Assembly (NCBI RefSeq): GCF_014635585.1
Contig: NZ_BMDC01000001.1
Coordinates: forward strand, 1,030,139 to 1,094,138
Direction of reading: 5' to 3'
From: Rothia aerolata
GTDB taxonomy: Bacteria; Actinomycetota; Actinomycetes; Actinomycetales; Micrococcaceae
DNA: 64,000 bases
The notes beneath the pieces were generated by a model. The model was not told the DNA's origin. It saw only the letters and a list, made by a program, of their open reading frames with translations, and did not search any database. The stretch's first letter is position 1, and each line of letters begins with the position of its first letter. Positions 1 to 64,000 of this stretch are shown here, piece by piece. Both the position numbers and the translations under genes were made by a program.

Positions 1-89
1 AGCTTGAGCTGGCCCGCAGTACCCAGTTCGGGCAGGAGCATCTGCCGCCCGTAGAGCTTGTACTCGGTGGAGGTGAAGGTCTCAGTCAT
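1..89 (-). CDS. moeB: MoeB/ThiF-family adenylyltransferase, N-terminal fragment
   Basis: Only the first 29 or so codons are inside the window; the gene runs off the left edge. The visible N-terminus contains YGRQMLLPELG..GQ, the usual opening of the MoeB/ThiF/HesA E1-like family, which adenylates the C-terminal Gly-Gly of MoaD (or ThiS) before sulfur transfer. The ATG lies inside the end of moaE (8-bp overlap), so it is translationally coupled and is the last visible gene of the leftward molybdopterin operon. Context favours MoeB over ThiF. A rhodanese-fused MoeZ/MoeBR form cannot be excluded because the C-terminus is missing. Confidence 0.8.
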   Translation of the reverse strand, partial: MTETFTSTEYKLYGRQMLLPELGTAGQLK

Positions 90-585
90 GATTTTTCTCG
101 GTCTGGGTGTCAATGCCCACCCACTCGATGCGGCCGTCTGTCAGCTCCTGCTCTTTCCAGATGGGCACTTCGGCCTTGATCCGGTCTGCCGCCTTCTGGC
201 AGGCCTCAAAGGCCCGGCCCCGGTGGGCGGCAGCGGCAAGAACAGTCAGAGCAGACTCGCCAATAGCGATGGGGCCCACCCGGTGCACCGCCCACAGGCG
301 CACCCCCTCAAAGGACTCGGCAACCGACTCCACCACCCTAGCGATAAAGCGGTCTGCCTGAGGGTGGGCAGAGTAGGAAAGCCCGGCCACAGACTCGCCG
401 TGATCGTGGTTGCGCACAATACCGTCAAAGACCACCAGGGCGCCCATCTTCTCTGTCATCACCTCGGCGCGAGCCGCCAGCATCAGAGGCTCCAGCGGCT
501 CTTCGGTAATGGCGGTGTGCACCACGGTGGACTCGGTGGGTTCCAGACCGTTGGGGTCAGCTTCGGGGGATGAATTAGTGGTCAT
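82..585 (-). CDS. moaE: Molybdopterin synthase catalytic subunit MoaE
   Basis: Large subunit of molybdopterin synthase; with thiocarboxylated MoaD it inserts two sulfurs into cPMP to make molybdopterin. The 167-aa protein has the MoaE core (GALVVFDGIVRNH, HRVGPIAIGE, AAHRGRAFEAC) and the VPIWKEQ motif near the C-terminus that carries a catalytic lysine. About 30 residues before the core are extra and acidic. It overlaps the end of mog by 11 bp and the start of moeB by 8 bp, so the operon is tightly coupled. Its partner moaD is on the opposite strand in the divergent operon. Confidence 0.93.
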   Translation of the reverse strand: MTTNSSPEADPNGLEPTESTVVHTAITEEPLEPLMLAARAEVMTEKMGALVVFDGIVRNHDHGESVAGLSYSAHPQADRFIARVVESVAESFEGVRLWAVHRVGPIAIGESALTVLAAAAHRGRAFEACQKAADRIKAEVPIWKEQELTDGRIEWVGIDTQTEKNHD

Positions 586-1081
586 GGTAGTCCTCTAGTT
601 GGCGAATAATGTGGCTGAGCATGGGTTCGAGCACCGTGCAGCCGTCTTTGACTCCTCCGCGGGAGCCGGGCAGGGTCATCACAAAGGTTTTATCAATCAC
701 TCCGGCAACTCCGCGCGAGAGCACCGCGGCCGGGGTGGTTTTGAGCCCCTCAGTCCAGAAGGCGTGCATAACCCCCGGTATCTCTTTATCCAGGTGGGGG
801 CGCACCGCCTCCACGGTGCGGTCGTCGGAGTTCAGCCCGGTTCCGCCGCTGGTGAGAATCACGGTGGGCAGCTGCGAACGGTCTGCCACCAGCCGGGCAA
901 AATAGTCTTCAATCTCGCGGTCTTCAACCACCGTGGCATCGGGGGTTTCGATACCCTGCGAGCGCAGCCATTCCACCGCCAGCGGCCCCGACCTATCCTC
1001 GTAGATACCGCGGGCAGCGCGGGTGGATGCCACAATCACCAGGCCGGTCAAATCGGTGGGCATGACAAAATCTCTGCTCAT
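575..1081 (-). CDS. mog: MogA/MoaB-type molybdopterin adenylyltransferase
   Basis: A 168-aa single-domain protein of the MogA/MoaB family, which adenylates molybdopterin before metal insertion. The diagnostic TSGGTGLNSDD loop, the VVEDREIEDY region and the MTLPGSRGGVKDG segment are all visible. Length fits family members (about 160-195 aa). It lies 4 bp after moaC and overlaps moaE by 11 bp. MogA and MoaB cannot be separated by eye; the functional call is the same in actinobacteria. Confidence 0.9.
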   Translation of the reverse strand: MSRDFVMPTDLTGLVIVASTRAARGIYEDRSGPLAVEWLRSQGIETPDATVVEDREIEDYFARLVADRSQLPTVILTSGGTGLNSDDRTVEAVRPHLDKEIPGVMHAFWTEGLKTTPAAVLSRGVAGVIDKTFVMTLPGSRGGVKDGCTVLEPMLSHIIRQLEDYHDH

Positions 1082-1085
1082 GGCT

Positions 1086-1568
1086 TTACCGTTCTACCGA
1101 CCAGTCGCCGGATTTTCCGCCGGACTTCTCCAGCACGCGGATATTTGAGATAACCGCGTGCTTGTCTACTGCCTTAATCATGTCAAAGACGGTCAGCGCG
1201 GCGGTGGAGACCGCGGTCAGCGCCTCCATCTCGACCCCGGTAACCCCGCGGGTTTTCACGGCGGCCTCAATCCGCATGCCGTCCTCTAACCGCTCAAAGT
1301 CCACGGTGATTTTGCCCAGCGGTAGCGGGTGGCAGAGCGGAATAATCTCGGGGGTCTTCTTGGCCCCCATAATTCCGGCGACGCGCGCCACCGGAAGGGC
1401 GTCGCCCTTGGGTAGGTCTGCCTCAAAAATTTGCTGGACGACGTCGCTGCGAGTGGTCACGGTCGCCTCCGCCACCGCGGTGCGGGTGGTCTCTTTCTTC
1501 TCGGTGACATCGACCATGTGAGCCGAGCCGTCTTCTCGCACGTGGGTCAGGTGAGATTCTTCTGCCAT
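1086..1568 (-). CDS. moaC: Cyclic pyranopterin monophosphate synthase MoaC
   Basis: Acts after MoaA to convert the 3',8-cyclo-GTP intermediate into cPMP. The 160-aa sequence has the family signatures LTHV.EDG.A.MVDV at the N-terminus, the [15 protein letters not shown] segment, [12 protein letters not shown], and the FDMIKAVDK active-site region. Length matches E. coli MoaC (161 aa). It sits 9 bp downstream of moeA on the same strand. Nothing is missing from the visible active-site motifs. Confidence 0.95.
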
Positions 1569-1577
1569 GTGATCTCC

Positions 1578-2933
1578 TTAGAGAGTCTGCGTGAGGGGCG
1601 GGGTGTTCAGGGGGTACCAGCGCAGGCTGGCTCCGGCGCTGTAGGTGGCCTCCGGTTCTATTTCTACCAGGGCGTTTGCTCGGGAGGCGCGGTGGAGCAG
1701 GTGGGAGCCGGTCTGCTCGTCTACCGTCAGTTCGCTGGAAGAGGTACCGTCGGGGGCATAGACCGTCTTCACCCGGGCTCGGCGGAACTCTGTTTTACCC
1801 GCCCTGCCCCGGATTTCGGCAGGCTCTGCCAGCCTACCGTATCGGGCGGGCAGGGAGATTCCCTGCCAGCGGGCAAGCAGCGGCTCCACCACCAGTGTAT
1901 AGGTCACCAGGGTGCTCACCGGGTTGCCGGGCAGACCCAGCCAGGGCAGCAAGGGCCGGTCATCTCCCCGACCCAGCAGGATAAGGCCCTGGGGGCCTCC
2001 GGGCTGCTGGGCAACGTGGCCAAACCAGCTGGCAGCCAGTTCAAGGCCTGATGTGGCTCCGGTTTTCAGTAGGCCCACCGCGTTTTTAACCACCTCGAAT
2101 TTACCGTGGCTGATCCCACCGCTGGAGAGCACCAGGTCAGGGCCGAACTCATCCAGCACCTGCCGCAGGGTAGCCAGCAGGGCGGCGGCGTCATCACTAA
2201 TCTGCACCCGCCGGGTCTGTGCCCCCGCGCCCTCCAGCAGACGGCCCAGGAGCGGGCCGTTAGCATCGCGTATCTTTCCCGACGCCAGCTTCGTCTCCGA
2301 GGTCACCTCGTCTCCGCCGGTCAGCACCAGCACCCGCAGGCGGCGGTGTACAGATACCTCCGCCTGACCGTGGGCAGCCAGTAGCGCGCAGTGCACCGGG
2401 GTCAGAGGGGTCTGGGCCTCAATCAACAGCTCTCCTGCGCGGACGTCGCTACCCACCTGCCGCACGAAAGAGTCGGGGCTGGTGCGGGGTAGCTCCACCC
2501 GGGAGCCGGCAACGGCAAAAGAGCCCTGAGTCTGCCCCAGCGGGCGCGCCTTTTCTTCGGGAACCACCGCCACGTAACCGGCGGGTAGCGGGGCGCCGGT
2601 CATCACCGGGTAGACCAGGTCATTGCTCACCTCAAGGCCGCTGGCAGCGGAGCCCGCGGCCACGTCGGCTCCCACGGTAAAGACGCGGTCTGAACGCAGA
2701 CAGGCAGCGTCGGTGAGCGCGTAGCCGTCCATCTGCGAATTGGCAAAGGCTGGCAGGTCTGCCGGGGCAAAGAAATCCTCGGCCAGAACCCTGCCCACCG
2801 CTTTTTCTATAGCAACCGTCTCGCTCTCGCTGGGCAGGTGGGGAAGCAGGTTCTGCTGCACCAGACTGCGATACTCCTCGGGCGAAAAACTATCAGCACC
2901 AGCGATAGGGCGAGAATTGAGGGTGAGGTTCAC
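1578..2933 (-). CDS. moeA: Molybdopterin molybdenumtransferase MoeA (copy 1)
   Basis: Inserts molybdate into adenylylated molybdopterin. The 451-aa protein has the MoeA layout: N-terminal domain with PLPAFANSQMDGYAL-type motif (here DLPAFANSQMDGY), a central MogA-like domain with TGGDEV and SSGGISHGKFEVV, GLPGNPVST, and a C-terminal beta domain. GTG start; its GTGA overlaps the modB stop by 4 bp, so translation is coupled to the molybdate permease gene. A second, more divergent MoeA homologue lies at 6725, and two MoeA paralogues are common in actinobacteria. Confidence 0.93.
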   Translation of the reverse strand: MNLTLNSRPIAGADSFSPEEYRSLVQQNLLPHLPSESETVAIEKAVGRVLAEDFFAPADLPAFANSQMDGYALTDAACLRSDRVFTVGADVAAGSAASGLEVSNDLVYPVMTGAPLPAGYVAVVPEEKARPLGQTQGSFAVAGSRVELPRTSPDSFVRQVGSDVRAGELLIEAQTPLTPVHCALLAAHGQAEVSVHRRLRVLVLTGGDEVTSETKLASGKIRDANGPLLGRLLEGAGAQTRRVQISDDAAALLATLRQVLDEFGPDLVLSSGGISHGKFEVVKNAVGLLKTGATSGLELAASWFGHVAQQPGGPQGLILLGRGDDRPLLPWLGLPGNPVSTLVTYTLVVEPLLARWQGISLPARYGRLAEPAEIRGRAGKTEFRRARVKTVYAPDGTSSSELTVDEQTGSHLLHRASRANALVEIEPEATYSAGASLRWYPLNTPPLTQTL

Positions 2934-3754
2934 GCGCGGCTCCTGATTCTGCGCAAGCTCACCAGAAACAGCCCAATGCCCAGCACTATCAGGTAGAGGC
3001 TCATCAGTTGAAGAGCCGAACCCAGTGCTTGGGGCATGAGGTTAGAGGAGAGCATGAGCTCAATGTTGAGCGGGATAGTGCGGGTTTTTTCTGCGATGTT
3101 TCCCGCGAAGGTCACGGTGGCGCCGTACTCTCCCAGTGCCCGGGCGAAAGAGAGCAGAAAGGCGGTGGCCAGTCCCGGAGCGGCCACGGGCAGGAGCACC
3201 TTAGAGGTGACCTCCCAGGGGGTAGCCCCCTCGACCAGAGCAATGTGCTCGAACTCGGCGGGAACGGCCCGCAGGCTGGTAACAGCCGTTGCCACAAAGA
3301 AGGGCAGGCCCACAAACACCTGGGTAACCACCACCGCGGTGGAGGTAAAGGGAATTACCACCCCGGCGCCGTCCAGCAAAGAACCCACCAGCCCCAGCCG
3401 ACCCCAGAAAAAGGTCAGAGCCAGGCCAGAAACCACCGGCGAAAGAATTACCGGGGTGTAGAGCAGGGCGTAGAGAACCAGCCCCAGCTTGCGGTAGCGG
3501 CTTCGGTCTATCACCTTGGTCAGATACAGCGAAAGCGGCAGCCCCAGCAGGCCGCAGATTACCGTGGCAATCAGGGCCGTGGCCACCGAGAGCTTCACCG
3601 AGCTCAGAGCCTCAGGGGAAGTCATCAGCTGCCAGGCTTCGGTCCAGGGAATGTTCACCATCAGCCCCAGAAACGGCCCCGCAATCACCAAAACGCCCAG
3701 CAGGGCAGGCACAGTGAAGGCGGCGGGAACCGACCGGTGAGCTGAAGAAGTCAT
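2930..3754 (-). CDS. modB: Molybdate ABC transporter permease ModB
   Basis: Integral membrane subunit of the molybdate importer. The 274-aa protein has about six hydrophobic segments and the cytoplasmic EAA loop (EGATPWEVTSKVLLPVAAPGL) that contacts the ATPase, followed by RALGEYGATVTFAGNI, a string typical of ModB/CysT permeases. It starts 12 bp after modA. Where modC normally follows, moeA begins with a 4-bp overlap, so the ATPase subunit is absent from the operon. Confidence 0.9.
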   Translation of the reverse strand: MTSSAHRSVPAAFTVPALLGVLVIAGPFLGLMVNIPWTEAWQLMTSPEALSSVKLSVATALIATVICGLLGLPLSLYLTKVIDRSRYRKLGLVLYALLYTPVILSPVVSGLALTFFWGRLGLVGSLLDGAGVVIPFTSTAVVVTQVFVGLPFFVATAVTSLRAVPAEFEHIALVEGATPWEVTSKVLLPVAAPGLATAFLLSFARALGEYGATVTFAGNIAEKTRTIPLNIELMLSSNLMPQALGSALQLMSLYLIVLGIGLFLVSLRRIRSRA

Positions 3755-3766
3755 AGGCTTCTCAGT

Positions 3767-4567
3767 TTACTCGGCAGAGCTGGGCGAGCCAAAGCCAAAA
3801 TCAGCGAGAATCCGCTGGGCTTCTTCCTCGCTGAGCCACCGGGAAAAAGCGGAAGCGGCCTCGTTCTGCTGCCCACTGGCGGTCACGGCCAGGGGGTACA
3901 CATTGCTTTCGAGATCGGGCAGGGCTATCTCGGTAACGTCCTGGCTCTTCTGGAGGGCGGCGGAGTCGGTGGAGTAGATAAAGCCGGCGTCCACCGCCCC
4001 GGTTGCTACCTTGGTGGCGACCTCTGAGACATTCTGCTCTTCGGTGGCTCCGGTGAGCTGCACGCCCTGCTGGTCAAGTTCCTGCTGGGCAAGGTTTCCG
4101 CAGGGAACCTCAGCGGCGCAGAGGGCAACGGTCACGCCCTGCCGCCCAAGATCCTGCACCGAGTGAATATCCGCCGGGTTTCCGGTAGCTGCAACCAGCA
4201 CCAGGCGGTTGGTTGCCAGGGTCTGCACCGGTGCATCGGCGAGATCGGGCACCGAGGCGGTGGCGCCGTCCATGGTCGCCGTATCAGCGGTAATCAGCAG
4301 ATCGGGGGCAGCGCCCTGCTCCATCTGCTGCACCAGCAGAGAAGACCCCGCATAGTTGAAAGAAACATCCACCCCGGGGTTCTCCTCTTCAAAGGTCTTC
4401 TCCAGCTCGGCCCCGGCGGAATTGAGGGAGGCAGCAGCAAACACCTGCACCTGCCCGGTCAGCTCCCCCTGCTGTGCTGTTTCGGCCCCACCGCAGGCAG
4501 AAAGCAACGCTAGAGCACCCGCAGATGCCACCGCCACAAGAGATTGAGAAGAAGAAATCTTGAACAA
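3767..4567 (-). CDS. modA: Molybdate-binding lipoprotein ModA
   Basis: Extracytoplasmic molybdate-binding protein. I choose a TTG start at 4567 because GAAGGA lies 8 bases upstream and the product then begins MFKISSSQSL, a normal lipoprotein signal ending in the lipobox LLSAC. An in-frame ATG at 4615 would add 16 residues rich in Arg and His before the signal. The mature part shows the periplasmic-binding fold landmarks VFAAASL, FNYAGSSLLVQQ, APDLLITAD and GAVDAGFIYSTD. First gene of the leftward mod-moe-moa operon. Confidence 0.9.
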   Translation of the reverse strand: MFKISSSQSLVAVASAGALALLSACGGAETAQQGELTGQVQVFAAASLNSAGAELEKTFEEENPGVDVSFNYAGSSLLVQQMEQGAAPDLLITADTATMDGATASVPDLADAPVQTLATNRLVLVAATGNPADIHSVQDLGRQGVTVALCAAEVPCGNLAQQELDQQGVQLTGATEEQNVSEVATKVATGAVDAGFIYSTDSAALQKSQDVTEIALPDLESNVYPLAVTASGQQNEAASAFSRWLSEEEAQRILADFGFGSPSSAE

Positions 4568-4699
4568 TGGAATAGTCCTTCGGTGCCGGTGGTTAAGACG
4601 TGTGGCTGGTCGCAATTTATCTTCCCGCGGTGGGGGAAACTTTAAAAGTCGACTAGTCTAAATATAACCAGGCACATGCAAATTTTACGAAGGTGGCAT
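4568..4699. promoter_or_regulatory. Divergent control region between modA and moaA
   Basis: This 130-bp gap must hold the promoters for both molybdenum-cofactor operons. It contains the palindrome GACTAGTC at 4651-4658 and an AT-rich stretch with TATAAC at 4663-4668 that could be a -10 for moaA, but no convincing -35 was found. No moco riboswitch-like fold was recognised. A shared regulator site is plausible but unproven. Confidence 0.4.
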
Positions 4700-5833
4700 A
4701 TGGCACAAGGATCAAACTCGGGAACTCTGATTGCAGGCCCCCGCCTGCAGGTGGTAACCCGGGAGACATCCACGATGCCCGATGAGAAGAGACTCACCGG
4801 CCCCCTCGAAGACCGCTTTGGCAGGGTCGCCAGCGACTTGCGTATCTCTCTGACCGACCGATGTAACCTGCGCTGCCAGTACTGCATGCCCGCCGAGGGT
4901 CTGGACTGGCTTCCCAATGACAGGGTTCTGAGCAAAGACGAAATCGTTCGCCTGGCCCGCATTGGCATTGAGACCCTGGGCGTAGAAGAAATCCGCTTTA
5001 CCGGTGGTGAGCCCCTGCTGCGCAGGGATTTAGCGCAGATTCTCGCAGAAATTCGCGCCTTTGCCCCGCAGGTTCCCCTCTCTATCACCACCAACGGCAT
5101 GGGCCTGGATAAAAAGGCCGATGAGCTGGTTGCCGCTGGCCTCACCCGCATTAACGTCTCCCTCGACAGCATCTGCCCCGAGACCTTTGCCGAGCTCACC
5201 CGCCGCGACCGCCTCAAAGACGTTCTGCGCGGGGTGGACTACGCAGCTCAGGCCGGCCTGAAACCCATCAAGATCAACGCGGTGCTCATGCCCGGAGTCA
5301 ACGACCACCAGGCACCCGACCTACTCGCCTGGGCTATGGAGCACGACTATCAGCTGCGGTTTATCGAGCAGATGCCCCTGGACGCCGATAACCGTTGGTC
5401 CCGCGAATCCACCATCACCGCGGCCCAGATTCGCGACCTGCTCTCCGAGAAGTACACCCTGCACCAGGAGCCGGGCCCTCGCGGGTCAGCTCCCGCCGAA
5501 ATCTGGGACGTTTACCCCCGCAACACCAAGGAATTCTCGGCGGAGAACAAACTGGGCACCGTGGGAATCATCGCCTCGGTCACCGAGCCTTTCTGCTCCA
5601 CCTGCACCCGCACCCGGCTCACCGCAGACGGCAAGATTCGTTCCTGCCTCTTCTCCCAGACCGAGACCGACCTCATGGACCTGCTGCGCTCAGATGCCAG
5701 TGACGAACAGGTAGCAATCCGCTGGCGCGAGGCCATGTGGGCCAAGCCCGCCGCCCACGGTAAAGATTCCGTGGGCTTTGACACCGAAGATTTTGCTGAA
5801 GCAAGCCGCTCCATGAGCGCTATTGGAGGCTAA
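4700..5833 (+). CDS. moaA: GTP 3',8-cyclase MoaA (radical SAM)
   Basis: Catalyses the first step of molybdopterin synthesis on GTP. I use the ATG at 4700 because GAAGG lies 6 bases upstream; this gives 377 aa. The radical-SAM cluster CNLRCQYC is at residues 55-62, the FTGGEPLLR motif follows, and the second cluster motif FCSTC...C lies near residue 300. The C-terminus ends in GG, as required for MoaA activity. About 45 residues precede the conserved core, somewhat longer than E. coli MoaA (329 aa). The stop codon is 4 bp before the moaD start. Confidence 0.94.
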   Translation: MAQGSNSGTLIAGPRLQVVTRETSTMPDEKRLTGPLEDRFGRVASDLRISLTDRCNLRCQYCMPAEGLDWLPNDRVLSKDEIVRLARIGIETLGVEEIRFTGGEPLLRRDLAQILAEIRAFAPQVPLSITTNGMGLDKKADELVAAGLTRINVSLDSICPETFAELTRRDRLKDVLRGVDYAAQAGLKPIKINAVLMPGVNDHQAPDLLAWAMEHDYQLRFIEQMPLDADNRWSRESTITAAQIRDLLSEKYTLHQEPGPRGSAPAEIWDVYPRNTKEFSAENKLGTVGIIASVTEPFCSTCTRTRLTADGKIRSCLFSQTETDLMDLLRSDASDEQVAIRWREAMWAKPAAHGKDSVGFDTEDFAEASRSMSAIGG

Positions 5834-5837
5834 CCCC

Positions 5838-6107
5838 GTGAAGATTAATTTTTTTGCTGCCGCGCGCTCTGCCGCTGGCATCCCCCGCGAAGAAATATCC
5901 CTGGCCGAGCTGGCGGGCGGTCAGACGGTGGGCGATCTCTCTCGTCTGCTCTCTTCCCGCCACACCGGCCGCACGCCGTCGGGAATGACTCTTGAGCGGG
6001 TACTCACCCAGTGCAGCTTTCTGGTCAACGGCGAATCCGCCGAGCTCTCGCAGGTCTTGGCAGAAGACGACCGCGTGGACGTCATGCCGCCCTTTGCCGG
6101 AGGATAG
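5838..6107 (+). CDS. moaD: Molybdopterin synthase sulfur-carrier subunit MoaD
   Basis: Small ubiquitin-fold subunit that donates sulfur as a C-terminal thiocarboxylate. GTG start at 5838, chosen because GGAGG lies 8 bases upstream and the product opens with the family-typical VKINFFAAAR. The 89-aa protein ends in DRVDVMPPFAGG, with the invariant Gly-Gly tail. It lies between moaA and mobA with gaps of only a few bases. Its partner MoaE is encoded divergently. Confidence 0.93.
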   Translation: MKINFFAAARSAAGIPREEISLAELAGGQTVGDLSRLLSSRHTGRTPSGMTLERVLTQCSFLVNGESAELSQVLAEDDRVDVMPPFAGG

Positions 6108-6110
6108 CCC

Positions 6111-6689
6111 GTGGACTTTAACGCCATTGTTGTTTCCGGCGGCCGCTCCTCCCGCCTGGGCGGAACCCCCAAGGCGGGGCTTTCCAACGGTCGCCAGACC
6201 CTGCTGGGCTCCACCCTGGCGGCGGTAGATTCGGCCGCCCAGACCGTCGTCGTGGGGCCTGAAACCCTGCCCGTGCCCGCGCACGTCATTCTCACCCGCG
6301 AAGACCCGCCCTTCTCAGGGCCCGCAGCCGCCCTGGCGGCGGGACTGGCAGCCCTGCCCGCAGACTCAGCTGCCTGGACCCTGCTGCTGGCGGTCGATAT
6401 GCCAGCTGTAGCGCGCGCTGTTGAGGTTCTAGTGGACGCCGCCGCAGCGGCAGACGAGGCCACCGTGGGCTTTGCCGGTGTGGTGGAGGGCAGCTTCCAG
6501 CCCCTGGCGGGAATCTACCGTACCGAGGCACTGCGCCGGGCCTTTTCCGGTGAAACAGAAAATAAGTCGGTGCGCCGCCTGCTAGGGGCGCTCGACTATG
6601 AGACTCTTGAGCTTCCTGCCGGCTCCACCGACGATGTTGACACCTGGGATAGCGCCCGGTCCCTGGGCTTCAGCCAGCCCACCTTCTAG
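6111..6689 (+). CDS. mobA: Molybdenum cofactor guanylyltransferase-like MobA
   Basis: Nucleotidyltransferase that would attach GMP (or CMP) to the Mo-cofactor. The N-terminal loop VVSGGRSSRLGGTPKAGL is the NTP-binding signature of the MobA/MocA family, and LLAVDMPAV is the metal-binding motif. GTG start with GGAGG about 8 bases upstream. At 192 aa it matches MobA (about 194 aa). MocA (CTP) versus MobA (GTP) specificity cannot be read by eye. Confidence 0.85.
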   Translation: MDFNAIVVSGGRSSRLGGTPKAGLSNGRQTLLGSTLAAVDSAAQTVVVGPETLPVPAHVILTREDPPFSGPAAALAAGLAALPADSAAWTLLLAVDMPAVARAVEVLVDAAAAADEATVGFAGVVEGSFQPLAGIYRTEALRRAFSGETENKSVRRLLGALDYETLELPAGSTDDVDTWDSARSLGFSQPTF

Positions 6690-6724
6690 TTCTTCCCGCC
6701 CCTCAGACATCAAGCGAGGTTTTC

Positions 6725-7918
6725 ATGCACCACACTCCCTGGAACGAGGCTATCTCTGCCGCCTTTCGGCTGGGGGCTTCCTCGCAGAAAACTGCCCGCC
6801 TGCCGCTTGATCAGACGCTGGGGCGGGTGCTGGCAGAAGACGTGCACACGCCCATTCCCCTGCCCCACTACGATTCCTCGGCCATGGACGGTTATGCCGT
6901 GGCGGGCACGCCCCCCTGGGCCCTCAAGACCCAGGTTTTCGCCGATGAGAAGGTCAACCGCCACAAGCAGACCCTTGAGCTGCACCCCGGCGAGGCCACC
7001 CCGATTCTTACCGGCGGCCTGATTCCTCCGGGCACCGAGGCGGTTCTACGGGTCGAATCTGCGGTGCTCAGTGAGGACGGCGCGGTTCTAGATTCCAGCG
7101 CGGGTGCACCGGCCCCCGGTCAAGACATGCGCCGTGCCGGAGAAGAGCTGGCCGAGGGTAGCCTGGCAGCCCGTGCCGGGCAGACCATCACCAGCCGCCT
7201 GCTCGCTTTCCTGGCGGTCTGCGGTTTTGATACGCTACCTGTTTTCACAGCCCCCGCGGTCTCCATTGCCTACACCGGCAACGAAGTAATTACCGAGGGC
7301 ATCCCCGGCCCCGGCGAGGTGCGTGATGCCTACTCGGTGCAGTTCCCCGCTATTTTCTCAGCCCTGGGTGCCCGGGTGGAAAGCACAGCCCGCCTGCACG
7401 ATGACTGGCAGGAATTCACCGCCTGGTTTGAAGAAACCAGGGGCTCAGAACTTTTGGTGCTGACCGGCGGTTCCTCCACCTCAGAGGTGGATATGCTGCG
7501 CAAGATCATCGCTGAGCTGGGTGGCACCTATGCCTTTGAGGCGGTCTCGGCCCGCCCCGGCCACCCCTGCCTGATGGCGGTGCTGCCCGACTCGCGCGTC
7601 GTCCTCGGTCTACCGGGCAACCCGCTTGCGGCCCACACCAGCCTCTACTCCTACCTGCCGGCCTTTGTGGCCGGCCGCAACGGGCAGGAGGAACCGGCCC
7701 GCGAGCTGGTGGCTCTGACCGAGCCGGTTCCCGCTTTTAGAAAGAAAGACGACCGCCTGCTGCCCGCCATTGTCTCCGGCGACTCTGCCCAGCCCCTACT
7801 GCACAACGCCCGTTCCCACATGCTCTCAGACTTTGCCCGTGCCAACGCGCTGGTTCGTGTGCCACCGCAGGGCACAGCGGCGGGTGAGCAGGTAGAAATG
7901 ATTCCCCTAGTCATCTAG
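6725..7918 (+). CDS. MoeA-family molybdopterin molybdotransferase (copy 2)
   Basis: A second MoeA homologue of 397 aa. It keeps the N-terminal PHYDSSAMDGYAV motif, PILTGGLIPPG, TGNEV, LTGGSSTSEVDM, RPGHPC, and GLPGNPLAA, but it diverges from copy 1 and lacks the longer insertions. It ends the rightward operon moaA-moaD-mobA-moeA2, 35 bp after mobA. In other bacteria paired MoeA paralogues can be specialised; no specific role can be assigned here. Confidence 0.88.
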   Translation: MHHTPWNEAISAAFRLGASSQKTARLPLDQTLGRVLAEDVHTPIPLPHYDSSAMDGYAVAGTPPWALKTQVFADEKVNRHKQTLELHPGEATPILTGGLIPPGTEAVLRVESAVLSEDGAVLDSSAGAPAPGQDMRRAGEELAEGSLAARAGQTITSRLLAFLAVCGFDTLPVFTAPAVSIAYTGNEVITEGIPGPGEVRDAYSVQFPAIFSALGARVESTARLHDDWQEFTAWFEETRGSELLVLTGGSSTSEVDMLRKIIAELGGTYAFEAVSARPGHPCLMAVLPDSRVVLGLPGNPLAAHTSLYSYLPAFVAGRNGQEEPARELVALTEPVPAFRKKDDRLLPAIVSGDSAQPLLHNARSHMLSDFARANALVRVPPQGTAAGEQVEMIPLVI

Positions 7919-7963
7919 CTTTTCTGCCTTCTCAGCGGTGGTCGGGCAAGGGTCCGTTGGCAC

Positions 7964-8008
7964 GAAACGCACTAAGCACCCATATAATTAAGTGTTTGCC
8001 CGCGTTTC
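7964..8008 (+). promoter_or_regulatory. Putative promoter and inverted repeat upstream of the LacI-type gene
   Basis: A perfect -10 TATAAT is at 7983-7988. It is flanked by inverted half-sites GAAACGC (7964-7970) and GCGTTTC (8002-8008), which resemble halves of the CAAACGTTTG operators of the scr genes. This would suit weak autoregulation by looping. No good -35 was found, and the half-site match is only partial. Confidence 0.4.
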
Positions 8009-8023
8009 ATAAGGAGTTTCCCC

Positions 8024-9013
8024 GTGGCTAAGCCCAAGCTAGACGACGTAGCCCGTGTTGCCGGCGTATCCCCCACCACGGTCTCCCGCGTGCTCAACAA
8101 CCGTGGCTATATCAGCCAGGCAACCCGCGACCGCGTGCAGCAGGCGATGGCCGAGATTAACTATCGCCCCAACGCCATTGCCCGCTCCCTGCAGGAGTCC
8201 AAGTCTCACGTGATTGGGTTGGTCTTTCCCAGCGTGGCTAACCCTTTCTACGGAGAGCTTGCCTTTCGTATTGAGTCGAAGCTGGCAGACCACGACTACA
8301 AGGTGGTGCTCTGCAACAGCCAAGACCACCCCGAAACCGAGGCCCGCTACCTGGACATGCTACTGGCCAACCAGGTAGACGGCGTAATTACCGGCGCCCA
8401 CTCTGACGTGGTAGCTAACGCCCCCTACCTGGCCGCTCCCCTGGTGACGATTGACCGCGAGGAGACCGGCCGCTACCCCAATATCCGCTGCGATAATGTG
8501 GACGGCGCCCGGCAGGCAACGCGCGCGCTTCTTGAGGGCGGTGCGCGGCGCGTGGTGCATTTTACTTCGAGGATTTCTGACCATAATCTGCGCCAGCGGG
8601 GCTACCGGCAGGTGATTGCCGAGGCGGGTTTGCAGCCCGAGGTGGTGGAACTGGGCTTCGATACCCCGCCGGAGGAACACCGCGCCCACATCTATGCCTA
8701 CCTGGAGCAGCACCCGGACATTGATGCGGTCTTTGCATCCAACGACTCCTACGCCACTATGGCGGTACAGTGGGCCTATAAAACCGGCAAAGCTGTGCCC
8801 GGGGACTTTCAGGTGGTGGGTTTTGATGGTACCCCCACCGTGCGCTCTTTGCTGCCCCATCTGGCCACCGTGGTTCAGCCGCTAGATGCCATAGCCGAGC
8901 AGGCAGTCACCCACCTTCTACGGCTAATTGAGCAGCAGGCAGACCCGGCAGCCTGCGCCGGTAAGACCGAGGTGCTGCCGGTGACCCTGCATCGGGGGGC
9001 TACACTCCGCTAG
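8024..9013 (+). CDS. scrR: LacI-family sucrose regulon repressor (ScrR-like)
   Basis: A 329-aa LacI/GalR repressor. The N-terminal helix-turn-helix KLDDVARVAGVSPTTVSRVLNN is at residues 5-26, followed by the hinge RPNAIARSL and a periplasmic-binding-like effector domain ending near GFDGTPTVRSL. GTG start preceded by AAGGAG. It faces scrA and scrB, and two palindromes with the LacI-type core AAACGTTT lie upstream of those genes, so it is probably their repressor. The effector sugar is inferred from context. It converges on the acetyltransferase gene with overlapping stops. Confidence 0.82.
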   Translation: MAKPKLDDVARVAGVSPTTVSRVLNNRGYISQATRDRVQQAMAEINYRPNAIARSLQESKSHVIGLVFPSVANPFYGELAFRIESKLADHDYKVVLCNSQDHPETEARYLDMLLANQVDGVITGAHSDVVANAPYLAAPLVTIDREETGRYPNIRCDNVDGARQATRALLEGGARRVVHFTSRISDHNLRQRGYRQVIAEAGLQPEVVELGFDTPPEEHRAHIYAYLEQHPDIDAVFASNDSYATMAVQWAYKTGKAVPGDFQVVGFDGTPTVRSLLPHLATVVQPLDAIAEQAVTHLLRLIEQQADPAACAGKTEVLPVTLHRGATLR

Positions 9014-9636
9014 AGGGCGGAATCTATGGCGCTCACCGGCGCCGGATGCCACATACCCACCGCAGGCACTTCTGACCGGTAGCGGCCCAGCTCCACGAAC
9101 CCGCGCTTGCGGTAGAGGGCAGCCGAGCGGAAGGTCGAGGCTTCCAGATAGGCGGGGTACTCCCCCAGCCGTGCCGTGCGGAAGTCAAGCAGGGCTCCGC
9201 CCACACCGTGATCCCGGGCATCGGTGTGCACCCCGATGGTGTAGAGATACCAGTGGGGAAAACGCGGGCGCATGGCCAGCAGTTTCATCTCGGTGACCAC
9301 CGCCGCGGGCAGGGCAAAGCCCAGGGCCCTGGCATAGGAGGGCAGGGAGCGCAGGTCATCCAGAAAGCCCCCTTTTTGGGCCTGAGGATCAATCCACAGG
9401 GCCGCCCCCAGCACGAAACCGTCTTCGGCCACCGCTATATCAATATTTCCCTTGGGGCCGTAGGTGGAGGAAATCTGGTGCTCGAAAAGAGCTTTGACTT
9501 TCTTAGCCCGGTGGGCACCGCCCATGGCCTGGCTCATCACGGGATCAGCCTCAAAAGCATCGGTCAGGGCTGACACCACGCCGGGGTAGTCGGCCTCGGT
9601 AGCTTCTCGAACGGTGAAGGGGATTTTCTCGGTCAC
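9010..9636 (-). CDS. GNAT-family N-acetyltransferase
   Basis: A 208-aa GNAT protein. I use the GTG at 9636 (AGAGG 7 bases upstream) because the product then begins VTEKIPFTVREATEADYP, right at the domain start; an upstream in-frame ATG would add 35 low-complexity residues. The acetyl-CoA loop is degenerate (DARDHGVGGALLDF in place of the Q/RxxGxG/A consensus), followed by the YLEAS...LYRKRGF strand-helix typical of GNATs. The substrate is unknown. Its stop overlaps that of the LacI gene on the other strand. Confidence 0.78.
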   Translation of the reverse strand: MTEKIPFTVREATEADYPGVVSALTDAFEADPVMSQAMGGAHRAKKVKALFEHQISSTYGPKGNIDIAVAEDGFVLGAALWIDPQAQKGGFLDDLRSLPSYARALGFALPAAVVTEMKLLAMRPRFPHWYLYTIGVHTDARDHGVGGALLDFRTARLGEYPAYLEASTFRSAALYRKRGFVELGRYRSEVPAVGMWHPAPVSAIDSAL

Positions 9637-9745
9637 GGGTTTACCTCTTTTAGGCCCAGCAGCCGGGGGTAAAGATGCTGGAGTAGAGCCAGCACGGGGG
9701 TGTTGCGAATTACTGGCTAGTGATGTGAATAATAAGACCAATTAT

Positions 9746-9787
9746 AAAACAAGCCCGCCAGACCGGTCGATCTGGCAGGCTTGTTTT
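9746..9787. terminator. Bidirectional rho-independent terminator
   Basis: The 17-bp arms at 9746-9762 and 9771-9787 are perfect complements (AAAACAAGCCCGCCAGA-type) apart from one position and are flanked by A and T runs on both sides. It terminates scrA on the minus strand. Confidence 0.85.
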
Positions 9788-9815
9788 GTAGCTTCTCTTA
9801 ACTTTAGGACAGAGC

Positions 9816-11825
9816 TTATTTCACAGCGGTAGAACCTGTGGCTGCCGCAGAAGCCGCACCGGCGGCGTCCTTGGCCTCAACATTGACAAAGGCATCACCG
9901 GCGTCGAGGGCAGTTCCGGAGCCCACGCCGGAGGCAAAACCGGTCTGCTCTACAGCTTTCTTGGCATTGGTGATGACCAGCGGGGTGGTCAGAGGATAGC
10001 CAGCGGCAGCGATCTGTTGCATGTCAAACTCCACCAGGGTCTCACCGTGGGCAACCTCCTGGCCCTTGCTCACCTTGGGGGTGAAGAACCTACCGTCGAG
10101 CTCAACGGTATCGAAGCCGATGTGCATCAGCAGTTCCAGACCCTCGGAGGTGCGCATACCCACGGCGTGGCCGGTGGGGAAAGCAACGGTAATCTTGCCG
10201 TCGGCAGGTGCTACCAGCTTACCCTCGACAGGCTCAATAGCGGCACCGGGGCCCAGTGCGCCGGTGGCGAAAGTCTGATCAGAAACCTCAGCCAGGGTCA
10301 GAGCGGTACCTGCCATGTGGGCTGTCAGCTCATAGCCGGGGGTACCAGTAATAGCGGGGGCTGCCGCAGCGGCCTCGGCCTTGGTCTCCTCGACTTTCTT
10401 CTCGATTTTGGCTTCCTGGGCAGCAACGCGTCGTCCCCAGATAAATGAGGCCGCAGTAGACAGCACAGCCGAGACAATAATTGCGGTCCAGAAAGCCGGC
10501 CAGCCTCCGCCCACCGTGGGGTCAATAGAAACAAAGCCCAGGAAACCCGCTGCACCGGGGGCAGAAGCCTTCACGCCGGTAAGAGCGATGATGGTTGAAG
10601 CAATAGCCGAGGCTCCCATCGCAATGAAGAAGGGCCAGCGCAGGCGCAGGTTGACACCGAAGATGGCAGGCTCGGTAATACCGAGGAAAGCCGAGGGAGC
10701 CGACGCACCGGCAACGCCCTTAATCTTCTCGTTACGGGTAGTCAGGAAGACGCCCAGAGCAGCACCGCCCTGAGCTACGTTAGCCATCGAGGCGATAGCA
10801 AAGATGAAAGAACCACCCTGGGTAAAGAGCTGGAGCTCAATCGGCGGGAAGGACTGGTGCAGGCCGGTAATCACAATCGGTGAATAGAAGAGACCGAAAA
10901 GGAAGCCGCCCACGGGACCCGCCGCGGTGTAAAGCCAGTTGATACCGTCGCCCAGCATAGTGCCCGCCCGGAACAAGATGGGGCCCACCAGCATGAAGGT
11001 CAAAAAGCCGGTAATCAGCAGGGTCAAGGTAGGGGTAAAGATAAAGTCGATAACCCCGCGCAGAATCTTATGGAAGAACTTCTCGATATTAGCCAAAATA
11101 AAGGCCACAAAGAGAATGGGGAGCACAGTGCCCTGGTAGCCTGACTGGGCAATCTGCAAACCAAAGACATCCCAGTAAGTCATGGTTCCGTCTTTGAGAG
11201 CATTCGCTACTTCGTAACCGTTGACCAAAGCGGGTGAAACCATGGCAGCACCCATGGTCAGACCCAGGTAGGGATTTCCGCCAAAGACCTTGGTTGCAGA
11301 GAAGCCCACCAGAATAGGCAGGAAGGCAAAGGCCGCGGCCGAGAGCATATTAACGATTTCCGCAAAGCCTGCCCAGGTGGGGTACAACTCAACGAAAGAT
11401 AGCTCGGGGTCAAAAAGTTTGGGCGCAGTCAACACGTTGTTGAGCGCCATGAGCATACCGGCGCCCACCAGCACTGGAATAATGGGCAGGAAGATATCAG
11501 AGACCATCTTCAAAAAGCGGGTGCCGATATTTCCCTTGGACGCCGCCACCGACTTCAGCTCGTCTTTCGAGACCTCTTTCATGCCGGCGGCCGCCATGTG
11601 CTTGTAGACCTCGTTCACATCGCCGGGGCCCACAATAATCTGATACTGGCCGGAATTTTCAAAGGTTCCCTTGAGGTCCTCATTGTTGTCCAGGCCAGCC
11701 TGGTTGATTTTGCTCTGGTCTTTGAGCACTAGGCGTAGGCGGGTTGCACAGTGGGCGCCAGCCTGAATGTTGTCTACACCGCCGACATCGGCAAGTACCT
11801 GTTGAGCCACGGATTTATGATCCAT
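9816..11825 (-). CDS. scrA: Sucrose-type PTS transporter EIIBCA
   Basis: Imports and phosphorylates a beta-glucoside/sucrose-class sugar. Domain order in the 669 aa is EIIB (phospho-Cys C26 in [11 protein letters not shown]), EIIC with about ten membrane segments (residues 105-470; [13 protein letters not shown] is the family motif), an Ala/Lys-rich linker, and EIIA with [14 protein letters not shown] carrying the phospho-His. Pairing with a GH32 hydrolase and a LacI regulator points to sucrose. An operator-like palindrome lies upstream of the start. Trehalose or beta-glucoside specificity is the main alternative. Confidence 0.88.
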
Positions 11826-11899
11826 GCTATCTCCTCGGGTGTCAGCACCGGCTAGTCCATCAGGGCACCCCGGTGTGCGATTAATGCATTTCAGAAGAA

Positions 11900-11919
11900 T
11901 ATGCTAAACGTTTGACATA
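11900..11919. promoter_or_regulatory. LacI-type operator upstream of scrA
   Basis: Palindrome centred on CG at 11909-11910 with core TAAACGTTTGA and outer TATG/CATA arms. It shares AAACGTTTG with the site before scrB. On the minus strand it lies between a possible -35 (TTGTGG) and a -10-like CATATT, where a repressor would block transcription. Confidence 0.7.
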
Positions 11920-11991
11920 CTACCACAAAAAATAGACAGCTGTAACGGGCGTTACTTATTCTGCCTCGCCCTCTACGCTGCCTATTACCCG

Positions 11992-13503
11992 CTAGCGGGA
12001 CTTCTTCAAAGACCACACCCGAAGGTCCTTCACAGAACCCCCAGCAGACTCTCCCGTGGCTGTGCGAAGAGAAATAGACTCAATAGCCCCGTGAAAGTAG
12101 GTTCGCGCGGTAAACGACTCCGCACCGTCATCAAGAAAAACCTCGGTTGCCGAAGCGTCCACCAGCAGGTCAAGGGTGTGGGTGCCCGCCTCAGCCAGGG
12201 TTCGACGGCGCCGCTCTCCGCCAACCGTATAGCGGGTTCCGGCGCGGCTCATCTCGGCGGACGAAGACGCAAGGGTGAGCACCAGGGCCTCCCCTTTTTT
12301 GTCTCGGATGACCAGCTCGACCGGCCCGGCCGAGACGTCAGCGGTAGCGGAGATCCTCAAGGTCCGCTCCCCCGCCAGCGCCTGCAGGCTACCGGTTTTA
12401 TCAAGCTCAGCTGAGACTTCTTCAAGAGCATCTTCCAGCTGTTCCACCGGCGCCTGGAAAACCTTACCCCCACTGAGAGTCAGGGTACGCGGATAGGTCA
12501 GCATGTGCACCCAGTGATTGCCCCAGGAGGGCTGGTCATCCTGAGAGGCATTGCCCATCCAGGCCAGCAGGGTTGCGCTCGCGCCATCTTGGTTGAGCCC
12601 GCTCATCACCTGCGGGGCATAGAACTCGAATCCGGCATCAAGCTCCGTGAAAGAGGTGGTCACCTCAAAACGGTTCCCCCGCAGGTGCCCCACCACATAA
12701 CCGCACTGGAAAATATTGTTGTACAGCTCGCCCTGGGCCCCCAAGCCCTGGGGGCAAAACAGCAAAACGTCAAATATCTCGCCGGTCTGCTGATCCTTCA
12801 GAGGAAAGAGCACCGGGCACTCAAACATATAACCAAAATTGTTCAGCGAGGGGTCAGAGAACTCAAACTCCCCACCAAAGCTCCATTGGCGGCGATCCTC
12901 GGAGGTGTAGTAGACAATCGCCCCGGTCTCATTCTCCCGCTGCGCGCCGAGAACAGCCCACCACACGCCGTCCCGAAGAAAAACATGGGGGTCGCGATAG
13001 TGGGCGGTATAGCCCTGAGCCGGGCCCGAGATCAGGGGATTCTGCGGATAACGCTCGAAAGTTTCACCGTTATCTGAAGAGGTAAAAAGATTCTGGTAAG
13101 TCTCGCGGTTGCCCTGCTCATCTTTAACGTTGCCCGTGTAGAAAAATTCCAGCTGCCCTTCGGGGGTAACGATGCCCGATCCCGAGTAGCAACCGTTTTT
13201 GTCGTACCAGTGGGTGGGGGCAACTGCGGTCTGGTCGTCCTTCCAGTGGGTCAGATCCGTGGACGTCGCGTGCCGCCAGAAAACCGAGCGGGTGGGGTGG
13301 ATGGGGGAGAACTGGTAGAAGGCGTGGTAAACACCGTCTTTGAATACCAGGCCGTTAGGGTCATTGAGCCGGCCTACCGGGGGTGCCAGGTGCAGGGCGG
13401 GATAGTCGGGGTCGGCTACCACCTGCTCGCGATACTTCTGATAGGCATCTTCAGCTTTCTGAAGAACTTCCTCAGCTTGCAGACTCATCGTAGGCTCAGA
13501 CAT
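11992..13503 (-). CDS. scrB: Sucrose-6-phosphate hydrolase / beta-fructofuranosidase (GH32)
   Basis: Hydrolyses the sucrose-6-phosphate made by ScrA. The 503-aa protein has the GH32 triad: NDPNG with nucleophile D48, YRDPHVF near residue 165, and FECPVLFP supplying the acid/base Glu near residue 228. A C-terminal beta-sandwich follows. No signal peptide is present, so it acts in the cytosol as expected for a PTS product. It is transcribed leftward toward scrA, but each gene has its own operator-like site, so they may be separate units. Confidence 0.9.
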   Translation of the reverse strand: MSEPTMSLQAEEVLQKAEDAYQKYREQVVADPDYPALHLAPPVGRLNDPNGLVFKDGVYHAFYQFSPIHPTRSVFWRHATSTDLTHWKDDQTAVAPTHWYDKNGCYSGSGIVTPEGQLEFFYTGNVKDEQGNRETYQNLFTSSDNGETFERYPQNPLISGPAQGYTAHYRDPHVFLRDGVWWAVLGAQRENETGAIVYYTSEDRRQWSFGGEFEFSDPSLNNFGYMFECPVLFPLKDQQTGEIFDVLLFCPQGLGAQGELYNNIFQCGYVVGHLRGNRFEVTTSFTELDAGFEFYAPQVMSGLNQDGASATLLAWMGNASQDDQPSWGNHWVHMLTYPRTLTLSGGKVFQAPVEQLEDALEEVSAELDKTGSLQALAGERTLRISATADVSAGPVELVIRDKKGEALVLTLASSSAEMSRAGTRYTVGGERRRRTLAEAGTHTLDLLVDASATEVFLDDGAESFTARTYFHGAIESISLRTATGESAGGSVKDLRVWSLKKSR

Positions 13504-13518
13504 ACACCCAGCATCCTT

Positions 13519-13538
13519 TGTGTCAAACGTTTGTCACA
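13519..13538. promoter_or_regulatory. LacI-type operator upstream of scrB
   Basis: Near-perfect palindrome: TGTG, T, CAAACGTTTG (13524-13533), T, CACA. The centre matches the scrA operator and the CG-centred LacI/ScrR consensus. It ends 15 bp before the scrB start codon. Confidence 0.78.
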
Positions 13539-13574
13539 TTAAGCCTAAGGTACCCACGCCAACTTCTCAAACAT

Positions 13575-13616
13575 AAAAACCGCAGGGCGGCACCGTTTGC
13601 ACGGTACCGCCCTGCG
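13575..13616 (-). terminator. Terminator of the rplJ-rplL operon
   Basis: GC-rich stem CGCAGGGCGG.ACCGT (13581-13596) pairs with its complement (13601-13616) around a TTGC loop, followed on the minus strand by UUUUU. Confidence 0.88.
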
Positions 13617-13658
13617 ATACAAAGACTTTCGATAGAAAACCTATCGAGAAGAACCGAA

Positions 13659-14036
13659 TTACTTGAGGGTAACGGTTGCGCCTGCGCCCTCGAGCTGCTC
13701 CTTAGCCTTCTCAGCGTCTTCCTTGGAAGCGCCTTCGAGGATGGGCTTGGGTGCGCCGTCAACCAGGTCCTTAGCTTCCTTCAGACCCAGGGAAGTCAGT
13801 GCGCGAACTTCCTTAATAACTGCAATCTTCTTGTCGCCAGCGGACTCGAGGATAACGTCGAATTCATCCTTCTCGTCAGCTGCAGCAGCGTCGCCGCCTG
13901 CTGCGCCTGCAACTGCAACGGGTGCTGCTGCGGTAACGTCGAATTCTTCCTCGAATGCCTTAACGAATTCGGAAACCTCTACGAGGGAGAGTTCCTTGAA
14001 TGCTTCAATGAGTTCTTCGATGGAGAGCTTAGCCAT
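13659..14036 (-). CDS. rplL: 50S ribosomal protein L7/L12
   Basis: Stalk protein that recruits translation factors to the ribosome. The 125-aa sequence has the N-terminal dimerisation region ([15 protein letters not shown]), the Ala/Gly hinge ([13 protein letters not shown]) and the C-terminal globular domain with [25 protein letters not shown] and LEGAGATV. A strong AGGAG site precedes the ATG. It follows rplJ by 110 bp and ends at a strong terminator. Confidence 0.97.
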
Positions 14037-14146
14037 TATTTAGGCTCCTTCTTTATCAGGTGTAGGGCTTGACCTACATTTGAAATCTGTGGGTTTTGCC
14101 CGCTATGCGCGAGCGAGCTGAATACTCAGCGGGGAAGCAGAGTAAC

Positions 14147-14683
14147 TTACTCGGCGTCCTCTGCGGGAGCTTCTTCTGCTGCTGCAGGAGCTGCACCCTC
14201 TGACTCTTCGAGCTTGATGCGCAGAGCGTCGACAGTGCGTGCAATCTTGGAGAGTGCACCCTTTGCGCCACCTGCAACCTTTGCCAGCAGAACCTCGCGA
14301 GATTCGAGGCTTGCGAAGCGGTCAACGCCAGCCTGATCCAGAGCTTCACCGTCGTAGTAACCGCTCTTGATAATCAGCTGGGGGTTTTCCTTGGCGAAGT
14401 CACGCAGTGCCTTAGCAGCGTCAATGAATTCACCGTTGATGAATGCAATTGCGCTAGGACCTGCAAGCTGACCCTCGAATGCATCGATGCCAGCTTCCTT
14501 TGCTGCGATACCAGCAAGGGTGTTCTTCACCACGGCATATTCGGTCTCAGCACCCAGTGCGCGGCGCAGCTCCTTGAGCTTTGCCACGGTGAGACCACGA
14601 TACTCAGTGAGAACAACTGCGTTTGAGCCTTCGAAGCGTTCCTTCAGCTCGGAAACAGCAGCGATCTTTTCCTGTGTCGCCAT
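14147..14683 (-). CDS. rplJ: 50S ribosomal protein L10
   Basis: Base of the ribosomal stalk; it binds L7/L12 dimers through its C-terminal helix and 23S rRNA through its N-terminal domain. The 178-aa protein has VVLTEYRGLTVAKLKELR, YAVVKNTLAGIAA and GPSAIAFI. Its C-terminus is Ala/Glu-rich (EGAAPAAAEEAPAEDAE). It is preceded by an L10-leader-like RNA and a terminator-like hairpin, implying control by free L10-L12 complex. Confidence 0.97.
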   Translation of the reverse strand: MATQEKIAAVSELKERFEGSNAVVLTEYRGLTVAKLKELRRALGAETEYAVVKNTLAGIAAKEAGIDAFEGQLAGPSAIAFINGEFIDAAKALRDFAKENPQLIIKSGYYDGEALDQAGVDRFASLESREVLLAKVAGGAKGALSKIARTVDALRIKLEESEGAAPAAAEEAPAEDAE

Positions 14684-14736
14684 GGTATTCCTTCCGATTC
14701 TTGGTCACCGGTCGAGCTCTCATTACCTTCGGCAAT

Positions 14737-14767
14737 AAAAAAACCTCGGCGCGCAAGCGACGAGGTT
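14737..14767 (-). terminator. Terminator-like hairpin in the rplJ leader
   Basis: The stem at 14742-14752 and 14757-14767 (AACCTCG.CGC / GCG.CGAGGTT, one mismatch) is followed on the minus strand by seven U residues, 50 bases before the rplJ start codon. It lies after the L10-leader motifs and before the gene, the position of an attenuator. Confidence 0.7.
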
Positions 14768-14930
14768 GAACACAGGCATAGTTTTAGATTCCTCAGAATC
14801 CTCTGTGTTTACTTCTATCACCTACGCGGGCGGTTCTTGTGAACTCTTATCTGCCTGCTTGCTCTCGCATGCGGGCACAGACCGGCGGTCTTTGGTTCTT
14901 CTATTCAACCACAGCGGGAGCTTCTAAGAC
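14768..14930 (-). ncRNA. L10 ribosomal-protein leader (rplJ leader RNA)
   Basis: On the minus strand the leader carries CCAAAGACCGCCGG (14882-14895) and, about 50 bases later, CCGCCCGCGTAGGTGA (14818-14833). Together these resemble the conserved L10(L12) binding core recalled from the L10_leader family. The complex would bind here and repress rplJL. Exact ends are uncertain, and the family match is from memory rather than a covariance model. Confidence 0.7.
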
Positions 14931-14958
14931 AAGAACGACCAGCCTTAAGCGGCCTTAA

Positions 14959-15981
14959 TCACGGTGTTTCGGTGAAGAGGTGAACGTCTGCCGCTTTGAT
15001 TCCCACCTCATAGTGCTCCGCGGGTGTTGCCTCGGCGGTTGGGTTCTCCAGCCACCTCAGCACTGTCCCTGCCGAAAGGCGCACGCGCACTCCCCCGCGC
15101 GCCGTCCAGAAGGTATCGGCCGCCAACTCGCCGGCGCACAGCAGGCCACCGAGGGTCAGGCGGGACTCTCGCAGGACGACGTCACTGCGGTTCTCCGCCT
15201 CACCGCGGCTGAGCGCGGTGGCGCGCACCGCGACCGTGCCCTCCTTGGTTTCAACTTCGCTCAGCGCCGGGTAGCCGGTGAGCCGGGCGACGGAGAGGCT
15301 AGCGGGTCTCTGCAAGATTTCGGCGGGGCTACCCACCTGCTCGAATACTCCGTGGGCGAGAACCGCCACGCGCTGGCCCAGTTGCAGGGCCTCATTTTGA
15401 TCGTGGGTAATGTAGAACCCCAAAAAACCAAGATCAGTGTGAAGCTGCTGAATTTCAGTTCTGATGGTTGCAGACAGCTCTTCATCGACGCTCGAGAGCG
15501 GCTCATCGAAGAGCACCACCGGCGCCTTGCGGATCAGGGCCCGAGCAATACCCACCCGCTGGGCCTGGCCACCCGAAAGCTGGGCGGGCTTACGGTTCTG
15601 CAAATCGTGGAGTTGGAGAATGTCCAGCAGGTAGTCCAGCAAGTCCCGGTCGAGTTCTTGAGTAAAACCCCTCAGCCGGGTTCCAAACAAAATATTTTCC
15701 CGGGCGGTGAGATGGGGGTAGAGAATGGGCTTCTGAAAGATATAGCTGACCTGCCCGCGTTTTAGGGGCTGCCCGGCAAAGGTGATACTTCCGGCATCGG
15801 ACTTCTCAAGCCCCGCGATAGCCTTCAGCAGGGTAGTCTTTCCGGCACCGGAGGCACCGATGACGGTCACGAGCTCACCGGGAGCCAGAGCAAGATTCAG
15901 CGAGCGCAAAACATCCACCGTCTCGCCCCGCTGGCTAAAACGCTTTGAGAGATTCTCGATTACAAGCCCTGACTCTGCCAT
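14959..15981 (-). CDS. Orphan ABC transporter ATPase with C-terminal TOBE-like domain
   Basis: A 340-aa importer-type ATPase. Walker [11 protein letters not shown]-loop FQKPILY, signature LSGGQAQR, Walker B VVLFDEP and switch ITHDQNEAL are intact. About 120 residues after the nucleotide-binding domain look like a TOBE/regulatory domain (ending [11 protein letters not shown]), as in PotA/FbpC/ModC-class importers. No permease or binding protein is adjacent; the gene sits inside the ribosomal block between rplA and rplJ. The mod operon 11 kb away lacks its ATPase, so this could serve it, but that is inference. Own promoter likely, since a terminator separates it from rplA. Confidence 0.85.
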
Positions 15982-16013
15982 AGTTTCCTATTCTCTCACC
16001 GCTACCCCAGAAG

Positions 16014-16049
16014 ACAAAGAAGCTCCCCTCCCGGGGCGGGAGGGGAGCT
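16014..16049. terminator. Terminator of rplK-rplA
   Basis: The perfect 12-bp arms AGCTCCCCTCCC (16021-16032) and complement (16038-16049) enclose a GGGGC loop. On the minus strand the stem is followed by the U-rich tail UCUUUGUCUU, so it ends rplA transcription before the ABC ATPase gene. Confidence 0.8.
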
Positions 16050-16078
16050 CCTTGAGCTAGCTATGCACTAAGAAAAAC

Positions 16079-16774
16079 TTAGGCAGCTACCTCTGAGGGG
16101 TCAACGGGTACACCGGGACCGAAGGTGGTTGCCACGGTGACCTTGGAAATGTAGCGACCCTTTGAGGATGAGGGCTTCAGGCGGTTAACCTCTTCGAGAA
16201 CAGCCTCGAAGTTCTGCTGCAGCTGCTCAGCGGAGAAGGATGCCTTACCGATGATGAAGTGCAGGTTAGCGTTACGGTCAACGCGGAAGTCAACCTTACC
16301 GCCCTTGATGTCCTTAACAGCCTTGGTAACGTCCATGGTCACGGTGCCGGTCTTGGGGTTGGGCATCAGGTTACGGGGACCGAGCACCTTACCCAGGCGG
16401 CCAACCTTACCCATGAGGTTGGGGGTAGCAACAGCTGCATCGAAGTCAGTCCAGCCACCGGCGATCTTAGCGATCAGCTCGTCTGAACCAACAAAGTCTG
16501 CGCCTGCTGCTTCTGCTTCTGCAGCCTTATCGCCTTCTGCGATAACGACGACGCGGGCGGTCTTACCGGTGCCGTTGGGCAGGTTAACGGTGCCGCGCAC
16601 CATCTGGTCTGCCTTGCGGGGGTCAACGGAAAGACGCATTGCAACCTCAACGGTTGCGTCGGTCTTGGTGGAAGAGGTTTCCTTAGCAAGTGCAACCGCT
16701 TCAGCGGGGGTGTAGAACTTGCCCTCTTCAATCTTGGCTACAGCTGCCTGGTACGCTTTGCTGCGCTTTGCCAT
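16079..16774 (-). CDS. rplA: 50S ribosomal protein L1
   Basis: Binds 23S rRNA at the L1 stalk and often represses its own operon. The 231-aa protein has the usual [11 protein letters not shown] start, [36 protein letters not shown] and the C-terminal [25 protein letters not shown] precedes the ATG. A 120-bp gap with one perfect small hairpin separates it from rplK. Confidence 0.97.
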
Positions 16775-16831
16775 CTGCTTATCTCCTTATGCAGTTGTGG
16801 TCTCAATGAGCCGCGCTGGACTCTGCCACAT

Positions 16832-16848
16832 GCCCCGTTTCTCGGGGC
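16832..16848 (-). other. Small hairpin in the rplK-rplA intergenic RNA
   Basis: GCCCCG (16832-16837) pairs perfectly with CGGGGC (16843-16848) around a five-base loop. There is no U-run, so it is not an obvious terminator. It could be an RNA-processing or L1-binding element, but no known L1 motif was recognised. Confidence 0.4.
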
Positions 16849-16895
16849 TTTATACGTTCAAAATTCCAAACGGATGTTTGGTTGAGCGAGTCGAG

Positions 16896-17324
16896 TTACT
16901 TAACCTCGATGCCCATGGAGCGTGCGGTGCCCGCAATGATCTTCGCTGCTGCGTCGATGTCATTTGCGTTGAGGTCGGGCATCTTGGTCTCAGCGATCTC
17001 GCGAACCTGAGCCTCGGTGATGGAGCCAACCTTCTGGGTGTGGGGCACGCCTGAACCCTTGGCAACGCCGGCAGCCTTCTTGATCAGGCCGGATGCCGGA
17101 GGGGTCTTGGTGATAAAGGTGAATGAACGGTCTTCGTACACGGTGATTTCAACCGGAACGATGTTGCCGCGCATGGATTCAGTTGCAGCGTTGTAAGCCT
17201 TGCAGAATTCCATGATGTTGACGCCGTGCTGACCGAGCGCGGGACCAACTGGAGGAGCGGGGTTTGCCGCACCTGCCTGAATCTGCAGCTTAATGAGGCC
17301 TGCGACCTTCTTCTTGGGAGCCAA
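16896..17324 (-). CDS. rplK: 50S ribosomal protein L11
   Basis: Part of the GTPase-associated centre of the ribosome. I use a TTG start at 17324: it gives the canonical [18 protein letters not shown] and has AAGGA 8 bases upstream, whereas the in-frame ATG three codons earlier abuts the Shine-Dalgarno sequence. The 142-aa length matches the family. Conserved [19 protein letters not shown] and the C-terminal [20 protein letters not shown] are present. It is first in the rplK-rplA pair, which has its own long upstream region. Confidence 0.95.
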
Positions 17325-17545
17325 TGTAAGCATCCTTTTCTTAGCTGATGAACCAACGCACAGGAGCGTGACGCTGGCGGGTGGCAACCGTGGCGCGGTT
17401 GCCGGGCATGCGCGAACCAAGCGTGGGAACGCACATACAAACCAATATTCTAACGCTTCGCCCTGCTTTAAGCCACGGGTGCGGGGCTCGGGCAGTGTCT
17501 ACTTAAGCACAGCGCCGTCTTCGTCCACTTCGATTCCTAGACGGT

Positions 17546-17607
17546 CTGAGGGGTTCCGCCAACCTCCCTTAAGCCAGCCCCGATGCCAGTTGGCTAGAAC
17601 CCCTCAG
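17546..17607. repeat. Imperfect 62-nt inverted repeat upstream of rplK
   Basis: CTGAGGGGTT (17546-17555) is the exact complement of AACCCCTCAG (17598-17607), and inside it GCCAA (17558-17562) pairs with TTGGC (17590-17594). No U-run follows on either strand. It may be part of the rplK leader RNA or another intergenic palindrome. The 17325-17730 gap otherwise contains only the GTAC element and the nusG terminator. Confidence 0.6.
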
Positions 17608-17622
17608 GCCGACTCGAAAGTC

Positions 17623-17688
17623 GTTTGTACAGGGTTATCTCACACGTACAGAGTTACCTCTGTACACCCGAGACAATCCTGTACAAAC
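17623..17688. repeat. GTAC-quartet palindromic element A
   Basis: The outer arms GTTTGTACAGG (17623-17633) and CCTGTACAAAC (17678-17688) are exact complements and sit symmetrically around an inner perfect hairpin GTACAGAG-TTAC-CTCTGTAC (17646-17665). The segments between also pair mostly, with one wobble. The four GTAC cores start at 17627, 17646, 17662 and 17681 (spacing 19-16-19), and a further GTAC lies at 17713. The same spacing recurs in the element at 45351. Confidence 0.8.
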
Positions 17689-17731
17689 CGCCGTCGGCAC
17701 CACGACACCCCAGTACAAACAACCCCAACGC

Positions 17732-17765
17732 AAAAGAGCCCGCCACCCCAAGGGGCAACGGGCTC
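17732..17765 (-). terminator. Terminator after nusG
   Basis: GAGCCCG (17736-17742) pairs with CGGGCTC (17759-17765), with inner CCCC/GGGG pairing. It is followed on the minus strand by UUUU. It lies 15 bp after the nusG stop and separates secE-nusG from rplK. Confidence 0.85.
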
Positions 17766-17780
17766 TCAGAGCTAAAGTTT

Positions 17781-18536
17781 TTAGACCTTGGAAACCTGGT
17801 TGAAGTTCAGGGTTACCGGGGTCTCGCGCTCGAAGACCGAAATGAGCACAACCAGCGATGAAGACTCGGGCTTGATTTCAGAGATGGTTGCGGGCATGCC
17901 CTCGAAAGGACCTTCCTTGACGGTTACTGCCTCGCCCACCTCGAAACCGGTCTCAATCTGAGGTGCCGGAGCAGCGGCAACGCCAGCTTCAGCCTGCTCT
18001 GCCTCAAAGACCGGTGCCAGCATATCGACAACCTCGTTCAGGCGCAGGGGAACCGGGTTATAGGCATCCTGGCCAACGAAGCCGGTTACACCGGGGGTAT
18101 GGCGAACAACGCCCCAGGTCTCATCGGTAAGGTTCATGCGAACCAGCACGTAGCCGGGAATACGAACACGGCGCACCAGCTTCTTGGTGGTGTTCTTGAT
18201 TTCCACGACTTCTTCCATAGGAACCTGAATCTCGAAGATATCGTCGTCAGCATTCAGGGTCTGAGCGCGGGATTCGAGGTTGGTCTTCACGCGGTTCTCG
18301 TAGCCTGCGTAGGTGTGAACCACGTACCAGTCGCCTTCTTGACGGCGCAGCTTGGACTTGAATTCTTCGAGAGGGTCAACAGCCGGTGCTTCTTCAGCAG
18401 CCTCTGCCTCTTCAGCCTCTTCGATAACCTCGGTTGCGGCAACCTCAACAGCTTCTACAGGCGCGTCTTCGGCGGTAGCCTGCTCGGAAGTCTCTGCGAC
18501 TTCCTCAGCTTCGTGCTGAACTTCCTGCTCTGACAC
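17781..18536 (-). CDS. nusG: Transcription termination/antitermination factor NusG
   Basis: RNA-polymerase-associated elongation factor. The 251-aa protein has an acidic Glu/Ala-rich extension over roughly the first 60 residues, as in other actinobacterial NusG proteins. Then comes the NGN domain ([48 protein letters not shown]) and the C-terminal KOW domain ([22 protein letters not shown]...[11 protein letters not shown]). It follows secE by 71 bp and ends at a strong terminator. Confidence 0.96.
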
Positions 18537-18607
18537 GGTCTCTCCTACTTTCTTGATCAGTTACCAGCTTGCGCTACATCTACGCGCTGAAAATTTTCTT
18601 ATAAATT

Positions 18608-18877
18608 CTAGCTCAGTGGTCCGTTACCGAACACCCAGAATGCTAGCTGGCCAAAGACCCAGTCCAGACCAAAAATCAAAAACATCATGAAGAGCACAAA
18701 AACCAGAACAATTACCACGTAGTTAAAGAGCTCGCGACCGGTAGGGGTTACTACCTTCTTGAGCTCCGCGATAACCTCGCGGAAAAATTGGAAGATTCGA
18801 CCGAAGAATCCGCGACGCTTCTCTTCGCCGGAATCGCGTTTACTCGCGGCGGTTCCGTTAGCGGCAGTTTCAGCCAT
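18608..18877 (-). CDS. secE: Preprotein translocase subunit SecE
   Basis: Small essential membrane subunit of the Sec translocon. The 89-aa protein has a hydrophilic Lys/Arg-rich N-terminus, the conserved amphipathic segment FFREVIAELKKVVTPTGRELFNYV, and one C-terminal membrane helix (VVIVLVFVLFMMFLIFGLDW). It starts about 90 bp after tRNA-Trp and precedes nusG, the universal bacterial order. Confidence 0.95.
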   Translation of the reverse strand: MAETAANGTAASKRDSGEEKRRGFFGRIFQFFREVIAELKKVVTPTGRELFNYVVIVLVFVLFMMFLIFGLDWVFGQLAFWVFGNGPLS

Positions 18878-18963
18878 ATCGGCCCGCCCCTTTCATGATT
18901 TCTTTTACATAAAGCACGCAATTTCTTGCGTGCTTTGAGTGAATTTTTATGGGAGCTGTTTTG

Positions 18964-19036
18964 CAGGGCGGACAGGACTCGAACCTGCAACCTGCGGTTT
19001 TGGAGACCGCTGCTCTACCAATTGAGCCACCACCCT
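18964..19036 (-). tRNA. trnW: tRNA-Trp (CCA anticodon)
   Basis: Cloverleaf on the minus strand: acceptor AGGGTGG with CCGCCCT, D-arm GCTCAATTGGTAGAGC, anticodon stem-loop GCGGTCTCCAAAACCGC with anticodon CCA, T-arm with GGTTCGAGTCC, discriminator G. No CCA is fully encoded. Its position upstream of secE-nusG is usual in actinobacteria. Confidence 0.96.
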
Positions 19037-19285
19037 TTGAACTTTCGTTCGGGTTGGCCATGCTTTTGGGCGTAGGCCAGCGCTGTTCGGTTGCGAACAA
19101 CATGTACCACTCTAAAGTATTTATGCGGCTTTGGCAATTTGAGTTTCTTCGGCGTTGCGCATTTCACGAGATCAGCGGGGTTTCGGGCAGTTTTTTAGGT
19201 GGCTGCGCTTGTGACTACTGCTTTTTATCGCCAGCCCACTTACGATAGAAAGCAGACCAACTCTCTCAATTCAGGAAGTGACACT

Positions 19286-20491
19286 ATGCCCTCGGCTCGT
19301 ATCTCCCCTCGCATCGCGGCAATTGCCCCCTCTGCCACCCTGGCCGTTGACGCCAAGGCTAAAGCGCTCAAGGCTGAGGGACGCCCGGTTATCGGCTTTG
19401 GTGCCGGTGAGCCCGACTTTCCCACTCCGGCTTATATTGTGGACGCCGCCCGCGCGGCTCTCGAGGATCCGAAGAACTTCCGCTACAGCCCGGCTGCGGG
19501 TCTTCCCGAGCTGAAGAAGGCCATTGCGGAGAAAACTCTGCGTGATTCCGGCGTGAGCATTGATCCTTCACAGATTGTGGTCACCAACGGCGGTAAGCAG
19601 GCGGTCTACGAGGCTTTCGCCACCGTGATCGGCGAAGGCGACGACGTCCTTCTCCCCGCTCCCTACTGGACCACCTACCCCGAGGCTATCCGCCTGGCCG
19701 GCGGCAACCCCATTGAGGTCTTTGCCGGTTCTGAGCAGGAATACAAGGTCACCCCCGAAATGCTCGATGAGGCTTACACCCCCGAGACCAAGGCTCTGAT
19801 TTTTGTATCGCCGTCTAACCCCACCGGTGCGGTCTACACCCCCGAAGAGACCAAGGCTATTGGCGAGTGGGCTCTTGAGAAGGGCGTTTTCGTGATTTCA
19901 GATGAAATCTACGAGCACCTCACCTACGATGGCACCCCCTTCACCTCGATTATCAAGGCTGTGCCCGCCCTGGCTGACTACGCCGTCATTCTCAACGGTG
20001 TGGCCAAGACCTACGCTATGACCGGCTGGCGCGTGGGCTGGCTCTACGGTCCCGCCGACGTCGTCAAGGCGGCCACCAACCTACAGTCCCACCTGTCTTC
20101 TAACGTCAATAACGTTGCTCAGATGGCTGCGTTGACGGCTGTTTCTGGTTCCCTGGACGCCGTCGAAGAGATGCACCGGGCTTTCGACCGCCGCCGCAAG
20201 ATGATTGTGGAGGGTCTCAACGCCATTGACGGCGTCGTCTGCCCCACCCCCAAGGGTGCTTTCTACGTCTACCCCGACGTGCAGGGGCTGCTGGGTAAGA
20301 CCATTGCGGGTAAGACCCCGCAGACCTCTGCCGAGCTGGCTGAAATTATCTTGGAAGAGGCAGAGGTTGCCGTGGTGCCCGGTGAGGCTTTCGGCCCCTC
20401 CGGCTACCTGCGCCTCTCCTATGCTCTGGGCGACGACGACATTGCCGAGGGAATCGAGCGCATTCAGAAGCTGCTGGCAACTGCGAAGTAA
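19286..20491 (+). CDS. aspC: Class I pyridoxal-phosphate aminotransferase (aspartate aminotransferase type)
   Basis: Transfers amino groups between aspartate and 2-oxoglutarate, or a close pair. I use the ATG at 19286 (AGGAAG upstream), giving 401 aa; an earlier in-frame start would add 29 non-conserved residues. Landmarks: [23 protein letters not shown], the NPTGAVY substrate loop, [10 protein letters not shown], the PLP-lysine motif [16 protein letters not shown], and the C-terminal RLSYAL arginine. It is convergent to tRNA-Trp/secE, with its own upstream region. Prephenate or alanine activity cannot be excluded. Confidence 0.88.
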
Positions 20492-20504
20492 TCTCTCTGC
20501 GCCC

Positions 20505-20557
20505 AACGGTGGATTTTAGGCTTAAATCCGGCTGATTTAAGCCTAAAATCCACCGTT
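20505..20557. repeat. 53-nt perfect palindrome after the aminotransferase gene
   Basis: 24-bp arms (20505-20528 and 20534-20557) with sequence AACGGTGGATTTTAGG... are exact complements around the loop CGGCT. There is no U-run on either side, so it differs from the classical terminators in this window, though it may still terminate transcription. No second copy was noticed here. The rest of the gap up to pfkA holds the pfkA promoter. Confidence 0.75.
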
Positions 20558-20641
20558 CGCGTTTAAGAGTTCAGGTGAAAAACACACCTAACACTGTGAC
20601 TAAGCGCTTCAAAAAACCCATAACCCACCGCACCCCACACC

Positions 20642-20670
20642 TGTCAACACAAGCCCAAAAGCACTAGAAT
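20642..20670 (+). promoter_or_regulatory. Candidate pfkA promoter
   Basis: -35-like TGTCAA (20642-20647) and -10 TAGAAT (20665-20670) are separated by 17 bp, giving a leader of about 145 bases before pfkA. The leader is AT-rich and has no recognised riboswitch. Confidence 0.45.
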
Positions 20671-20822
20671 GGGTTTCGAGACATTTTCCGCGAAAAATTG
20701 CGATTTTGCGGTGTGTAGCCCTAGGTTACGCACCGACAAAAGGCACATAAACGCAACACCAACGCGGAGTAAAAAATAAACAAATCCACGAGCCCAGCTC
20801 GCGGAGAAGGAGATCTAAATCC

Positions 20823-21854
20823 ATGAAGATTGGTCTACTCACCTCAGGCGGCGACTGCCCCGGCCTTAACGCTGTGATTCGCGGTGCCGTGCTCAACGGC
20901 GTCAAGACCTACGGCCACGAGTTCGTTGGCTTCCGCGACGGCTGGCGCGGTGTTGTGGAAGGCGACTACATGGACCTTCCCCGCACCAAGGTTCGCGGTC
21001 TGGCTCGCCAGGGCGGCACCATTCTGGGTACCTCCCGCACCAACCCCTTCGACGGCCCCAACGGCGGCCCCGAAAACATCGAAATCATGATGGAACGCAA
21101 CGAGATCGATGCAATCGTTGCAATCGGTGGCGAGGGCACCCTGGCAGGCGCTAAGCGCCTGGCTGACGCGGGCCTGCCCGTGGTTGGCGTTCCCAAGACC
21201 ATTGACAACGACCTTCAGGCAACCGACTACACCTTCGGTTTCGACACCGCGGTTTCCATTGCAACCGACGCTATGGACCGCCTGCGCACCACCGGCGAGT
21301 CCCACCACCGTGCCATGGTGGCAGAGGTTATGGGCCGCCACGTGGGTTGGATTGCTCTGCACTCCGGTATGTCCGCAGGTGCCCACGCGGTGCTGATTCC
21401 CGAGCAGCAGGTTTCTATGGAGCAGGTTGCCAAGTGGGTTTCTGAGGTTCACGAGCGCGGCCGCTCTCCCCTGGTTGTTGTGGCTGAGGGCTTCATTCCC
21501 GAAGGCTTCGACGAGGTTCTGCACAACAAGGGTGTAGAGAAGGACGGCCGCCCCCGCCTGGGCGGTATCGGCGACTACGTCACCCAGGAGATTGAGCGTC
21601 TGACCGGCATTGAAACCCGCAACACCATTCTGGGCCACATTCAGCGCGGTGGCGCCCCCACCGGTTTTGACCGTGTGCTGGCAACCCGCCTGGGCATGGC
21701 CGTGACCGATATGGTTCACGATAAGGAATGGGGCAAGATGGTTGCTCTGCAGGGCACCGAGATTAACCGCGTTGATCTCTCGGTTGCTCTGGACGGCCTG
21801 AAGACTGTTCCCCAGCATCGTTGGGAAGAGGCAAAGGTTCTCTTCGGCCGCTAA
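20823..21854 (+). CDS. pfkA: 6-phosphofructokinase
   Basis: Phosphorylates fructose-6-phosphate in glycolysis. The 343-aa protein has GLLTSGGDCPGLNAVIRG, GGEGTLAGAK, PKTIDNDLQATDYTFGFDTA, MGRHVGWIAL and GHIQRGGAPT. It combines Gly in the GGEGT loop (ATP-type) with Lys in PKTIDND (the PPi-type residue), the mixed signature recalled for actinobacterial group III enzymes. ATP use is therefore likely but not certain. GGAGA precedes the ATG; a strong terminator follows. Confidence 0.93.
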   Translation: MKIGLLTSGGDCPGLNAVIRGAVLNGVKTYGHEFVGFRDGWRGVVEGDYMDLPRTKVRGLARQGGTILGTSRTNPFDGPNGGPENIEIMMERNEIDAIVAIGGEGTLAGAKRLADAGLPVVGVPKTIDNDLQATDYTFGFDTAVSIATDAMDRLRTTGESHHRAMVAEVMGRHVGWIALHSGMSAGAHAVLIPEQQVSMEQVAKWVSEVHERGRSPLVVVAEGFIPEGFDEVLHNKGVEKDGRPRLGGIGDYVTQEIERLTGIETRNTILGHIQRGGAPTGFDRVLATRLGMAVTDMVHDKEWGKMVALQGTEINRVDLSVALDGLKTVPQHRWEEAKVLFGR

Positions 21855-21893
21855 GCCTCTCGAGCCAGAGAATACGCTCTCGGCATCTTCTTC

Positions 21894-21935
21894 AAAAAAC
21901 GCCTGCCAGCCTTCAGAGGGCTGGCAGGCGTTTTT
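21894..21935 (+). terminator. pfkA terminator
   Basis: The perfect stem AACGCCTGCCAGCC / GGCTGGCAGGCGTT (to 21932) with a seven-base loop is followed by T5 and preceded by A6, so it can work in both directions. Confidence 0.92.
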
Positions 21936-21962
21936 AGTGGGCATGAGTGGCGAATTCGCCGG

Positions 21963-22020
21963 CCGAGTGGCCATTTTTATACCGTTTTTCGCAGATTTTC
22001 GGTTCAAAAATGGCCTCTCG
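21963..22020. repeat. 58-nt inverted-repeat element, copy 1
   Basis: Runs from CCGAGTGGCCATTTTTATACC to GGTTCAAAAATGGCCTCTCG with imperfectly paired arms. It matches the reverse complement of 45462-45519 at 54 of 58 positions. A 12-bp palindrome GGCGAATTCGCC (21949-21960) abuts it. It lies between the pfkA terminator and the convergent ygfZ-like gene. Confidence 0.8.
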
Positions 22021-22076
22021 AAAAGCCCTGAAGAATTAATCGCCTCAAAACCTTATACCTGAAAAAGTTTGAGGCC

Positions 22077-23210
22077 CTACCTACGCAGGAAGTCCCCCAT
22101 GTCGCGTCGTCCTACCGTCTGCCCCGCCTCGGGCGAAACAATCACGGTCTGCGCGGCGGCATACTGGGCGGGGGTATCAGCGTTAGTCGTTTCGTCAACC
22201 ACCCGCAGTTCAGCGGCGGGATCAACGTTGCGCTTGATTACCGCCAAAGCGATAGAGCCGGCTTCCCAGTGCTGGGCTACCGAGGTAACGCGCCCCACCT
22301 TCTTGCTGCCCGCGTAGACACTGGAGCCTGCAGCGGGCAGGGTGTGCTCGGAGCCGTCCAGGTCAAGAAAAACCAGCCTGCGCGGCGGGTGCCCCAGGTT
22401 GTGCACCCGCGCGATGGTCTCCTGCCCCTTGTAGCAGCCCTTATTCATGTGGACGGCGGTGCGCATGAGGTCGAGCTCGTGGGGTATGGTCTTCTCGTCC
22501 ACCTCGGTGCCGAAGCGCGGCCGCCAGGCCTCAATCCGCAGGGCCTCAGCTGCCCAAACGCCTGCCAGCGATACCGAAGAAGCAATCTCCATCAAATCTG
22601 AGCGGTTAACAATAGTGAAGAAGCGCTTGAAGTCAGCGCCGGGGTGCTCCTGCTCGGAAACCTCGGCGTAGGAGTGGCCACCTGCAGTAATGCCCGGCCA
22701 GGGGTCTTCCCAGATGACGCCGGCCGCCAGCTTTTCGGGCGCTGTCTCGGCGGTGCGCGGGTCGGCTGTTGAGCTCAGGACCGCATATGTATCGCTCACG
22801 TCTGCGATTTCCACGCGGAGCATGAACTTCATGGAGTCCAGGTATTCTGCAAGGTCAGCGGCCTGGCTACCCTCGCAGATCAGCCACACCTTCTCGCCGT
22901 CGTCCACCGCATAGGCGGCAAAGTCAATGCGGCCCTGTACCGAGAGCAAGAGCAGCTCGGTGGATTCACCGGCAGAAAGTCCTGCCAGCACCTGGGAGGA
23001 GATGGTGGTCAGCCAGGAGAGCCGGTCAGGGCCGCTCACGGTCACCACGCCCAGGTGGGAGTAGTCTGCGAGCACAAACTTCTCGGCACCGAGCACCAGG
23101 CGGCGCTGTTCCTTCAGCGGCTCACCGTAGTGGGCGGCAACGCCGGCGTCGGGGCCGGTTGCCTCAAAGACTCCAAAAGCTGAGAGCAGAGGACTGGTAT
23201 AAGCAGACAT
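22077..23210 (-). CDS. ygfZ: YgfZ/GcvT-domain folate-binding protein
   Basis: YgfZ-family proteins bind folate and help make or repair certain iron-sulfur enzymes. The 377-aa protein has the family hallmark KGCYKGQE near residue 250, followed by RVHNLGHPPRRLVFL, plus GcvT-like LSWLTTISSQ. It overlaps nothing and lies 2 bp downstream of the nitrobindin-like gene, so the two form an operon. A GCCTCAAA/TTTGAGGC stem (22042-22075) just past the stop may help end transcription. Confidence 0.88.
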   Translation of the reverse strand: MSAYTSPLLSAFGVFEATGPDAGVAAHYGEPLKEQRRLVLGAEKFVLADYSHLGVVTVSGPDRLSWLTTISSQVLAGLSAGESTELLLLSVQGRIDFAAYAVDDGEKVWLICEGSQAADLAEYLDSMKFMLRVEIADVSDTYAVLSSTADPRTAETAPEKLAAGVIWEDPWPGITAGGHSYAEVSEQEHPGADFKRFFTIVNRSDLMEIASSVSLAGVWAAEALRIEAWRPRFGTEVDEKTIPHELDLMRTAVHMNKGCYKGQETIARVHNLGHPPRRLVFLDLDGSEHTLPAAGSSVYAGSKKVGRVTSVAQHWEAGSIALAVIKRNVDPAAELRVVDETTNADTPAQYAAAQTVIVSPEAGQTVGRRDMGDFLRR

Positions 23211-23212
23211 TC

Positions 23213-23893
23213 CTACTTCTCATCTCCGTTGGCATCAGACTCAGCGCCGGTCTCAAAAAGGTGGGAGCCCAGATCCATACCGCTCATGGAGCTGGTCTTG
23301 CGCAGTTCGGCCGAGGCGTGCTTGTGCAGCTTGCCCTTTTCGTCGGCAACCTCCCAGTCCCACATCAGGTTGCTATTGACCAGGCCCCAGAGGCGCACCG
23401 AACCGGCGTAGTCCTTAGAGATAGAGTCGCGCATCAGGTTGGCGGTCTGCATGCGAACCACCGGTCCCTTAATCAGGCCCGAGTAGTTTTCGCTAATGCC
23501 TCCGGGGTGATTGATGGTGGCGAGAATATTAAAACCGTCGTCTCCGTTGCGCAGTTTTTCAACGGACTCGGCATCGGGGTGAACGGGCACTACATCGGCG
23601 GCCCTGAGGCCGGGGCCGACGTCGCCGTCCACCTGGGCACGGTCCAGCTGCCAGAAGCCGGTCTCAACGGTCAAGGGGCGCAGCTTGTTACCCTGGTCAT
23701 CGAGCAGGAAGGACTCTGCGCGGTATTCGATAAAGGGCAGGCCGTCCTGGGAAAAAGTAATAATCTGCCCGAAGTTGGTGCCCTCTGCTTCTGGGTACCA
23801 GAGGGTGCCGGTGCCCTCCCAGGTGCCGAGCAACCATGAGAAAGGAACCAGTTCGGGAGTGAGGTTAGTGGGGATTTCAATAGGCATAGCCAC
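23213..23893 (-). CDS. Nitrobindin-like FABP-family heme-binding protein
   Basis: A 226-aa beta-barrel protein of the DUF1794/nitrobindin family. The signature WLLGTWEGTGTLWYP is at residues 20-34 and the C-terminal part contains LWGLVNSNLMWDWEVAD and KHASAELRK. Members bind heme and scavenge or isomerise nitrogen species. A second ATG two codons in is an equally good start. It is paired with the ygfZ-like gene, a conserved actinobacterial arrangement as far as I recall. Confidence 0.82.
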   Translation of the reverse strand: MAMPIEIPTNLTPELVPFSWLLGTWEGTGTLWYPEAEGTNFGQIITFSQDGLPFIEYRAESFLLDDQGNKLRPLTVETGFWQLDRAQVDGDVGPGLRAADVVPVHPDAESVEKLRNGDDGFNILATINHPGGISENYSGLIKGPVVRMQTANLMRDSISKDYAGSVRLWGLVNSNLMWDWEVADEKGKLHKHASAELRKTSSMSGMDLGSHLFETGAESDANGDEK

Positions 23894-23930
23894 CAGTCTA
23901 GTAGCCTGTGGGAACCCAAGAAAGCCCGAT

Positions 23931-23963
23931 AAAAAAACCCGCCCCCATCATAGAGGGCGGGTT
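23931..23963 (-). terminator. Terminator after the 36-aa small ORF
   Basis: AACCCGCC (23936-23943) pairs with GGCGGGTT (23956-23963). Seven U residues follow on the minus strand. Confidence 0.8.
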
Positions 23964-24021
23964 ACTGGCGCTACTGGCTACTTTGCCGCGGCGCCGCTAT
24001 TGTTTCGTATTTCTTCGAGTC

Positions 24022-24132
24022 TTACTTCTGACCGCGGAAAAGACCCATGAGCACCGCTGCCATGAAGCCAGCAATGCACAGACCTGCTACGCCCAGAAGG
24101 CAGAGGAAGAAGATTTCAAGTGCTACTAACAT
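24022..24132 (-). CDS. 36-aa hydrophobic small protein
   Basis: Short reading frame encoding MLVALEIFFLCLLGVAGLC... then GLFRGQK at the end: one transmembrane helix with a short basic tail. AGGGTG lies 6-7 bases before its ATG, inside the last codons and stop of the upstream membrane-protein gene, which suggests translational coupling. A terminator lies about 60 bp after the stop. No family was recognised; it may be an accessory subunit of the upstream protein. Confidence 0.6.
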   Translation of the reverse strand: MLVALEIFFLCLLGVAGLCIAGFMAAVLMGLFRGQK

Positions 24133-24137
24133 GTGAT

Positions 24138-24884
24138 TCACCCTATCACGGGTGAGATGGAGATCGCGATGACATAGGCGACTACGCCCACAAATGCTAC
24201 GGGTGTTACGCCCAAGGTTACGGCGCCGCGACGGGGGCCGTCTTTGGGGCTGGCAGAAATCATGCGTATTCCGAAGGCGCCGATTACCAGGGCAAGACCT
24301 AGGCCAATAAGCAGAATGGACGAGGTATCTCGGGAGGTCTGCTGAAGATCGGCTATGGCAATCCAGCCGGCGGTAGAGATGGCGGCCAGCACGCCCGAAA
24401 CGCAGGAGATCACCGACTCAAGGCGGCCCACTGAACCCTCACCGCGCACCAGCTCAACGATAAAGCTGGCGACAATGCCCACCGCCGCCACCGCGGGCAA
24501 AAGGGCTAGCCGGTAGATACCGTGGTCCATCAGCGCAAACCCCACGGCAAAGAGGCCAGAGACCAAAATAATGGTGGAGTGCGAGTAGATACGCTCTACC
24601 CGGCGCAGTTCTGCCACGCCGGTTGCCGCGGGCCAGCCCCCGGCGATCAGGGCTACCACCACCACGGCGATGACGGCGGTGGCTACGGGGTGGATAAGGG
24701 CTGAAGCAATCAGGGCGAGCAGGGTCAGCACCGCAGAGAAGCCCACCAGCTGGTAGCGGGAGCGGGGAGTGGCTCCGATGGCGCCCACTCGCCCGGAGTA
24801 AACAAAGCGGTCTCTGCGCTCACGCAACTGGGGCACAAAGTTGCGATAGCGCGAGGTGTGAACGGTGGTCTGCTTTTGACTCAA
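24138..24884 (-). CDS. Multi-pass membrane protein, unknown function
   Basis: A 248-aa protein not recognised as a known family. The first 45 or so residues are hydrophilic and basic (RYRNFVPQLRERRDRF), followed by seven or eight hydrophobic segments running to the C-terminus. A glycine/arginine loop (VRGEGSVGRLESV) lies mid-way. It is followed immediately by the 36-aa membrane ORF and then a terminator. It is divergent from glnR. No catalytic motif is visible. Confidence 0.65.
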   Translation of the reverse strand: MSQKQTTVHTSRYRNFVPQLRERRDRFVYSGRVGAIGATPRSRYQLVGFSAVLTLLALIASALIHPVATAVIAVVVVALIAGGWPAATGVAELRRVERIYSHSTIILVSGLFAVGFALMDHGIYRLALLPAVAAVGIVASFIVELVRGEGSVGRLESVISCVSGVLAAISTAGWIAIADLQQTSRDTSSILLIGLGLALVIGAFGIRMISASPKDGPRRGAVTLGVTPVAFVGVVAYVIAISISPVIG

Positions 24885-25098
24885 GGTGATTCCGACATTC
24901 TTTCGTGTTGCGCGCTGGGCATGGGAACAGAAGTATCGGGAGTGATCTTCTATTACGTTCTATTGTGACACTGAATCTTTGTTTGTGAGACAAAGTTATC
25001 AATTCATATACCGAACGTTTAATATTGGGAGAATACTGAGTGAGTTAGTCAGAGCCCAAAATGCCGGATGCACATGTGAAAGTTGGTGGGGTACAAAA

Positions 25099-25794
25099 AT
25101 GATGCGAATCGCCCTCTTGTCCGATTCCTCAGCCCCCTACAACGAGCTCATTCCTTCCCTCGACCTGCTCAGCCACGAGGTACAAACCTTCCCCCAGTCG
25201 GTGCAGACTGGCGCGCTTGAGTCCAACCACCCCGACGTCATTATGATTGACGCAACCAGCGCGCTGGTGGGTGCCCGCAACACCGCCCAGATGCTCAAAA
25301 GCGGCGGGGTTTCTGCCCCCGTTCTTATGGTCTTAACCGAGGGCGGCATGGCTGCGGTTTCTGCCACCTGGCTGGTGGACGACGTGCTACTGCCCGGCGT
25401 TGGCCCCGCCGAGCTAGAGGCCCGGCTTCGGTTGGCAACAGCCCAGAGCCAGGAATCGGCCGATGAAGACGACTCCATTATTAAGTCGGGGGCGGTGCTC
25501 ATTGACGAGGCTTCATATACCGCCCGTCTCGACGGCGCTCCGCTGAACCTCACCTACAAGGAATTTGAGCTGCTGAAGTTCCTGGCCCAGCACACCGGCA
25601 GGGTCTTCACCCGCGCCCAGCTGCTCTCTGAGGTCTGGGGCTACGACTACTACGGCGGCACCCGCACGGTCGATGTACACGTGCGCCGCCTACGTTCCAA
25701 GCTGGGCACCGAGCACGAGCACCTGATTTCTACGGTGCGCAATGTTGGCTACTGTTTCAACACCCCTAAGTCCTCAGACAAATCAGATAAATAG
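25099..25794 (+). CDS. glnR: GlnR-type orphan response regulator
   Basis: OmpR-family regulator of 231 aa with an atypical receiver and a C-terminal winged helix (LTYKEFELLKFLAQHTGRVFTR, YYGGTRTVDVHVRRLRSKLG). The receiver keeps an Asp at residue 51 (VIMIDATS) but lacks the usual acidic pair, as in GlnR, which works without a cognate kinase. I use the ATG at 25099 since the product then opens MMRIALLSDSS. The next gene is mshD, the same pair as Rv0818-Rv0819 in Mycobacterium tuberculosis, which supports GlnR, the nitrogen regulator. Confidence 0.8.
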   Translation: MMRIALLSDSSAPYNELIPSLDLLSHEVQTFPQSVQTGALESNHPDVIMIDATSALVGARNTAQMLKSGGVSAPVLMVLTEGGMAAVSATWLVDDVLLPGVGPAELEARLRLATAQSQESADEDDSIIKSGAVLIDEASYTARLDGAPLNLTYKEFELLKFLAQHTGRVFTRAQLLSEVWGYDYYGGTRTVDVHVRRLRSKLGTEHEHLISTVRNVGYCFNTPKSSDKSDK

Positions 25795-25922
25795 GGGTTT
25801 AGGTGAACGCAGCATGAACTTTTACTCTTGGCGCCTGATCTGGCCCCGGCTGCGAGCTGAAGAAACATGTGGCGCCTGAGACAACCGGTAGAGTAGAAAA
25901 ATAGTAGGTTTCAGGAGGCACC

Positions 25923-26960
25923 GTGTCTGTATCATCTTCCCCCCAGCCCGCCGGGCAGCCGCTTTGGGTAGGTAGCATCGATTCATCAGCCCTGGCTGAT
26001 TTTGAGCGCTTTGTGCAGGAGGTTCATACCGAAGACGGCACCCCGGCTTTCTCCGAGCAGACCCTGGTAGAGGTGCGCAAGGCTGCCTCCGCTTCAGGGC
26101 AGAAGTCCCAGCAGCAGCCCGTGAGCTTCTGGCTGAGCGAGCAGGGACAGCTTCACGCTCTAGCGGTGATTCTGCCGCCCACCGACCAGGCCGCGGGCAC
26201 CATCGAAGCCGCCGTAGCGCCGTCCTACCGCGGCCGGGGGCTGGGGCGGAAACTCGCCGATGCGTTGGCCACCTATCTCGCCGATAATCCCGGCGAATTT
26301 AACCTCTGGGCCCACCAGATTCGCGGTGAGGCGGGAGCCGAGCCGACCGCCCACGCCGAGCACCTGGCGAGTGCCCTGGGCTTTCGGCCCGTTCGAGATT
26401 TGCGGAAGATGGCGCTGGCGCTGACCGATAGTTCGCGGGAGAAGATTAAGGACGCCGCCGTAGCGGCTTCCCTGCCGCAGGGCCTGGAGCTGACCACCTT
26501 TGTGCCGGGTGAGGACGACGCCGCCTGGCTAGAGCTCAACGCGGCGGCCTTTGCCAACCACCCCGAGCAGGGATCGCTCACTCAGGCAGATTTAGACGAG
26601 CGCGTGAACAGCGACTGGTTCAGGGCTGAGGGCTTCTTCATTGCCAGAGACGGCAAAGATTTTGCGGGCTACCACTGGACCAAGATTCCCGCGGGCCAGC
26701 ACGAAGAGGGCGAGGTCTACGCGGTGGGTATTTCACCGGCCTGGCAGGGAAAGGGCCTGGGCCGGGCACTGACTCTGGCGGGTATGAACTACCTGGCTCA
26801 GGCAAGCGCCGAGGGTGAATCACTTGAAAAAATTGCCCTCTACGTGGATGCCGAGAACGTCGCGGCGGTCAAGCTCTACGAGTCGCTGGGCTTTGAGCCA
26901 GAGACCATCGACATTATGTACACCGCGCAGTTCCCCGCCGATTCTTCCTCCGACCACTAA
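25923..26960 (+). CDS. mshD: Mycothiol synthase MshD
   Basis: Acetylates Cys-GlcN-Ins to complete mycothiol, the actinobacterial low-molecular-weight thiol. The 345-aa protein has two GNAT domains: the first with [15 protein letters not shown], the second with [21 protein letters not shown] and [16 protein letters not shown] start with AGGAGG 5 bases upstream. It follows glnR and is followed by ppk 32 bp later. Its presence is one of the strongest taxonomic markers in the window. Confidence 0.9.
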
Positions 26961-26992
26961 CAGGCTTTCATCCCTTGAACGAAAGGAAACCC

Positions 26993-29233
26993 ATGAGCAC
27001 TGAGGCCGCTAAGACAGCGTCGCAGGCAGCCACTGCCGAACCCCACCACCTCGGTGGCGACATCAACAAGATTGATCGAGCCGAAACCCAGGGTGACCGC
27101 ATTGAGGTTCTCGAGAAGGTCAAGCTCCCCCACCTGGCGGGCGACTTTGGCCCCGAGCGCTTTCTCGACCGTGAAACCAGCTGGCTGGAGTTCAACACCC
27201 GCGTGCTAGAGCTGGCGGAAGACCCAGACCTCTATCTGCTGGAACGACTGAACTTCCTCTCCATCGTGGGCTCTAACCTCGACGAATTCTTTATGGTGCG
27301 CGTAGCTGGTCTGCGCCGCCGCATTGCCACCGGCATTGCTGTTCCCACCGCCTCGGGGCTCACCCCCGACGAGCAGATGGAGCAGATTTCTGAGTCTGCC
27401 CACGAGCTGATGAAGCGCTCCCACCGCTGCTTCCACCAGGAAATTCTGCCCGCTCTAGAGCAGGAAAAGCTGCGGATTGTGAAGTGGAACGAGCTCGAAG
27501 ATGAAGCTCAGGCCAAGCTCACCCACTACTTCAAAGAAGAGCTCTTTCCGATTCTGACCCCACTGGCGGTTGACCCCGCCCACCCCTTCCCCTACATCTC
27601 GGGTCTCTCGCTAAACCTGGCTGTTGTGGTGCGCAACCCCCAGTCGGGCAAGGAGCTCTTTGCCCGTTTGAAGGTGCCCGATCAGATTGACCGCATGATT
27701 TCTATCGACGGCTCCCGCAACGTGAACTCTCCCTCCCGCGAGGCCCGGTTTATTGCCCTCGAAGACGTTATTGCCCAGCACCTGGACGTGCTCTTCCCCG
27801 GCATGGAGGTGGTGGAGCACCACGCCTTCCGTGTGACCCGCAACGAGGATTTGGAAGTAGAAGAGGACGACGCCGAGAACCTGCTGCAGGCGCTGGAGAA
27901 GGAGCTGCTGCGCCGCCGCTTTGGCCCTCCGGTGCGTCTGGAGGTCGAAGACACCATCAACCCCACCGTGCTGGAACTGCTAATTTCTGAGCTGCGTATT
28001 GAGGAGTCTGAGGTTTACAAACTCCCCGCCCCGCTGGATCTACGCGGGGTGGGGGCCATCGTCAAGGCTAACCGCCCGGCCCTGCACTACCCCAAGCACA
28101 TCGCCCATACCTCGCGCCGTCTTAACGAAAACGAAACCGCTAAGGCAGCCAACGTTTTCGCGGCCACCCGCTCCCACGACGTCCTACTCCACCATCCCTA
28201 CGATTCCTTCGCCACCTCGGTGCAGGCCTTCCTGGAGCAGGCTGCGGCAGACCCCAACGTCATGGCAATCAAGCAGACCCTCTACCGCACCTCCGGCGAC
28301 TCCCCCATTGTGGATGCACTGATTGAGGCCGCGGAGGCGGGCAAGCAGGTTCTGGCCCTAGTGGAAATTAAGGCTCGCTTTGACGAAGAGGCAAACATTC
28401 GCTGGGCCCGTAAACTCGAGCGCGCAGGCGTGCACGTGGTCTACGGCATTGTGGGACTGAAAACCCACTGTAAGCTCTCGCTGGTGGTACGCAAGGAGGC
28501 AGACGGCCTGCGCCGTTACGCCCACATCGGTACCGGTAACTACCACCCCTCTACCGCCCGCTTCTACGAGGATTTGGGTCTGCTCACCTGCGATGCGCAG
28601 ATTACCGAGGATGTCTCGCGCCTCTTTAACCAGCTCTCGGGTTACGCCCCGAAGACCACCTACAAGTCTCTGCTGGTGGCACCGCGGTCTATCCGCTCCG
28701 GCTTGATTGACTGCATTAACAAGGAAATCGAGCACAAGCTACAGGGCCGCAAGGCAAAGATTCAGATTAAGTGCAACTCTATGGTCGATGAAGCAATCAT
28801 TGACTCCCTCTACCGCGCCTCTCAGGCAGGGGTGGAGGTCAATGTGGTGGTGCGCGGTATCTGCGCCCTGCGCCCCGGCGTGCCCGGACTCTCCGAGAAC
28901 ATCAAGGTGCGCTCAATTCTGGGTCGCTTCCTTGAGCACTCCCGCGTCTTCACCTTTGAAAACGCCGGCAAGCCCAAGATTTACATTGGCTCGGCTGATA
29001 TGATGCACCGCAACCTTGACCGCCGTGTGGAGGCCCTGACCATCATCAAGTCAGAGGAAAACCAGAAGTACCTGCTCGACATGTTCGACCAGTACCTCTC
29101 GGAGAAAACCTCAAGCTGGCACCTGGAATCCGACGGCGAGTGGACCCGCCACCACCGTTCGGCAACAAATGAGCCCTTAACCGATGTGCAGTCTTTCTAC
29201 CTCGCATCCCGCGAACGTAAGAAGACCAAATAG
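26993..29233 (+). CDS. ppk: Polyphosphate kinase Ppk1
   Basis: Reversibly polymerises ATP gamma-phosphate into polyphosphate. I use the ATG at 26993 (GAAAGGA upstream), giving 746 aa. Landmarks: [22 protein letters not shown] at the N-terminus, [18 protein letters not shown], the PLD-like motif [13 protein letters not shown] carrying a catalytic His, and [17 protein letters not shown]. It precedes mutT1, the same neighbour as in mycobacteria, and ends at a perfect terminator. Confidence 0.95.
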
Positions 29234-29250
29234 TTGGTTGATCAGGCACT

Positions 29251-29291
29251 AGAATGTCTTGGGAAAGTGTTCTTTCCCAAGACATTCTTTT
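29251..29291 (+). terminator. ppk terminator
   Basis: The perfect 17-bp stem AGAATGTCTTGGGAAAG with its complement (29272-29288) around a TGTT loop is followed by a T tract. Confidence 0.9.
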
Positions 29292-29329
29292 ATAGTCTTG
29301 TCTCAGCAACACACTAAGGTCAGGAACTC

Positions 29330-30325
29330 ATGCCCAAAACACCGCTCTACAGCGCCCACCTGCGCGATGGTCAGCTTTCGGTTACCCGAACCCCTGCCAA
29401 CACACCGGACGTCACCGCTGCCGGATGCCTGATTTGGCGACTGAACGAGGGCAAGCTTGAGGTTCTGGTAATTCACCGCCCCAACTACGACGACTGGTCA
29501 TGGCCCAAGGGTAAGCAGGATCCCGGTGAGACCGTGGCAGAGACCGCCATTCGAGAGGTAAGCGAAGAGGTTAACCTTCAGGTGACCCTGGGGGTTCCTC
29601 TGGCGGTGACCAAGTACAAGGTGCGCGGGGGCAACAAGGAGGTCTTCTACTGGGCCGCTGAGGCTCCGGTGGGCTCCAAGGCAAAGGCAGACGAGGGCGA
29701 AGTCGATGAGCTGCGCTGGGTTTCTATCTCCCAAGCCCGTAAATTGCTCACCAACAAATCTGACCGGCAGCCCCTCGATGTGCTTGAGAAGCTCGCTGAG
29801 GAATCTGCCCTGGCTACTCGGCCGGTCATTATTGTTCGCCACGCCAAGGCGAAACCCCGCTCCTCCTGGAGCGCGGCTGAGGGCGAGCGCCCCCTGGCGG
29901 CCACCGGCAAGCGCCAGGCAATCTCTGTCTGCCGTCTACTGGAGGCATGGCGACCCGAAAAGGTCTATTCCTCCCCCTGGGTGCGGTGTATGCAGACCGT
30001 TATTAGCTATAACAAGTCCACCGGTGTGCCCATCAAAGAAAAGCCCGCCCTGACCGAAGCCGCCCACAAGCGTTCCCCCAAGAAAGCTGGCAAGGTAGTG
30101 GAGTCTCTCTTCGAGAAAAGCAACCCCGTTGCCCTGTGCACCCACCGGCCCGTCTTACCCACCGTGCTAGAGGTTTTGGCCAAGCATTGCAACAAGACCC
30201 TGGCTGGACATCTTCCCGAGAAAGATCCCTACCTGGCTCCCGGCGAAATGCTGGTACTTCAGGTCTCCCGTAGAAACCCCTCTCAGGTAGTTTCTCTGGA
30301 GCAGATCAAGCCCTTCGCTGACTGA
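29330..30325 (+). CDS. mutT1: MutT1-type NUDIX hydrolase fused to histidine phosphatase
   Basis: Sanitises oxidised nucleotides and related diphosphates. The 331-aa protein has an N-terminal NUDIX domain with the box GKQDPGE...REVSEEV near residues 62-82, and a C-terminal SixA/phosphoglycerate-mutase-like domain opening at IIVRHAKAKPRSSW near residue 164. This two-domain layout is that of mycobacterial MutT1. It lies about 100 bp after ppk beyond a terminator, and 16 bp before thyA. Confidence 0.9.
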   Translation: MPKTPLYSAHLRDGQLSVTRTPANTPDVTAAGCLIWRLNEGKLEVLVIHRPNYDDWSWPKGKQDPGETVAETAIREVSEEVNLQVTLGVPLAVTKYKVRGGNKEVFYWAAEAPVGSKAKADEGEVDELRWVSISQARKLLTNKSDRQPLDVLEKLAEESALATRPVIIVRHAKAKPRSSWSAAEGERPLAATGKRQAISVCRLLEAWRPEKVYSSPWVRCMQTVISYNKSTGVPIKEKPALTEAAHKRSPKKAGKVVESLFEKSNPVALCTHRPVLPTVLEVLAKHCNKTLAGHLPEKDPYLAPGEMLVLQVSRRNPSQVVSLEQIKPFAD

Positions 30326-30341
30326 GTTATAGTAAGAAGTG

Positions 30342-31166
30342 ATGACTACTTCTATCCCCACGCCCTATGAAGATTTGCTCCGTGAAATCATCGAGCACGG
30401 CGAAGACAAGAGCGACCGCACCGGAACCGGTACCCGTTCTGTTTTTGGCCGCCAAATGCGCTTTGACCTGCGAGAATCCTTCCCGCTGATCACCACCAAG
30501 CGGGTTCACTTCAAGTCCGTTGCCCTGGAGCTGCTCTGGTTCTTGCGCGGAGAATCCAACGTGCGCTGGTTGCAGGAGCGCGGGGTGACTATCTGGGACG
30601 AATGGGCCGATGAGCACGGCGAGTTGGGTCCGGTCTACGGTGTGCAGTGGCGCTCCTGGCCCGCCGGCCACGGTGAAACCATCGACCAAATCGAAAAGGT
30701 CGTGGATTCTTTGAAGAACAACCCCGACTCACGGCGTCATATTGTCTCCGCCTGGAACCCGGCGGAGGTAGACGACATGGCGCTTCCTCCCTGCCACGCC
30801 CTCTTCCAGTTCTACGTCTCCACTCGAGCAGACGGTACCCGCGAGCTCTCCTGCCAGCTCTACCAGCGTTCTGCCGATATGTTCCTGGGGGTGCCCTTCA
30901 ACATCGCTTCCTACGCTCTGCTCACCCAGATGATTGCCGAAGAGGTGGGTATGGAACCCGGAGAATTCGTCTGGACCGGCGGCGACTGCCACATCTACTC
31001 CAACCACTTTGAGCAGGTACGCGAGCAGCTGAGCCGTGAGCCCTACCCCTACCCCAAGCTGGTCATCAAGAACAAGAAGCAGTCTTTGGCCGACTACGAG
31101 TTCGAAGACTTTGAGCTCATCGACTACAAGCACCACCCCGGCATCAAAGCCCCGATTGCGGTCTAG
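30342..31166 (+). CDS. thyA: Thymidylate synthase ThyA
   Basis: Methylates dUMP to dTMP using methylenetetrahydrofolate. The 274-aa protein has [29 protein letters not shown], the catalytic [33 protein letters not shown] and GDCHIYSNH. The ATG at 30342 is used; an overlapping GTG one codon earlier is possible. It is followed after 2 bp by dfrA, its functional partner that regenerates tetrahydrofolate. Confidence 0.96.
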
Positions 31167-31168
31167 GC

Positions 31169-31774
31169 ATGACTAAGATTTTGGGCGCCGTCTGGGCGCA
31201 GGCTGCTAACGGGGTGATTGGTAGAGACGGCACCATGCCCTGGTACGCCCCCGAAGATTTAGCGCACTTCAAGTCAGTGACCCTGGGTTCTCCGGTGATT
31301 ATGGGCCGGCTGACCTGGGAGTCTTTTCCTGCCCGCTTCAGGCCTCTGCCGGGCCGGCTCAACATTGTTGTTTCCTCAACTGTGGCTGAAGAGACGGAGC
31401 AGGGCGGCACCGGGCTTGATGGCGCCTCCCCCGAGAAGGACGGCGCGGTATGGGTGAGTTCTTTCGAGGCGGCCCTGGCGCGGGCAGAGTCTGAGTCCGG
31501 CGAGAAGGTCTGGCTGATCGGAGGCGGCCAGCTCTTTGAAGCAATACTGCCCCGCACCGACCTCCCCTATGTTGCCGGCGGGCGAGTCAGTCTGGTGGAA
31601 CGGACCCTCTTTTCAGAGGCCGCCGACGGCGCCGCAACCGCCCCGGAACTCGATACCCGCTGGAAGCTGGCCGAAGCGTCGTCCTGGGAAACGAGCGAGA
31701 AGGGCTGGATTCAGCCGATGACCGGCGGTGAGAAACTACCCCTGGGCTACCGCTTCGAGACCTGGACCCGCTAG
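31169..31774 (+). CDS. dfrA: Dihydrofolate reductase
   Basis: Reduces dihydrofolate made by ThyA. The 201-aa protein starts TKILGAVWAQAANGVIGRDGTMPWYAPEDLAHFK, the classic DHFR opening, with VIMGRLTWESFP and KVWLIGGGQLFE. It is longer than typical DHFR (about 160 aa) because of an insertion near residues 75-95 and a longer C-terminus. It is coupled to thyA by a 2-bp gap. The 68-nt palindrome follows 15 bp after the stop and may serve as terminator. Confidence 0.93.
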   Translation: MTKILGAVWAQAANGVIGRDGTMPWYAPEDLAHFKSVTLGSPVIMGRLTWESFPARFRPLPGRLNIVVSSTVAEETEQGGTGLDGASPEKDGAVWVSSFEAALARAESESGEKVWLIGGGQLFEAILPRTDLPYVAGGRVSLVERTLFSEAADGAATAPELDTRWKLAEASSWETSEKGWIQPMTGGEKLPLGYRFETWTR

Positions 31775-31789
31775 ACCCCACCTCTCACG

Positions 31790-31857
31790 CGAGGGGTCAC
31801 ATATCGTTCAAAAAATAGCTAATTTGGGGTGTTTTTTGAATGATATGTGACCCCTCG
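31790..31857. repeat. 68-nt palindromic element, copy 1 (inverted pair)
   Basis: Arms CGAGGGGTCACATATCGTTC... pair with their near-perfect complement ending GACCCCTCG around a central AATTTGGGG-containing spacer, with A6 and T6 tracts inside the arms. Its reverse complement equals 32864-32931 except for one base. The stop codon and last dozen codons of the DUF559-like gene lie inside it. Confidence 0.9.
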
Positions 31858-32786
31858 GGCTTGGTTAAAGGCTCTCCGCACCAAAAGCACCGCTCGCGGC
31901 ACCCAATCTTTCACCTCATGGTCGAACTCGGACTGGTAGAGATCCTTGGAAACGATACGGACTTCTTTCCACCCCATAGACTCTGTTCTCCTCTGACGAT
32001 GAATATCTTTCTGCATTTGTTCGACTCCGCTATGGTGCTCTCCCTCGTACTGAATACTGATTCGCTCTTTCTCTACAGCAAGATCAGCTTGAAAGAGTAG
32101 CTCGCCATGCTCACCATAAACAGCTTTGTTGAGCGCCAAATCTTTTACACCGTGATCCTCAAGCAGCAAACGCAAAAGAGTTTCCTGCGCGGAGTCTGAA
32201 CCGACCCGCGCTCGTTGGAGACAGAGCTTCAGTTTCTTGACGCCGCGTTCCCCGCGGTGGTTTCGGCAGAGGGCAAAAAGCTTGTCAATAGAAGTGAGCG
32301 GTTCAATGGTTCTGTAGCCTCCGTGAGCATTGATAGCTCCGTCTATCAGCTGAACTAACTGGTAGGGAGACAGCTCGTGAGAAAGATCGAAGACAGTGCG
32401 TTCCACCGAGGTTATAAGAACCCCTTTCCACATCACCTTTTCATCATCCCGCAGATTTTTAGTGCGAAAAGCTTGAACTTCTTTCCGACGCACAGCCCGA
32501 AAATCGCCGTCATTGAGCAAATAGATTTTCCGTTCATCCGCAGGTTGTCTAAACCACCAGTGTGGCAATCTCAGCATGTGAATCTCGGCAGCCGTGAAGT
32601 GAGAGAGCACAGCATGGGGTGAAATTTCGCAGATTTTGCGAGCAAGTTCAAGATACTCCGGCTGACCAGAGGTTTTATGTTCCTTGAATGGCTCAGAACG
32701 TTGCTGGCTCTATAGAGAGCAGAAGCTGATACTCCATGTATTTTTGCTTCATTTGTTGTAAACACAGATGGATAGATGTGATTCAT
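31819..32786 (-). pseudogene. DUF559/AbiEi-like endonuclease-fold protein, frameshifted
   Basis: The main frame (from 32610) encodes 263 aa: LSHFTAAEIHMLRLP, ERTVFDLS, then a C-terminal Vsr/DUF559-like PD-(D/E)xK core with DLAVEKERISIQYEGEHHSG. Upstream, a different frame starting at the ATG at 32786 encodes the family's usual N-terminus VFTTNEAKIHGVSASALYRAS. The two join in sense if one base was lost near 32700 (after LYRAS..., continuing EPFKEHKTSG...PHAVLSHF). The gene is AT-richer than its neighbours and its last codons lie in the 68-nt palindrome. It is probably acquired and decaying; a start at the internal ATG or GTG, or sequencing error, are alternatives. Confidence 0.7.
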
Positions 32787-32863
32787 AGCTAAATTTTTGC
32801 ATTTAGATGTTGAATTCAACAGTAGTTTTTAAAATCTGTGGATAACTCCCCTCCTTCTCTCCG

Positions 32864-32931
32864 CGAGGGGTCACATATCGTTCAAAAAACACCCCAAATT
32901 AGCTATTTTTTGAACGATATGTGACCCCTCG
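32864..32931. repeat. 68-nt palindromic element, copy 2 (inverted pair)
   Basis: Same palindrome as 31790-31857 in opposite orientation, 67 of 68 positions identical after reverse complement. Here the arms extend to CCGCGAGGGG/CCCCTCGCGG (32861-32934). Together the copies bracket about 1.0 kb containing only the DUF559-like gene. Confidence 0.9.
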
Positions 32932-33010
32932 CGGGAGGGAGGTTAAGCTTTCATTTCAGCATAAGAAAAGCGCCTATCTTCCCAGCTCGATAAAAGGTTA
33001 GACTGGGGTC

Positions 33011-34150
33011 ATGACTTTTACTCCCGGCGACTCAGTAGGTTTTGTAGGATACCGCGGCATGGTGGGCTCCGTGCTCATGAACCGCATGCTCGAAGAAAAC
33101 GACTTCGAGGGCATTAAGCCCGTCTTTTTCTCCACCTCGGCGGCTGGCAAGCCCGCCCCCACCTTCAACGGTGTGCTGGAGGAATCAACCCTAAAAGACG
33201 CCTACGATATTGAGGAGCTAGCCAAGCTACCCATTATTGTGACCACCCAGGGCGGCGACTACACCACCGCCGTGCGCAAGCAGCTCCACGATGCCGGCTG
33301 GAAGGGGCTCTGGATTGACGCCGCCTCAACCCTGCGCATGAAGGACGACTCGGTGATTGTGCTCGATCCCATCAACCGCGACGTCATTGACCGCGGCCTG
33401 GAATCTGGCGTGCAAGACTTTATCGGCGGTAACTGCACCGTCTCCTGCCTGCTCATGGGCCTGGGCGGCCTCTGGAAGCAGGGCCTGGTGGAGTGGGGAA
33501 CTTCCATGACCTACCAGGCAGCCTCCGGTGGCGGCGCCCGCCACATGCGCGAGGTGCTCAAGCAGTTTGGCGATATCAACGGTTCTGTGCAGACCGAGCT
33601 GGCTGACCCCGCCTCTGCCATTCTAGAAATCGACCGCAAGGTGCTAGAGAAGCAGCGCTCGGGCGAACTCGATACCGAACAGTTTGAGGTGCCCCTGGCT
33701 GGTTCGCTAATCCCCTGGATCGACAAGGATCTTGGCAACGGCCAGTCCAAGGAAGAGTGGAAGGCCGATGCAGAGTCCAACAAGATTCTTGGCCTCGAAG
33801 GCGATGACCGCGTGATTCTCGACGGTCTGTGCGTTCGCATTGCCACCATGCGCTCCCACTCGCAGGCGCTGACCCTGAAGCTCAAAGAAGACCTCACCGT
33901 TGAAGAAATCGAGAAGATTATCGATGAGGACAACGAGTGGTCGAAGGTCGTACCCAACGAGCGCGAGGCCTCCATGCGAGACCTCACCCCCGTGGCGGCG
34001 TCCGGCTCGCTGACTATCCCGGTGGGCCGTATCCGCAAGCTGGCCATGGGCCCCGAGTACATCTCGGCATTTACCGTGGGCGACCAGCTTTTGTGGGGTG
34101 CAGCAGAGCCGATTCGTCGTATGCTTAAGATTGCGACCGGTACCCTCTAA
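33011..34150 (+). CDS. asd: Aspartate-semialdehyde dehydrogenase
   Basis: Reduces aspartyl phosphate on the way to lysine, threonine, methionine and diaminopimelate. The 379-aa protein has [18 protein letters not shown], the catalytic GGNCTVS (C142) and [12 protein letters not shown]. These motifs and the length resemble the long Asd of gammaproteobacteria (E. coli, 367 aa) more than the roughly 345-aa form I recall in most actinobacteria. It stands alone without the usual lysC neighbour and lies next to the DUF559 cassette, so horizontal origin is possible. Confidence 0.92.
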
Positions 34151-34168
34151 TCTCTGCGCGAGGTTCTT

Positions 34169-34573
34169 ATGTCTGATCAGCTATCTGCCCAACCCGTATC
34201 CGCCGGGATTTCCGGCCTTAACCTCAGGGTAGACAAAGACTCTGACGTGCCTCCCTATGCCCAGTTGCGCCGCGCCATTATTGGTCTGCGGGCCTCCGGT
34301 GCCCTGGTTGCCGGTGATCGGCTGCCGCCCATGAGGTCTCTGGCCACCGAGCTGGGCCTGGCGGTCAACACCGTGGCCAAAGCTTATAAAGAGTTAGAGG
34401 CCGCAGGCGCCATTGAGACGCACGGGCGGGCAGGTAGCTTTATCACGGCGGTTGATACAACCGCGCAGAAAACCCACGAACTGACCAGCCGTTACATTTC
34501 TTCCATGCGGAAGTTAGGGCTTGAGGACGACGCTATTTTAGCGCTCTGCCAGCACGAGTTGGGCTTGGATTAG
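34169..34573 (+). CDS. Short GntR-family regulator (YtrA-like)
   Basis: A 134-aa protein made of a winged helix only: PPYAQLRRAIIGLRASGAL, GDRLPPMRSLATELGLAVNTVAKAYKELEAAGAIETHGRAGSFI, then a roughly 40-residue helical tail. YtrA-type members lack a large ligand domain and usually control ABC exporters, but none is adjacent. It starts 18 bp after asd and its stop overlaps that of the convergent membrane gene by 4 bp. Confidence 0.83.
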   Translation: MSDQLSAQPVSAGISGLNLRVDKDSDVPPYAQLRRAIIGLRASGALVAGDRLPPMRSLATELGLAVNTVAKAYKELEAAGAIETHGRAGSFITAVDTTAQKTHELTSRYISSMRKLGLEDDAILALCQHELGLD

Positions 34574-34962
34574 TGGTAGTGGCAGCCGGTGGGGCAATAG
34601 TGGTTAGTGTTGCCCCGCTGCTGCCAGAGGGCGTTGCGTTTGGCTAGACGGCGCTTGTAACGGCGGGCCTCCGCCGCGTGGAAAAAGGCCAGCACCTTGG
34701 CTTTGGCCCAGACATTGAGCCTGTGGGCCCAGTGAAATTCTGTGCCCCACAGACCCATGCCCAGAAAGATAAAGAGCCAGCCCGGGCCCGGGGTAACAAG
34801 CATGATAATGCCCGCCAAAATAAAGATGAGACCCAGGGTAATGACGACGCTGCGGTAGATGAGCCGCAGAAGGTAGTGCCTGCCCATGAAGCCCCGAAAG
34901 CGTTCCATGGCGCGGTGGATGGGGCCCGACTCGCTATCGGCAATCTCGTGGTGAATCGCCAC
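34570..34962 (-). CDS. PGPGW-motif membrane protein (TIGR02611-like)
   Basis: A 130-aa protein with two adjacent membrane segments. The first ends in the motif VTPGPGWLF that names the PGPGW family; the segment IFLGMGLWGTEFHWAHRL follows. The C-terminal third is basic, then ends in a Cys/His-rich tail (NHYCPTGCHYH), which is odd and could bind metal. Function unknown. It precedes nothing obvious and converges on the GntR gene. Confidence 0.75.
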   Translation of the reverse strand: MAIHHEIADSESGPIHRAMERFRGFMGRHYLLRLIYRSVVITLGLIFILAGIIMLVTPGPGWLFIFLGMGLWGTEFHWAHRLNVWAKAKVLAFFHAAEARRYKRRLAKRNALWQQRGNTNHYCPTGCHYH

Positions 34963-34998
34963 GGTTTCCCCTCCCCTAGGCTCTCATTACCGATTATT

Positions 34999-36093
34999 TT
35001 AGAGACTTTCGCCCACGATCACGGGTTCAGGCACCAGCTTTACGCCGAAGGCTTGCAAAACTCCGTCTCGCACGGTGCGGGCAATGGCCAGCAGGTCGGC
35101 ACAGCTTGCCCCACCGCGGTTAGTAATTGCCAGGGTGTGCTTGGTGGAGAGGGAAGCCCGGCCACCGGCAATCGCCGCTGAGTCACCCTCAAGGCCAAAG
35201 CCCTTATCGAAGCCAGCATGTTGAATTAGCCAGGCAGCGGAGAGCTTGGTCTTGCCCTCCATCACGGCCCCGCTGGTGGCATCGGTGACCGGGTAGCGCG
35301 GGGCTTCGTCGGGCAGGGAAGCCAGCAGGGCATCGTCCACAATCGGGTTGGTGAAGAAGGAGCCGGTGGAGAAAGTATCGCGATCGGCGGAGTCAAGCAC
35401 CATGCCCTTGCCGGCGCGCAGGCGCAGCACGGTTTCACGAACCGTGGCGGAATCAGCGCGGTCGCCCACCTCTACACCCAGCTGGCGGGCCAGCTCAGCA
35501 TAGCGAATCGGCGCCGAGAGGTTGCCCAGCGTGAACTGGAAGTCAACTGAGAGCACCACGTAGCGGGGAGAACCGTTGACCATGGACTGCTTAAGAATAG
35601 AATCTCGGTAGGAGAATTTGAGGTCGGCCAGGGCGAAAGTCTTGCGCTGGCCTGTTTCGCGGTCGTAGGTTCGCACCTGAGAGATAGTCTGTGCTACCTC
35701 GCAGCCGTAGGCCCCCACGTTCTGCACGGGAGTAGCGCCCACCACGCCGGGAATACCCGAGAGAGCCTCGATGCCCACCCACTCCTGAGAGATAGCGTAT
35801 TCAACGAAGTCATCCCAGTTATGGCCGGCTGCCACCCGCACGTTAGCGCCACCGCAGGCGGGAATATCCAGCTTCTCAATGCCGGTGGAGGCAATGTGAA
35901 CCACGGTGCCCTCAAAGCCCGAGTCGGCCACCAGGATATTGGATCCGCCGCCCACAATCAGCACCTTCTCGCCGGCAGCGTCAGCCGCTGCGACGGCGTC
36001 CATAATCTCCTGCTCGGTCTCGGCCCGCACGTACTTGCGCGCGGGGCCGCCCACAGCGGCAGTGGTCAGTTCAGATAAAAGCTTCTCAGTCAC
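34999..36093 (-). CDS. murB: UDP-N-acetylenolpyruvoylglucosamine reductase MurB
   Basis: FAD enzyme that makes UDP-MurNAc for peptidoglycan. The 364-aa protein (GTG start) has the FAD-binding AVGGPARKYVRAET and GGGSNILVADSGFEGTVV, then IPGVVGATPVQNVGAYGCEV, the catalytic-serine region TGSFFTNP, and ends PEPVIVGES with the conserved Glu. Fits the type I enzyme. It is 5 bp downstream of the MFS gene and is the last gene of the leftward group hadA-hadB-MFS-murB. Confidence 0.94.
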   Translation of the reverse strand: MTEKLLSELTTAAVGGPARKYVRAETEQEIMDAVAAADAAGEKVLIVGGGSNILVADSGFEGTVVHIASTGIEKLDIPACGGANVRVAAGHNWDDFVEYAISQEWVGIEALSGIPGVVGATPVQNVGAYGCEVAQTISQVRTYDRETGQRKTFALADLKFSYRDSILKQSMVNGSPRYVVLSVDFQFTLGNLSAPIRYAELARQLGVEVGDRADSATVRETVLRLRAGKGMVLDSADRDTFSTGSFFTNPIVDDALLASLPDEAPRYPVTDATSGAVMEGKTKLSAAWLIQHAGFDKGFGLEGDSAAIAGGRASLSTKHTLAITNRGGASCADLLAIARTVRDGVLQAFGVKLVPEPVIVGESL

Positions 36094-36098
36094 GGTCT

Positions 36099-37421
36099 CT
36101 AGTCTACCCTTTTTGGTTTTTCGGCTTCGGCCGAGGAGCTCTGAGGCTCAGGCACGATTGTTATTTCACCGGTGTGCGGATAAATAGTGGGTATGGTCTC
36201 GGTGTAAATGGCACCGTGCTCCCTGGTGCCCTTCTCCGGCTCAAGATAGCGGGTGAGATAGAGCGAGAGCGCCACAAAAATGAGCACCGCCAGCAGACCG
36301 TTACGAATACCAAAGTGCTCGCCCAGCAGACCGAGAATGGGCGGCCCGCCCAAGAAAGCGCCGTAGCCGATGGTGGAGACCACCGAAACCCGCACCGCTG
36401 ATTTGAGAGGGTCGTCTGAGGCTGCCGACATACCGGTGGGAAAGCCCAGAGAGGCGCCCACGCCCCAGATAAAGAGACCCACAAAACCCAGCGGCAGGCT
36501 GGGCGAAAAAATAAAGATTGCCAGCCCCAGAATCGCCAGCGAACAGGTAACTCTCAGCACCTTCACCCTGCCAAAGCGGTTCAGGAACCAGGTGCCGGAG
36601 AGCCTGCCGGTCATCATCGCCACCACAAACATGGTGTAGCCCAGGGAGCCTACGGTTTTGTTGGTTCCGTAGTCATCGGTCAGGGCCAGCGCCACCCAGT
36701 CGTTGGCCGAGCCCTCAGCCAGCGCCATGCCCAGCACAAAAAGCCCAATCAAAATGGTGTGCTTATCGCGCCAGGCATCGCGTACCCGGTAGTTTCCCAC
36801 GGCGGCGAGCGCCTGAGTGTCGTCCTGCCCGTAGTTCTCGCTGTGGCAGCGGGTGAGGCTGAAGAGAACGATGGCGAGAATGACGACGGCGAAATAGAGC
36901 ATGTGCCAGAGGAAGGGCACGCCCAGCTTGGTATCCAGGGAGCCCACTCCGGCACCCAGCACGGTTCCGATAGAGAAGAAGCCGTGCATGATGGGGGTGA
37001 CGAAGCGGCCCAGGGCGCGCTCGGCGGAAACGCCCTGCACGTTGGCAGCGACGTTGGAGACCGCCGTCCCCAGCCCCTGCATCACCAGGCCCACCACAGC
37101 CAGCGCCACCGTGCTCAGATGTACGGCAAGGCCCACCAGGGAGATACCGCAGCAGGCAACCAGGTAGCCGAGCACCAGGCAGGTACGGGAGCCCAGCTTT
37201 GAAACCAGGATGCCCGAGACGGTCACCGCGCAGAAGGAGCCTAGAGTCATGCCCAGTAGCAGGGCGCCCATGGGGCCGGGGCTGAGGTTCAGACCGGTAG
37301 CGACGTCGGGTAGTCGGGCCAGAAGCGAGGCGGTCAGTAGCCCGGAGGCGAAAAAGATAGCCAGGACGGCGCGGTACCAGCGGTTAATCTCAGTTTTGGT
37401 GAGAGCGGCGGATGAAACCAC
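36099..37421 (-). CDS. MFS transporter
   Basis: A 440-aa protein with twelve predicted membrane segments and a polar C-terminal tail of about 45 residues. The opening WYRAVLAIFFASGLLTASLLARLPDVATGLNLSPGPMG resembles the YbjJ/FucP-like group of the major facilitator superfamily. Substrate unknown. GTG is the likely start. It sits between the dehydratase pair and murB on the same strand with a 5-bp gap to murB. Confidence 0.8.
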   Translation of the reverse strand: MVSSAALTKTEINRWYRAVLAIFFASGLLTASLLARLPDVATGLNLSPGPMGALLLGMTLGSFCAVTVSGILVSKLGSRTCLVLGYLVACCGISLVGLAVHLSTVALAVVGLVMQGLGTAVSNVAANVQGVSAERALGRFVTPIMHGFFSIGTVLGAGVGSLDTKLGVPFLWHMLYFAVVILAIVLFSLTRCHSENYGQDDTQALAAVGNYRVRDAWRDKHTILIGLFVLGMALAEGSANDWVALALTDDYGTNKTVGSLGYTMFVVAMMTGRLSGTWFLNRFGRVKVLRVTCSLAILGLAIFIFSPSLPLGFVGLFIWGVGASLGFPTGMSAASDDPLKSAVRVSVVSTIGYGAFLGGPPILGLLGEHFGIRNGLLAVLIFVALSLYLTRYLEPEKGTREHGAIYTETIPTIYPHTGEITIVPEPQSSSAEAEKPKRVD

Positions 37422-37482
37422 AGAGGGAGGAACCTTCCACAGAAATATGGGATTTATTCAAATTTTCCCGCGAGGGCGGTGG

Positions 37483-37941
37483 CTAGAGCTGCACCAGGGC
37501 CTGGGCCTTGCCCAGCACCTTCTGCTCTTTGCCCTCGGTATCGGGGGCTGAAACCGTCAGATCAACCCGGGCGGTGCGGGCTTCTTCATCCAGGGCACCA
37601 ATCGTACCGCTTACGGAAATTACGTTGCCGCCGGTGGCCGGGTTCTCGGCGCCCTGAGCATCGGGCACCGGCACCGGCTTGGTGAAACGGGTCTGGTAGT
37701 CCATAATAGCGCCAGGATCACCCACCCAGTCGGTCACCAGCTGTACAGCCGCTCCCATGGTAAACATGCCGTGGGCAATCACACCGGGCAGGCCCACCTC
37801 GGTGGCAAAGCGCTCGTTCCAGTGAATCGGGTTAAAGTCACCGGAGGCCCCGGCGTAGCGCACCAAGTCAGCGCGAGTTACCGAGATGTCTCGGCTACCG
37901 ATTTCCTCGCCCTTTTCAAGATTTTCAAACTGTACCTTCAT
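37483..37941 (-). CDS. MaoC-like dehydratase, HadB-type subunit
   Basis: A 152-aa hot-dog-fold protein. The motif RYAGASGDFNPIHWNERFATEVGLPGVIAHGMFTMG contains the hydratase-2 Asp and His residues (D..P.H). In actinobacteria such subunits pair with a FAS1-like partner to form a (3R)-hydroxyacyl-ACP dehydratase for fatty acid elongation. The partner gene lies 5 bp upstream, as expected for a HadAB-type heterodimer. Confidence 0.82.
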   Translation of the reverse strand: MKVQFENLEKGEEIGSRDISVTRADLVRYAGASGDFNPIHWNERFATEVGLPGVIAHGMFTMGAAVQLVTDWVGDPGAIMDYQTRFTKPVPVPDAQGAENPATGGNVISVSGTIGALDEEARTARVDLTVSAPDTEGKEQKVLGKAQALVQL

Positions 37942-37946
37942 GGTTC

Positions 37947-38405
37947 TTAGCTCTCCCCTCGCACCAGCAAAGACGAAACACAGGTCGCCACGGGCTGCCC
38001 AGCGGCGTCCTTAATCTCCTCGCGGGTGGTCAGCATAGCGCCGGCGCCCATAGCGCGCAGCTTATCGACGTGTACCTCGGTGCTCAGCTCATCGCCGGCC
38101 ACAATCGGCCGGTGGTGGGTGAACCGCTGATCAGCGTGGACGACGCGTGAGAAGTCGATGCCCGCGCCCGGGTCTTGAATCAGCGCGGCGTCTGCCTTCT
38201 GCGCCAGGATGATAGCGAAGGTCGGCGGAGCAACCAGATCGGCATATCCTGCCTGCTGGGCAGCTTCAACATCAAAGTGCAGGGCGTTCTCAGCCTTGAC
38301 GGCGCGGGCGAAGTCGCGAATGTGCTCGCGGCCCACCTGAAATACCTCGCGGGCGGGATAAACCCTGCCCACAATCTCGGGGTTAATACCTTTAGTTTCA
38401 GACAT
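37947..38405 (-). CDS. FAS1-like dehydratase domain protein, HadA-type subunit
   Basis: A 152-aa hot-dog-fold protein lacking the hydratase-2 catalytic motif, as typical for the structural HadA/UPF0336 subunit. Visible landmarks are VGREHIRDFARAVKAENALHFD, APPTFAIIL and the strand pair DQRFTHHRPIVAGDELSTEVHV. It lies immediately upstream of the MaoC-type gene. The pair probably acts in type II fatty acid elongation; a role specific to the MFS/murB neighbours is not indicated. Confidence 0.8.
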   Translation of the reverse strand: MSETKGINPEIVGRVYPAREVFQVGREHIRDFARAVKAENALHFDVEAAQQAGYADLVAPPTFAIILAQKADAALIQDPGAGIDFSRVVHADQRFTHHRPIVAGDELSTEVHVDKLRAMGAGAMLTTREEIKDAAGQPVATCVSSLLVRGES

Positions 38406-38509
38406 GGTTTTAGTCTATCGGGTTTAGGGAAACGGCATAATTTTACCCGCGTGTGACAGGTGACGTGTAACACTGGTTGTCGATTGTTTCTTACGAACAG
38501 GGAGTACCC

Positions 38510-39799
38510 ATGAACAAGCATGAAAAATTCCTGACCCACCTGGTAGACCCCAATGAACCGGTGGACCGCGCCCAAAAATACAAGATCATTGGGCCGGGTC
38601 TGGTGGTGGCTGCCACCGGCATCGGCGCAGCCGACCTGGTGGCGACCCTGGTAGCGGGCTCCCGCTACGGCTACGCCCTGATGTGGGCAATCGTGGTGGG
38701 CGTGATTATGAAAATTGTGCTGGTTGAAGGAGCTGGCCGCTACAGCCTGGCCACCGGCCGCACCATGTTTGAGGGCTGGCGCACCCTGGGTCGCTGGACC
38801 TCTGTCTACTTCGGCCCCTACATTCTCATTTGGGGCTTTGTCTACGGCGCCACCGCCATGAGTTCAGCCGCCATGCCGCTGGCGGTTCTCTTTCCCTTTC
38901 TACCGCTCTGGGGCTGGGCTATCATCATGGGTCTGATTGGCTTCGGCATGGTCTGGCTGGGTAAGTACCAGGCCATTGAAAAAATCACCGCGGTTCTGGT
39001 GGGCCTGATGTTCATTCTCATTGTGGGCCTAGCCCTGCTGACCCTGCCCAATGTTCCCGCCCTGCTTAAGGGGCTTATTCCCATGATTCCCTCCGGTGGT
39101 GTTACCTACACCCTCGCCTTGGCAGGCTCGGTGGGCGGCACCATTACCCTGGCCGCCTACGGCTACTGGCTGAGGGAAAAAGGGTGGGGCTCCCCTCGCT
39201 TCATGCGGGTGATGCAGCTGGATAACACGGTTGCCTACCTGATTTCCGGTATCTTCGTGGCGTCAACCCTCGTGCTGGGCGTGGAGGTTCTCTACTCCGC
39301 CGGAGTTGCTGTCTCCACCGGCGACAAGGGTCTACTTGACCTGGCAGACGTGCTGAAGGGCCGCTACGGTACCGTGATTGGCAACCTCTTTCTTGTCGGT
39401 TTCTGGGCTGCTTCTTTCTCATCCATTATTGGCGTGTGGTCTGGCGTTTCCCTCATGTTTGCCGACTTCTGGGGCAACATGCGCAACAAGCCCACCGGTC
39501 ACCCCGATACCATGACCGGCGGTAAGTACTTCAAGTTCTACCTGCTGTGGATTACTTTTCCGCCCATGCTCCTCTTCTTCCTTGACCGCCCGATTTTCCT
39601 GATTCTGCTCTACGGCGTTTTGGGAGCCCTCTTTATGCCCTTCCTCGCTGTAACCCTGCTCTGGATTCTCAATACCCGGCGGGTTCCCGATCAGTGGCGC
39701 AACGGTTGGTTCACCAACATCACCCTGGCAGTCTGCGCTGTGCTTTTCGTGGCGCTGGGTGTCTACCAGACCATCGACGCGGTGGTGAAGGTTCTCTAG
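38510..39799 (+). CDS. Nramp-family transporter with non-canonical metal motifs
   Basis: An integral membrane protein of 429 aa (ATG at 38510, GGAG upstream) with about eleven helices. GPGLVVAATGIGAADLVATLVAGSRYGYALMWA aligns with Nramp helix 1, but the metal-binding DPGN motif is replaced (TGIGAADL). In helix 6 the usual MPH is also absent (AAYGYWLREKGW). Annotated relatives are called Nramp divalent-metal transporters, but substrate is uncertain: Mg or another cation, or not a metal at all. Single gene between hadA (divergent) and the tRNA cluster. Confidence 0.75.
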   Translation: MNKHEKFLTHLVDPNEPVDRAQKYKIIGPGLVVAATGIGAADLVATLVAGSRYGYALMWAIVVGVIMKIVLVEGAGRYSLATGRTMFEGWRTLGRWTSVYFGPYILIWGFVYGATAMSSAAMPLAVLFPFLPLWGWAIIMGLIGFGMVWLGKYQAIEKITAVLVGLMFILIVGLALLTLPNVPALLKGLIPMIPSGGVTYTLALAGSVGGTITLAAYGYWLREKGWGSPRFMRVMQLDNTVAYLISGIFVASTLVLGVEVLYSAGVAVSTGDKGLLDLADVLKGRYGTVIGNLFLVGFWAASFSSIIGVWSGVSLMFADFWGNMRNKPTGHPDTMTGGKYFKFYLLWITFPPMLLFFLDRPIFLILLYGVLGALFMPFLAVTLLWILNTRRVPDQWRNGWFTNITLAVCAVLFVALGVYQTIDAVVKVL

Positions 39800-39805
39800 G
39801 CAAAG

Positions 39806-39839
39806 AAAAAACCTGTCAAGCAATCTGCTTGACAGGTTT
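39806..39839. terminator. Bidirectional terminator between Nramp gene and tRNA cluster
   Basis: AAACCTGTCAAGCA (39809-39822) pairs with TGCTTGACAGGTTT (39826-39839). The minus-strand side has a U6 tract, so it mainly ends the tRNA transcript. Confidence 0.85.
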
Positions 39840-39844
39840 GTCTG

Positions 39845-39916
39845 AGCCCCGACCGGGAATCGATCCCGGGACCTCCATCTTACCAAGATGGCGCTCTACC
39901 ACTGAGCTATCGGGGC
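39845..39916 (-). tRNA. trnT: tRNA-Thr (GGT anticodon), copy 1
   Basis: Minus-strand cloverleaf: acceptor GCCCCGA/TCGGGGC, D-arm GCTCAGTGGTAGAGC, anticodon arm CCATCTTGGTAAGATGG with GGT, T-arm CCGGGATCGATTCCCGG, discriminator T. Identical to the copy at 40020. Confidence 0.95.
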
Positions 39917-39917
39917 G

Positions 39918-39991
39918 TAGCGGTGGACGGGCTCGATCCGTCGACCTCACGATTATGAGTCGTGCGCTCTAACCAGCTGAGCTACACCGCC
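39918..39991 (-). tRNA. trnM: tRNA-Met (CAT anticodon, elongator type)
   Basis: Minus-strand cloverleaf: acceptor GGCGGTG/CACCGCT (closing G-U), D-arm AGCTCAGCTGGTTAGAGC, anticodon arm CACGACTCATAATCGTG with CAT, T-arm with GGATCGAGCCC. The first acceptor pair is not the C-A mismatch of an initiator, so it is elongator Met (or an Ile2 tRNA needing lysidine). One base separates it from the preceding Thr tRNA. Confidence 0.92.
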
Positions 39992-40019
39992 ATGTATGAA
40001 CTGTATGGGCTCATACGAG

Positions 40020-40091
40020 AGCCCCGACCGGGAATCGATCCCGGGACCTCCATCTTACCAAGATGGCGCTCTACCACTGAGCTATCGGGGC
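40020..40091 (-). tRNA. trnT: tRNA-Thr (GGT anticodon), copy 2
   Basis: Same 72-base sequence as 39845-39916, with no visible difference. The tandem order on the minus strand is Thr, Met, Thr, which indicates a local duplication. Confidence 0.95.
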
Positions 40092-40185
40092 AACAGAGAA
40101 TACTCTACCGATTCTCTGCGGGTAGTGCAAATTGAATTTGTGCTTTTTGGCGTGTTCTGCACCACCCTAAATTAGGGGGAAGAAG

Positions 40186-42084
40186 TTAGAACTTCTTGCC
40201 ACCCTTACGGTCTTTCTTGAAGCCGCCGCCGAAGCCACCGCGACGGTCGTCCCGGTCGAACTTACGGCCACCAAAGCCGCGGCCTCCCCGGCGATCATCG
40301 CGGTCGAACTTGCGGCCTCCGCCGAAACCACGGCCGCCTTTCTTGGGGCCGTCGTCCTTGGTAATGTCCAGCGGCTGACCGTTGAGCTCGGTGTTCTCCA
40401 GGCGGTCAAAGAAGTCCCGCGGAAGATCCTCGGGCAGACCCACGATGGTGAAGTGCTTACGGATATCAATGGAACCAACCTGGTTACCCTTGATACCGCC
40501 CTCGTTGGTCAGGGCACCCACAATCATGCCGGGGTTCACGCGGTTCACGTGGCCCACCTGCAGCTTGTAGTCCACCATGCCCTCTTCAGAGCGGCGGCCC
40601 TTACGCTCGCGGCGCTCGCCACCGCGGTCGTCGTCCTCGAAACGGTCGCGGCCGCGGCCCTTAGCGGGAATCGTCTCTTCGGCAAAGAAGGGGCGACCCT
40701 GCTGGGCGATCACAGCGATAGCGGCTGCGATCTCTAGCGCGTCTACGTCGTTTTCATTCTCGTAGGCGGTGATAATCTCGCGGAAGATCGAAAGATCTTC
40801 GGTCTCAATGGTGTCGGTAATCTGCTGGGCAAAACGAGTCTTGCGGTTCTCGTTGACGTCATCGACAGAAGGCATGTGCATGAGCTCAACCTTCTGGCGG
40901 GTTGCCTTCTCAATCTGGCGCAGCATGTACTTCTCACGGGGAGTCATGAAGAGGATAGCCTCACCGTCGCGGCCAGCACGGCCGGTACGGCCAATGCGGT
41001 GCACGTAAGACTCGGTGTCGTGAGGAATGTCGTAGTTAACCACCAGGGAAATACGCTCAACGTCAAGACCGCGAGCGGCAACGTCGGTGGCAATCAGAAT
41101 ATCAATACGACCGTCGCGCAGGGAGTCAACGGTACGCTCGCGCAGGTTCTGCGGAATGTCGCCGTTAATCGCTGCCGCCTGGTAGCCGCGGGCCTTGAGC
41201 TTATCGGCCAGTTCCTCGGTTTCCTTCTTGGTGCGCACGAAGGCGATCACGCCGTCATAGTCCCCCACCTCAAGCACGCGGGTCATCGCCTCGAGCTTAT
41301 GGGAGTGCATCACCTGCATGTAGCGCTGCTTGATGTTGGCCGAGGTGGTGGTCTTAGCCTTAACCCGAACCTCGCTGGGATCGTTGAGGTACTGGTCTGC
41401 AATCTTGCGGATTGACTTGGGCATGGTTGCCGAGAAGAGGGCAACCTGCTTCTCTTCGGGGGTCTTCTCGAAGATTTCCTCCACGGCCTCCTGGAAGCCC
41501 ATGCGCAGCATTTCGTCTGCTTCATCGAGCACCAGGTACTGCAGGTTGGAAAGGTCCAGGGAGCCCTTGTTCAGGTGGTCAATCACGCGGCCGGGGGTAC
41601 CCACTACAATCTGGGCACCGCGGCGCAGGCCGTTGAGCTGGGGGCCGTAGGGGGAGCCGCCGTAGATGGGCAGCACGGTAAAGCCCTCAAGCTGGGTGGT
41701 GTAGGAACCAAAGGCCTCGGCTACCTGAAGTGCCAGCTCGCGGGTGGGGGCCAGCACCAGAACCTGAACATCCTTGGAGGGGCCGTTGACATCTGCCAGC
41801 TCAGCCAGGCGAGACAGGGCGGGCAGGGCAAAGGCTGCGGTTTTACCGGTACCGGTCTGGGCCAGACCCATGACGTCCTTGCCCTCGAGCAGCAGCGGAA
41901 TAGTCTGTTCCTGAATGGGAGAAGGGGTTTCATAGCCGACCTCTTCAACGGCTGCCAGAACGCGGGGGTCCAGGCCAAGATCAGCGAATTTCACGCCTTT
42001 TTCTTCGGTTTTGTTCTCTACATTATCGAGAGTGGGCTCAATGAAAGCCGGTTCTGCTACGGACACAGAGTTTTCTTTAGTCAA
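40186..42084 (-). CDS. deaD: DEAD-box RNA helicase (DeaD/CshA type)
   Basis: Unwinds structured RNA in ribosome assembly, decay or cold adaptation. The 632-aa protein begins with a TTG start (GAGGA upstream). The Q-motif (GYETPSPIQEQTIP), Walker A AQTGTGKT, PTRELA, VLDEADEML, SAT, and HRIGRTGRAGRDG are present in residues 30-400. A DbpA-like RNA-binding domain follows (HVNRVNPGMIVGALTNEGG), then a Gly/Arg/Asp-rich tail with repeated FDRDDRRGG units. Preceded by a 370-bp non-coding leader, common for helicases of this kind. Confidence 0.93.
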   Translation of the reverse strand: MTKENSVSVAEPAFIEPTLDNVENKTEEKGVKFADLGLDPRVLAAVEEVGYETPSPIQEQTIPLLLEGKDVMGLAQTGTGKTAAFALPALSRLAELADVNGPSKDVQVLVLAPTRELALQVAEAFGSYTTQLEGFTVLPIYGGSPYGPQLNGLRRGAQIVVGTPGRVIDHLNKGSLDLSNLQYLVLDEADEMLRMGFQEAVEEIFEKTPEEKQVALFSATMPKSIRKIADQYLNDPSEVRVKAKTTTSANIKQRYMQVMHSHKLEAMTRVLEVGDYDGVIAFVRTKKETEELADKLKARGYQAAAINGDIPQNLRERTVDSLRDGRIDILIATDVAARGLDVERISLVVNYDIPHDTESYVHRIGRTGRAGRDGEAILFMTPREKYMLRQIEKATRQKVELMHMPSVDDVNENRKTRFAQQITDTIETEDLSIFREIITAYENENDVDALEIAAAIAVIAQQGRPFFAEETIPAKGRGRDRFEDDDRGGERRERKGRRSEEGMVDYKLQVGHVNRVNPGMIVGALTNEGGIKGNQVGSIDIRKHFTIVGLPEDLPRDFFDRLENTELNGQPLDITKDDGPKKGGRGFGGGRKFDRDDRRGGRGFGGRKFDRDDRRGGFGGGFKKDRKGGKKF

Positions 42085-42456
42085 TTTTCCTCAATCGAGT
42101 GGGAACGGCAGCACCCGGCAGAGGTGCTGTACCGGTTTCCCCCTTCAATATGCTCGCAAAACCAGTCTTCCACTCAGTCAGTGAATCTGTTCATGGGCGC
42201 AATGATGCACGAAAATTTCGTGAGTCTTTCTGAACGCTTCTCTTCCCTGTGTCTGAGGGAGTCTATGAGCGTTGATGCACTCTTGGGCGAGCTGTCATCT
42301 TCTAACCGTTTTCGAGCAACCTATCTGAGGCTGCTCGTGCGCTGTGTTTTCAGTCGGTTGGCGCGGGTCATCGGGGTTATCCGGTGTGTACAGGTTCAAC
42401 CTTACAGCAGGGCAGGAGAAAAAGGTGGAGCTGGTGATAAAGGGTACAACACACTT
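42085..42456 (-). other. Long intergenic region upstream of deaD
   Basis: No gene seen in this 370-bp stretch. It contains a perfect 15-bp palindrome CACGAAAATTTCGTG (42209-42223) and no evident terminator for the upstream DUF2079 gene. It probably holds the deaD promoter and 5' leader. Confidence 0.5.
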
Positions 42457-43989
42457 TTAGCTGCTCTTCTTGACCACCGAGATGCTGCCCACCTGCCGCT
42501 CGAGCTCGTAGACCTGCCCGTAGCGCTGCTGGGCGTAGGCAACCGGGTCTGCTGGCGGGTTGCCGCCCCAGGCGGTTCCCAGCGAGTCAATCACCACGTA
42601 ATCTGGCGCCGGCTCCCCCTCATGGCCAATCCAGTAGACGGTGTGGTCGGGTATGAGGTAGGTCAGTACCGAGAGGTCTGCGGCCACGACGGTGCCTGCG
42701 GGAATGGAGTCGATGACCCGCTGTTTTTCTTGATCGGAGGACGACGCCGCGGCGGTGGCGAAAGCGGGGTCGGCGAGGCGGGCCAGCGGCAGGCCGGGGG
42801 TAAGAACCAGGGCAACCACCAGCGCCACCGCTGAGAAAACGGTGGGGGCACAAGCGCGCCAGGCCGGCCGCTTGAACCCGGCCAGGGAGTCGGCCAGCGC
42901 CAGGAACACCACCGGCATCAGCACCAGGGAGTAGTGCCAGGTGGAGTCCCAGTAGCCCTCGTTGGTGGAGAGAAAGCGCCAGGCGAGGGTGGGCAGAGCC
43001 ACCAGGGCCAGGGGCGAGAAGACCCAGATGGCAACTCCCACCAGCAGAAGAAGACCCAGGCTCTGGGCCTTCTGCCAGGGGTAGAACATTTGACCCAGCC
43101 CCTGCAGGGGGTCTCCCAGAGCTCCCGCTAAATCTACGCGGTCTGCGTAGTCGAAGACCCCAGAGGTGTTGAAGAAAGGGAGAATGAACTTCATGGCCAG
43201 CAGAGACCAGCCAAAGCCCCAGAGCACCAGGAAACTCGCCTCAAGCACAGCGGGGGTGCGCACCCACGATCGGGCTGTGCTGAGCAAGCGGGAAGAGAAT
43301 TTTTCATCCTCCGCTGAGATGCTGGAGGCGGAGGGAAAGAGAAGATCGACTGCCTGCCTGAGCCAGCCCGAGCGAAGAATCACCGCAATGCCAACCAGGG
43401 CGGCGGTCACGCCCAAATCCTCTTTGACAAAGGCAAGGGGCATAGCCCACCAGACAGCCTTTTTCAGGTGGTTTGCGGCTTGCCCCTGTGCCCTGGCCAA
43501 CACCAGGTGCCCCAGCGAAGCAGCAAGAAAAGGCAGAGCAAAAGCTACTTCGTGGAACTGAACGTAAACGGCATTTTGAACCCCGAAACTCAGGGCATAG
43601 GCCAGCCCCAGCAGGGCAGCAACCCCCCGCCCCAGAACCCGCTGGGCAACCGCCGTCATGATAAAGACAGAAACCGCAACCAGGGCGTTCTGCACCAGAA
43701 GCAGGGTCAGCGGTGAGGGGAAGAGCCAGTAGATGGGCCCCAGCAGAACCAGGATGGGGTGAAAATGGTCGCCCCAGAGGTTGAAGCCCGCCCCCTTAAT
43801 TTCAACGATCGGCGGTAGCTGGAACCTGGCGTAGTCCTGGGCCAGCTGGGTAAAAATACCCAGGTCCCAGGAGGGGGTGACAAAATGTCTGTACTGGAAG
43901 AAGGAAAACACGCTGTAGAGCGCAAAGCTCGCCAGCGCCAGCAGGGCAGGAAGCCCCAGCTGCCGGGTTTTGCTTTTGATTTGCTGCAC
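42457..43989 (-). CDS. DUF2079 polytopic membrane protein
   Basis: A 510-aa protein with about a dozen membrane helices and a soluble C-terminal domain after residue 400. The N-terminal HFVTPSWDLGIFTQLAQDYARF and NLWGDHFHPILVLLGPIYWLFP are the DUF2079 signature, a family resembling GT-C glycosyltransferases (the D...H arrangement in the first loop is typical). It may therefore use a lipid-linked sugar, but no substrate is known. GTG start with AAGGGG upstream. Confidence 0.82.
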   Translation of the reverse strand: MQQIKSKTRQLGLPALLALASFALYSVFSFFQYRHFVTPSWDLGIFTQLAQDYARFQLPPIVEIKGAGFNLWGDHFHPILVLLGPIYWLFPSPLTLLLVQNALVAVSVFIMTAVAQRVLGRGVAALLGLAYALSFGVQNAVYVQFHEVAFALPFLAASLGHLVLARAQGQAANHLKKAVWWAMPLAFVKEDLGVTAALVGIAVILRSGWLRQAVDLLFPSASSISAEDEKFSSRLLSTARSWVRTPAVLEASFLVLWGFGWSLLAMKFILPFFNTSGVFDYADRVDLAGALGDPLQGLGQMFYPWQKAQSLGLLLLVGVAIWVFSPLALVALPTLAWRFLSTNEGYWDSTWHYSLVLMPVVFLALADSLAGFKRPAWRACAPTVFSAVALVVALVLTPGLPLARLADPAFATAAASSSDQEKQRVIDSIPAGTVVAADLSVLTYLIPDHTVYWIGHEGEPAPDYVVIDSLGTAWGGNPPADPVAYAQQRYGQVYELERQVGSISVVKKSS

Positions 43990-44082
43990 GAGTTTTCCCC
44001 TTGGTTTAGGTGCTCTTCAAATTTCAAGGGTACAGCCTGCCCGGATTCAGCGCACACCGGGCTGGAGTGAGAAAATGAGGTC

Positions 44083-45084
44083 GTGTATTCAGCCACCGTC
44101 ACCGTTACCCCGCCCTTTCCCGTTAGTCTGGGCTCTGTTGTGGCGCCCTGGAGCAGGGGTAATCAAGACCCGGTGGCGCGGGCAGGTGCCGGTGGAGCTC
44201 CTTCTTTCTGGACGAGCGCTCGAGTGGGTTCCACGCCCGTCGTCCTGCGCTTCGAGCAGGAAACCCGCCGGGCTGCTCCTACCGCCGAACGCTATCTGGC
44301 TCCCATTCATGTACGGCTGTGGGCAGAGCGCTCTGCCGCTGGACTGGCGGCTATCGAGGCACTGAGCGCTGACCTCGATGCCTGGGTGGGCGCCCGCGAT
44401 GACTGGTCAGATTTTCTGGGCTCCCCCGCCTACGCCCACCTCCCCGAGCAGCTTCAGCTGGCCCACCGCGAGCACCCCGGTCTGCGCCTGGGAGCCACCG
44501 GCCAGCTCACCTGGCACGCTATCTCGGCCATCACCGAACAGCGGGTCACCGGAATTGAGGCAATGGGCGGACTTCGCGCCGTCCTGCGCCGCATCGCAGA
44601 GCCCCTGCCGAATACGGGTCTGGCCGACCAGCCCCGCGGTATGCTCTTTTTTCCCGTCACAGCGTCTTTTCTCGAAGTTCCCAGCTGGATTTGGCACCGG
44701 GCCGGCTACGATTCCGCCCGCTCACGCGCCGTCCTCGAATACGCCCGCCGCGCAGACTCCCTCGAGAAAATCGCGCAGACCCGCAGCGCCGCGGAGCTCT
44801 CCACCGCCCTGCACTCGATTTCGGGTATTGGCCCCTGGACCATCGCCGAAATCCTGCAGAGAACCCACGGCCACCCCGACGCCGTGAGCGTGGGCGACTA
44901 CCACCTGGCCAAGCACGTGGGCTGGGCTTTTGAGCAAAAGCGCGCGGACGACGCCCGTATGCTTCAGCTGCTGGCCCCCTTCACCGGGCACCGCAACCGG
45001 GTGGTCGCCCTGATTAAGGCCGCCCGGATTGAGGCCCCCAAGCACGGGGCCCGGCTGGCACCGCAGGACCACCGGCACCACTAG
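44083..45084 (+). CDS. DNA-3-methyladenine glycosylase (AlkA-like HhH-GPD)
   Basis: Removes alkylated bases from DNA. The 333-aa protein has an N-terminal AlkA-like beta domain and a C-terminal HhH-GPD domain: LHSISGIGPWTIAEILQRTHG is the helix-hairpin-helix, and the catalytic Asp is in VSVGDYHLAKHVG. The central VTGIEAMGGLRAVLRRI matches AlkA-type actinobacterial enzymes. GTG start with GAGG very close upstream, so the true start could be slightly later. No methyltransferase (Ada/Ogt) is adjacent. Confidence 0.85.
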   Translation: MYSATVTVTPPFPVSLGSVVAPWSRGNQDPVARAGAGGAPSFWTSARVGSTPVVLRFEQETRRAAPTAERYLAPIHVRLWAERSAAGLAAIEALSADLDAWVGARDDWSDFLGSPAYAHLPEQLQLAHREHPGLRLGATGQLTWHAISAITEQRVTGIEAMGGLRAVLRRIAEPLPNTGLADQPRGMLFFPVTASFLEVPSWIWHRAGYDSARSRAVLEYARRADSLEKIAQTRSAAELSTALHSISGIGPWTIAEILQRTHGHPDAVSVGDYHLAKHVGWAFEQKRADDARMLQLLAPFTGHRNRVVALIKAARIEAPKHGARLAPQDHRHH

Positions 45085-45350
45085 CCCGCCCCCTGCTCCC
45101 GGGGGTGTCAGGATCAGGGAAGAAGAAAAGGGCTATAGGCAGAAAAGTATGTCCCGCCCCGCATCAACAACCACCAGGCAACCAGCCCCACAACTTAGCC
45201 CCAGAAGCTAACCCCAGTCCTCCCCCACCCAAAACTCCAGCACCTGCAATATGGACCAGTCGTGAATTTTGAGCTGAAACAAGCTCTCGGTACACATAGA
45301 TTCCTGTTAGTAGACCTCAGGTACAAGCAAATTCCCGTGAAGAGGCCAAA

Positions 45351-45410
45351 GGTACACGTGAAGTCCCCAGGTACAAGACAATACTTGTACTCGGGGACTT
45401 CACTTGTACC
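45351..45410. repeat. GTAC-quartet palindromic element B
   Basis: A 60-nt hairpin: GGTACA (45351) pairs with TGTACC (to 45410), GTGAAGTCCCC with GGGGACTTCAC, and GTACAAG (45371-45377) with CTTGTAC (45384-45390) around ACAATA. GTAC cores start at 45352, 45371, 45387 and 45406, spaced 19-16-19 exactly as in the element at 17623. Two more cores lie upstream at 45290 and 45321 (31-base steps). Confidence 0.85.
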
Positions 45411-45461
45411 CTAGATAGCCCGGCAAGAAGAAACCTATACCTTGTCATCGCTGAGCTTTCC

Positions 45462-45519
45462 CGAGAGGCCATTTTTATACCGAAAATCGGAGAAAAACGG
45501 TATAAAAATGGCCACTCGG
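45462..45519. repeat. 58-nt inverted-repeat element, copy 2
   Basis: GGCCATTTTTATACCG (45468-45483) and CGGTATAAAAATGGCC (45498-45513) form a perfect 16-bp inverted repeat. The whole element matches the reverse complement of 21963-22020 at 54 of 58 positions; this copy has the better-paired arms. Confidence 0.85.
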
Positions 45520-45557
45520 CGATTATGGCAGACCGTGCAGTTGCCCCTGTGCTCGTC

Positions 45558-45640
45558 GAGTCGCCGTTTCAACGACGTTTCGCCGGTTCGTTACCGGCGA
45601 AACGTCGTTGAAGCGGCGTCTGTAATCTAAGCGGCGACTC
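45558..45640. repeat. 83-nt nested palindrome
   Basis: Outer arms GAGTCGCCG (45558-45566) and CGGCGACTC (45632-45640) enclose a perfect 19-bp inverted repeat TTCAACGACGTTTCGCCGG (45568-45586) with its complement (45594-45612) and a seven-base loop. No U-run follows. No other copy was noticed in the window. Confidence 0.8.
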
Positions 45641-45751
45641 AGTGCGCTTGCCTATTCTTGAAAAACACCCAGCATGTTAGAAGAGGCGCTTTTCTGCCGC
45701 TATCGCGGATGACAAGCCCAGGGAGCACACTTTTCTTCCCACAATCACAAG

Positions 45752-45783
45752 AAAAAGGGCGTCTTCCTGACCGGAAGACGCCC
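45752..45783 (-). terminator. trxA terminator
   Basis: GGGCGTCTTCC (45757-45767) pairs with GGAAGACGCCC (45773-45783), followed on the minus strand by UUUUU. Confidence 0.9.
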
Positions 45784-45798
45784 CTCTACTAAAACCTA

Positions 45799-46182
45799 TT
45801 ATGCTTGCTTGTTAGCCTCGGCAGCCTCTGCCTCAGCAACCTGCTGACGCACCTCGTCCATGTCGAGGTCGCGAACAGCCTGAATCACCTGGTCAAACTG
45901 GTTACCGTTGAGTGCACCGGGCTGAGAGAAGACCAGAATGCCCTCGCGGAAAGCCATCAGGGTGGGGATAGAAGAAATACCCGCAGCCGCTGCCAGCTCC
46001 TGCTGATCCTCGGTATCTACCTTGCCGAAGGTAATGTCGGAGTGCTGCTCAGATGCTTCCTCAAAAACGGGAGCGAACTGCTTACAGGGGCCGCACCAGT
46101 CAGCCCAGAAGTCCAAGAACAGAATGTCGCTGTTCTCAACGGTCTGAGTGAGGTTTTCCTGAGTAATTTCTTGTGTAGCCAT
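45799..46182 (-). CDS. trxA: Thioredoxin
   Basis: Cytosolic dithiol reductase. I use the ATG at 46182, giving 127 aa; a longer in-frame start would add 12 non-conserved residues. The active site WCGPC (C30, C33) lies in FLDFWADWCGPCKQFAPVFEE, and the cis-Pro loop is SSIPTLMAFR. It carries a 20-residue Ala/Glu-rich C-terminal extension beyond the usual fold. It lies between tRNA-Tyr and the palindrome-rich island, with its own terminator. Confidence 0.93.
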   Translation of the reverse strand: MATQEITQENLTQTVENSDILFLDFWADWCGPCKQFAPVFEEASEQHSDITFGKVDTEDQQELAAAAGISSIPTLMAFREGILVFSQPGALNGNQFDQVIQAVRDLDMDEVRQQVAEAEAAEANKQA

Positions 46183-46284
46183 GCTGTTTACACTACCTTT
46201 CTTCCTAGTCACTGCCAACCTAATTTCTCTCTCAATGAATCTGGCCCGCTTACGCGGTGGTTGGCACCGTACTCAGGGCATAAC

Positions 46285-46319
46285 AAAAATCCCGGTTTGG
46301 ATATTTCCAAACCGGGATT
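46285..46319 (-). terminator. tRNA-Tyr terminator
   Basis: AATCCCGGTTTGGA pairs with TCCAAACCGGGATT around a TATT loop, with UUUUU on the minus strand, 10 bp from the tRNA 3' end. Confidence 0.9.
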
Positions 46320-46328
46320 CTTAGTGGG

Positions 46329-46410
46329 TGGCAGATGAGGGATTCGAACCCCCGTAGGCAGTGCCAGCTGATTTACAGTCAGCCCCCTTTGGCCGCTCGG
46401 GTAATCTGCC
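46329..46410 (-). tRNA. trnY: tRNA-Tyr (GTA anticodon)
   Basis: Minus-strand class II tRNA of 82 bases: acceptor GGCAGAT/ATCTGCC, D-arm CCGAGCGGCC, anticodon arm CTGACTGTAAATCAG with GTA, a long variable arm, T-arm GGGGGTTCGAATCCC, discriminator A. Confidence 0.95.
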
Positions 46411-46516
46411 GCAACCAAATATTTGGTTGTCCATTCGCATGAGCGAACGTGACTACACTACCGGAGATTTTCAGCCAAAGTAAAATCAAAACTCAGTTTT
46501 GTGACAAAGGCAACTT

Positions 46517-46777
46517 TTAAGCCCCGATCGGGGTTGATTCTTCAATACGGGCCTGCTCTACCCGCAAACGCATTTCGAAGTGCTCCAGGTAGGCATACCC
46601 CTGGTCGACAGTACACATGCCACCGCGAATTTCACGCACGATGTCTTCAAAAACGCCCTGGAAGCGATCTTTCAATTCTGGCAGGTAGATAGAATCGCCC
46701 AGCGCCAGCAGTAGCTCGGCATCTTCAGCCGACAGAATCTCACGCAGGGCTTGCTTATTCTTCTTCATAAACACCAT
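46517..46777 (-). CDS. Small hypothetical protein (86 aa)
   Basis: Not recognised. The sequence is soluble and mostly helical (KQALREILSAEDAELLLALGDSIYLPELKDRFQGVFEDIVREIRGG, then YAYLEHFEMRLRVEQARIEE). Three start codons cluster at 46777, 46774 and 46768; the GTG at 46774 has the best-spaced AGGA. It is divergent from yajQ. Composition and codon use look like real coding sequence. Confidence 0.6.
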   Translation of the reverse strand: MVFMKKNKQALREILSAEDAELLLALGDSIYLPELKDRFQGVFEDIVREIRGGMCTVDQGYAYLEHFEMRLRVEQARIEESTPIGA

Positions 46778-46904
46778 TGTTCCTGCCCAACATTAAATTC
46801 AGCTGAGAATTAGGTCACGAGTCTGTAACGTTTATGATTAACTCCAACCCCGCGGTGAAGCATGTACGGTGGAAAGTGAAAACCCTTGAGTAGAAGGAGA
46901 AACC

Positions 46905-47396
46905 ATGGCCAGCGAATCATCATTCGATGTTGTATCTAAGGTAGACAAGCAGGAAGTTTCCAACGCGCTAAACCAGGCCTCGAAAGAGGTAGCGCAGCGC
47001 TACGATTTCCGCGGTGTGGGTGCCGACATCGACTTTTCCGGCGAGAAGATTCTCATTAAGGCAAATTCCGAGGAACGCGCCCTGGCCGTGCTCGATGTTT
47101 TCCAGTCCAAGCTGGTCAAGCGCGGCATCTCCCTCAAATCGCTGGATTCAGGCGAGCCCTATGCCTCGGGCAAGGAATACCGCATTGAGTCCTCCATCAA
47201 GGAGGGCATTGCCCAAGACCAGGCAAAGAAGATCACCAAGCTCATCCGCGATGAAGGCCCCAAGGGAGTCAAGGCTGTTATCCAGGGCGACGAGCTGCGC
47301 GTCTCTTCCAAGTCCCGCGACGACCTGCAGGAGGTCATCGCCCTGCTGAAGGGAGCCGACCTGGAGGTAGATCTGCAGTTCGTGAACTACCGCTAG
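46905..47396 (+). CDS. YajQ-family nucleotide-binding protein
   Basis: A 163-aa member of the UPF0234/YajQ family, some of which bind cyclic di-GMP. The sequence matches the family throughout: [67 protein letters not shown] and the C-terminal [11 protein letters not shown]...LQFVNYR. AAGGAG precedes the ATG and a perfect terminator follows. The role in actinobacteria is not established. Confidence 0.92.
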
Positions 47397-47476
47397 GACG
47401 ACGCCTCAGCCACAGCAGAGCGCGGAAAGCAACTGACGCAACAGCCGCGGGGAGTCGCTAGCGCCTGATTCCCTCA

Positions 47477-47514
47477 AAACGCCGCAAGCCCCTAGAGGGC
47501 TTGGGGCGTTTTTT
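47477..47514 (+). terminator. yajQ terminator
   Basis: AACGCC.CAAGCCC pairs with GGGCTTG.GGCGTT around a five-base loop, with a T6 tract after it. Confidence 0.88.
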
Positions 47515-47591
47515 CAGTCCATACGGCGCGTCGCGGCTCCCCGCGGCGTGATGACTCCCCATGCGCTGTCTTTAGCTGCTTTAACAGAGCG

Positions 47592-48482
47592 TTAGAACTG
47601 ACCCATAGCGCGGGCCTGGTTCTCCAGGCGGGCGATGCGGTCCTCCATGGGCGGATGGGTAGACATCATGTTCTTGAAGTTGCCACCGCGGAAGGGGTTG
47701 GCAATCATCATGGAGGCGGTAGAGGCCACCTTGCGGTCTTCGGTGTAGAGCGGGGCCGTATTAATTCCGTTGTGCAGCTTGTGGAGGGCAGAAGCCAGCG
47801 CCAGCGGGTCTTCGGTGAGCGCGGCGCCGTCCTCATCGGCGTCATACTCGCGGGTGCGGCTAATCGCCATTTGAATCACCGAGGTGGCGATGGGCGCGAG
47901 AAAGGCCAGCGCCAGGGTACCGATTACGTTACCGCCGTTGTTGTCGCGGTTACCCCCGCCGAAAATGCCGGCGAAGCTCAGGTACTGGGCCACCGAGGTA
48001 ATCACCGTTGCCATAGCGGCGGCAATGGAGCTGGTGAGAATATCGCGGTTGTAGACGTGCATGAGCTCGTGCCCTAACACCCCGCGCATTTCGCGTTCGT
48101 TCAGAAGCTGAAGAATGCCCTCGGTGCAGCAGACCGCCGCGTTCTCGGGGTTTCGTCCGGTGGCAAAGGCGTTGGGGGTCATGGTTGGCGCCACATAGAG
48201 GCGGGGCATGGGCTTGCCCGCCTTGGCGCTGAGCTCCTCCACAATCTTGTAGAGGCCGGGTACCTGCTCGCGGGTGACCGGGTAGGCGTTCATCGAGCGG
48301 ATTGCCAGCTTATCTGAATTCCAGTAGCTGTAGGCAACTGTTGCCACCCCGATCAGGGCGAAAATCCAGATGAAGACGCTACTGCGGGTCATCGCGGAAA
48401 TTGCCGCACCGATGAGCAGGAGAACACCCACCATGCCGCCCATCAGCAACGCGGTTTTAAGTCCGTTGTTGTGTCTATGCAT
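47592..48482 (-). CDS. htpX: Membrane zinc metalloprotease HtpX
   Basis: M48 protease that degrades damaged membrane proteins. The 296-aa protein has two N-terminal membrane helices (residues 9-30 and 35-53), the zinc motif HELMH (H138, E139, H142), a second pair of hydrophobic segments, and the third ligand region SRTREYDADEDGA. It starts 47 bp after the fused sigma-factor gene on the same strand, so the two may be co-transcribed as an envelope-stress unit. Confidence 0.92.
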   Translation of the reverse strand: MHRHNNGLKTALLMGGMVGVLLLIGAAISAMTRSSVFIWIFALIGVATVAYSYWNSDKLAIRSMNAYPVTREQVPGLYKIVEELSAKAGKPMPRLYVAPTMTPNAFATGRNPENAAVCCTEGILQLLNEREMRGVLGHELMHVYNRDILTSSIAAAMATVITSVAQYLSFAGIFGGGNRDNNGGNVIGTLALAFLAPIATSVIQMAISRTREYDADEDGAALTEDPLALASALHKLHNGINTAPLYTEDRKVASTASMMIANPFRGGNFKNMMSTHPPMEDRIARLENQARAMGQF

Positions 48483-48529
48483 AGTAAATATTTACTCCAT
48501 GAGGCTGGAATTCAGCTGAACGGGAGGCA

Positions 48530-50800
48530 CTAGAAGAAGGCCCGATGCAGGTCAACGACCTGTTGCCAGCCGTACATCTGTGTCAGAACGTCCTTGGTAT
48601 AGGGGGAACCGACAAAAGATCGGGGCAGGTACATATTGACCCACTTGTTTTCGCCCTCATCGTTGACATACAGGATGGTGTACATACTGTTATTGGGGGC
48701 GAAAGCCGAGGTCTTTCCAAAGTCCGCCCAGTTGACAGAACTAAACCACCGCCAGAAGTCCTCCTCGTTGGATCCTTCAGGTGCCTCGATTTTGGGGGCA
48801 GAGTAGGTAGGTTTGGGCTCGGGAATAGCGTCGTCGGACGGCGTTGGCGTAACTTCTCCGGGTGTCTCCCCGGGCTGAGTACCGGGTTCTTCGTCGGGAG
48901 AACCAGGTTCCTCAGCGGGAGAGCCGGGCTCTACGCCCTCGGCAGGATCCCCGGATCCAGGAGCAGGAGTTTCGGTATCAGCAGCTGGTTCGCTGGGCTG
49001 ATCTGCGGGTTGAGTCGGGTTCCCATTTTCAGCAGGGCCGGGCTCTCCGGTCTCAGCTGCCGGGTCAGTTCCGGGGGCAGAAGGCTCTGCCGCCCGGTAT
49101 TCTTCCTCGCCATCGGTCGCTGTCGGTTCAGTTGCAGGAGCGTCGGGTGCCTCTGCCGTGGGCGTGGGGTCAGCGGCATAGGGGCCAGTCGCCGGCGGTG
49201 CTGTCTCAGCCTCGGGCGAGGTACCCTCTGCCGGGGTGGGGGTAGCAGTATTCTGCTGGGGCTCTAGGGGCAGTTCAGATGCCGAGGGAGAGCTGGCACC
49301 CGCAGCGCCGTCAGAGACGGAGCCACCCAGAGAAGGGCCGGCCGTTGGCAGGGAGGAGGCTCCAAAACTCAGAGGGGCACGCGGCGTCATACCGTTCCCT
49401 GCACCGGGGGCTCCGTCAGCCAGCAGCCGGGAACCAGTGTTAGAGGACAGGCCGGTCGATTCAGACGACCCCACCGAGCCGTCCACGCTACCCGGCGCGC
49501 CAAAGGCTCCCAAGCCACTGTTAGCCAGGGCTGAAGAACCGCCGGTATCTCGACCGATCCGGGCAGAAGAAGGGGCCGCAACAGGGGCAGGAACTCGACC
49601 CGCCGTGGTAGAACCCGCTGCGGTAGGTGCAGCAGATGAGGGATTCTGCGCATTCCAGGTAGGAGTCTCGGTATAGGGGCTAAACTCTTCCCCCAGGCGG
49701 GAGGTCTGCTGCTCCTCTACCTGGGCATAACCCTGGGGGTCTGCCTGGACGTGGTCTGGTTCCTGGTTATTGTCGGCAAGAATCGAGCCGCCCACCACGG
49801 CAACCACCGCAACAGCCGTTGCCGCCGCACCCGCAATCACCTGGGCGCCCATGCCCCAGGTTGAGGGCGCGAGAAGAGAAAAGTTCGAGGACGACGCCGT
49901 GGCGGCAGAAGACCCGCCCGCGGCCGTACCTGCAGAGCCGTTCTGGCCCACTGTAGAACCGGTAGCGGCCGCCGAAGCTCCACTGCTAGCCGAAACGCCG
50001 GCGGCAGTCAGCAGGGTGGCGCCGTCCGTCGTCCACAGCCCCAAGCCCGCCAGTACCGGGAAAACCCAGCTACGCATGGACTTATTAATGCCCACCAGCG
50101 AAAGATACTCAGCGGTACAGTGTTTACACTCTTCCATGTGGGAACGCAGTGCGTCAGAGCGCTTTTGGCTCAGCGAACCTCGCACGTAGGGGCTAATAAA
50201 AGAATGAAAACGGTGGCACTCGGCAGTGGCCGGTGAATTCTGGTGGGCGCGCAGAAAGCCCTCGCGCAGAGATTCTTTTGCCCGAACCGCCAGGGCTGAT
50301 ACCGCATTGGGAGACAGAGCCATAGCGGTGGCAACCTCGCGCGGCTTCTTCAACTCAATCTCGGTCATCCACAGCACGGTCTGCCACCGCTCAGGCAGGG
50401 AGGTAAAGGCAGTCACCACTTCGTGGGACTCGTGGAGCTTCAGCACAGTATCGTCAAGGGAGCCCATCGCCTCAAGATGCTCTTGCTCACTGGGCAGTTC
50501 CTTGGCCGAGAGCATTCCGTATTCCCCGGCAAGGTGGGCAATGGTGGTCGAGAGATAGCCGCCCATGTAAGAGTGGGGGCCCTTGCCGTTTTTCAGCGCC
50601 TGAAGAATTCGGGCGAAAGATTCAGAGACCACATCATCTACACGAGAAGCATCAGAGGTGTGCTTAAACGCAATAGCCCGCGCCATACCGTAATAGCGCT
50701 TATAGAGCTGACCAAACTGGTCAATATCGCCCTCGCGCACAGCCGCGAGCAGAGCCTCATCCGATATCTCTGCGCCACCTAGCGAATGTTGGGTTTGCAT
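48530..50800 (-). CDS. ECF sigma factor fused to zinc finger, membrane helix and secreted tail
   Basis: A 756-aa protein of unusual design. Residues 14-90 are sigma region 2 (DQFGQLYKRYYGMARAIAF, DDVVSESFARILQAL) and 125-190 region 4 (SLPERWQTVLWMTEIELKKPREVATAM). An anti-sigma-like zinc finger follows, with HMEECKHC at 221-228. An Ala/Gly/Ser stretch leads to a membrane helix at about 318-341. The next 340 residues are Pro/Glu/Thr/Ser-rich, then a 70-residue C-terminal domain with FWRWFSSVNWADF and MYGWQQVVDLH. So sigma factor, its inhibitor and an outside domain appear to be one polypeptide. Resembles membrane-fused ECF groups (ECF52/53-like) by recall. Target genes unknown; htpX follows. 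Confidence 0.8.
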   Translation of the reverse strand: MQTQHSLGGAEISDEALLAAVREGDIDQFGQLYKRYYGMARAIAFKHTSDASRVDDVVSESFARILQALKNGKGPHSYMGGYLSTTIAHLAGEYGMLSAKELPSEQEHLEAMGSLDDTVLKLHESHEVVTAFTSLPERWQTVLWMTEIELKKPREVATAMALSPNAVSALAVRAKESLREGFLRAHQNSPATAECHRFHSFISPYVRGSLSQKRSDALRSHMEECKHCTAEYLSLVGINKSMRSWVFPVLAGLGLWTTDGATLLTAAGVSASSGASAAATGSTVGQNGSAGTAAGGSSAATASSSNFSLLAPSTWGMGAQVIAGAAATAVAVVAVVGGSILADNNQEPDHVQADPQGYAQVEEQQTSRLGEEFSPYTETPTWNAQNPSSAAPTAAGSTTAGRVPAPVAAPSSARIGRDTGGSSALANSGLGAFGAPGSVDGSVGSSESTGLSSNTGSRLLADGAPGAGNGMTPRAPLSFGASSLPTAGPSLGGSVSDGAAGASSPSASELPLEPQQNTATPTPAEGTSPEAETAPPATGPYAADPTPTAEAPDAPATEPTATDGEEEYRAAEPSAPGTDPAAETGEPGPAENGNPTQPADQPSEPAADTETPAPGSGDPAEGVEPGSPAEEPGSPDEEPGTQPGETPGEVTPTPSDDAIPEPKPTYSAPKIEAPEGSNEEDFWRWFSSVNWADFGKTSAFAPNNSMYTILYVNDEGENKWVNMYLPRSFVGSPYTKDVLTQMYGWQQVVDLHRAFF

Positions 50801-50938
50801 GACGAATCTAATTCCATAAAACCGAGAAGCTTAGCTCCAGCCCCCGACTTTCTTCCTGTGGTTTCATAAGTGAACAAATTTTCAAGTAGTAACGGCCCGG
50901 ACTCCACGCTGAGTACACCGGTAAGCGGTAATTCCCCT

Positions 50939-51212
50939 TTATATAGATACTACGACATAATTGGGCTATTTAGTCGAAAGATTTATCACCTACGAGCATG
51001 AAGCCGGGGCACCAGACTGTACCCCGGCTCCACCTCGGAGAAGGTGCGTATCTATATAATCCGGTCAACAACGACCGGTGGGGTGAAACCAAGAACTTCC
51101 CGGGTTCTAAGTTTCCCCGCAATGCCAGAGTCCCTAAGAGTATTGACCTGCGACGTCACACTCACCCTCGCATTGATGCGTAAGGGATTCTTCCCCATTC
51201 AACCCTTACGTC
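50939..51212. other. Densely structured non-coding region
   Basis: Successive stems: TTATATAGATAC (50939-50950) with GTATCTATATAA (51048-51059) closing a branch that contains GCCGGGG/CCCCGGC (51003-51029) and CACCT/AGGTG (51031-51046). Then CCGGTC/GACCGG (51061-51078), GGGG.GAAAC/GTTTCCCC with inner AGAAC/GTTCT (51080-51118), and CGTAAGGG/CCCTTACG (about 51179-51210). No known RNA family was recognised and the strand is undecided. The rest of the 50801-51617 gap also holds a GGGTGAC/GTCACCC pair (51329-51381), an AT-rich hairpin (51411-51443) and the Fur box. Confidence 0.5.
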
Positions 51213-51543
51213 CCTATTTAGTTATGTCTTGCCCCGATTCCCCAACCGGTTCAAGAGCCCCCGCGAGCTTGTCGCAGATTTCTCTGCTCACCATCAGCAT
51301 CTTCACCGGCGCGATCAGGAGCATTCCTGGGTGACTGCCTTTGGTTCCCGCTTGCGGGCAACGGTTTTTACGCCGTCACCCATTAAGAGCGGAGCGGGGC
51401 AAAATCATGACGCGAAAATCCAAAAAAATTTTTAATTTTTTCGCACAAATCCCCTTAAAGAGCGTTTGACTAGCAGAAACACTCTGCCAAAAGTTTTTAA
51501 ATTTTCTTCCCTCCCCCAGCGCCAAACCTCCCCGGGACCCTTG

Positions 51544-51566
51544 TTATTTTGAGTAAGTCAAAATAA
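51544..51566. promoter_or_regulatory. Fur-type box upstream of furA-katA
   Basis: Perfect 9-1-9 style palindrome with a longer spacer: TTATTTTGA (51544-51552), GTAAG, TCAAAATAA (51558-51566). It lies 52 bp before furA and fits autoregulation by a Fur/PerR-family protein. Confidence 0.7.
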
Positions 51567-51617
51567 AATGGAAAGCAACGAAGAATACCCCTACCCAATC
51601 CTCAAGGAGGTGACACC

Positions 51618-52142
51618 GTGTATGTAGGTCAAGATATTTCGCCCGAGGCTCTCAAAGAGACCTGGTCTTCCACCCTGCGCAATAAGGGGCGGCGCGTGAC
51701 CAAGCAACGCCTCGCCGTCCTTACCGCAGTCCAAAAGCACCAGCACTCCCCCGCCGAGGCCATTGTGGAGGCGGTGCGTGAAGAATTACCCAGCATCACG
51801 GTTCAGTCCGTTTACGTGATTCTTGCAGACCTGGTAGATATCGACCTGCTCCGGCGCTTCGAGCCGCCGGGAACCCCCGCCCTCTACGAAACCCGAATCG
51901 GCGATAACCACCACCACGCCTTCTGCATTCGCTGCGGAAAAGTGGAGGACGTCGACTGCGCTGTGGGGTCTGCTCCCTGCCTGGTTCCCAACAACTTCCA
52001 CGGCATGGCGTTGCTTTCAGCAGATGTGCTTTACCAGGGAATCTGCGCAGACTGCCAGACCAGCGAAGAACACGAGCTGGCCACCCGCCAGCAGGCAGCA
52101 GCGGCGGCCGAACACCCGCACGTTTTCAAGGTTGCCTCGTAA
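51618..52142 (+). CDS. furA: Fur-family regulator FurA (catalase-linked, PerR-like)
   Basis: Metal-dependent redox-sensing repressor of 174 aa, GTG start with AAGGAGG upstream. The winged helix includes RRVTKQRLAVLTAVQKHQHSPAEAIVEAV and SVYVILADLVDIDLLRRFE. The regulatory-site motif HHHAFCIRCGKVEDVDC follows, with a second CxxC (CADC) near the C-terminus. Position directly upstream of katA mirrors mycobacterial furA-katG, so it probably represses katA and itself until peroxide stress. Confidence 0.9.
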   Translation: MYVGQDISPEALKETWSSTLRNKGRRVTKQRLAVLTAVQKHQHSPAEAIVEAVREELPSITVQSVYVILADLVDIDLLRRFEPPGTPALYETRIGDNHHHAFCIRCGKVEDVDCAVGSAPCLVPNNFHGMALLSADVLYQGICADCQTSEEHELATRQQAAAAAEHPHVFKVAS

Positions 52143-52210
52143 ACTTCCGTTGAAGCTCCAGGCCTCAACGGTGTCCGTAGCCCGGCTACAACTCACAGAT
52201 AGGAAAAACA

Positions 52211-53686
52211 ATGGTTGCTCACCAGCCTATTCATCCCGAAAAGTTCACCACTACAACCACCGGTACCCCCGTTGCTTCAGATAACGATTCGCTGACCGTC
52301 GGCGCTGACGGCCCCATCGTTCTCCACGATGTCTACGCCGTTGAGAAGCTGGCCCAGTTCAACCGCGAGCGCGTTCCCGAGCGCGTCGTCCACGCCAAGG
52401 GTGCGGGCGCTTTCGGCTACCTGGAAGTCACCGAAGACGTTTCCCAGTACACCAAGGCTGCCCTTTTCCAGCCCGGTGTGAAAACCGATCTTTCCATCCG
52501 TTTCTCCACCGTGGCAGGCGAGCAGGGCTCGCCCGATACCTGGCGCGACCCCCGCGGCTTCGCCATTAAGTTCTACACCACCGAGGGTAACTACGACCTG
52601 GTGGGTAACAACACCCCGGTCTTCTTCATTCGAGACACCATTAAGTTCCCCGATTTCATCCACTCTCAGAAGCGCCACCCCCAGACCGGTCTGCGCTCCC
52701 ACGATATGCAGTGGGACTTCTGGAGCCTGCGCACCGAATCTGCCCACCAGGTCACCTGGCTCATGGGCGACCGCGGTATTCCCGCAAGCTTCCGCCAGAT
52801 GGATGGTTTCGGTTCCCATACCTACCAGTGGATTAACGCTGAGGGCGAGCGATTCTGGATCAAGTATCACTTCAAGACCGACCAGGGTAACGACTACCTG
52901 ACCGCCGAAGAAGCAGAGCGTCTGGCAGGTAGCGACCCCGACTACCACCGCGAAGATCTGCACAACGCAATTGCCAGGGGTGACTTCCCCTCCTGGACCC
53001 TCTACGTACAGGTGATGCCCTACGAGGATGCCAAGACCTACCGCTTCAACCCCTTCGACCTGACCAAGGTCTGGCCGCACTCTGACTACCCCCTGATTAA
53101 GGTGGGCAAGATGACCCTGAACGAGAACCCCAACAACTTCTTTGCCGAGGTGGAGCAGGCTGCCTACTCCCCCGCGAACTTCGTTCCGGGCATTGGCCCC
53201 TCCCCTGACAAGATGCTGCTGGGCCGCATCTTCTCCTACCCCGATGCCCACCGTTACCGCATCGGCGCTAACTTCGCCCAGCTGCCCATCAACCAGGCGA
53301 AGAACGCTCCGGTGAATAACTACAGCATCGACGGTGCTATGCGCCACGAGTTCAACGCTCCCGACGTTCCCACCTACGCCCCCAACGGTGCCGGTGGCCC
53401 CCACGCGGAGCCCGAGCGCACCACCGAGGCCAACTGGGAGTCCGACGGTGAGCTGGTACGTACCGCCGCCACCCTGCATGCCGAGGACGATGACTTCGGC
53501 CAGGCCCGCACCCTCTACACCGATGTTATGGACGACGCCGCCCGCGAGCGCCTGGTGCACAACATCGCCGGCCACGTGGGTGCTGTGGAGTCCGCTGAGA
53601 TTCGCGAGCGCGCTTTCGGCTACTGGTCTTCGGTTCACGAGGAACTGGGACGCCGCGTGCGTGAGGCTGTAAACGCCGCGCAGTAG
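52211..53686 (+). CDS. katA: Monofunctional heme catalase
   Basis: Decomposes hydrogen peroxide. The 491-aa small-subunit (clade 3-type) catalase has the catalytic His in [12 protein letters not shown] (H61), the distal Asn in [11 protein letters not shown], and the proximal heme Tyr in [14 protein letters not shown] near residue 345. It follows furA by about 70 bp with its own Shine-Dalgarno (AGGAAAAAC) and ends at a strong terminator. Confidence 0.96.
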
Positions 53687-53701
53687 ATATTCAGGGAGCG
53701 T

Positions 53702-53749
53702 CCGAGAGCGCCCCGCCCACTAAGGGAGGTTGGGCGGGGGCACTCTCGG
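53702..53749 (+). terminator. katA terminator-like hairpin
   Basis: CCGAGAG.GCCCCGCCCA pairs with TGGGCGGGGGC.CTCTCGG. The stem is very stable, with only a short T-containing tail. Confidence 0.75.
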
Positions 53750-53783
53750 GCCCTCCATTTACTCTTCTGAGCCAACTTTAAAA

Positions 53784-53814
53784 GAAGTACCGCCGGTCCA
53801 ACCGGCGGTACTTC
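53784..53814 (-). terminator. Terminator of the SseB-domain gene
   Basis: GAAGTACCGCCGGT pairs with ACCGGCGGTACTTC around CCA. The minus-strand tail is UUUUAAAG. The end of the stem touches the gene stop. Confidence 0.85.
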
Positions 53815-53816
53815 TC

Positions 53817-55130
53817 TTAGGCCTGGGAATTCTCCACCAAACTAATCAGCTCCCTCACCTGCTCAATAGGCAGGGTTGCCGAGGGGTTAGCCGCGTTAAT
53901 ACGGATTCCCGTGGCATTCATCTGCTGGGCAAACTTGAGGACTTCCAGGGCGGGCGCTGAGCGCACCTCGAGGCTGGGGTCTACCGCGGCCACCTCGGCG
54001 GCAGAGGTGAAGGCCAGCATGGTATCTGGGTCTTCGTCACCGGTGGAAGGTACAAAAATGGGGGTGTCTGTACCGGGGCGAACCCCCATGAGCAGAAAAG
54101 CGCCGGGGGCAGCCAGCGAGGAGAGCAGCAGCTGCATGTCTCCTGTCATTAGTGCCCGCTTGGCGGAATCGTTAAAGGGAGTGGAGAGCACCCAGCCTGC
54201 CTGCGGCTTCTCAATAAAAGTCTCGTGATCCGTACCGGGGTCAATCACCAGCAGGTCGGTAGAGGAATCCTGCACAAAGTCCATGAGAATCTTGGTGGCG
54301 TTCTCGCGCATCATCAGCGGTTGCACGTCGGGGCTAGTAGCTTCTGCGTGATTGAGCAGGTGTTCCGAGGAGGAAAAGGCGCACACCGCCCGCATACCGT
54401 TGGAAAGAATCAGGGTCTTATACTCGATACGGGATTGGGGCCCGGCCGGATTCTGCCCCTCAGCCACCAGCTCTGAACCGGTGATGTCCATGAGAATTTC
54501 TCCACCCAGGCTGGCCCGGAGCACATTGACCACCCCGGAGTCAGTCCGCCGGCCGGGCTCAATAGCTTCGAGGGCGACCACCAGGTAGGGGTTGGGCACC
54601 TCGGCATCCTCACCTCGCCCGCTCGACCCGCCCGTGCGGCGTCCTTCAAGACGCTGCCGCGCCCAGTCGGGAATCCGCTCTTCGGCGCGGGGAAACTCCG
54701 CCAGGTGGGCGCGCAGTTCGCGGGCGGTCAACCGCCCCTCACCCTCCCAGTCCTGGGGTTCTTCCTGGCGGTTATAGGCCGCGCCAATCTGGTACTGGGG
54801 GTTGGGCCAGTCCTTGGCGGCAACCACCACGGTTGCGGTAAACCAGGTGCCCTCCACCTCGTCATAGGCCGCCTGCTGAAGCTTGTGAATTTCCGGCAGC
54901 GCCTTGGAGGTCGACTTCAGGGGGCCAACGCTACCGACGTAGTCTTGGTCGTCGCGGCTTTCAACCACGCGAACAAAAACCGAGTCGGTCAGCGGCTTGA
55001 TATCGAGCACCAGCTCGTTCCAGCCGGGTTCTGCCTGCACGGTCGCCAGCAACCAACTACCGATAGCGTTGAGCGCTTCTTGAATCTTGGCGGGGCGTTC
55101 TTCCGGGGCAAAACGGGTTGTTTCAGTCAT
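53817..55130 (-). CDS. SseB-domain protein with N-terminal YezG/DUF600-like region
   Basis: A 437-aa soluble protein. Residues 15-135 (GSWLLATVQAEPGWNELVLDI...WFTATVVVAAKDWPNPQYQIGAAYNRQEEPQDW) resemble the YezG/DUF600 immunity-like fold. Two SseB-like units follow: about 195-310 (YKTLILSNGMRAVCAFSSSEHLL...LLVIDPGTDHETFI) and 320-437. SseB domains often accompany type VII and polymorphic toxin genes, but none is present here. It is divergent from the DUF6882-like gene with a 147-bp gap between starts, so they may share control. Family calls are by eye. Confidence 0.6.
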   Translation of the reverse strand: MTETTRFAPEERPAKIQEALNAIGSWLLATVQAEPGWNELVLDIKPLTDSVFVRVVESRDDQDYVGSVGPLKSTSKALPEIHKLQQAAYDEVEGTWFTATVVVAAKDWPNPQYQIGAAYNRQEEPQDWEGEGRLTARELRAHLAEFPRAEERIPDWARQRLEGRRTGGSSGRGEDAEVPNPYLVVALEAIEPGRRTDSGVVNVLRASLGGEILMDITGSELVAEGQNPAGPQSRIEYKTLILSNGMRAVCAFSSSEHLLNHAEATSPDVQPLMMRENATKILMDFVQDSSTDLLVIDPGTDHETFIEKPQAGWVLSTPFNDSAKRALMTGDMQLLLSSLAAPGAFLLMGVRPGTDTPIFVPSTGDEDPDTMLAFTSAAEVAAVDPSLEVRSAPALEVLKFAQQMNATGIRINAANPSATLPIEQVRELISLVENSQA

Positions 55131-55277
55131 ATATCCATTAAATCAAGTTTCCTTGAGCGCGGTCTGTGATTTATCTCTTGGGCCTCCAAAGCGGATTTGC
55201 CAAGTGGGCTGTGTAACCTCCATGTTGAGGGCGAAATGAACAGGCAGTTAGCCCCAATCATTGCTAGCCTTTAAAGC

Positions 55278-56639
55278 ATGACTAAATCACTGCAGGATCT
55301 GATTGACGAATCAATCTTCATCTCTACTGAATACCAGGCGCGGCTTGCCGAAATCAGCAATGGTTCTGACTGGTCGGTGGACTTCTCAGCGCCCTCTTTT
55401 ACGCTGAATTCTGATAGCTCTGTTCAGCTGAATCCCTACCTGCTGGGTACCGAGTCTGAGAACCGCGGTTCCTGGATTTGGTCGTGGCAGGAACTGGGCC
55501 ACTTCCCCGATTCGGTCGTTTCTGCAGCGATTCAGGCGCGGGAGTCGGGCGGGCAGCACAGCATTGCTGAGCTCACCACCGACGAGCTGGTGCTCTCTGA
55601 CGGCCTGGCCCGCCGTCTAACCCTGGCGGCCAAAGCCCTGACCGGCCTCTACGCCCACTACCCGGTGAGCGCCGGTGCCGGTGTGCGCGCCTGGATTCTT
55701 CTGGACGGCGACGCCCTGGAGCTCGAGGCCCCCACCGTCAACCGTATGGGTCGGGTGATGGCTGAGACCCTGAAGTCCAACACCATCGTCAACCAGCAGC
55801 GGGCCGTTGATTCCTACGCCCGTCTGCGCGGTGCCCACATCGCCTGGGACACCGAGGCTACCGCGGTGATTACCGCCACCGACGGCGCCCTGCGCCTGTG
55901 GTTCGACGAGGGCAAGATCTCCGGCATTGAGTCCGCCGAGCCCCAGGCAGATTCTGCCGAGCTCAACCGTTGCGCTGCCCAGGCTGTTGCCCTGCGCGAG
56001 CAGCTGGCCTCCGAGCGAGCCGAGATTGAGCGCATTGCCGCAACCGAAGCAGCCCAGCAGATTGCAGCCCGCGAAGAGGCCCACGCTGAAGAGGTGCGCC
56101 AGAGGGCTGAGGCTGAGGCAGCTGCCGAGCGCGCCGCAGCAGAAGCTGCCGCCGCCGAAGAGGCCGAGACTGAATCCTCAGCCGAGACCGGCGAGAGCAC
56201 CTCCACCGAGCAGCCCCAGGCAGCTGAGGCACCTGAAGAGGTTGAGGGCGTTGTCTCTACCGACCGCGTCTACCGCGATGCCGAGGCTCCCTTCGACCAG
56301 GATCCCCGCGAGGACGCTCAGCCCGGTCGCGTGACCACCTCTGCCATTGCCGATGAAGAAATCGAGGCAGAGCCTGCAGAAGCTCAGGTTGCCGAAACCG
56401 AGGCTGTTCAGTCAAGCGAGCATGAGGCAGAAGCTGCCGAGACTTCTGAGCGACCCAGCTCCGTTGCTGTAGGTGCGACCGAAGACGAAGAGATCGACGA
56501 AGCCGACCGCCGTCCCGGTGCCTTCCGCGTGGCTGGCCAGGCCCCCGACCTCGAGGCAGAGCGCGAAGAGGCAGCGCGTCGTCCCGAAAAGAAAGACGAC
56601 AAGAAGAAGGGCTTCTTCTCCCGCTTCTTCGGTCTCTAA
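55278..56639 (+). CDS. DUF6882-like protein with coiled-coil and amphipathic C-terminal tail
   Basis: A 453-aa acidic protein. Residues 1-210 look like DUF6882 (GSWIWSWQELGHFPDSVVSAA, AKALTGLYAHYPVSAGAGVRAWILLDG). Residues 225-295 are a long Ala/Glu/Arg helix, probably coiled coil. Then about 130 acidic, low-complexity residues follow. The last 16 are KKDDKKKGFFSRFFGL, a basic-amphipathic tail that could bind membrane. Function unknown; it may be a partner of the divergently transcribed SseB-domain protein. Confidence 0.6.
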   Translation: MTKSLQDLIDESIFISTEYQARLAEISNGSDWSVDFSAPSFTLNSDSSVQLNPYLLGTESENRGSWIWSWQELGHFPDSVVSAAIQARESGGQHSIAELTTDELVLSDGLARRLTLAAKALTGLYAHYPVSAGAGVRAWILLDGDALELEAPTVNRMGRVMAETLKSNTIVNQQRAVDSYARLRGAHIAWDTEATAVITATDGALRLWFDEGKISGIESAEPQADSAELNRCAAQAVALREQLASERAEIERIAATEAAQQIAAREEAHAEEVRQRAEAEAAAERAAAEAAAAEEAETESSAETGESTSTEQPQAAEAPEEVEGVVSTDRVYRDAEAPFDQDPREDAQPGRVTTSAIADEEIEAEPAEAQVAETEAVQSSEHEAEAAETSERPSSVAVGATEDEEIDEADRRPGAFRVAGQAPDLEAEREEAARRPEKKDDKKKGFFSRFFGL

Positions 56640-56652
56640 ACAGACCTTCTCC

Positions 56653-56694
56653 AGTCCCCGGTAGCACCCCTGGCGCAGCCGGGGACTTTCTTTT
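56653..56694 (+). terminator. Terminator after the DUF6882-like gene
   Basis: AGTCCCCGG (56653-56661) pairs with CCGGGGACT (56679-56687), followed by TTCTTTTG. Confidence 0.8.
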
Positions 56695-56740
56695 GCCCCT
56701 ATGATGGTTCAAGCACTAAAACACGAGAGGAAGGGTAGCG

Positions 56741-57661
56741 GTGAAAGAAGCGGAGCAGGCGCACGGTTTCTTGAAGAACGGTACGGGCTCAATTTTGGGC
56801 ACCTACCTTCTGTGGGGCGCCCTGCCCCTCTACTTTGCTCTGACAGCTCCGGCTCATGCCTTTGAGGTGGTTTCCGCCCGCGTTGTCTTTTCGCTGATCT
56901 TCTGCGTTTTTCTTCTCGCGCTCACCCGCGGAGGCTTTGCCCGGGTGATTAGTCTGATGAAGAGCCCCCGAATGCTGGGTATTCTGGCCGCCTGTGCCCT
57001 GCTCATCGGCGCCAACTGGACCCTCTACGTGGTAGCCACTACCTCGGGGCACACCCTGGACGCTTCGCTAGGTTACTTCATCAATCCGCTGGTCTCGGTC
57101 TTCTTGGGGGTGCTCTTTCTGGGTGAGCGGCTCCGCCCCGCACAATGGATTGCGGTGGCGCTGGCGGGAATCTCGATTATTCTCATGAGTATCTTCTACG
57201 GCCAGGTTCCCTGGTTGGGCTTGGGCCTGGCGGGGTCTTTTGGCTTCTACGGGCTCGTCAAGTCCAAGCTGGGCGGTAAGGTAACTCCACTGACCTCGCT
57301 CACCCTGGAAACCCTGGTGCTTCTGCCCCTGGCACTACTCAGCATGGGAATCTTTTTCTCAACCGGAACCGCCACCCTCGTCTCAGAAGGCTCCGCGCAC
57401 TTCTGGATCTTAGCGGCGTCCGGAATCATCACCGCCGTGCCCCTGCTGCTCTTTGCCGACGCCGCCTCCAAGCTCCCCCTGAATGTCATCGGCATGGCCC
57501 AGTACATCACTCCCACCCTGCAGTTTCTGATTGCTTTCTTTATTTTTGACGAGCCACTCACCACCGAACGCCTGCTGGGCTTCATCGGCATTTGGATTGC
57601 CTGCCTTATCTTTGCTAGTAGTACGATGAGACATTCTCGTACAGCACGTAAAGCTCAGTGA
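56741..57661 (+). CDS. rarD: RarD-type EamA/DMT permease
   Basis: A 306-aa member of the drug/metabolite transporter superfamily with ten predicted helices. The segment GTYLLWGALPLYFAL near the start, the ANWTLYVVATTSGHTLDASLGYFINPLVSVFLGVLFLGERL block and the C-terminal YITPTLQFLIAFFIFDEPL match RarD (named for chloramphenicol sensitivity). Real substrate unknown. GTG start with AGGAAGG upstream. A long bidirectional terminator follows. Confidence 0.88.
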   Translation: MKEAEQAHGFLKNGTGSILGTYLLWGALPLYFALTAPAHAFEVVSARVVFSLIFCVFLLALTRGGFARVISLMKSPRMLGILAACALLIGANWTLYVVATTSGHTLDASLGYFINPLVSVFLGVLFLGERLRPAQWIAVALAGISIILMSIFYGQVPWLGLGLAGSFGFYGLVKSKLGGKVTPLTSLTLETLVLLPLALLSMGIFFSTGTATLVSEGSAHFWILAASGIITAVPLLLFADAASKLPLNVIGMAQYITPTLQFLIAFFIFDEPLTTERLLGFIGIWIACLIFASSTMRHSRTARKAQ

Positions 57662-57680
57662 GCAAATCTCAGAACAATAG

Positions 57681-57741
57681 CTAAAAACAGCGGTGTCTTA
57701 TCCCTACCATCTAGTGGGGAGATAAGACACCGCTGTTTTAG
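57681..57741. terminator. Bidirectional terminator between rarD and metS
   Basis: 19-bp perfect arms AAAACAGCGGTGTCTTATC (57684-57702) and complement (57721-57739), with A and T tracts at both ends. Confidence 0.9.
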
Positions 57742-57763
57742 TAATGAGGAGCCCTAGCCCGGC

Positions 57764-57910
57764 TTAGTCAGCCAACGGGTCGTATTCGTCTACCTCGCTG
57801 GCGTGCTCAGTCGGTTCGGGGTGGCGCATCAGGTTGAGGATGGCCAGGCCCAGTCCGCCCCAAATCATCACGATGGAGACGATGAGCATAATGAGTGCCG
57901 AAGAAGTCAT
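57764..57910 (-). CDS. metS: MetS-family small subunit of an NSS amino acid importer
   Basis: A 48-aa protein: MTSSALIMLIVSIVMIWGG... forms one membrane helix, then NLMRHPEPTEHASEVDEYDPLAD. This matches the methionine/alanine importer small subunit MetS described in Corynebacterium. GGAGG lies 8 bases before the ATG and overlaps the metP stop; the genes are 3 bp apart. It is too short for many gene callers. Confidence 0.88.
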   Translation of the reverse strand: MTSSALIMLIVSIVMIWGGLGLAILNLMRHPEPTEHASEVDEYDPLAD

Positions 57911-57913
57911 CGG

Positions 57914-59518
57914 TTATACCTCCTTATTCAGGTGAGCCCGGGCGGCTGCCCGCGAAGGATCAACGTGGGAGTCCTGAACCTTACCGCCGGAGATCGGAGG
58001 TGCCGGAGGCTTCAGAGCCGCGCGGGAGGTCTTAGACCAGGGCAGGAAAGAGACCACAATTGCAAGAACCAGCAGCAACACCACCATGCCCCAGCCAAAG
58101 ACGTTCAGCAGGGCGGGCGGGTAGCCCTCGTAGGGTTCCTGGAGTGAGGTAATCAGGGTGGAAATCAGGCTGTAACCCAGGATAATCGGGGTCACCAGCG
58201 CCAGCAGAACCATCCAAATAGGGCCAATCTTCAAAGAGGCACTCTTATTGACGTGGTCGCGCAGGGCGGGCAGGGCCCGCACGATGTAGGCCAGGGTAAT
58301 GATAGATACCAGGCCCGCCGCCAGAATACCGAACTGGTTGACGAAGTTATCGAGAATATCCAGCACGTAGAGGCCAGACTCGGTGGGCATCAGCAGAATC
58401 GAGAGGGCAGCCAGAGGAACACCGACCAGCAGGGTGGCGTTGACCCGGCCCATGTCGAACTTATCCTGAATACCCGCCACAATCACCTCAACGATAGAGA
58501 TCATAGAGGTAAAACCGGCAAAGAGCAGGGAGCCGAAGAAGAGCAGGCCGATAATCGCACCACCGGGTGCCTGGGAGATGATGGTGGGGAAGGCGATAAA
58601 GGCCAGGCCGATACCGGAGGTTGCTACCTCAGAAACCTGGGTGCCGGCAGCGGTGGCCATGAAGCCCAGGGCCGCGAAAACGCCGATACCCGCCAGCAGC
58701 TCAAAGCCCGAGTTTGCGAAGCCGACGACGGCGCCGGTGCCGGTGAGGTCGGTCTTGGACTTCAGGTAGGAGGAGTAGGTAATCATAATGCCAAAGCCGA
58801 TGGACAGGGAGAAGAAAATCTGCCCGTAGGCGGCAACCCACACCTGGGGCTCAGCCAAAGATGACCAGTCGGGGGTGAAGAGGGCGGTCAGGCCGGTCAG
58901 AGCGCCGTCCAGCGTCAGAGAGTAGACCACCAGGGCCACGAACATGAGAATCAGCAGCGGAATAAAAACGATATTGGCAGCGCCGATTCCCTTCTGTACG
59001 CCCAGGGACATCACGGCGATGAGCGCAACCCACACCAGAACGGTGGGAATGAGAATACCGGGTACGAAGTTGAAAGACAGCTCGGGGTCACCGGCTTGGA
59101 GGAAGTCGGCGGCGAAGAAGGTCGCGGGGTCATCACCCCAGGCCTGGGTGAAGGAGAAAATCATGTAGCGCAGAGACCAGGCCAGAATTGCCGCGTAGTA
59201 AATGGCAATGATGCAGTTGATTCCCATGTGCCACCAACCGATGAACTCGGTGCCCCGGTTCAGTCGGCGGAAAGACAGGGGGGACGACGCGCGGCCGCGG
59301 TGGCCCACAGCGTAGTCGAAGAAGAGGAAGGGTAGACCCGCGGTGAGCAAAGCTACCAGGTAGGGAATCATGAAGGCACCGCCGCCGTTATCGTAGGCGA
59401 TGTAGGGGAAACGCCAGATGTTTCCCAGACCAACCGCGGAGCCAATCGCGGCGAAAATAAAGACCTTGCGGCTGGAGAAGCTCTCGCGCTTCTTCGGTGC
59501 CGGAGCACTTACTGCCAT
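57914..59518 (-). CDS. metP: Sodium-dependent methionine/alanine importer MetP (NSS family)
   Basis: A 534-aa neurotransmitter:sodium symporter homologue. I use the ATG at 59518 (GAGG upstream). Twelve helices are visible; helix 1 has the family's SSRKVFIFAAIGSAVGLGNIWRFPYIAYDNGGGAF, and helix 6 FFSLSIGFGIMITYSSYL. Pairing with metS indicates import of methionine and alanine, as in MetPS of Corynebacterium glutamicum. The 5' leader carries a terminator-like hairpin 32 bases before the start. Confidence 0.88.
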   Translation of the reverse strand: MAVSAPAPKKRESFSSRKVFIFAAIGSAVGLGNIWRFPYIAYDNGGGAFMIPYLVALLTAGLPFLFFDYAVGHRGRASSPLSFRRLNRGTEFIGWWHMGINCIIAIYYAAILAWSLRYMIFSFTQAWGDDPATFFAADFLQAGDPELSFNFVPGILIPTVLVWVALIAVMSLGVQKGIGAANIVFIPLLILMFVALVVYSLTLDGALTGLTALFTPDWSSLAEPQVWVAAYGQIFFSLSIGFGIMITYSSYLKSKTDLTGTGAVVGFANSGFELLAGIGVFAALGFMATAAGTQVSEVATSGIGLAFIAFPTIISQAPGGAIIGLLFFGSLLFAGFTSMISIVEVIVAGIQDKFDMGRVNATLLVGVPLAALSILLMPTESGLYVLDILDNFVNQFGILAAGLVSIITLAYIVRALPALRDHVNKSASLKIGPIWMVLLALVTPIILGYSLISTLITSLQEPYEGYPPALLNVFGWGMVVLLLVLAIVVSFLPWSKTSRAALKPPAPPISGGKVQDSHVDPSRAAARAHLNKEV

Positions 59519-59549
59519 GGTGACCTCAGCTGAGTGAAATGTTTGAATG

Positions 59550-59604
59550 AAAAAGTGAGAGCCGACCGCTGACGTGCCCCAGGGCACTCTCTTCGGTCGG
59601 CTCT
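59550..59604 (-). terminator. Terminator-like hairpin between prenyl synthase and metP
   Basis: AGAGCCGACCG (59558-59568) pairs perfectly with CGGTCGGCTCT (59594-59604), with inner GTGCC/GGCAC, then UUUUU on the minus strand (59550-59554). It follows the prenyl-synthase stop by 75 bases but precedes the metP ATG by only 32, so it either ends the menG operon or acts as an attenuator. Confidence 0.8.
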
Positions 59605-59678
59605 TAGATTGTGACTAATTATGAGGTCAAAAACTAGTAAATTTCACATTTTGAGACACCTGCGGGGTCTCAGTAGAC

Positions 59679-60749
59679 CTAGGCTTCTCGGTGCACCACC
59701 GCGTGGGCAAAGGACTTCAGCGCCTCCTTGGCGGTGGAGTCCGGCAGGGGCTCAAGAGCAGCAATAGCGTCGTCCGCCCAACCGTAGGCAATCTTCCAGG
59801 CCCTATCGGTCACCGGGTGCTCAGCCAGGGCGGCAACCACCCGAGCCAGCTCGGCGTCGTCCGAAAGGTCTCCCCTAATCCGCTCCAGCAGGGCCGCGGC
59901 GGCTTCGTCACCCTCTGCCGCCTCCTGCTGTAGCAGGATGGTCGGCAGGGTGGGCACGCCCTCGCGCAGGTCGGTGCCGGGAGTTTTACCGGAGGTCTGG
60001 GAGGCGGAGGTAACGTCAATGACGTCGTCGGCCAGCTGGAAGGCCACACCCACCAGCTCGCCGTAGCGGGCGAGCATCTGCACGGTTGCCTCAGGCGAGT
60101 CAGAGAGAATGGTTCCATAGGAGCCGGCGGCAGCAATCAGCGAGCCGGTCTTACCCTCAATCACCTTGATGTAGTGGGAGAGCAAATCTTCACCGTGCTC
60201 GGGGCCGGTAGTCTCAAAGAGCTGGCCCAGCACCAGCCGCTCGAAGGTCTGTGCCTGTACCGCCAGCGCGCGAGAGCCCAGTTCTGAGACGATCAGCGAG
60301 GCGCGAGAGAAAATCAGATCGCCGGTCAAAATGGCTACCGAATTACCCCAGATGTTCTGGGCGGTGTCTACTCCGCGGCGCTTGGGGGCATCATCCATCA
60401 CGTCGTCGTGATAGAGGGTTGCCAAATGGGTCAGCTCCACCACCACAGCGGCGTCCAAAACCCGGTCATTAATGCCACCACCGGCGGCGGCCGCCAGTAG
60501 GGTCAGCAGCGGGCGCACCCGCTTGCCACCCGCCTGGAGCAGATGGCGGGAGGCCACATCGGCGATACGAGAAGTCTGGTTAACAGAACGAGACAGCCGC
60601 TCTTCAATCTCGGTGAGCGACTCGAGAATCTGTGGTCCGAGCTGCTCATCCTGAGCAATAATCTCAAAGCCCTTGGGTAGCTTGAGATCGGTATCCAGGA
60701 AAAGAGAAGCTGATGAGCCTGCTTCAGGTGTCTGCTGAGTATCAGTCAC
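59679..60749 (-). CDS. Long-chain polyprenyl diphosphate synthase
   Basis: Makes the prenyl tail of menaquinone. The 356-aa protein has both aspartate-rich motifs: first LYHDDVMDDAPKRRG near residue 115, second QLADDVIDVT near 240, plus GGKRVRPLL. It lies 36 bp downstream of menG on the same strand, the usual menaquinone arrangement. Chain length (C35-C45) cannot be read by eye; names such as hepT, ispB or grcC would all fit. Confidence 0.9.
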   Translation of the reverse strand: MTDTQQTPEAGSSASLFLDTDLKLPKGFEIIAQDEQLGPQILESLTEIEERLSRSVNQTSRIADVASRHLLQAGGKRVRPLLTLLAAAAGGGINDRVLDAAVVVELTHLATLYHDDVMDDAPKRRGVDTAQNIWGNSVAILTGDLIFSRASLIVSELGSRALAVQAQTFERLVLGQLFETTGPEHGEDLLSHYIKVIEGKTGSLIAAAGSYGTILSDSPEATVQMLARYGELVGVAFQLADDVIDVTSASQTSGKTPGTDLREGVPTLPTILLQQEAAEGDEAAAALLERIRGDLSDDAELARVVAALAEHPVTDRAWKIAYGWADDAIAALEPLPDSTAKEALKSFAHAVVHREA

Positions 60750-60785
60750 GAATCTTGTTTCTTTTCTTCTCGTGCTTAGCTGGGG

Positions 60786-61484
60786 TTACTTTCCGGGCTT
60801 GAAACCGCGGTGGAGGGCCACGATTCCGCCGGTGAGGTTACGGTACTGAACATTCCGCCAGCCCGCCTGCTCAAAAGCCTGAGCCAGGGTGTCTTGATCG
60901 GGCCAATCAATAATTGATTCTGCCAGATAGACGTAAGATTCGGGGTTGGAGGAAAGGGCACGGGCAACCGGGGGGATTGCCTTCATGATGTAGTTTTTAT
61001 ACACCGCGCGGAAGGGGGCAAAGGTGGGGGTGGAGAATTCGTTGATGACGATTCGGCCACCGGGCTTGGTCACCCGGTACAGTTCGCGCAGGGCCCTGGG
61101 ATAGTCTGCCACGTTGCGCAGACCGTAGGACATAGTGACGGCGTCGAACTCTTCATCCTCAAACCGCAGGTCGGTGACGTCCGCCTGTACAAAGGTGATG
61201 TCAGGACGCCGCTTGCGGCCGACTTCGAGCATGCCTTCGGAAAGATCGGCAGCCACCACATCTGCACCGAGGTCAGCAAAGGGCTCCGAGGAGGTTCCGG
61301 TACCGGCGGCAATATCTAGAATTCGCTGGCCGGGGGCGGCCTCAACAGCTTTGACCGTCTGGGCACGCCAGTAGAGGTGCTGCCCCATGGACATAACGCC
61401 GTTCATCAGGTCGTAGCGGTCTGCAACCTGGTCAAACATAGAAGCAATATCTGCGGTGTTTTTGTTTAGATCTGCGCGATTCAC
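60786..61484 (-). CDS. menG: Demethylmenaquinone methyltransferase MenG/UbiE
   Basis: Final C-methylation of menaquinone. The 232-aa SAM methyltransferase has the UbiE signature [25 protein letters not shown] at the N-terminus, [12 protein letters not shown] (SAM motif I) and [25 protein letters not shown]. Actinobacteria use menaquinone rather than ubiquinone, so MenG is the better name. It heads the menG-prenyl synthase pair and is divergent from the amino-acid ABC operon. Confidence 0.93.
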
Positions 61485-61664
61485 TATGCCATTGTTTCAT
61501 GTTTTGGCGCTAATCCCGAGATGGAAAGTGACCTTTCCTCAGTGTGTTTCTTCATGCTCTGCCCCACAAACAGCGCCAAGAGTAATAAATTTACACATAT
61601 GTGCATACTTTTGCATTATGATGTGGTGTATTGATTTTTTCCCAGCACAGCACAAGGAGCCCTC

Positions 61665-62453
61665 ATGGCGCAGTCTCACAAAGCATTAGCCCTGGTTTCA
61701 GTTCTCTCTGCCCTGGCGCTCACTGCCTGTGAGTCCACTGCGGGAACCAACCCTGACGGCTCCATTAACCTGGTCAATGACGGGCAGCTGACCGTCTGCA
61801 CCAATCCGCCCTACAAGCCCTTTGAATTTGAGGAGGGCGGAAAGATAGTGGGCTTTGACGCCGATATTGCCCGCGCTATCGCAGATGACATGGGCGTGGA
61901 CCTGAACATGGCATCCACCGGCTTTGAGGGCATTGACTCCGCTGCATCGCTGATTACCGGCCAGTGCGATATTGCTTTCTCGGGCATTACGGTTACCGAA
62001 GAGCGCAAGTCCAAGATGGACTTCACCATCCCCTACCTCGATGACAACCTGGCCCTGCTGGTTCCCGCAGATTCAGAGATCACCGGTGTTGACCAGCTGG
62101 CTGGCGTGCGCACCGGTGCCCAGCAGGCGACCTCCGGCGAGGACTACGCGACTGAGGCGGGCGCCGACGTCGTGCAGTATGAGGACGCCGCTCTGATGCT
62201 CTCCTCGCTCCAGACCGGCCAGGTGGATGCCGTCGTCGCGAATATTTCCATTGTCTCGGCGGCTCTGGCCGAAGACGACAGCCTCAAGCTCGCCACCGAA
62301 ATTGAAACCGGCGAGCAGATTGCCGGCACGGTCTCCACTGCCAACCCCGCCATGCTGGAGCAGGCAAACAAAACCATTCAAGAACTCAAAGACACCGGCG
62401 AACTCAGCAGGCTGCAGGAGCAGTGGTTGGGTCTCGACAACGAGCAGAAGTAA
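61665..62453 (+). CDS. Amino-acid ABC transporter substrate-binding lipoprotein
   Basis: A 262-aa family 3 solute-binding protein. The signal peptide ends in lipobox LTAC (Cys about residue 22). The mature part has LTVCTNPPYKPFEFEEGGKIVGFDADIARAIADDMG and the DIAFSGITVTEERKSKMDFTIPYLDD region typical of polar amino-acid binders. It is first in an operon with permease and ATPase. Glutamine, glutamate, arginine or cystine are possible ligands. AT-rich promoter DNA with TATGAT lies upstream. Confidence 0.9.
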   Translation: MAQSHKALALVSVLSALALTACESTAGTNPDGSINLVNDGQLTVCTNPPYKPFEFEEGGKIVGFDADIARAIADDMGVDLNMASTGFEGIDSAASLITGQCDIAFSGITVTEERKSKMDFTIPYLDDNLALLVPADSEITGVDQLAGVRTGAQQATSGEDYATEAGADVVQYEDAALMLSSLQTGQVDAVVANISIVSAALAEDDSLKLATEIETGEQIAGTVSTANPAMLEQANKTIQELKDTGELSRLQEQWLGLDNEQK

Positions 62454-62465
62454 GGTCACACATTC

Positions 62466-63260
62466 ATGGCAATCTCCCTCCGCAAGAAACAGCAGTACTC
62501 CCGCTGGGTTCAGTACGCCCTGCTGATTGTGCTCGCCCTGGTGCTGATTGTGGTGGCCGACTGGCCCACCCTGATTCAGCAGGTTTTTAACCCGACCATC
62601 ATTGCTGACCAGTTCCCCGAGGTACTGACGGTCGCGCTGAAGAACACCATTATCTACACCCTGCTGGGCTTTGCCCTGGGCCTGACCCTGGGTATTCTTC
62701 TGGCGCTGATGAAGATTTCTTCGGTGGCTCCCTACCGCTGGCTCTCTACCCTCTACATCGAGCTCTTCCGCGGCCTGCCCGCCCTGGTGGTTTTCCTGGC
62801 CTTCGGCTACGGTATTCCGCTGGCTTTCCAGGTGCGCTTTAACTCCTATGTAACCGTGATGCTGGCACTGGGCATGGTCTCTGCTGCCTATATCGCCGAG
62901 GTGTTGCGCGCCGGCCTACAGGCTGTACCCAAGGGCCAGTACGAGGCGGCCCGCACCCTGGGTATGAGCCACACCCGCGCCATGGTCACCATCATTATTC
63001 CCCAGGCCTTCCGCATTGTTCTGCCCCCGCTGACCAACGAGGTTATTCTGCTGACCAAGGATTCCTCCCTGGTCTACCTGCTGGGCATGACGGTCAGCCA
63101 GTACGAGCTGGCCAAGTTCGGCCGTGAGGGTCTCTCTGCCGCCGAGGCCGGCCTGACTCCCCTGGTGGTTGCCGGTTTCTGCTATCTGATTATCACCATT
63201 CCCCTGGGTCTGCTTGCCCGCTATTTTGAAAACAAGACCAAGGCCCGCTCCCGCAAGTAA
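62466..63260 (+). CDS. Amino-acid ABC transporter permease
   Basis: A 264-aa HisM/GlnP-type permease with five or so helices. The family's LYIELFRGLPALVVFLAFGYGIPLAF and the EAA loop QYEAARTLGMSHTRAMVTIIIPQAFRIVLPPLTNE are clear. It starts 12 bp after the binding-protein gene. As the only permease in the operon it probably forms a homodimer. Confidence 0.93.
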   Translation: MAISLRKKQQYSRWVQYALLIVLALVLIVVADWPTLIQQVFNPTIIADQFPEVLTVALKNTIIYTLLGFALGLTLGILLALMKISSVAPYRWLSTLYIELFRGLPALVVFLAFGYGIPLAFQVRFNSYVTVMLALGMVSAAYIAEVLRAGLQAVPKGQYEAARTLGMSHTRAMVTIIIPQAFRIVLPPLTNEVILLTKDSSLVYLLGMTVSQYELAKFGREGLSAAEAGLTPLVVAGFCYLIITIPLGLLARYFENKTKARSRK

Positions 63261-63293
63261 CCCGCTTTAGCACTTCAGTTTTAAGGAAAATCC

Positions 63294-64000
63294 ATGTCAG
63301 TAGCTGCCGAATCTACAGCCCCCGCCCATGCCTCGGTAACCATCACCAACCTGCACAAGTCTTACGGCTCCGTTGAGGTGCTCAAGGGGATTAACATGAC
63401 CGTTGAGCCCGGCCAGGTTGTCTGCCTGATTGGCCCCTCGGGCTCGGGCAAATCAACCCTGCTGCGCTGTGTAAACATGCTGGAGACCCCCAACCAGGGT
63501 CACATTCAGGTGGCCAACCACGAGGTCACCGACCCAGACGTTGACATTAACGCCCTGCGCCAGACCATCGGCATGGTCTTTCAGCAGTTCAACCTCTTTC
63601 CCCATCTGAGCGTGCTGGAGAACTGCACCGTTGCCCAGATCAAGGTGCTCAAGCGCGATAAGGCCCAGGCCCGCGACGTCGCCCTGAAGAACCTGGCCAA
63701 GGTGGGTCTTGCCGATAAGGCAGACCGTTTTCCAGACCAGCTTTCCGGCGGCCAGCAGCAGCGCGTAGCCATTGCCCGTGCCCTGTCGATGGATCCACAG
63801 CTCATGCTCTTCGATGAGCCCACCTCAGCGCTTGACCCCGAAACTGTGGGCGATGTTCTTGCCATTATGCGCGAGCTGGCCGATGAGGGAATGACCATGC
63901 TGGTGGTTACCCACGAGATGGCTTTCGCCCGCGACGTCGCCGATCGGGTGGTCTTTATGGACGGCGGCGTGGTGGTTGAGGAGGGCACCTCCGACCAGGT
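63294..64000 (+). CDS. Amino-acid ABC transporter ATPase, 3' end outside window
   Basis: The open frame of at least 235 codons starts at ATG 63294 (AAGGAAAA upstream) and runs off the window. Walker [11 protein letters not shown]-loop FQQFNLFPH, signature LSGGQQQR, Walker [15 protein letters not shown] and switch VVTHEMAFA identify a GlnQ/HisP-type ATPase. Few residues are missing given the usual 245-260 aa length. It completes the operon of binding protein and permease. Confidence 0.92.

Follow-up and report, generated by a model that had tools for sequence, protein, structure and literature searches.

The window, the whole 64,000-nt stretch of DNA analysed here, corresponds to C1:1030139-1094138 of the Rothia aerolata genome (G000) and contains two palindromes with four GTAC cores each. 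In the palindrome at 45351-45410 the cores start at 45352, 45371, 45387 and 45406, and in the one at 17623-17688 they start at 17627, 17646, 17662 and 17681. Re-reading the coordinates in the window returned exactly the starts and the 19-16-19 spacing reported in the initial annotation. The pattern GTAC-N15-GTAC-N12-GTAC-N15-GTAC has two exact matches in the window and a maximum of zero across 100 dinucleotide shuffles. When each strand was folded as single-stranded DNA, both hairpins reached z values of -7.0 to -10.2, and none of 200 shuffles was equally stable. A search of the whole window with Rfam 15 at gathering thresholds returned five tRNAs as the sole matches and nothing for the hairpins.

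The hairpin at 45351 belongs to the type designated A. Its palindrome (45352..45409, forward strand; pattern match, typing and folding) has four inward-facing boxes at 19-16-19 and lies in a non-autonomous, MITE-like element of the IS1249 type with an A-type box array (45130..45741, forward strand). The consensus of this element matches at 45130-45723 with 84 % identity (query 1-590), and the right end was placed by eye. Two more GTAC boxes are found on the forward strand outside the palindrome, one at a distance of 62 bp (GTACACATAGATTCC, 45290..45304), as also occurs elsewhere in types A and B, and one at 31 bp (GTACAAGCAAATTCCC, 45321..45336). Exactly 31 bp past the final GTAC of the palindrome, at a place occupied by GTAC in the A/B consensus, the sequence reads ATAC (45437..45440, reverse strand), which is probably a decayed box. 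A palindrome scan detected a second and a third palindrome of the element at 45461..45519 and 45562..45618.

The hairpin at 17623 is of type C. This solitary palindrome, TTT GTACAGG..CCTGTAC AAA (17623..17688; sequence, typing and folding), carries four GTACAG boxes at 19-16-19 (17627..17684; pattern match and typing) and occupies the spacer between two genes which, from their ORF translations, we take to be rplK and nusG.

A palindrome family in Rothia aerolata

Both hairpins of the window are members of a mostly intergenic palindrome family of about 80 copies in a Rothia species. In the genome of 2,462,803 bases the exact pattern was found 73 times and its reversed control not at all, which rules out a chance origin and bears out the earlier reading as a repeat family. 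The typed set, taken from relaxed searches and fetched stretches, comprises 79 distinct copies that passed the pairing filter, namely 70 exact copies and nine with one or two GTAC mismatches. Three of the 73 exact copies fell under the 20-of-27 pairing filter and were left out; by our reading two resemble type A and one type C. Based on their arm sequences, the 79 copies were divided into types A (23 copies, GTACAAG..GTCCC), B (21, GTACACCTGTATTCCC), C (19, GTACAGGGTTGTCTC) and D (16, GTACACATTGAGAGC), with palindrome lengths of 58-66 bp across the family. Types C and D are short, mostly solitary units, and types A and B lie inside an element of about 0.6 kb. The earlier statement that the bases between the cores differ completely is correct for the two hairpins compared (A at 45351, C at 17623) but does not extend to the family, since the arms of A and B are partly alike by eye and the four types have more in common than GTAC. 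When a phage origin was considered, a loose 16-base pattern matched seven stretches in viral_contigs, about the chance level by estimate.

Identical palindrome copies were observed 3.3 kb apart (L119 1501 and 4846) and 1.2 kb apart (L109 1501 and 2726), which suggests local duplication. A second long palindrome with GAGGGGTCACATATCGTTC arms is present at 31790-31857 and 32861-32934 of the window, about 1 kb apart, with similar arms in L039, and probably represents a further repeat family in this genome. The palindrome AACGGTGGATTTTAGGC.. at 20505-20557, whose arms resemble those at five fetched loci, two of them overlapping, is probably a hairpin that exists in multiple copies and has no GTAC boxes.

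Carrier element, genomic placement and relatives

Aligned with one another, the flanks of types A and B form a single element of about 0.6 kb that includes further palindromes. Its consensus has BLAST matches in six of the 35 genus genomes, including left-end matches at contig ends in G017 and G030 and two inside a contig in G028. About 90 bp of the left end are common to the A/B elements and an IS1249-family element of G028, and the right end is alike by eye. The first G028 copy measures about 1.26 kb, has similar ends (GGGTTATAGGCAGAAAAGTGTGTCCC), is flanked on both sides by CAGCTCTC and contains an uninterrupted 378-codon frame matching the NCBIfam IS1249 family transposase (NF033544, E 1.1e-120) and Pfam Transposase_mut (1.4e-9). 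The second copy is flanked by CTATTTGA and is split by about 1.3 kb of different insertion-sequence-like DNA, from about L094 3994. Both insertion sequence copies are surrounded by 8-bp target duplications; in R. aerolata, no clear 8-bp duplication was evident in the ten pairs with both ends that were listed for eight MITE loci. On this evidence, the most plausible reading of types A and B is as cargo of a non-autonomous element of the IS1249 type. Types C and D have no IS1249-type ends around their unit. An 18-base end motif with up to four mismatches was found at two of 15 C loci (L007 and L008, both adjoining an A element) and at none of three D loci, and with a looser 10-base end, four of the 19 C copies and none of the 16 D copies had a match at a distance of up to about 400 bp, one in each case. 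By eye, the surroundings of C and D copies showed no target duplication, including one of 5 bp.

Of 47 copies examined with a simple codon-usage gene caller, 46 were free of overlapping genes and one coincided with a low-scoring frame. The neighbouring genes are convergent in 16 cases, divergent in two, in tandem in 23 and undetermined in five, with a few copies sharing one spacer; the window itself has eight convergent and nine divergent spacers of nearly equal total length. REPs are described as lying chiefly between unidirectional and convergent genes (PMC3733652), and the Rothia palindromes have the same bias.

Among the 34 other genus genomes, the exact pattern occurs once each in G020 and G030 and in none of the remaining 32. 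A stricter 20-base pattern applied to genome_contigs recovered one stretch, from Rothia nasisuis 69RC1. With both strands counted and up to 150 candidates scored per genome, a covariance model of the mixed hairpins (E<=0.01) yielded matches in 14 of the 35 Rothia genomes, at least 150 in R. aerolata and one to nine in each of the others, several of the latter being ordinary hairpins that lack the box layout (L065, L067, L068, L070). Other relatives have the exact or nearly exact geometry with different box letters, such as GTACCG in G030, GTACCCGC at 20 bp in G007 and GTACAC with ATACA inside in G032. Across the bacterial family to which Rothia belongs, the model was positive at E<=1e-6, with stricter filters and among the candidates scored (up to 22 in the genomes listed), in four of 245 sampled genomes, all of them Rothia (one of 32 genera).

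Synteny was compared for six loci in five relatives, which are 68-86 % identical in the longer matches, so that exact empty sites are only roughly readable; L014 and L110, whose flanks are not adjacent in the relatives, and L031, whose flanks were unmatched, were dropped. The 45130 element is absent from the syntenic place in G017, G028, G030 and G010, and for G020 the match was confined to the right flank, with no hit in a palindrome scan of this stretch (L148). Near the 17623 place, G017, G028 and G030 have an unrelated palindrome of 56-58 bp, the (near-)perfect nusG-rplK palindrome GCATTTATTCTGGTTTACCCGC.. (L136 411-466, L137 442-497, L138 490-547), while the genes are 4.9 kb apart in G020 and a palindrome scan of the G010 stretch (L139) gave no match. 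The C copy at L005 stands opposite a GTACC..GGTAC hairpin in G028 and G030, but not in G017. Hairpins with GTACC at both feet and no inner boxes occur at more than one place in G028 and G030 (L102 8042-8093, L144, L145). The initial annotation had named two outcomes that would speak against it, a pattern no more frequent than chance or a lack of conservation at syntenic loci. None of the compared relatives has either hairpin at the syntenic place, but the 73 copies against zero in the control exclude chance.

Box layout, conservation and arm pairing

Each palindrome contains four oriented GTACA boxes, all pointing at the centre. The A directly after GTAC is found in all 158 outer and all 158 inner boxes of the 79 copies. 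The letters past GTACA differ among the types and tend to match between the outer and the inner box, and the first two letters after GTAC are the same in both boxes in 38 of 46 arms for type A, 38 of 42 for B, 31 of 38 for C and 23 of 32 for D. Because arm pairing forces the left arm to match the right but not the outer box to match the inner, this agreement is not required by the stem. Across 13 types, four of them from R. aerolata and nine represented by hairpins in seven further Rothia genomes, a set that was hand-picked after viewing and is not fully independent, outer and inner boxes agreed in the first letter in 13 of 13 (permutation P 0.0016), in the second in eight of 13 (P 0.005) and in the third in four of 13 (not significant). 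In this set, L058, L069, L072 and D are alike, and L059, L061 and L066 have spacings of 20 or 17 bp. L056 and L071 were omitted as members of type A, L063 and L064 for their different spacing, and L065, L067, L068, L070 and L073 because GTAC is out of place; L149 was likewise outside the set. A C at box position 15 is not a general box feature, since it is present in the outer box of 155 of 158 arms but in just 35 of the 73 boxes that lie some 31 bp beyond the palindrome.

Boxes outside the palindrome recur at exactly 31 bp on 20 of 46 sides in type A, 33 of 42 in B and 6 of 32 in D, against a background of 0.0021 per position. Type C has five outside boxes at 30-34 bp over 38 sides. Further boxes at 62 bp were seen in A and B, and type A sometimes has three boxes in a row at 19-20 bp. 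This layout is compatible with sites for an oligomeric DNA-binding protein or a transposase-like enzyme; the initial annotation had proposed a dimeric DNA-binding protein or such an enzyme. At the ends of Tn7/Mu/Tn402-kind elements, transposase sites are arrayed facing inward at intervals of about 20 bp, and the inward-facing boxes at 19-20 bp, at times three in a row, are what fused ends of such an element would offer. This origin is nevertheless very unlikely, because Mu-transpos_C (PF09299) has no match in the R. aerolata genome and matches in only two of the 35 genus genomes, although it was also unmatched in 14 of 14 control genomes, and because no 5-bp duplication was seen by eye around C or D.

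The GTAC boxes resist decay in types A, B and D, and less so in type C. Copies with every box intact number 22 of 23 in A, 20 of 21 in B and 15 of 16 in D, or 57 of 60 together, where part of this conservation is built in because the copies were retrieved via GTAC patterns. If GTAC decayed neutrally, most copies with few mismatches would bear one or two of them, which those of A, B and D do not. The copy lists are complete to two pattern mismatches for A and to one for B and D, and letters other than GTAC also count in the search patterns. The binomial chance of the intact counts is 2.5e-13 (A), 1.8e-8 (B) and 2.3e-6 (D) at 10 % divergence, and 1.1e-5, 3.6e-5 and 6.4e-4, respectively, at 4 % divergence and to two mismatches. 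Among the matches listed, 13 of 19 type C copies are intact, with P of 0.14 at 4 % and 4e-5 at 10 % divergence. Agreement with the majority in the hairpin columns other than GTAC is 0.81 for A and 0.95 for B, and in the A and B flanks 0.60-0.77, ragged ends included. For the boxes outside the palindrome, which were not used for retrieval, the 4-base window ranks among the top three on its own side in three of five cases and 22nd in two. Recent spread from few source copies could partly account for the intact boxes, as the B arms are only about 5 % off the majority.

An alternative is an explanation without any protein, in which passive palindromes were spread by an IS1249-type element and kept by template switching, and GTAC seems conserved because the copies are young and GTAC-retrieved. 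The position of A and B inside an IS1249-type element, the inversion of the centres described below, and the boxes of type C, kept no better than 4 % divergence allows, agree with it, and template switching has been described as able to make and keep hairpins (PMC8794818). We regard it as unlikely, since the 57 intact copies stand beside A columns that are 19 % and A/B flanks that are 23-40 % off the majority (ragged ends included), since C and D have the same geometry without element ends, and since template switching evens out left and right arms but not outer and inner boxes.

The arms pair in 95.6 % of the cells in 33 mixed copies, and double changes number 229 compared to 76 in shuffles. 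Within single types, there are 46 double changes in A compared to 20 in shuffles, and 23 compared to 6 in D. These data resemble textbook covariation and are therefore a warning case for RNA searches that take covariation as proof. The asymmetric centre of type A occurs in both orientations relative to the surrounding element, 15 versus four of 20 oriented copies with one symmetric, in addition to three unoriented copies, and two B copies have mirror-image centres. Arm homogenisation together with spacer inversion is described as a signature of template switching between inverted repeats (PMC8604942), which has also been proposed as creator and keeper of hairpins (PMC8794818). Matched arms alone are thus no proof of selection for folding, and the combination of matched arms and flipped centres fits template switching at the DNA level. 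Of the suggested selection on structure plus GTAC motifs, the constraint on the motifs stands, while the structural part is weaker than it appears.

A function as transcribed RNA at gene 3' ends, whether as terminators, mRNA stabilisers or RNase III sites with GTAC as part of a favoured RNA stem, would suit the 16 convergent and two divergent placements, the very stable stems and the terminator-like A-tract and T-tract flanks of hairpins L057, L060 and L069 from other species. If the function resided in RNA from one strand, G.T but not A.C mismatches would be expected within a copy. No such skew was found in the 33 copies with at least two mismatches of either kind, where neither is dominant (P=0.42); the pooled counts of 52 G.T and 60 A.C carry little weight since the strand is arbitrary. 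By eye, the feet of C are mostly flanked by TTTT/AAAA (TTTT before, AAAA after) and those of D by TTYG/CRAA-like sequence, and no T-tract was seen after C or D copies on either strand. Terminator scans around the two window copies returned terminator-like sites only at 17761-17773 and 45753-45787, none of them on the palindromes, and the latter is a separate stem beyond the A element. In addition, extra boxes lie outside the stem, and a stem does not need identical letters in outer and inner boxes. The RNA fold considered in the initial annotation is therefore unsupported, and an RNA element was rejected as the main reading and is left with a small probability.

A proposed DNA-level reading and comparison with known systems

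The best reading is that of REPIN-like palindromes recognised as DNA by a protein whose existence we infer from the boxes. In its full form, to which we assign roughly even chances, interspersed DNA palindromes were amplified in one Rothia species and are read as DNA by a putative box-binding protein, with arms kept by template switching and types A and B spread by an IS1249-type element. The unit would consist of two inward-facing pairs of an oriented GTACA box with a type-specific extension, spaced 19 bp within the arm and 16 bp across the centre, often with more boxes at 31 bp. A and B would spread as cargo of the IS1249-type element, and C and D, mostly solitary units, by means of some spreading enzyme, for which the searches with PF01797 and PF09299 gave no candidate in this genome. 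The arms would stay complementary because, as the pattern of changes suggests, one arm serves as template for the other when replication switches templates, an event that also inverts the centre. The boxes would stay intact because a sequence-specific protein binds at least four of them as an oligomer. This putative reader may be a DNA-binding protein of the host, or it may be enzymatic and serve to mobilise or convert the palindromes.

A bolder claim, which we make only tentatively, is that the palindromes represent a new kind of element with a code of 19-16-19 GTAC spacing and outriggers at 31 bp, read by a putative Rothia protein. The box preference would shift between types and species (GTACAAG, GTACAC, GTACAG, GTACCG), and the other letters would mostly be turned over by template switching. 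To our knowledge, such palindromic families are little described in this bacterial group, and a literature search of titles and abstracts returned no report of such repeats in Rothia. If a protein does read the boxes, this would be a palindromic repeat family without a Y1/RAYT transposase. The copies also provide a natural series for separating selection on the fold from DNA template switching as causes of paired arm changes.

Among known systems, insertion sequences of the IS1249 kind (IS256/Mutator-type transposase) and their MITEs are similar, since the A/B elements have ends like those of an IS1249-family element in G028. In contrast to these, the IS1249-family element of G028 has no box array or palindromes that were seen near its ends, and C and D are without such ends. 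The ends of Tn7/Mu/Tn402-kind elements are similar in their inward arrays with a period of about 20 bp; the Rothia arrays, however, meet in the middle of a palindrome without genes between them, and the corresponding transposase domain is unmatched in the genome. Integron attC sites are imperfectly palindromic and combine variable arms with conserved short boxes and conserved pairing. The Rothia palindromes are alike in their kept boxes and pairing with variable arms, whereas box letters and spacing differ from those of attC.

A further likeness is to REPIN/REP sequences and their RAYT, which are described as small extragenic palindromes in tens of copies, rare between divergent genes, with inverted units in a hairpin (PMC3733652, PMC3116915). 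It could be argued that the Rothia palindromes, as extragenic palindromic doublets in many copies like REPINs and REPs (PMC3116915, PMC3733652), are themselves REPIN-like non-autonomous elements moved as single-stranded DNA by a Y1/RAYT-type or other HUH enzyme. We consider this very improbable, since Y1_Tnp (PF01797) has no match in the R. aerolata genome at E<=0.001 and matches in three of the 35 Rothia genomes, the hairpin-rich one not among them. Furthermore, REPs have an unpaired foot tag, GTAG or CGTC (PMC3733652), which was not seen by eye in the Rothia palindromes. Unlike REPINs and REPs, the Rothia palindromes are defined by constant letters that form four internal GTAC boxes at fixed spacing within 58-66 bp.
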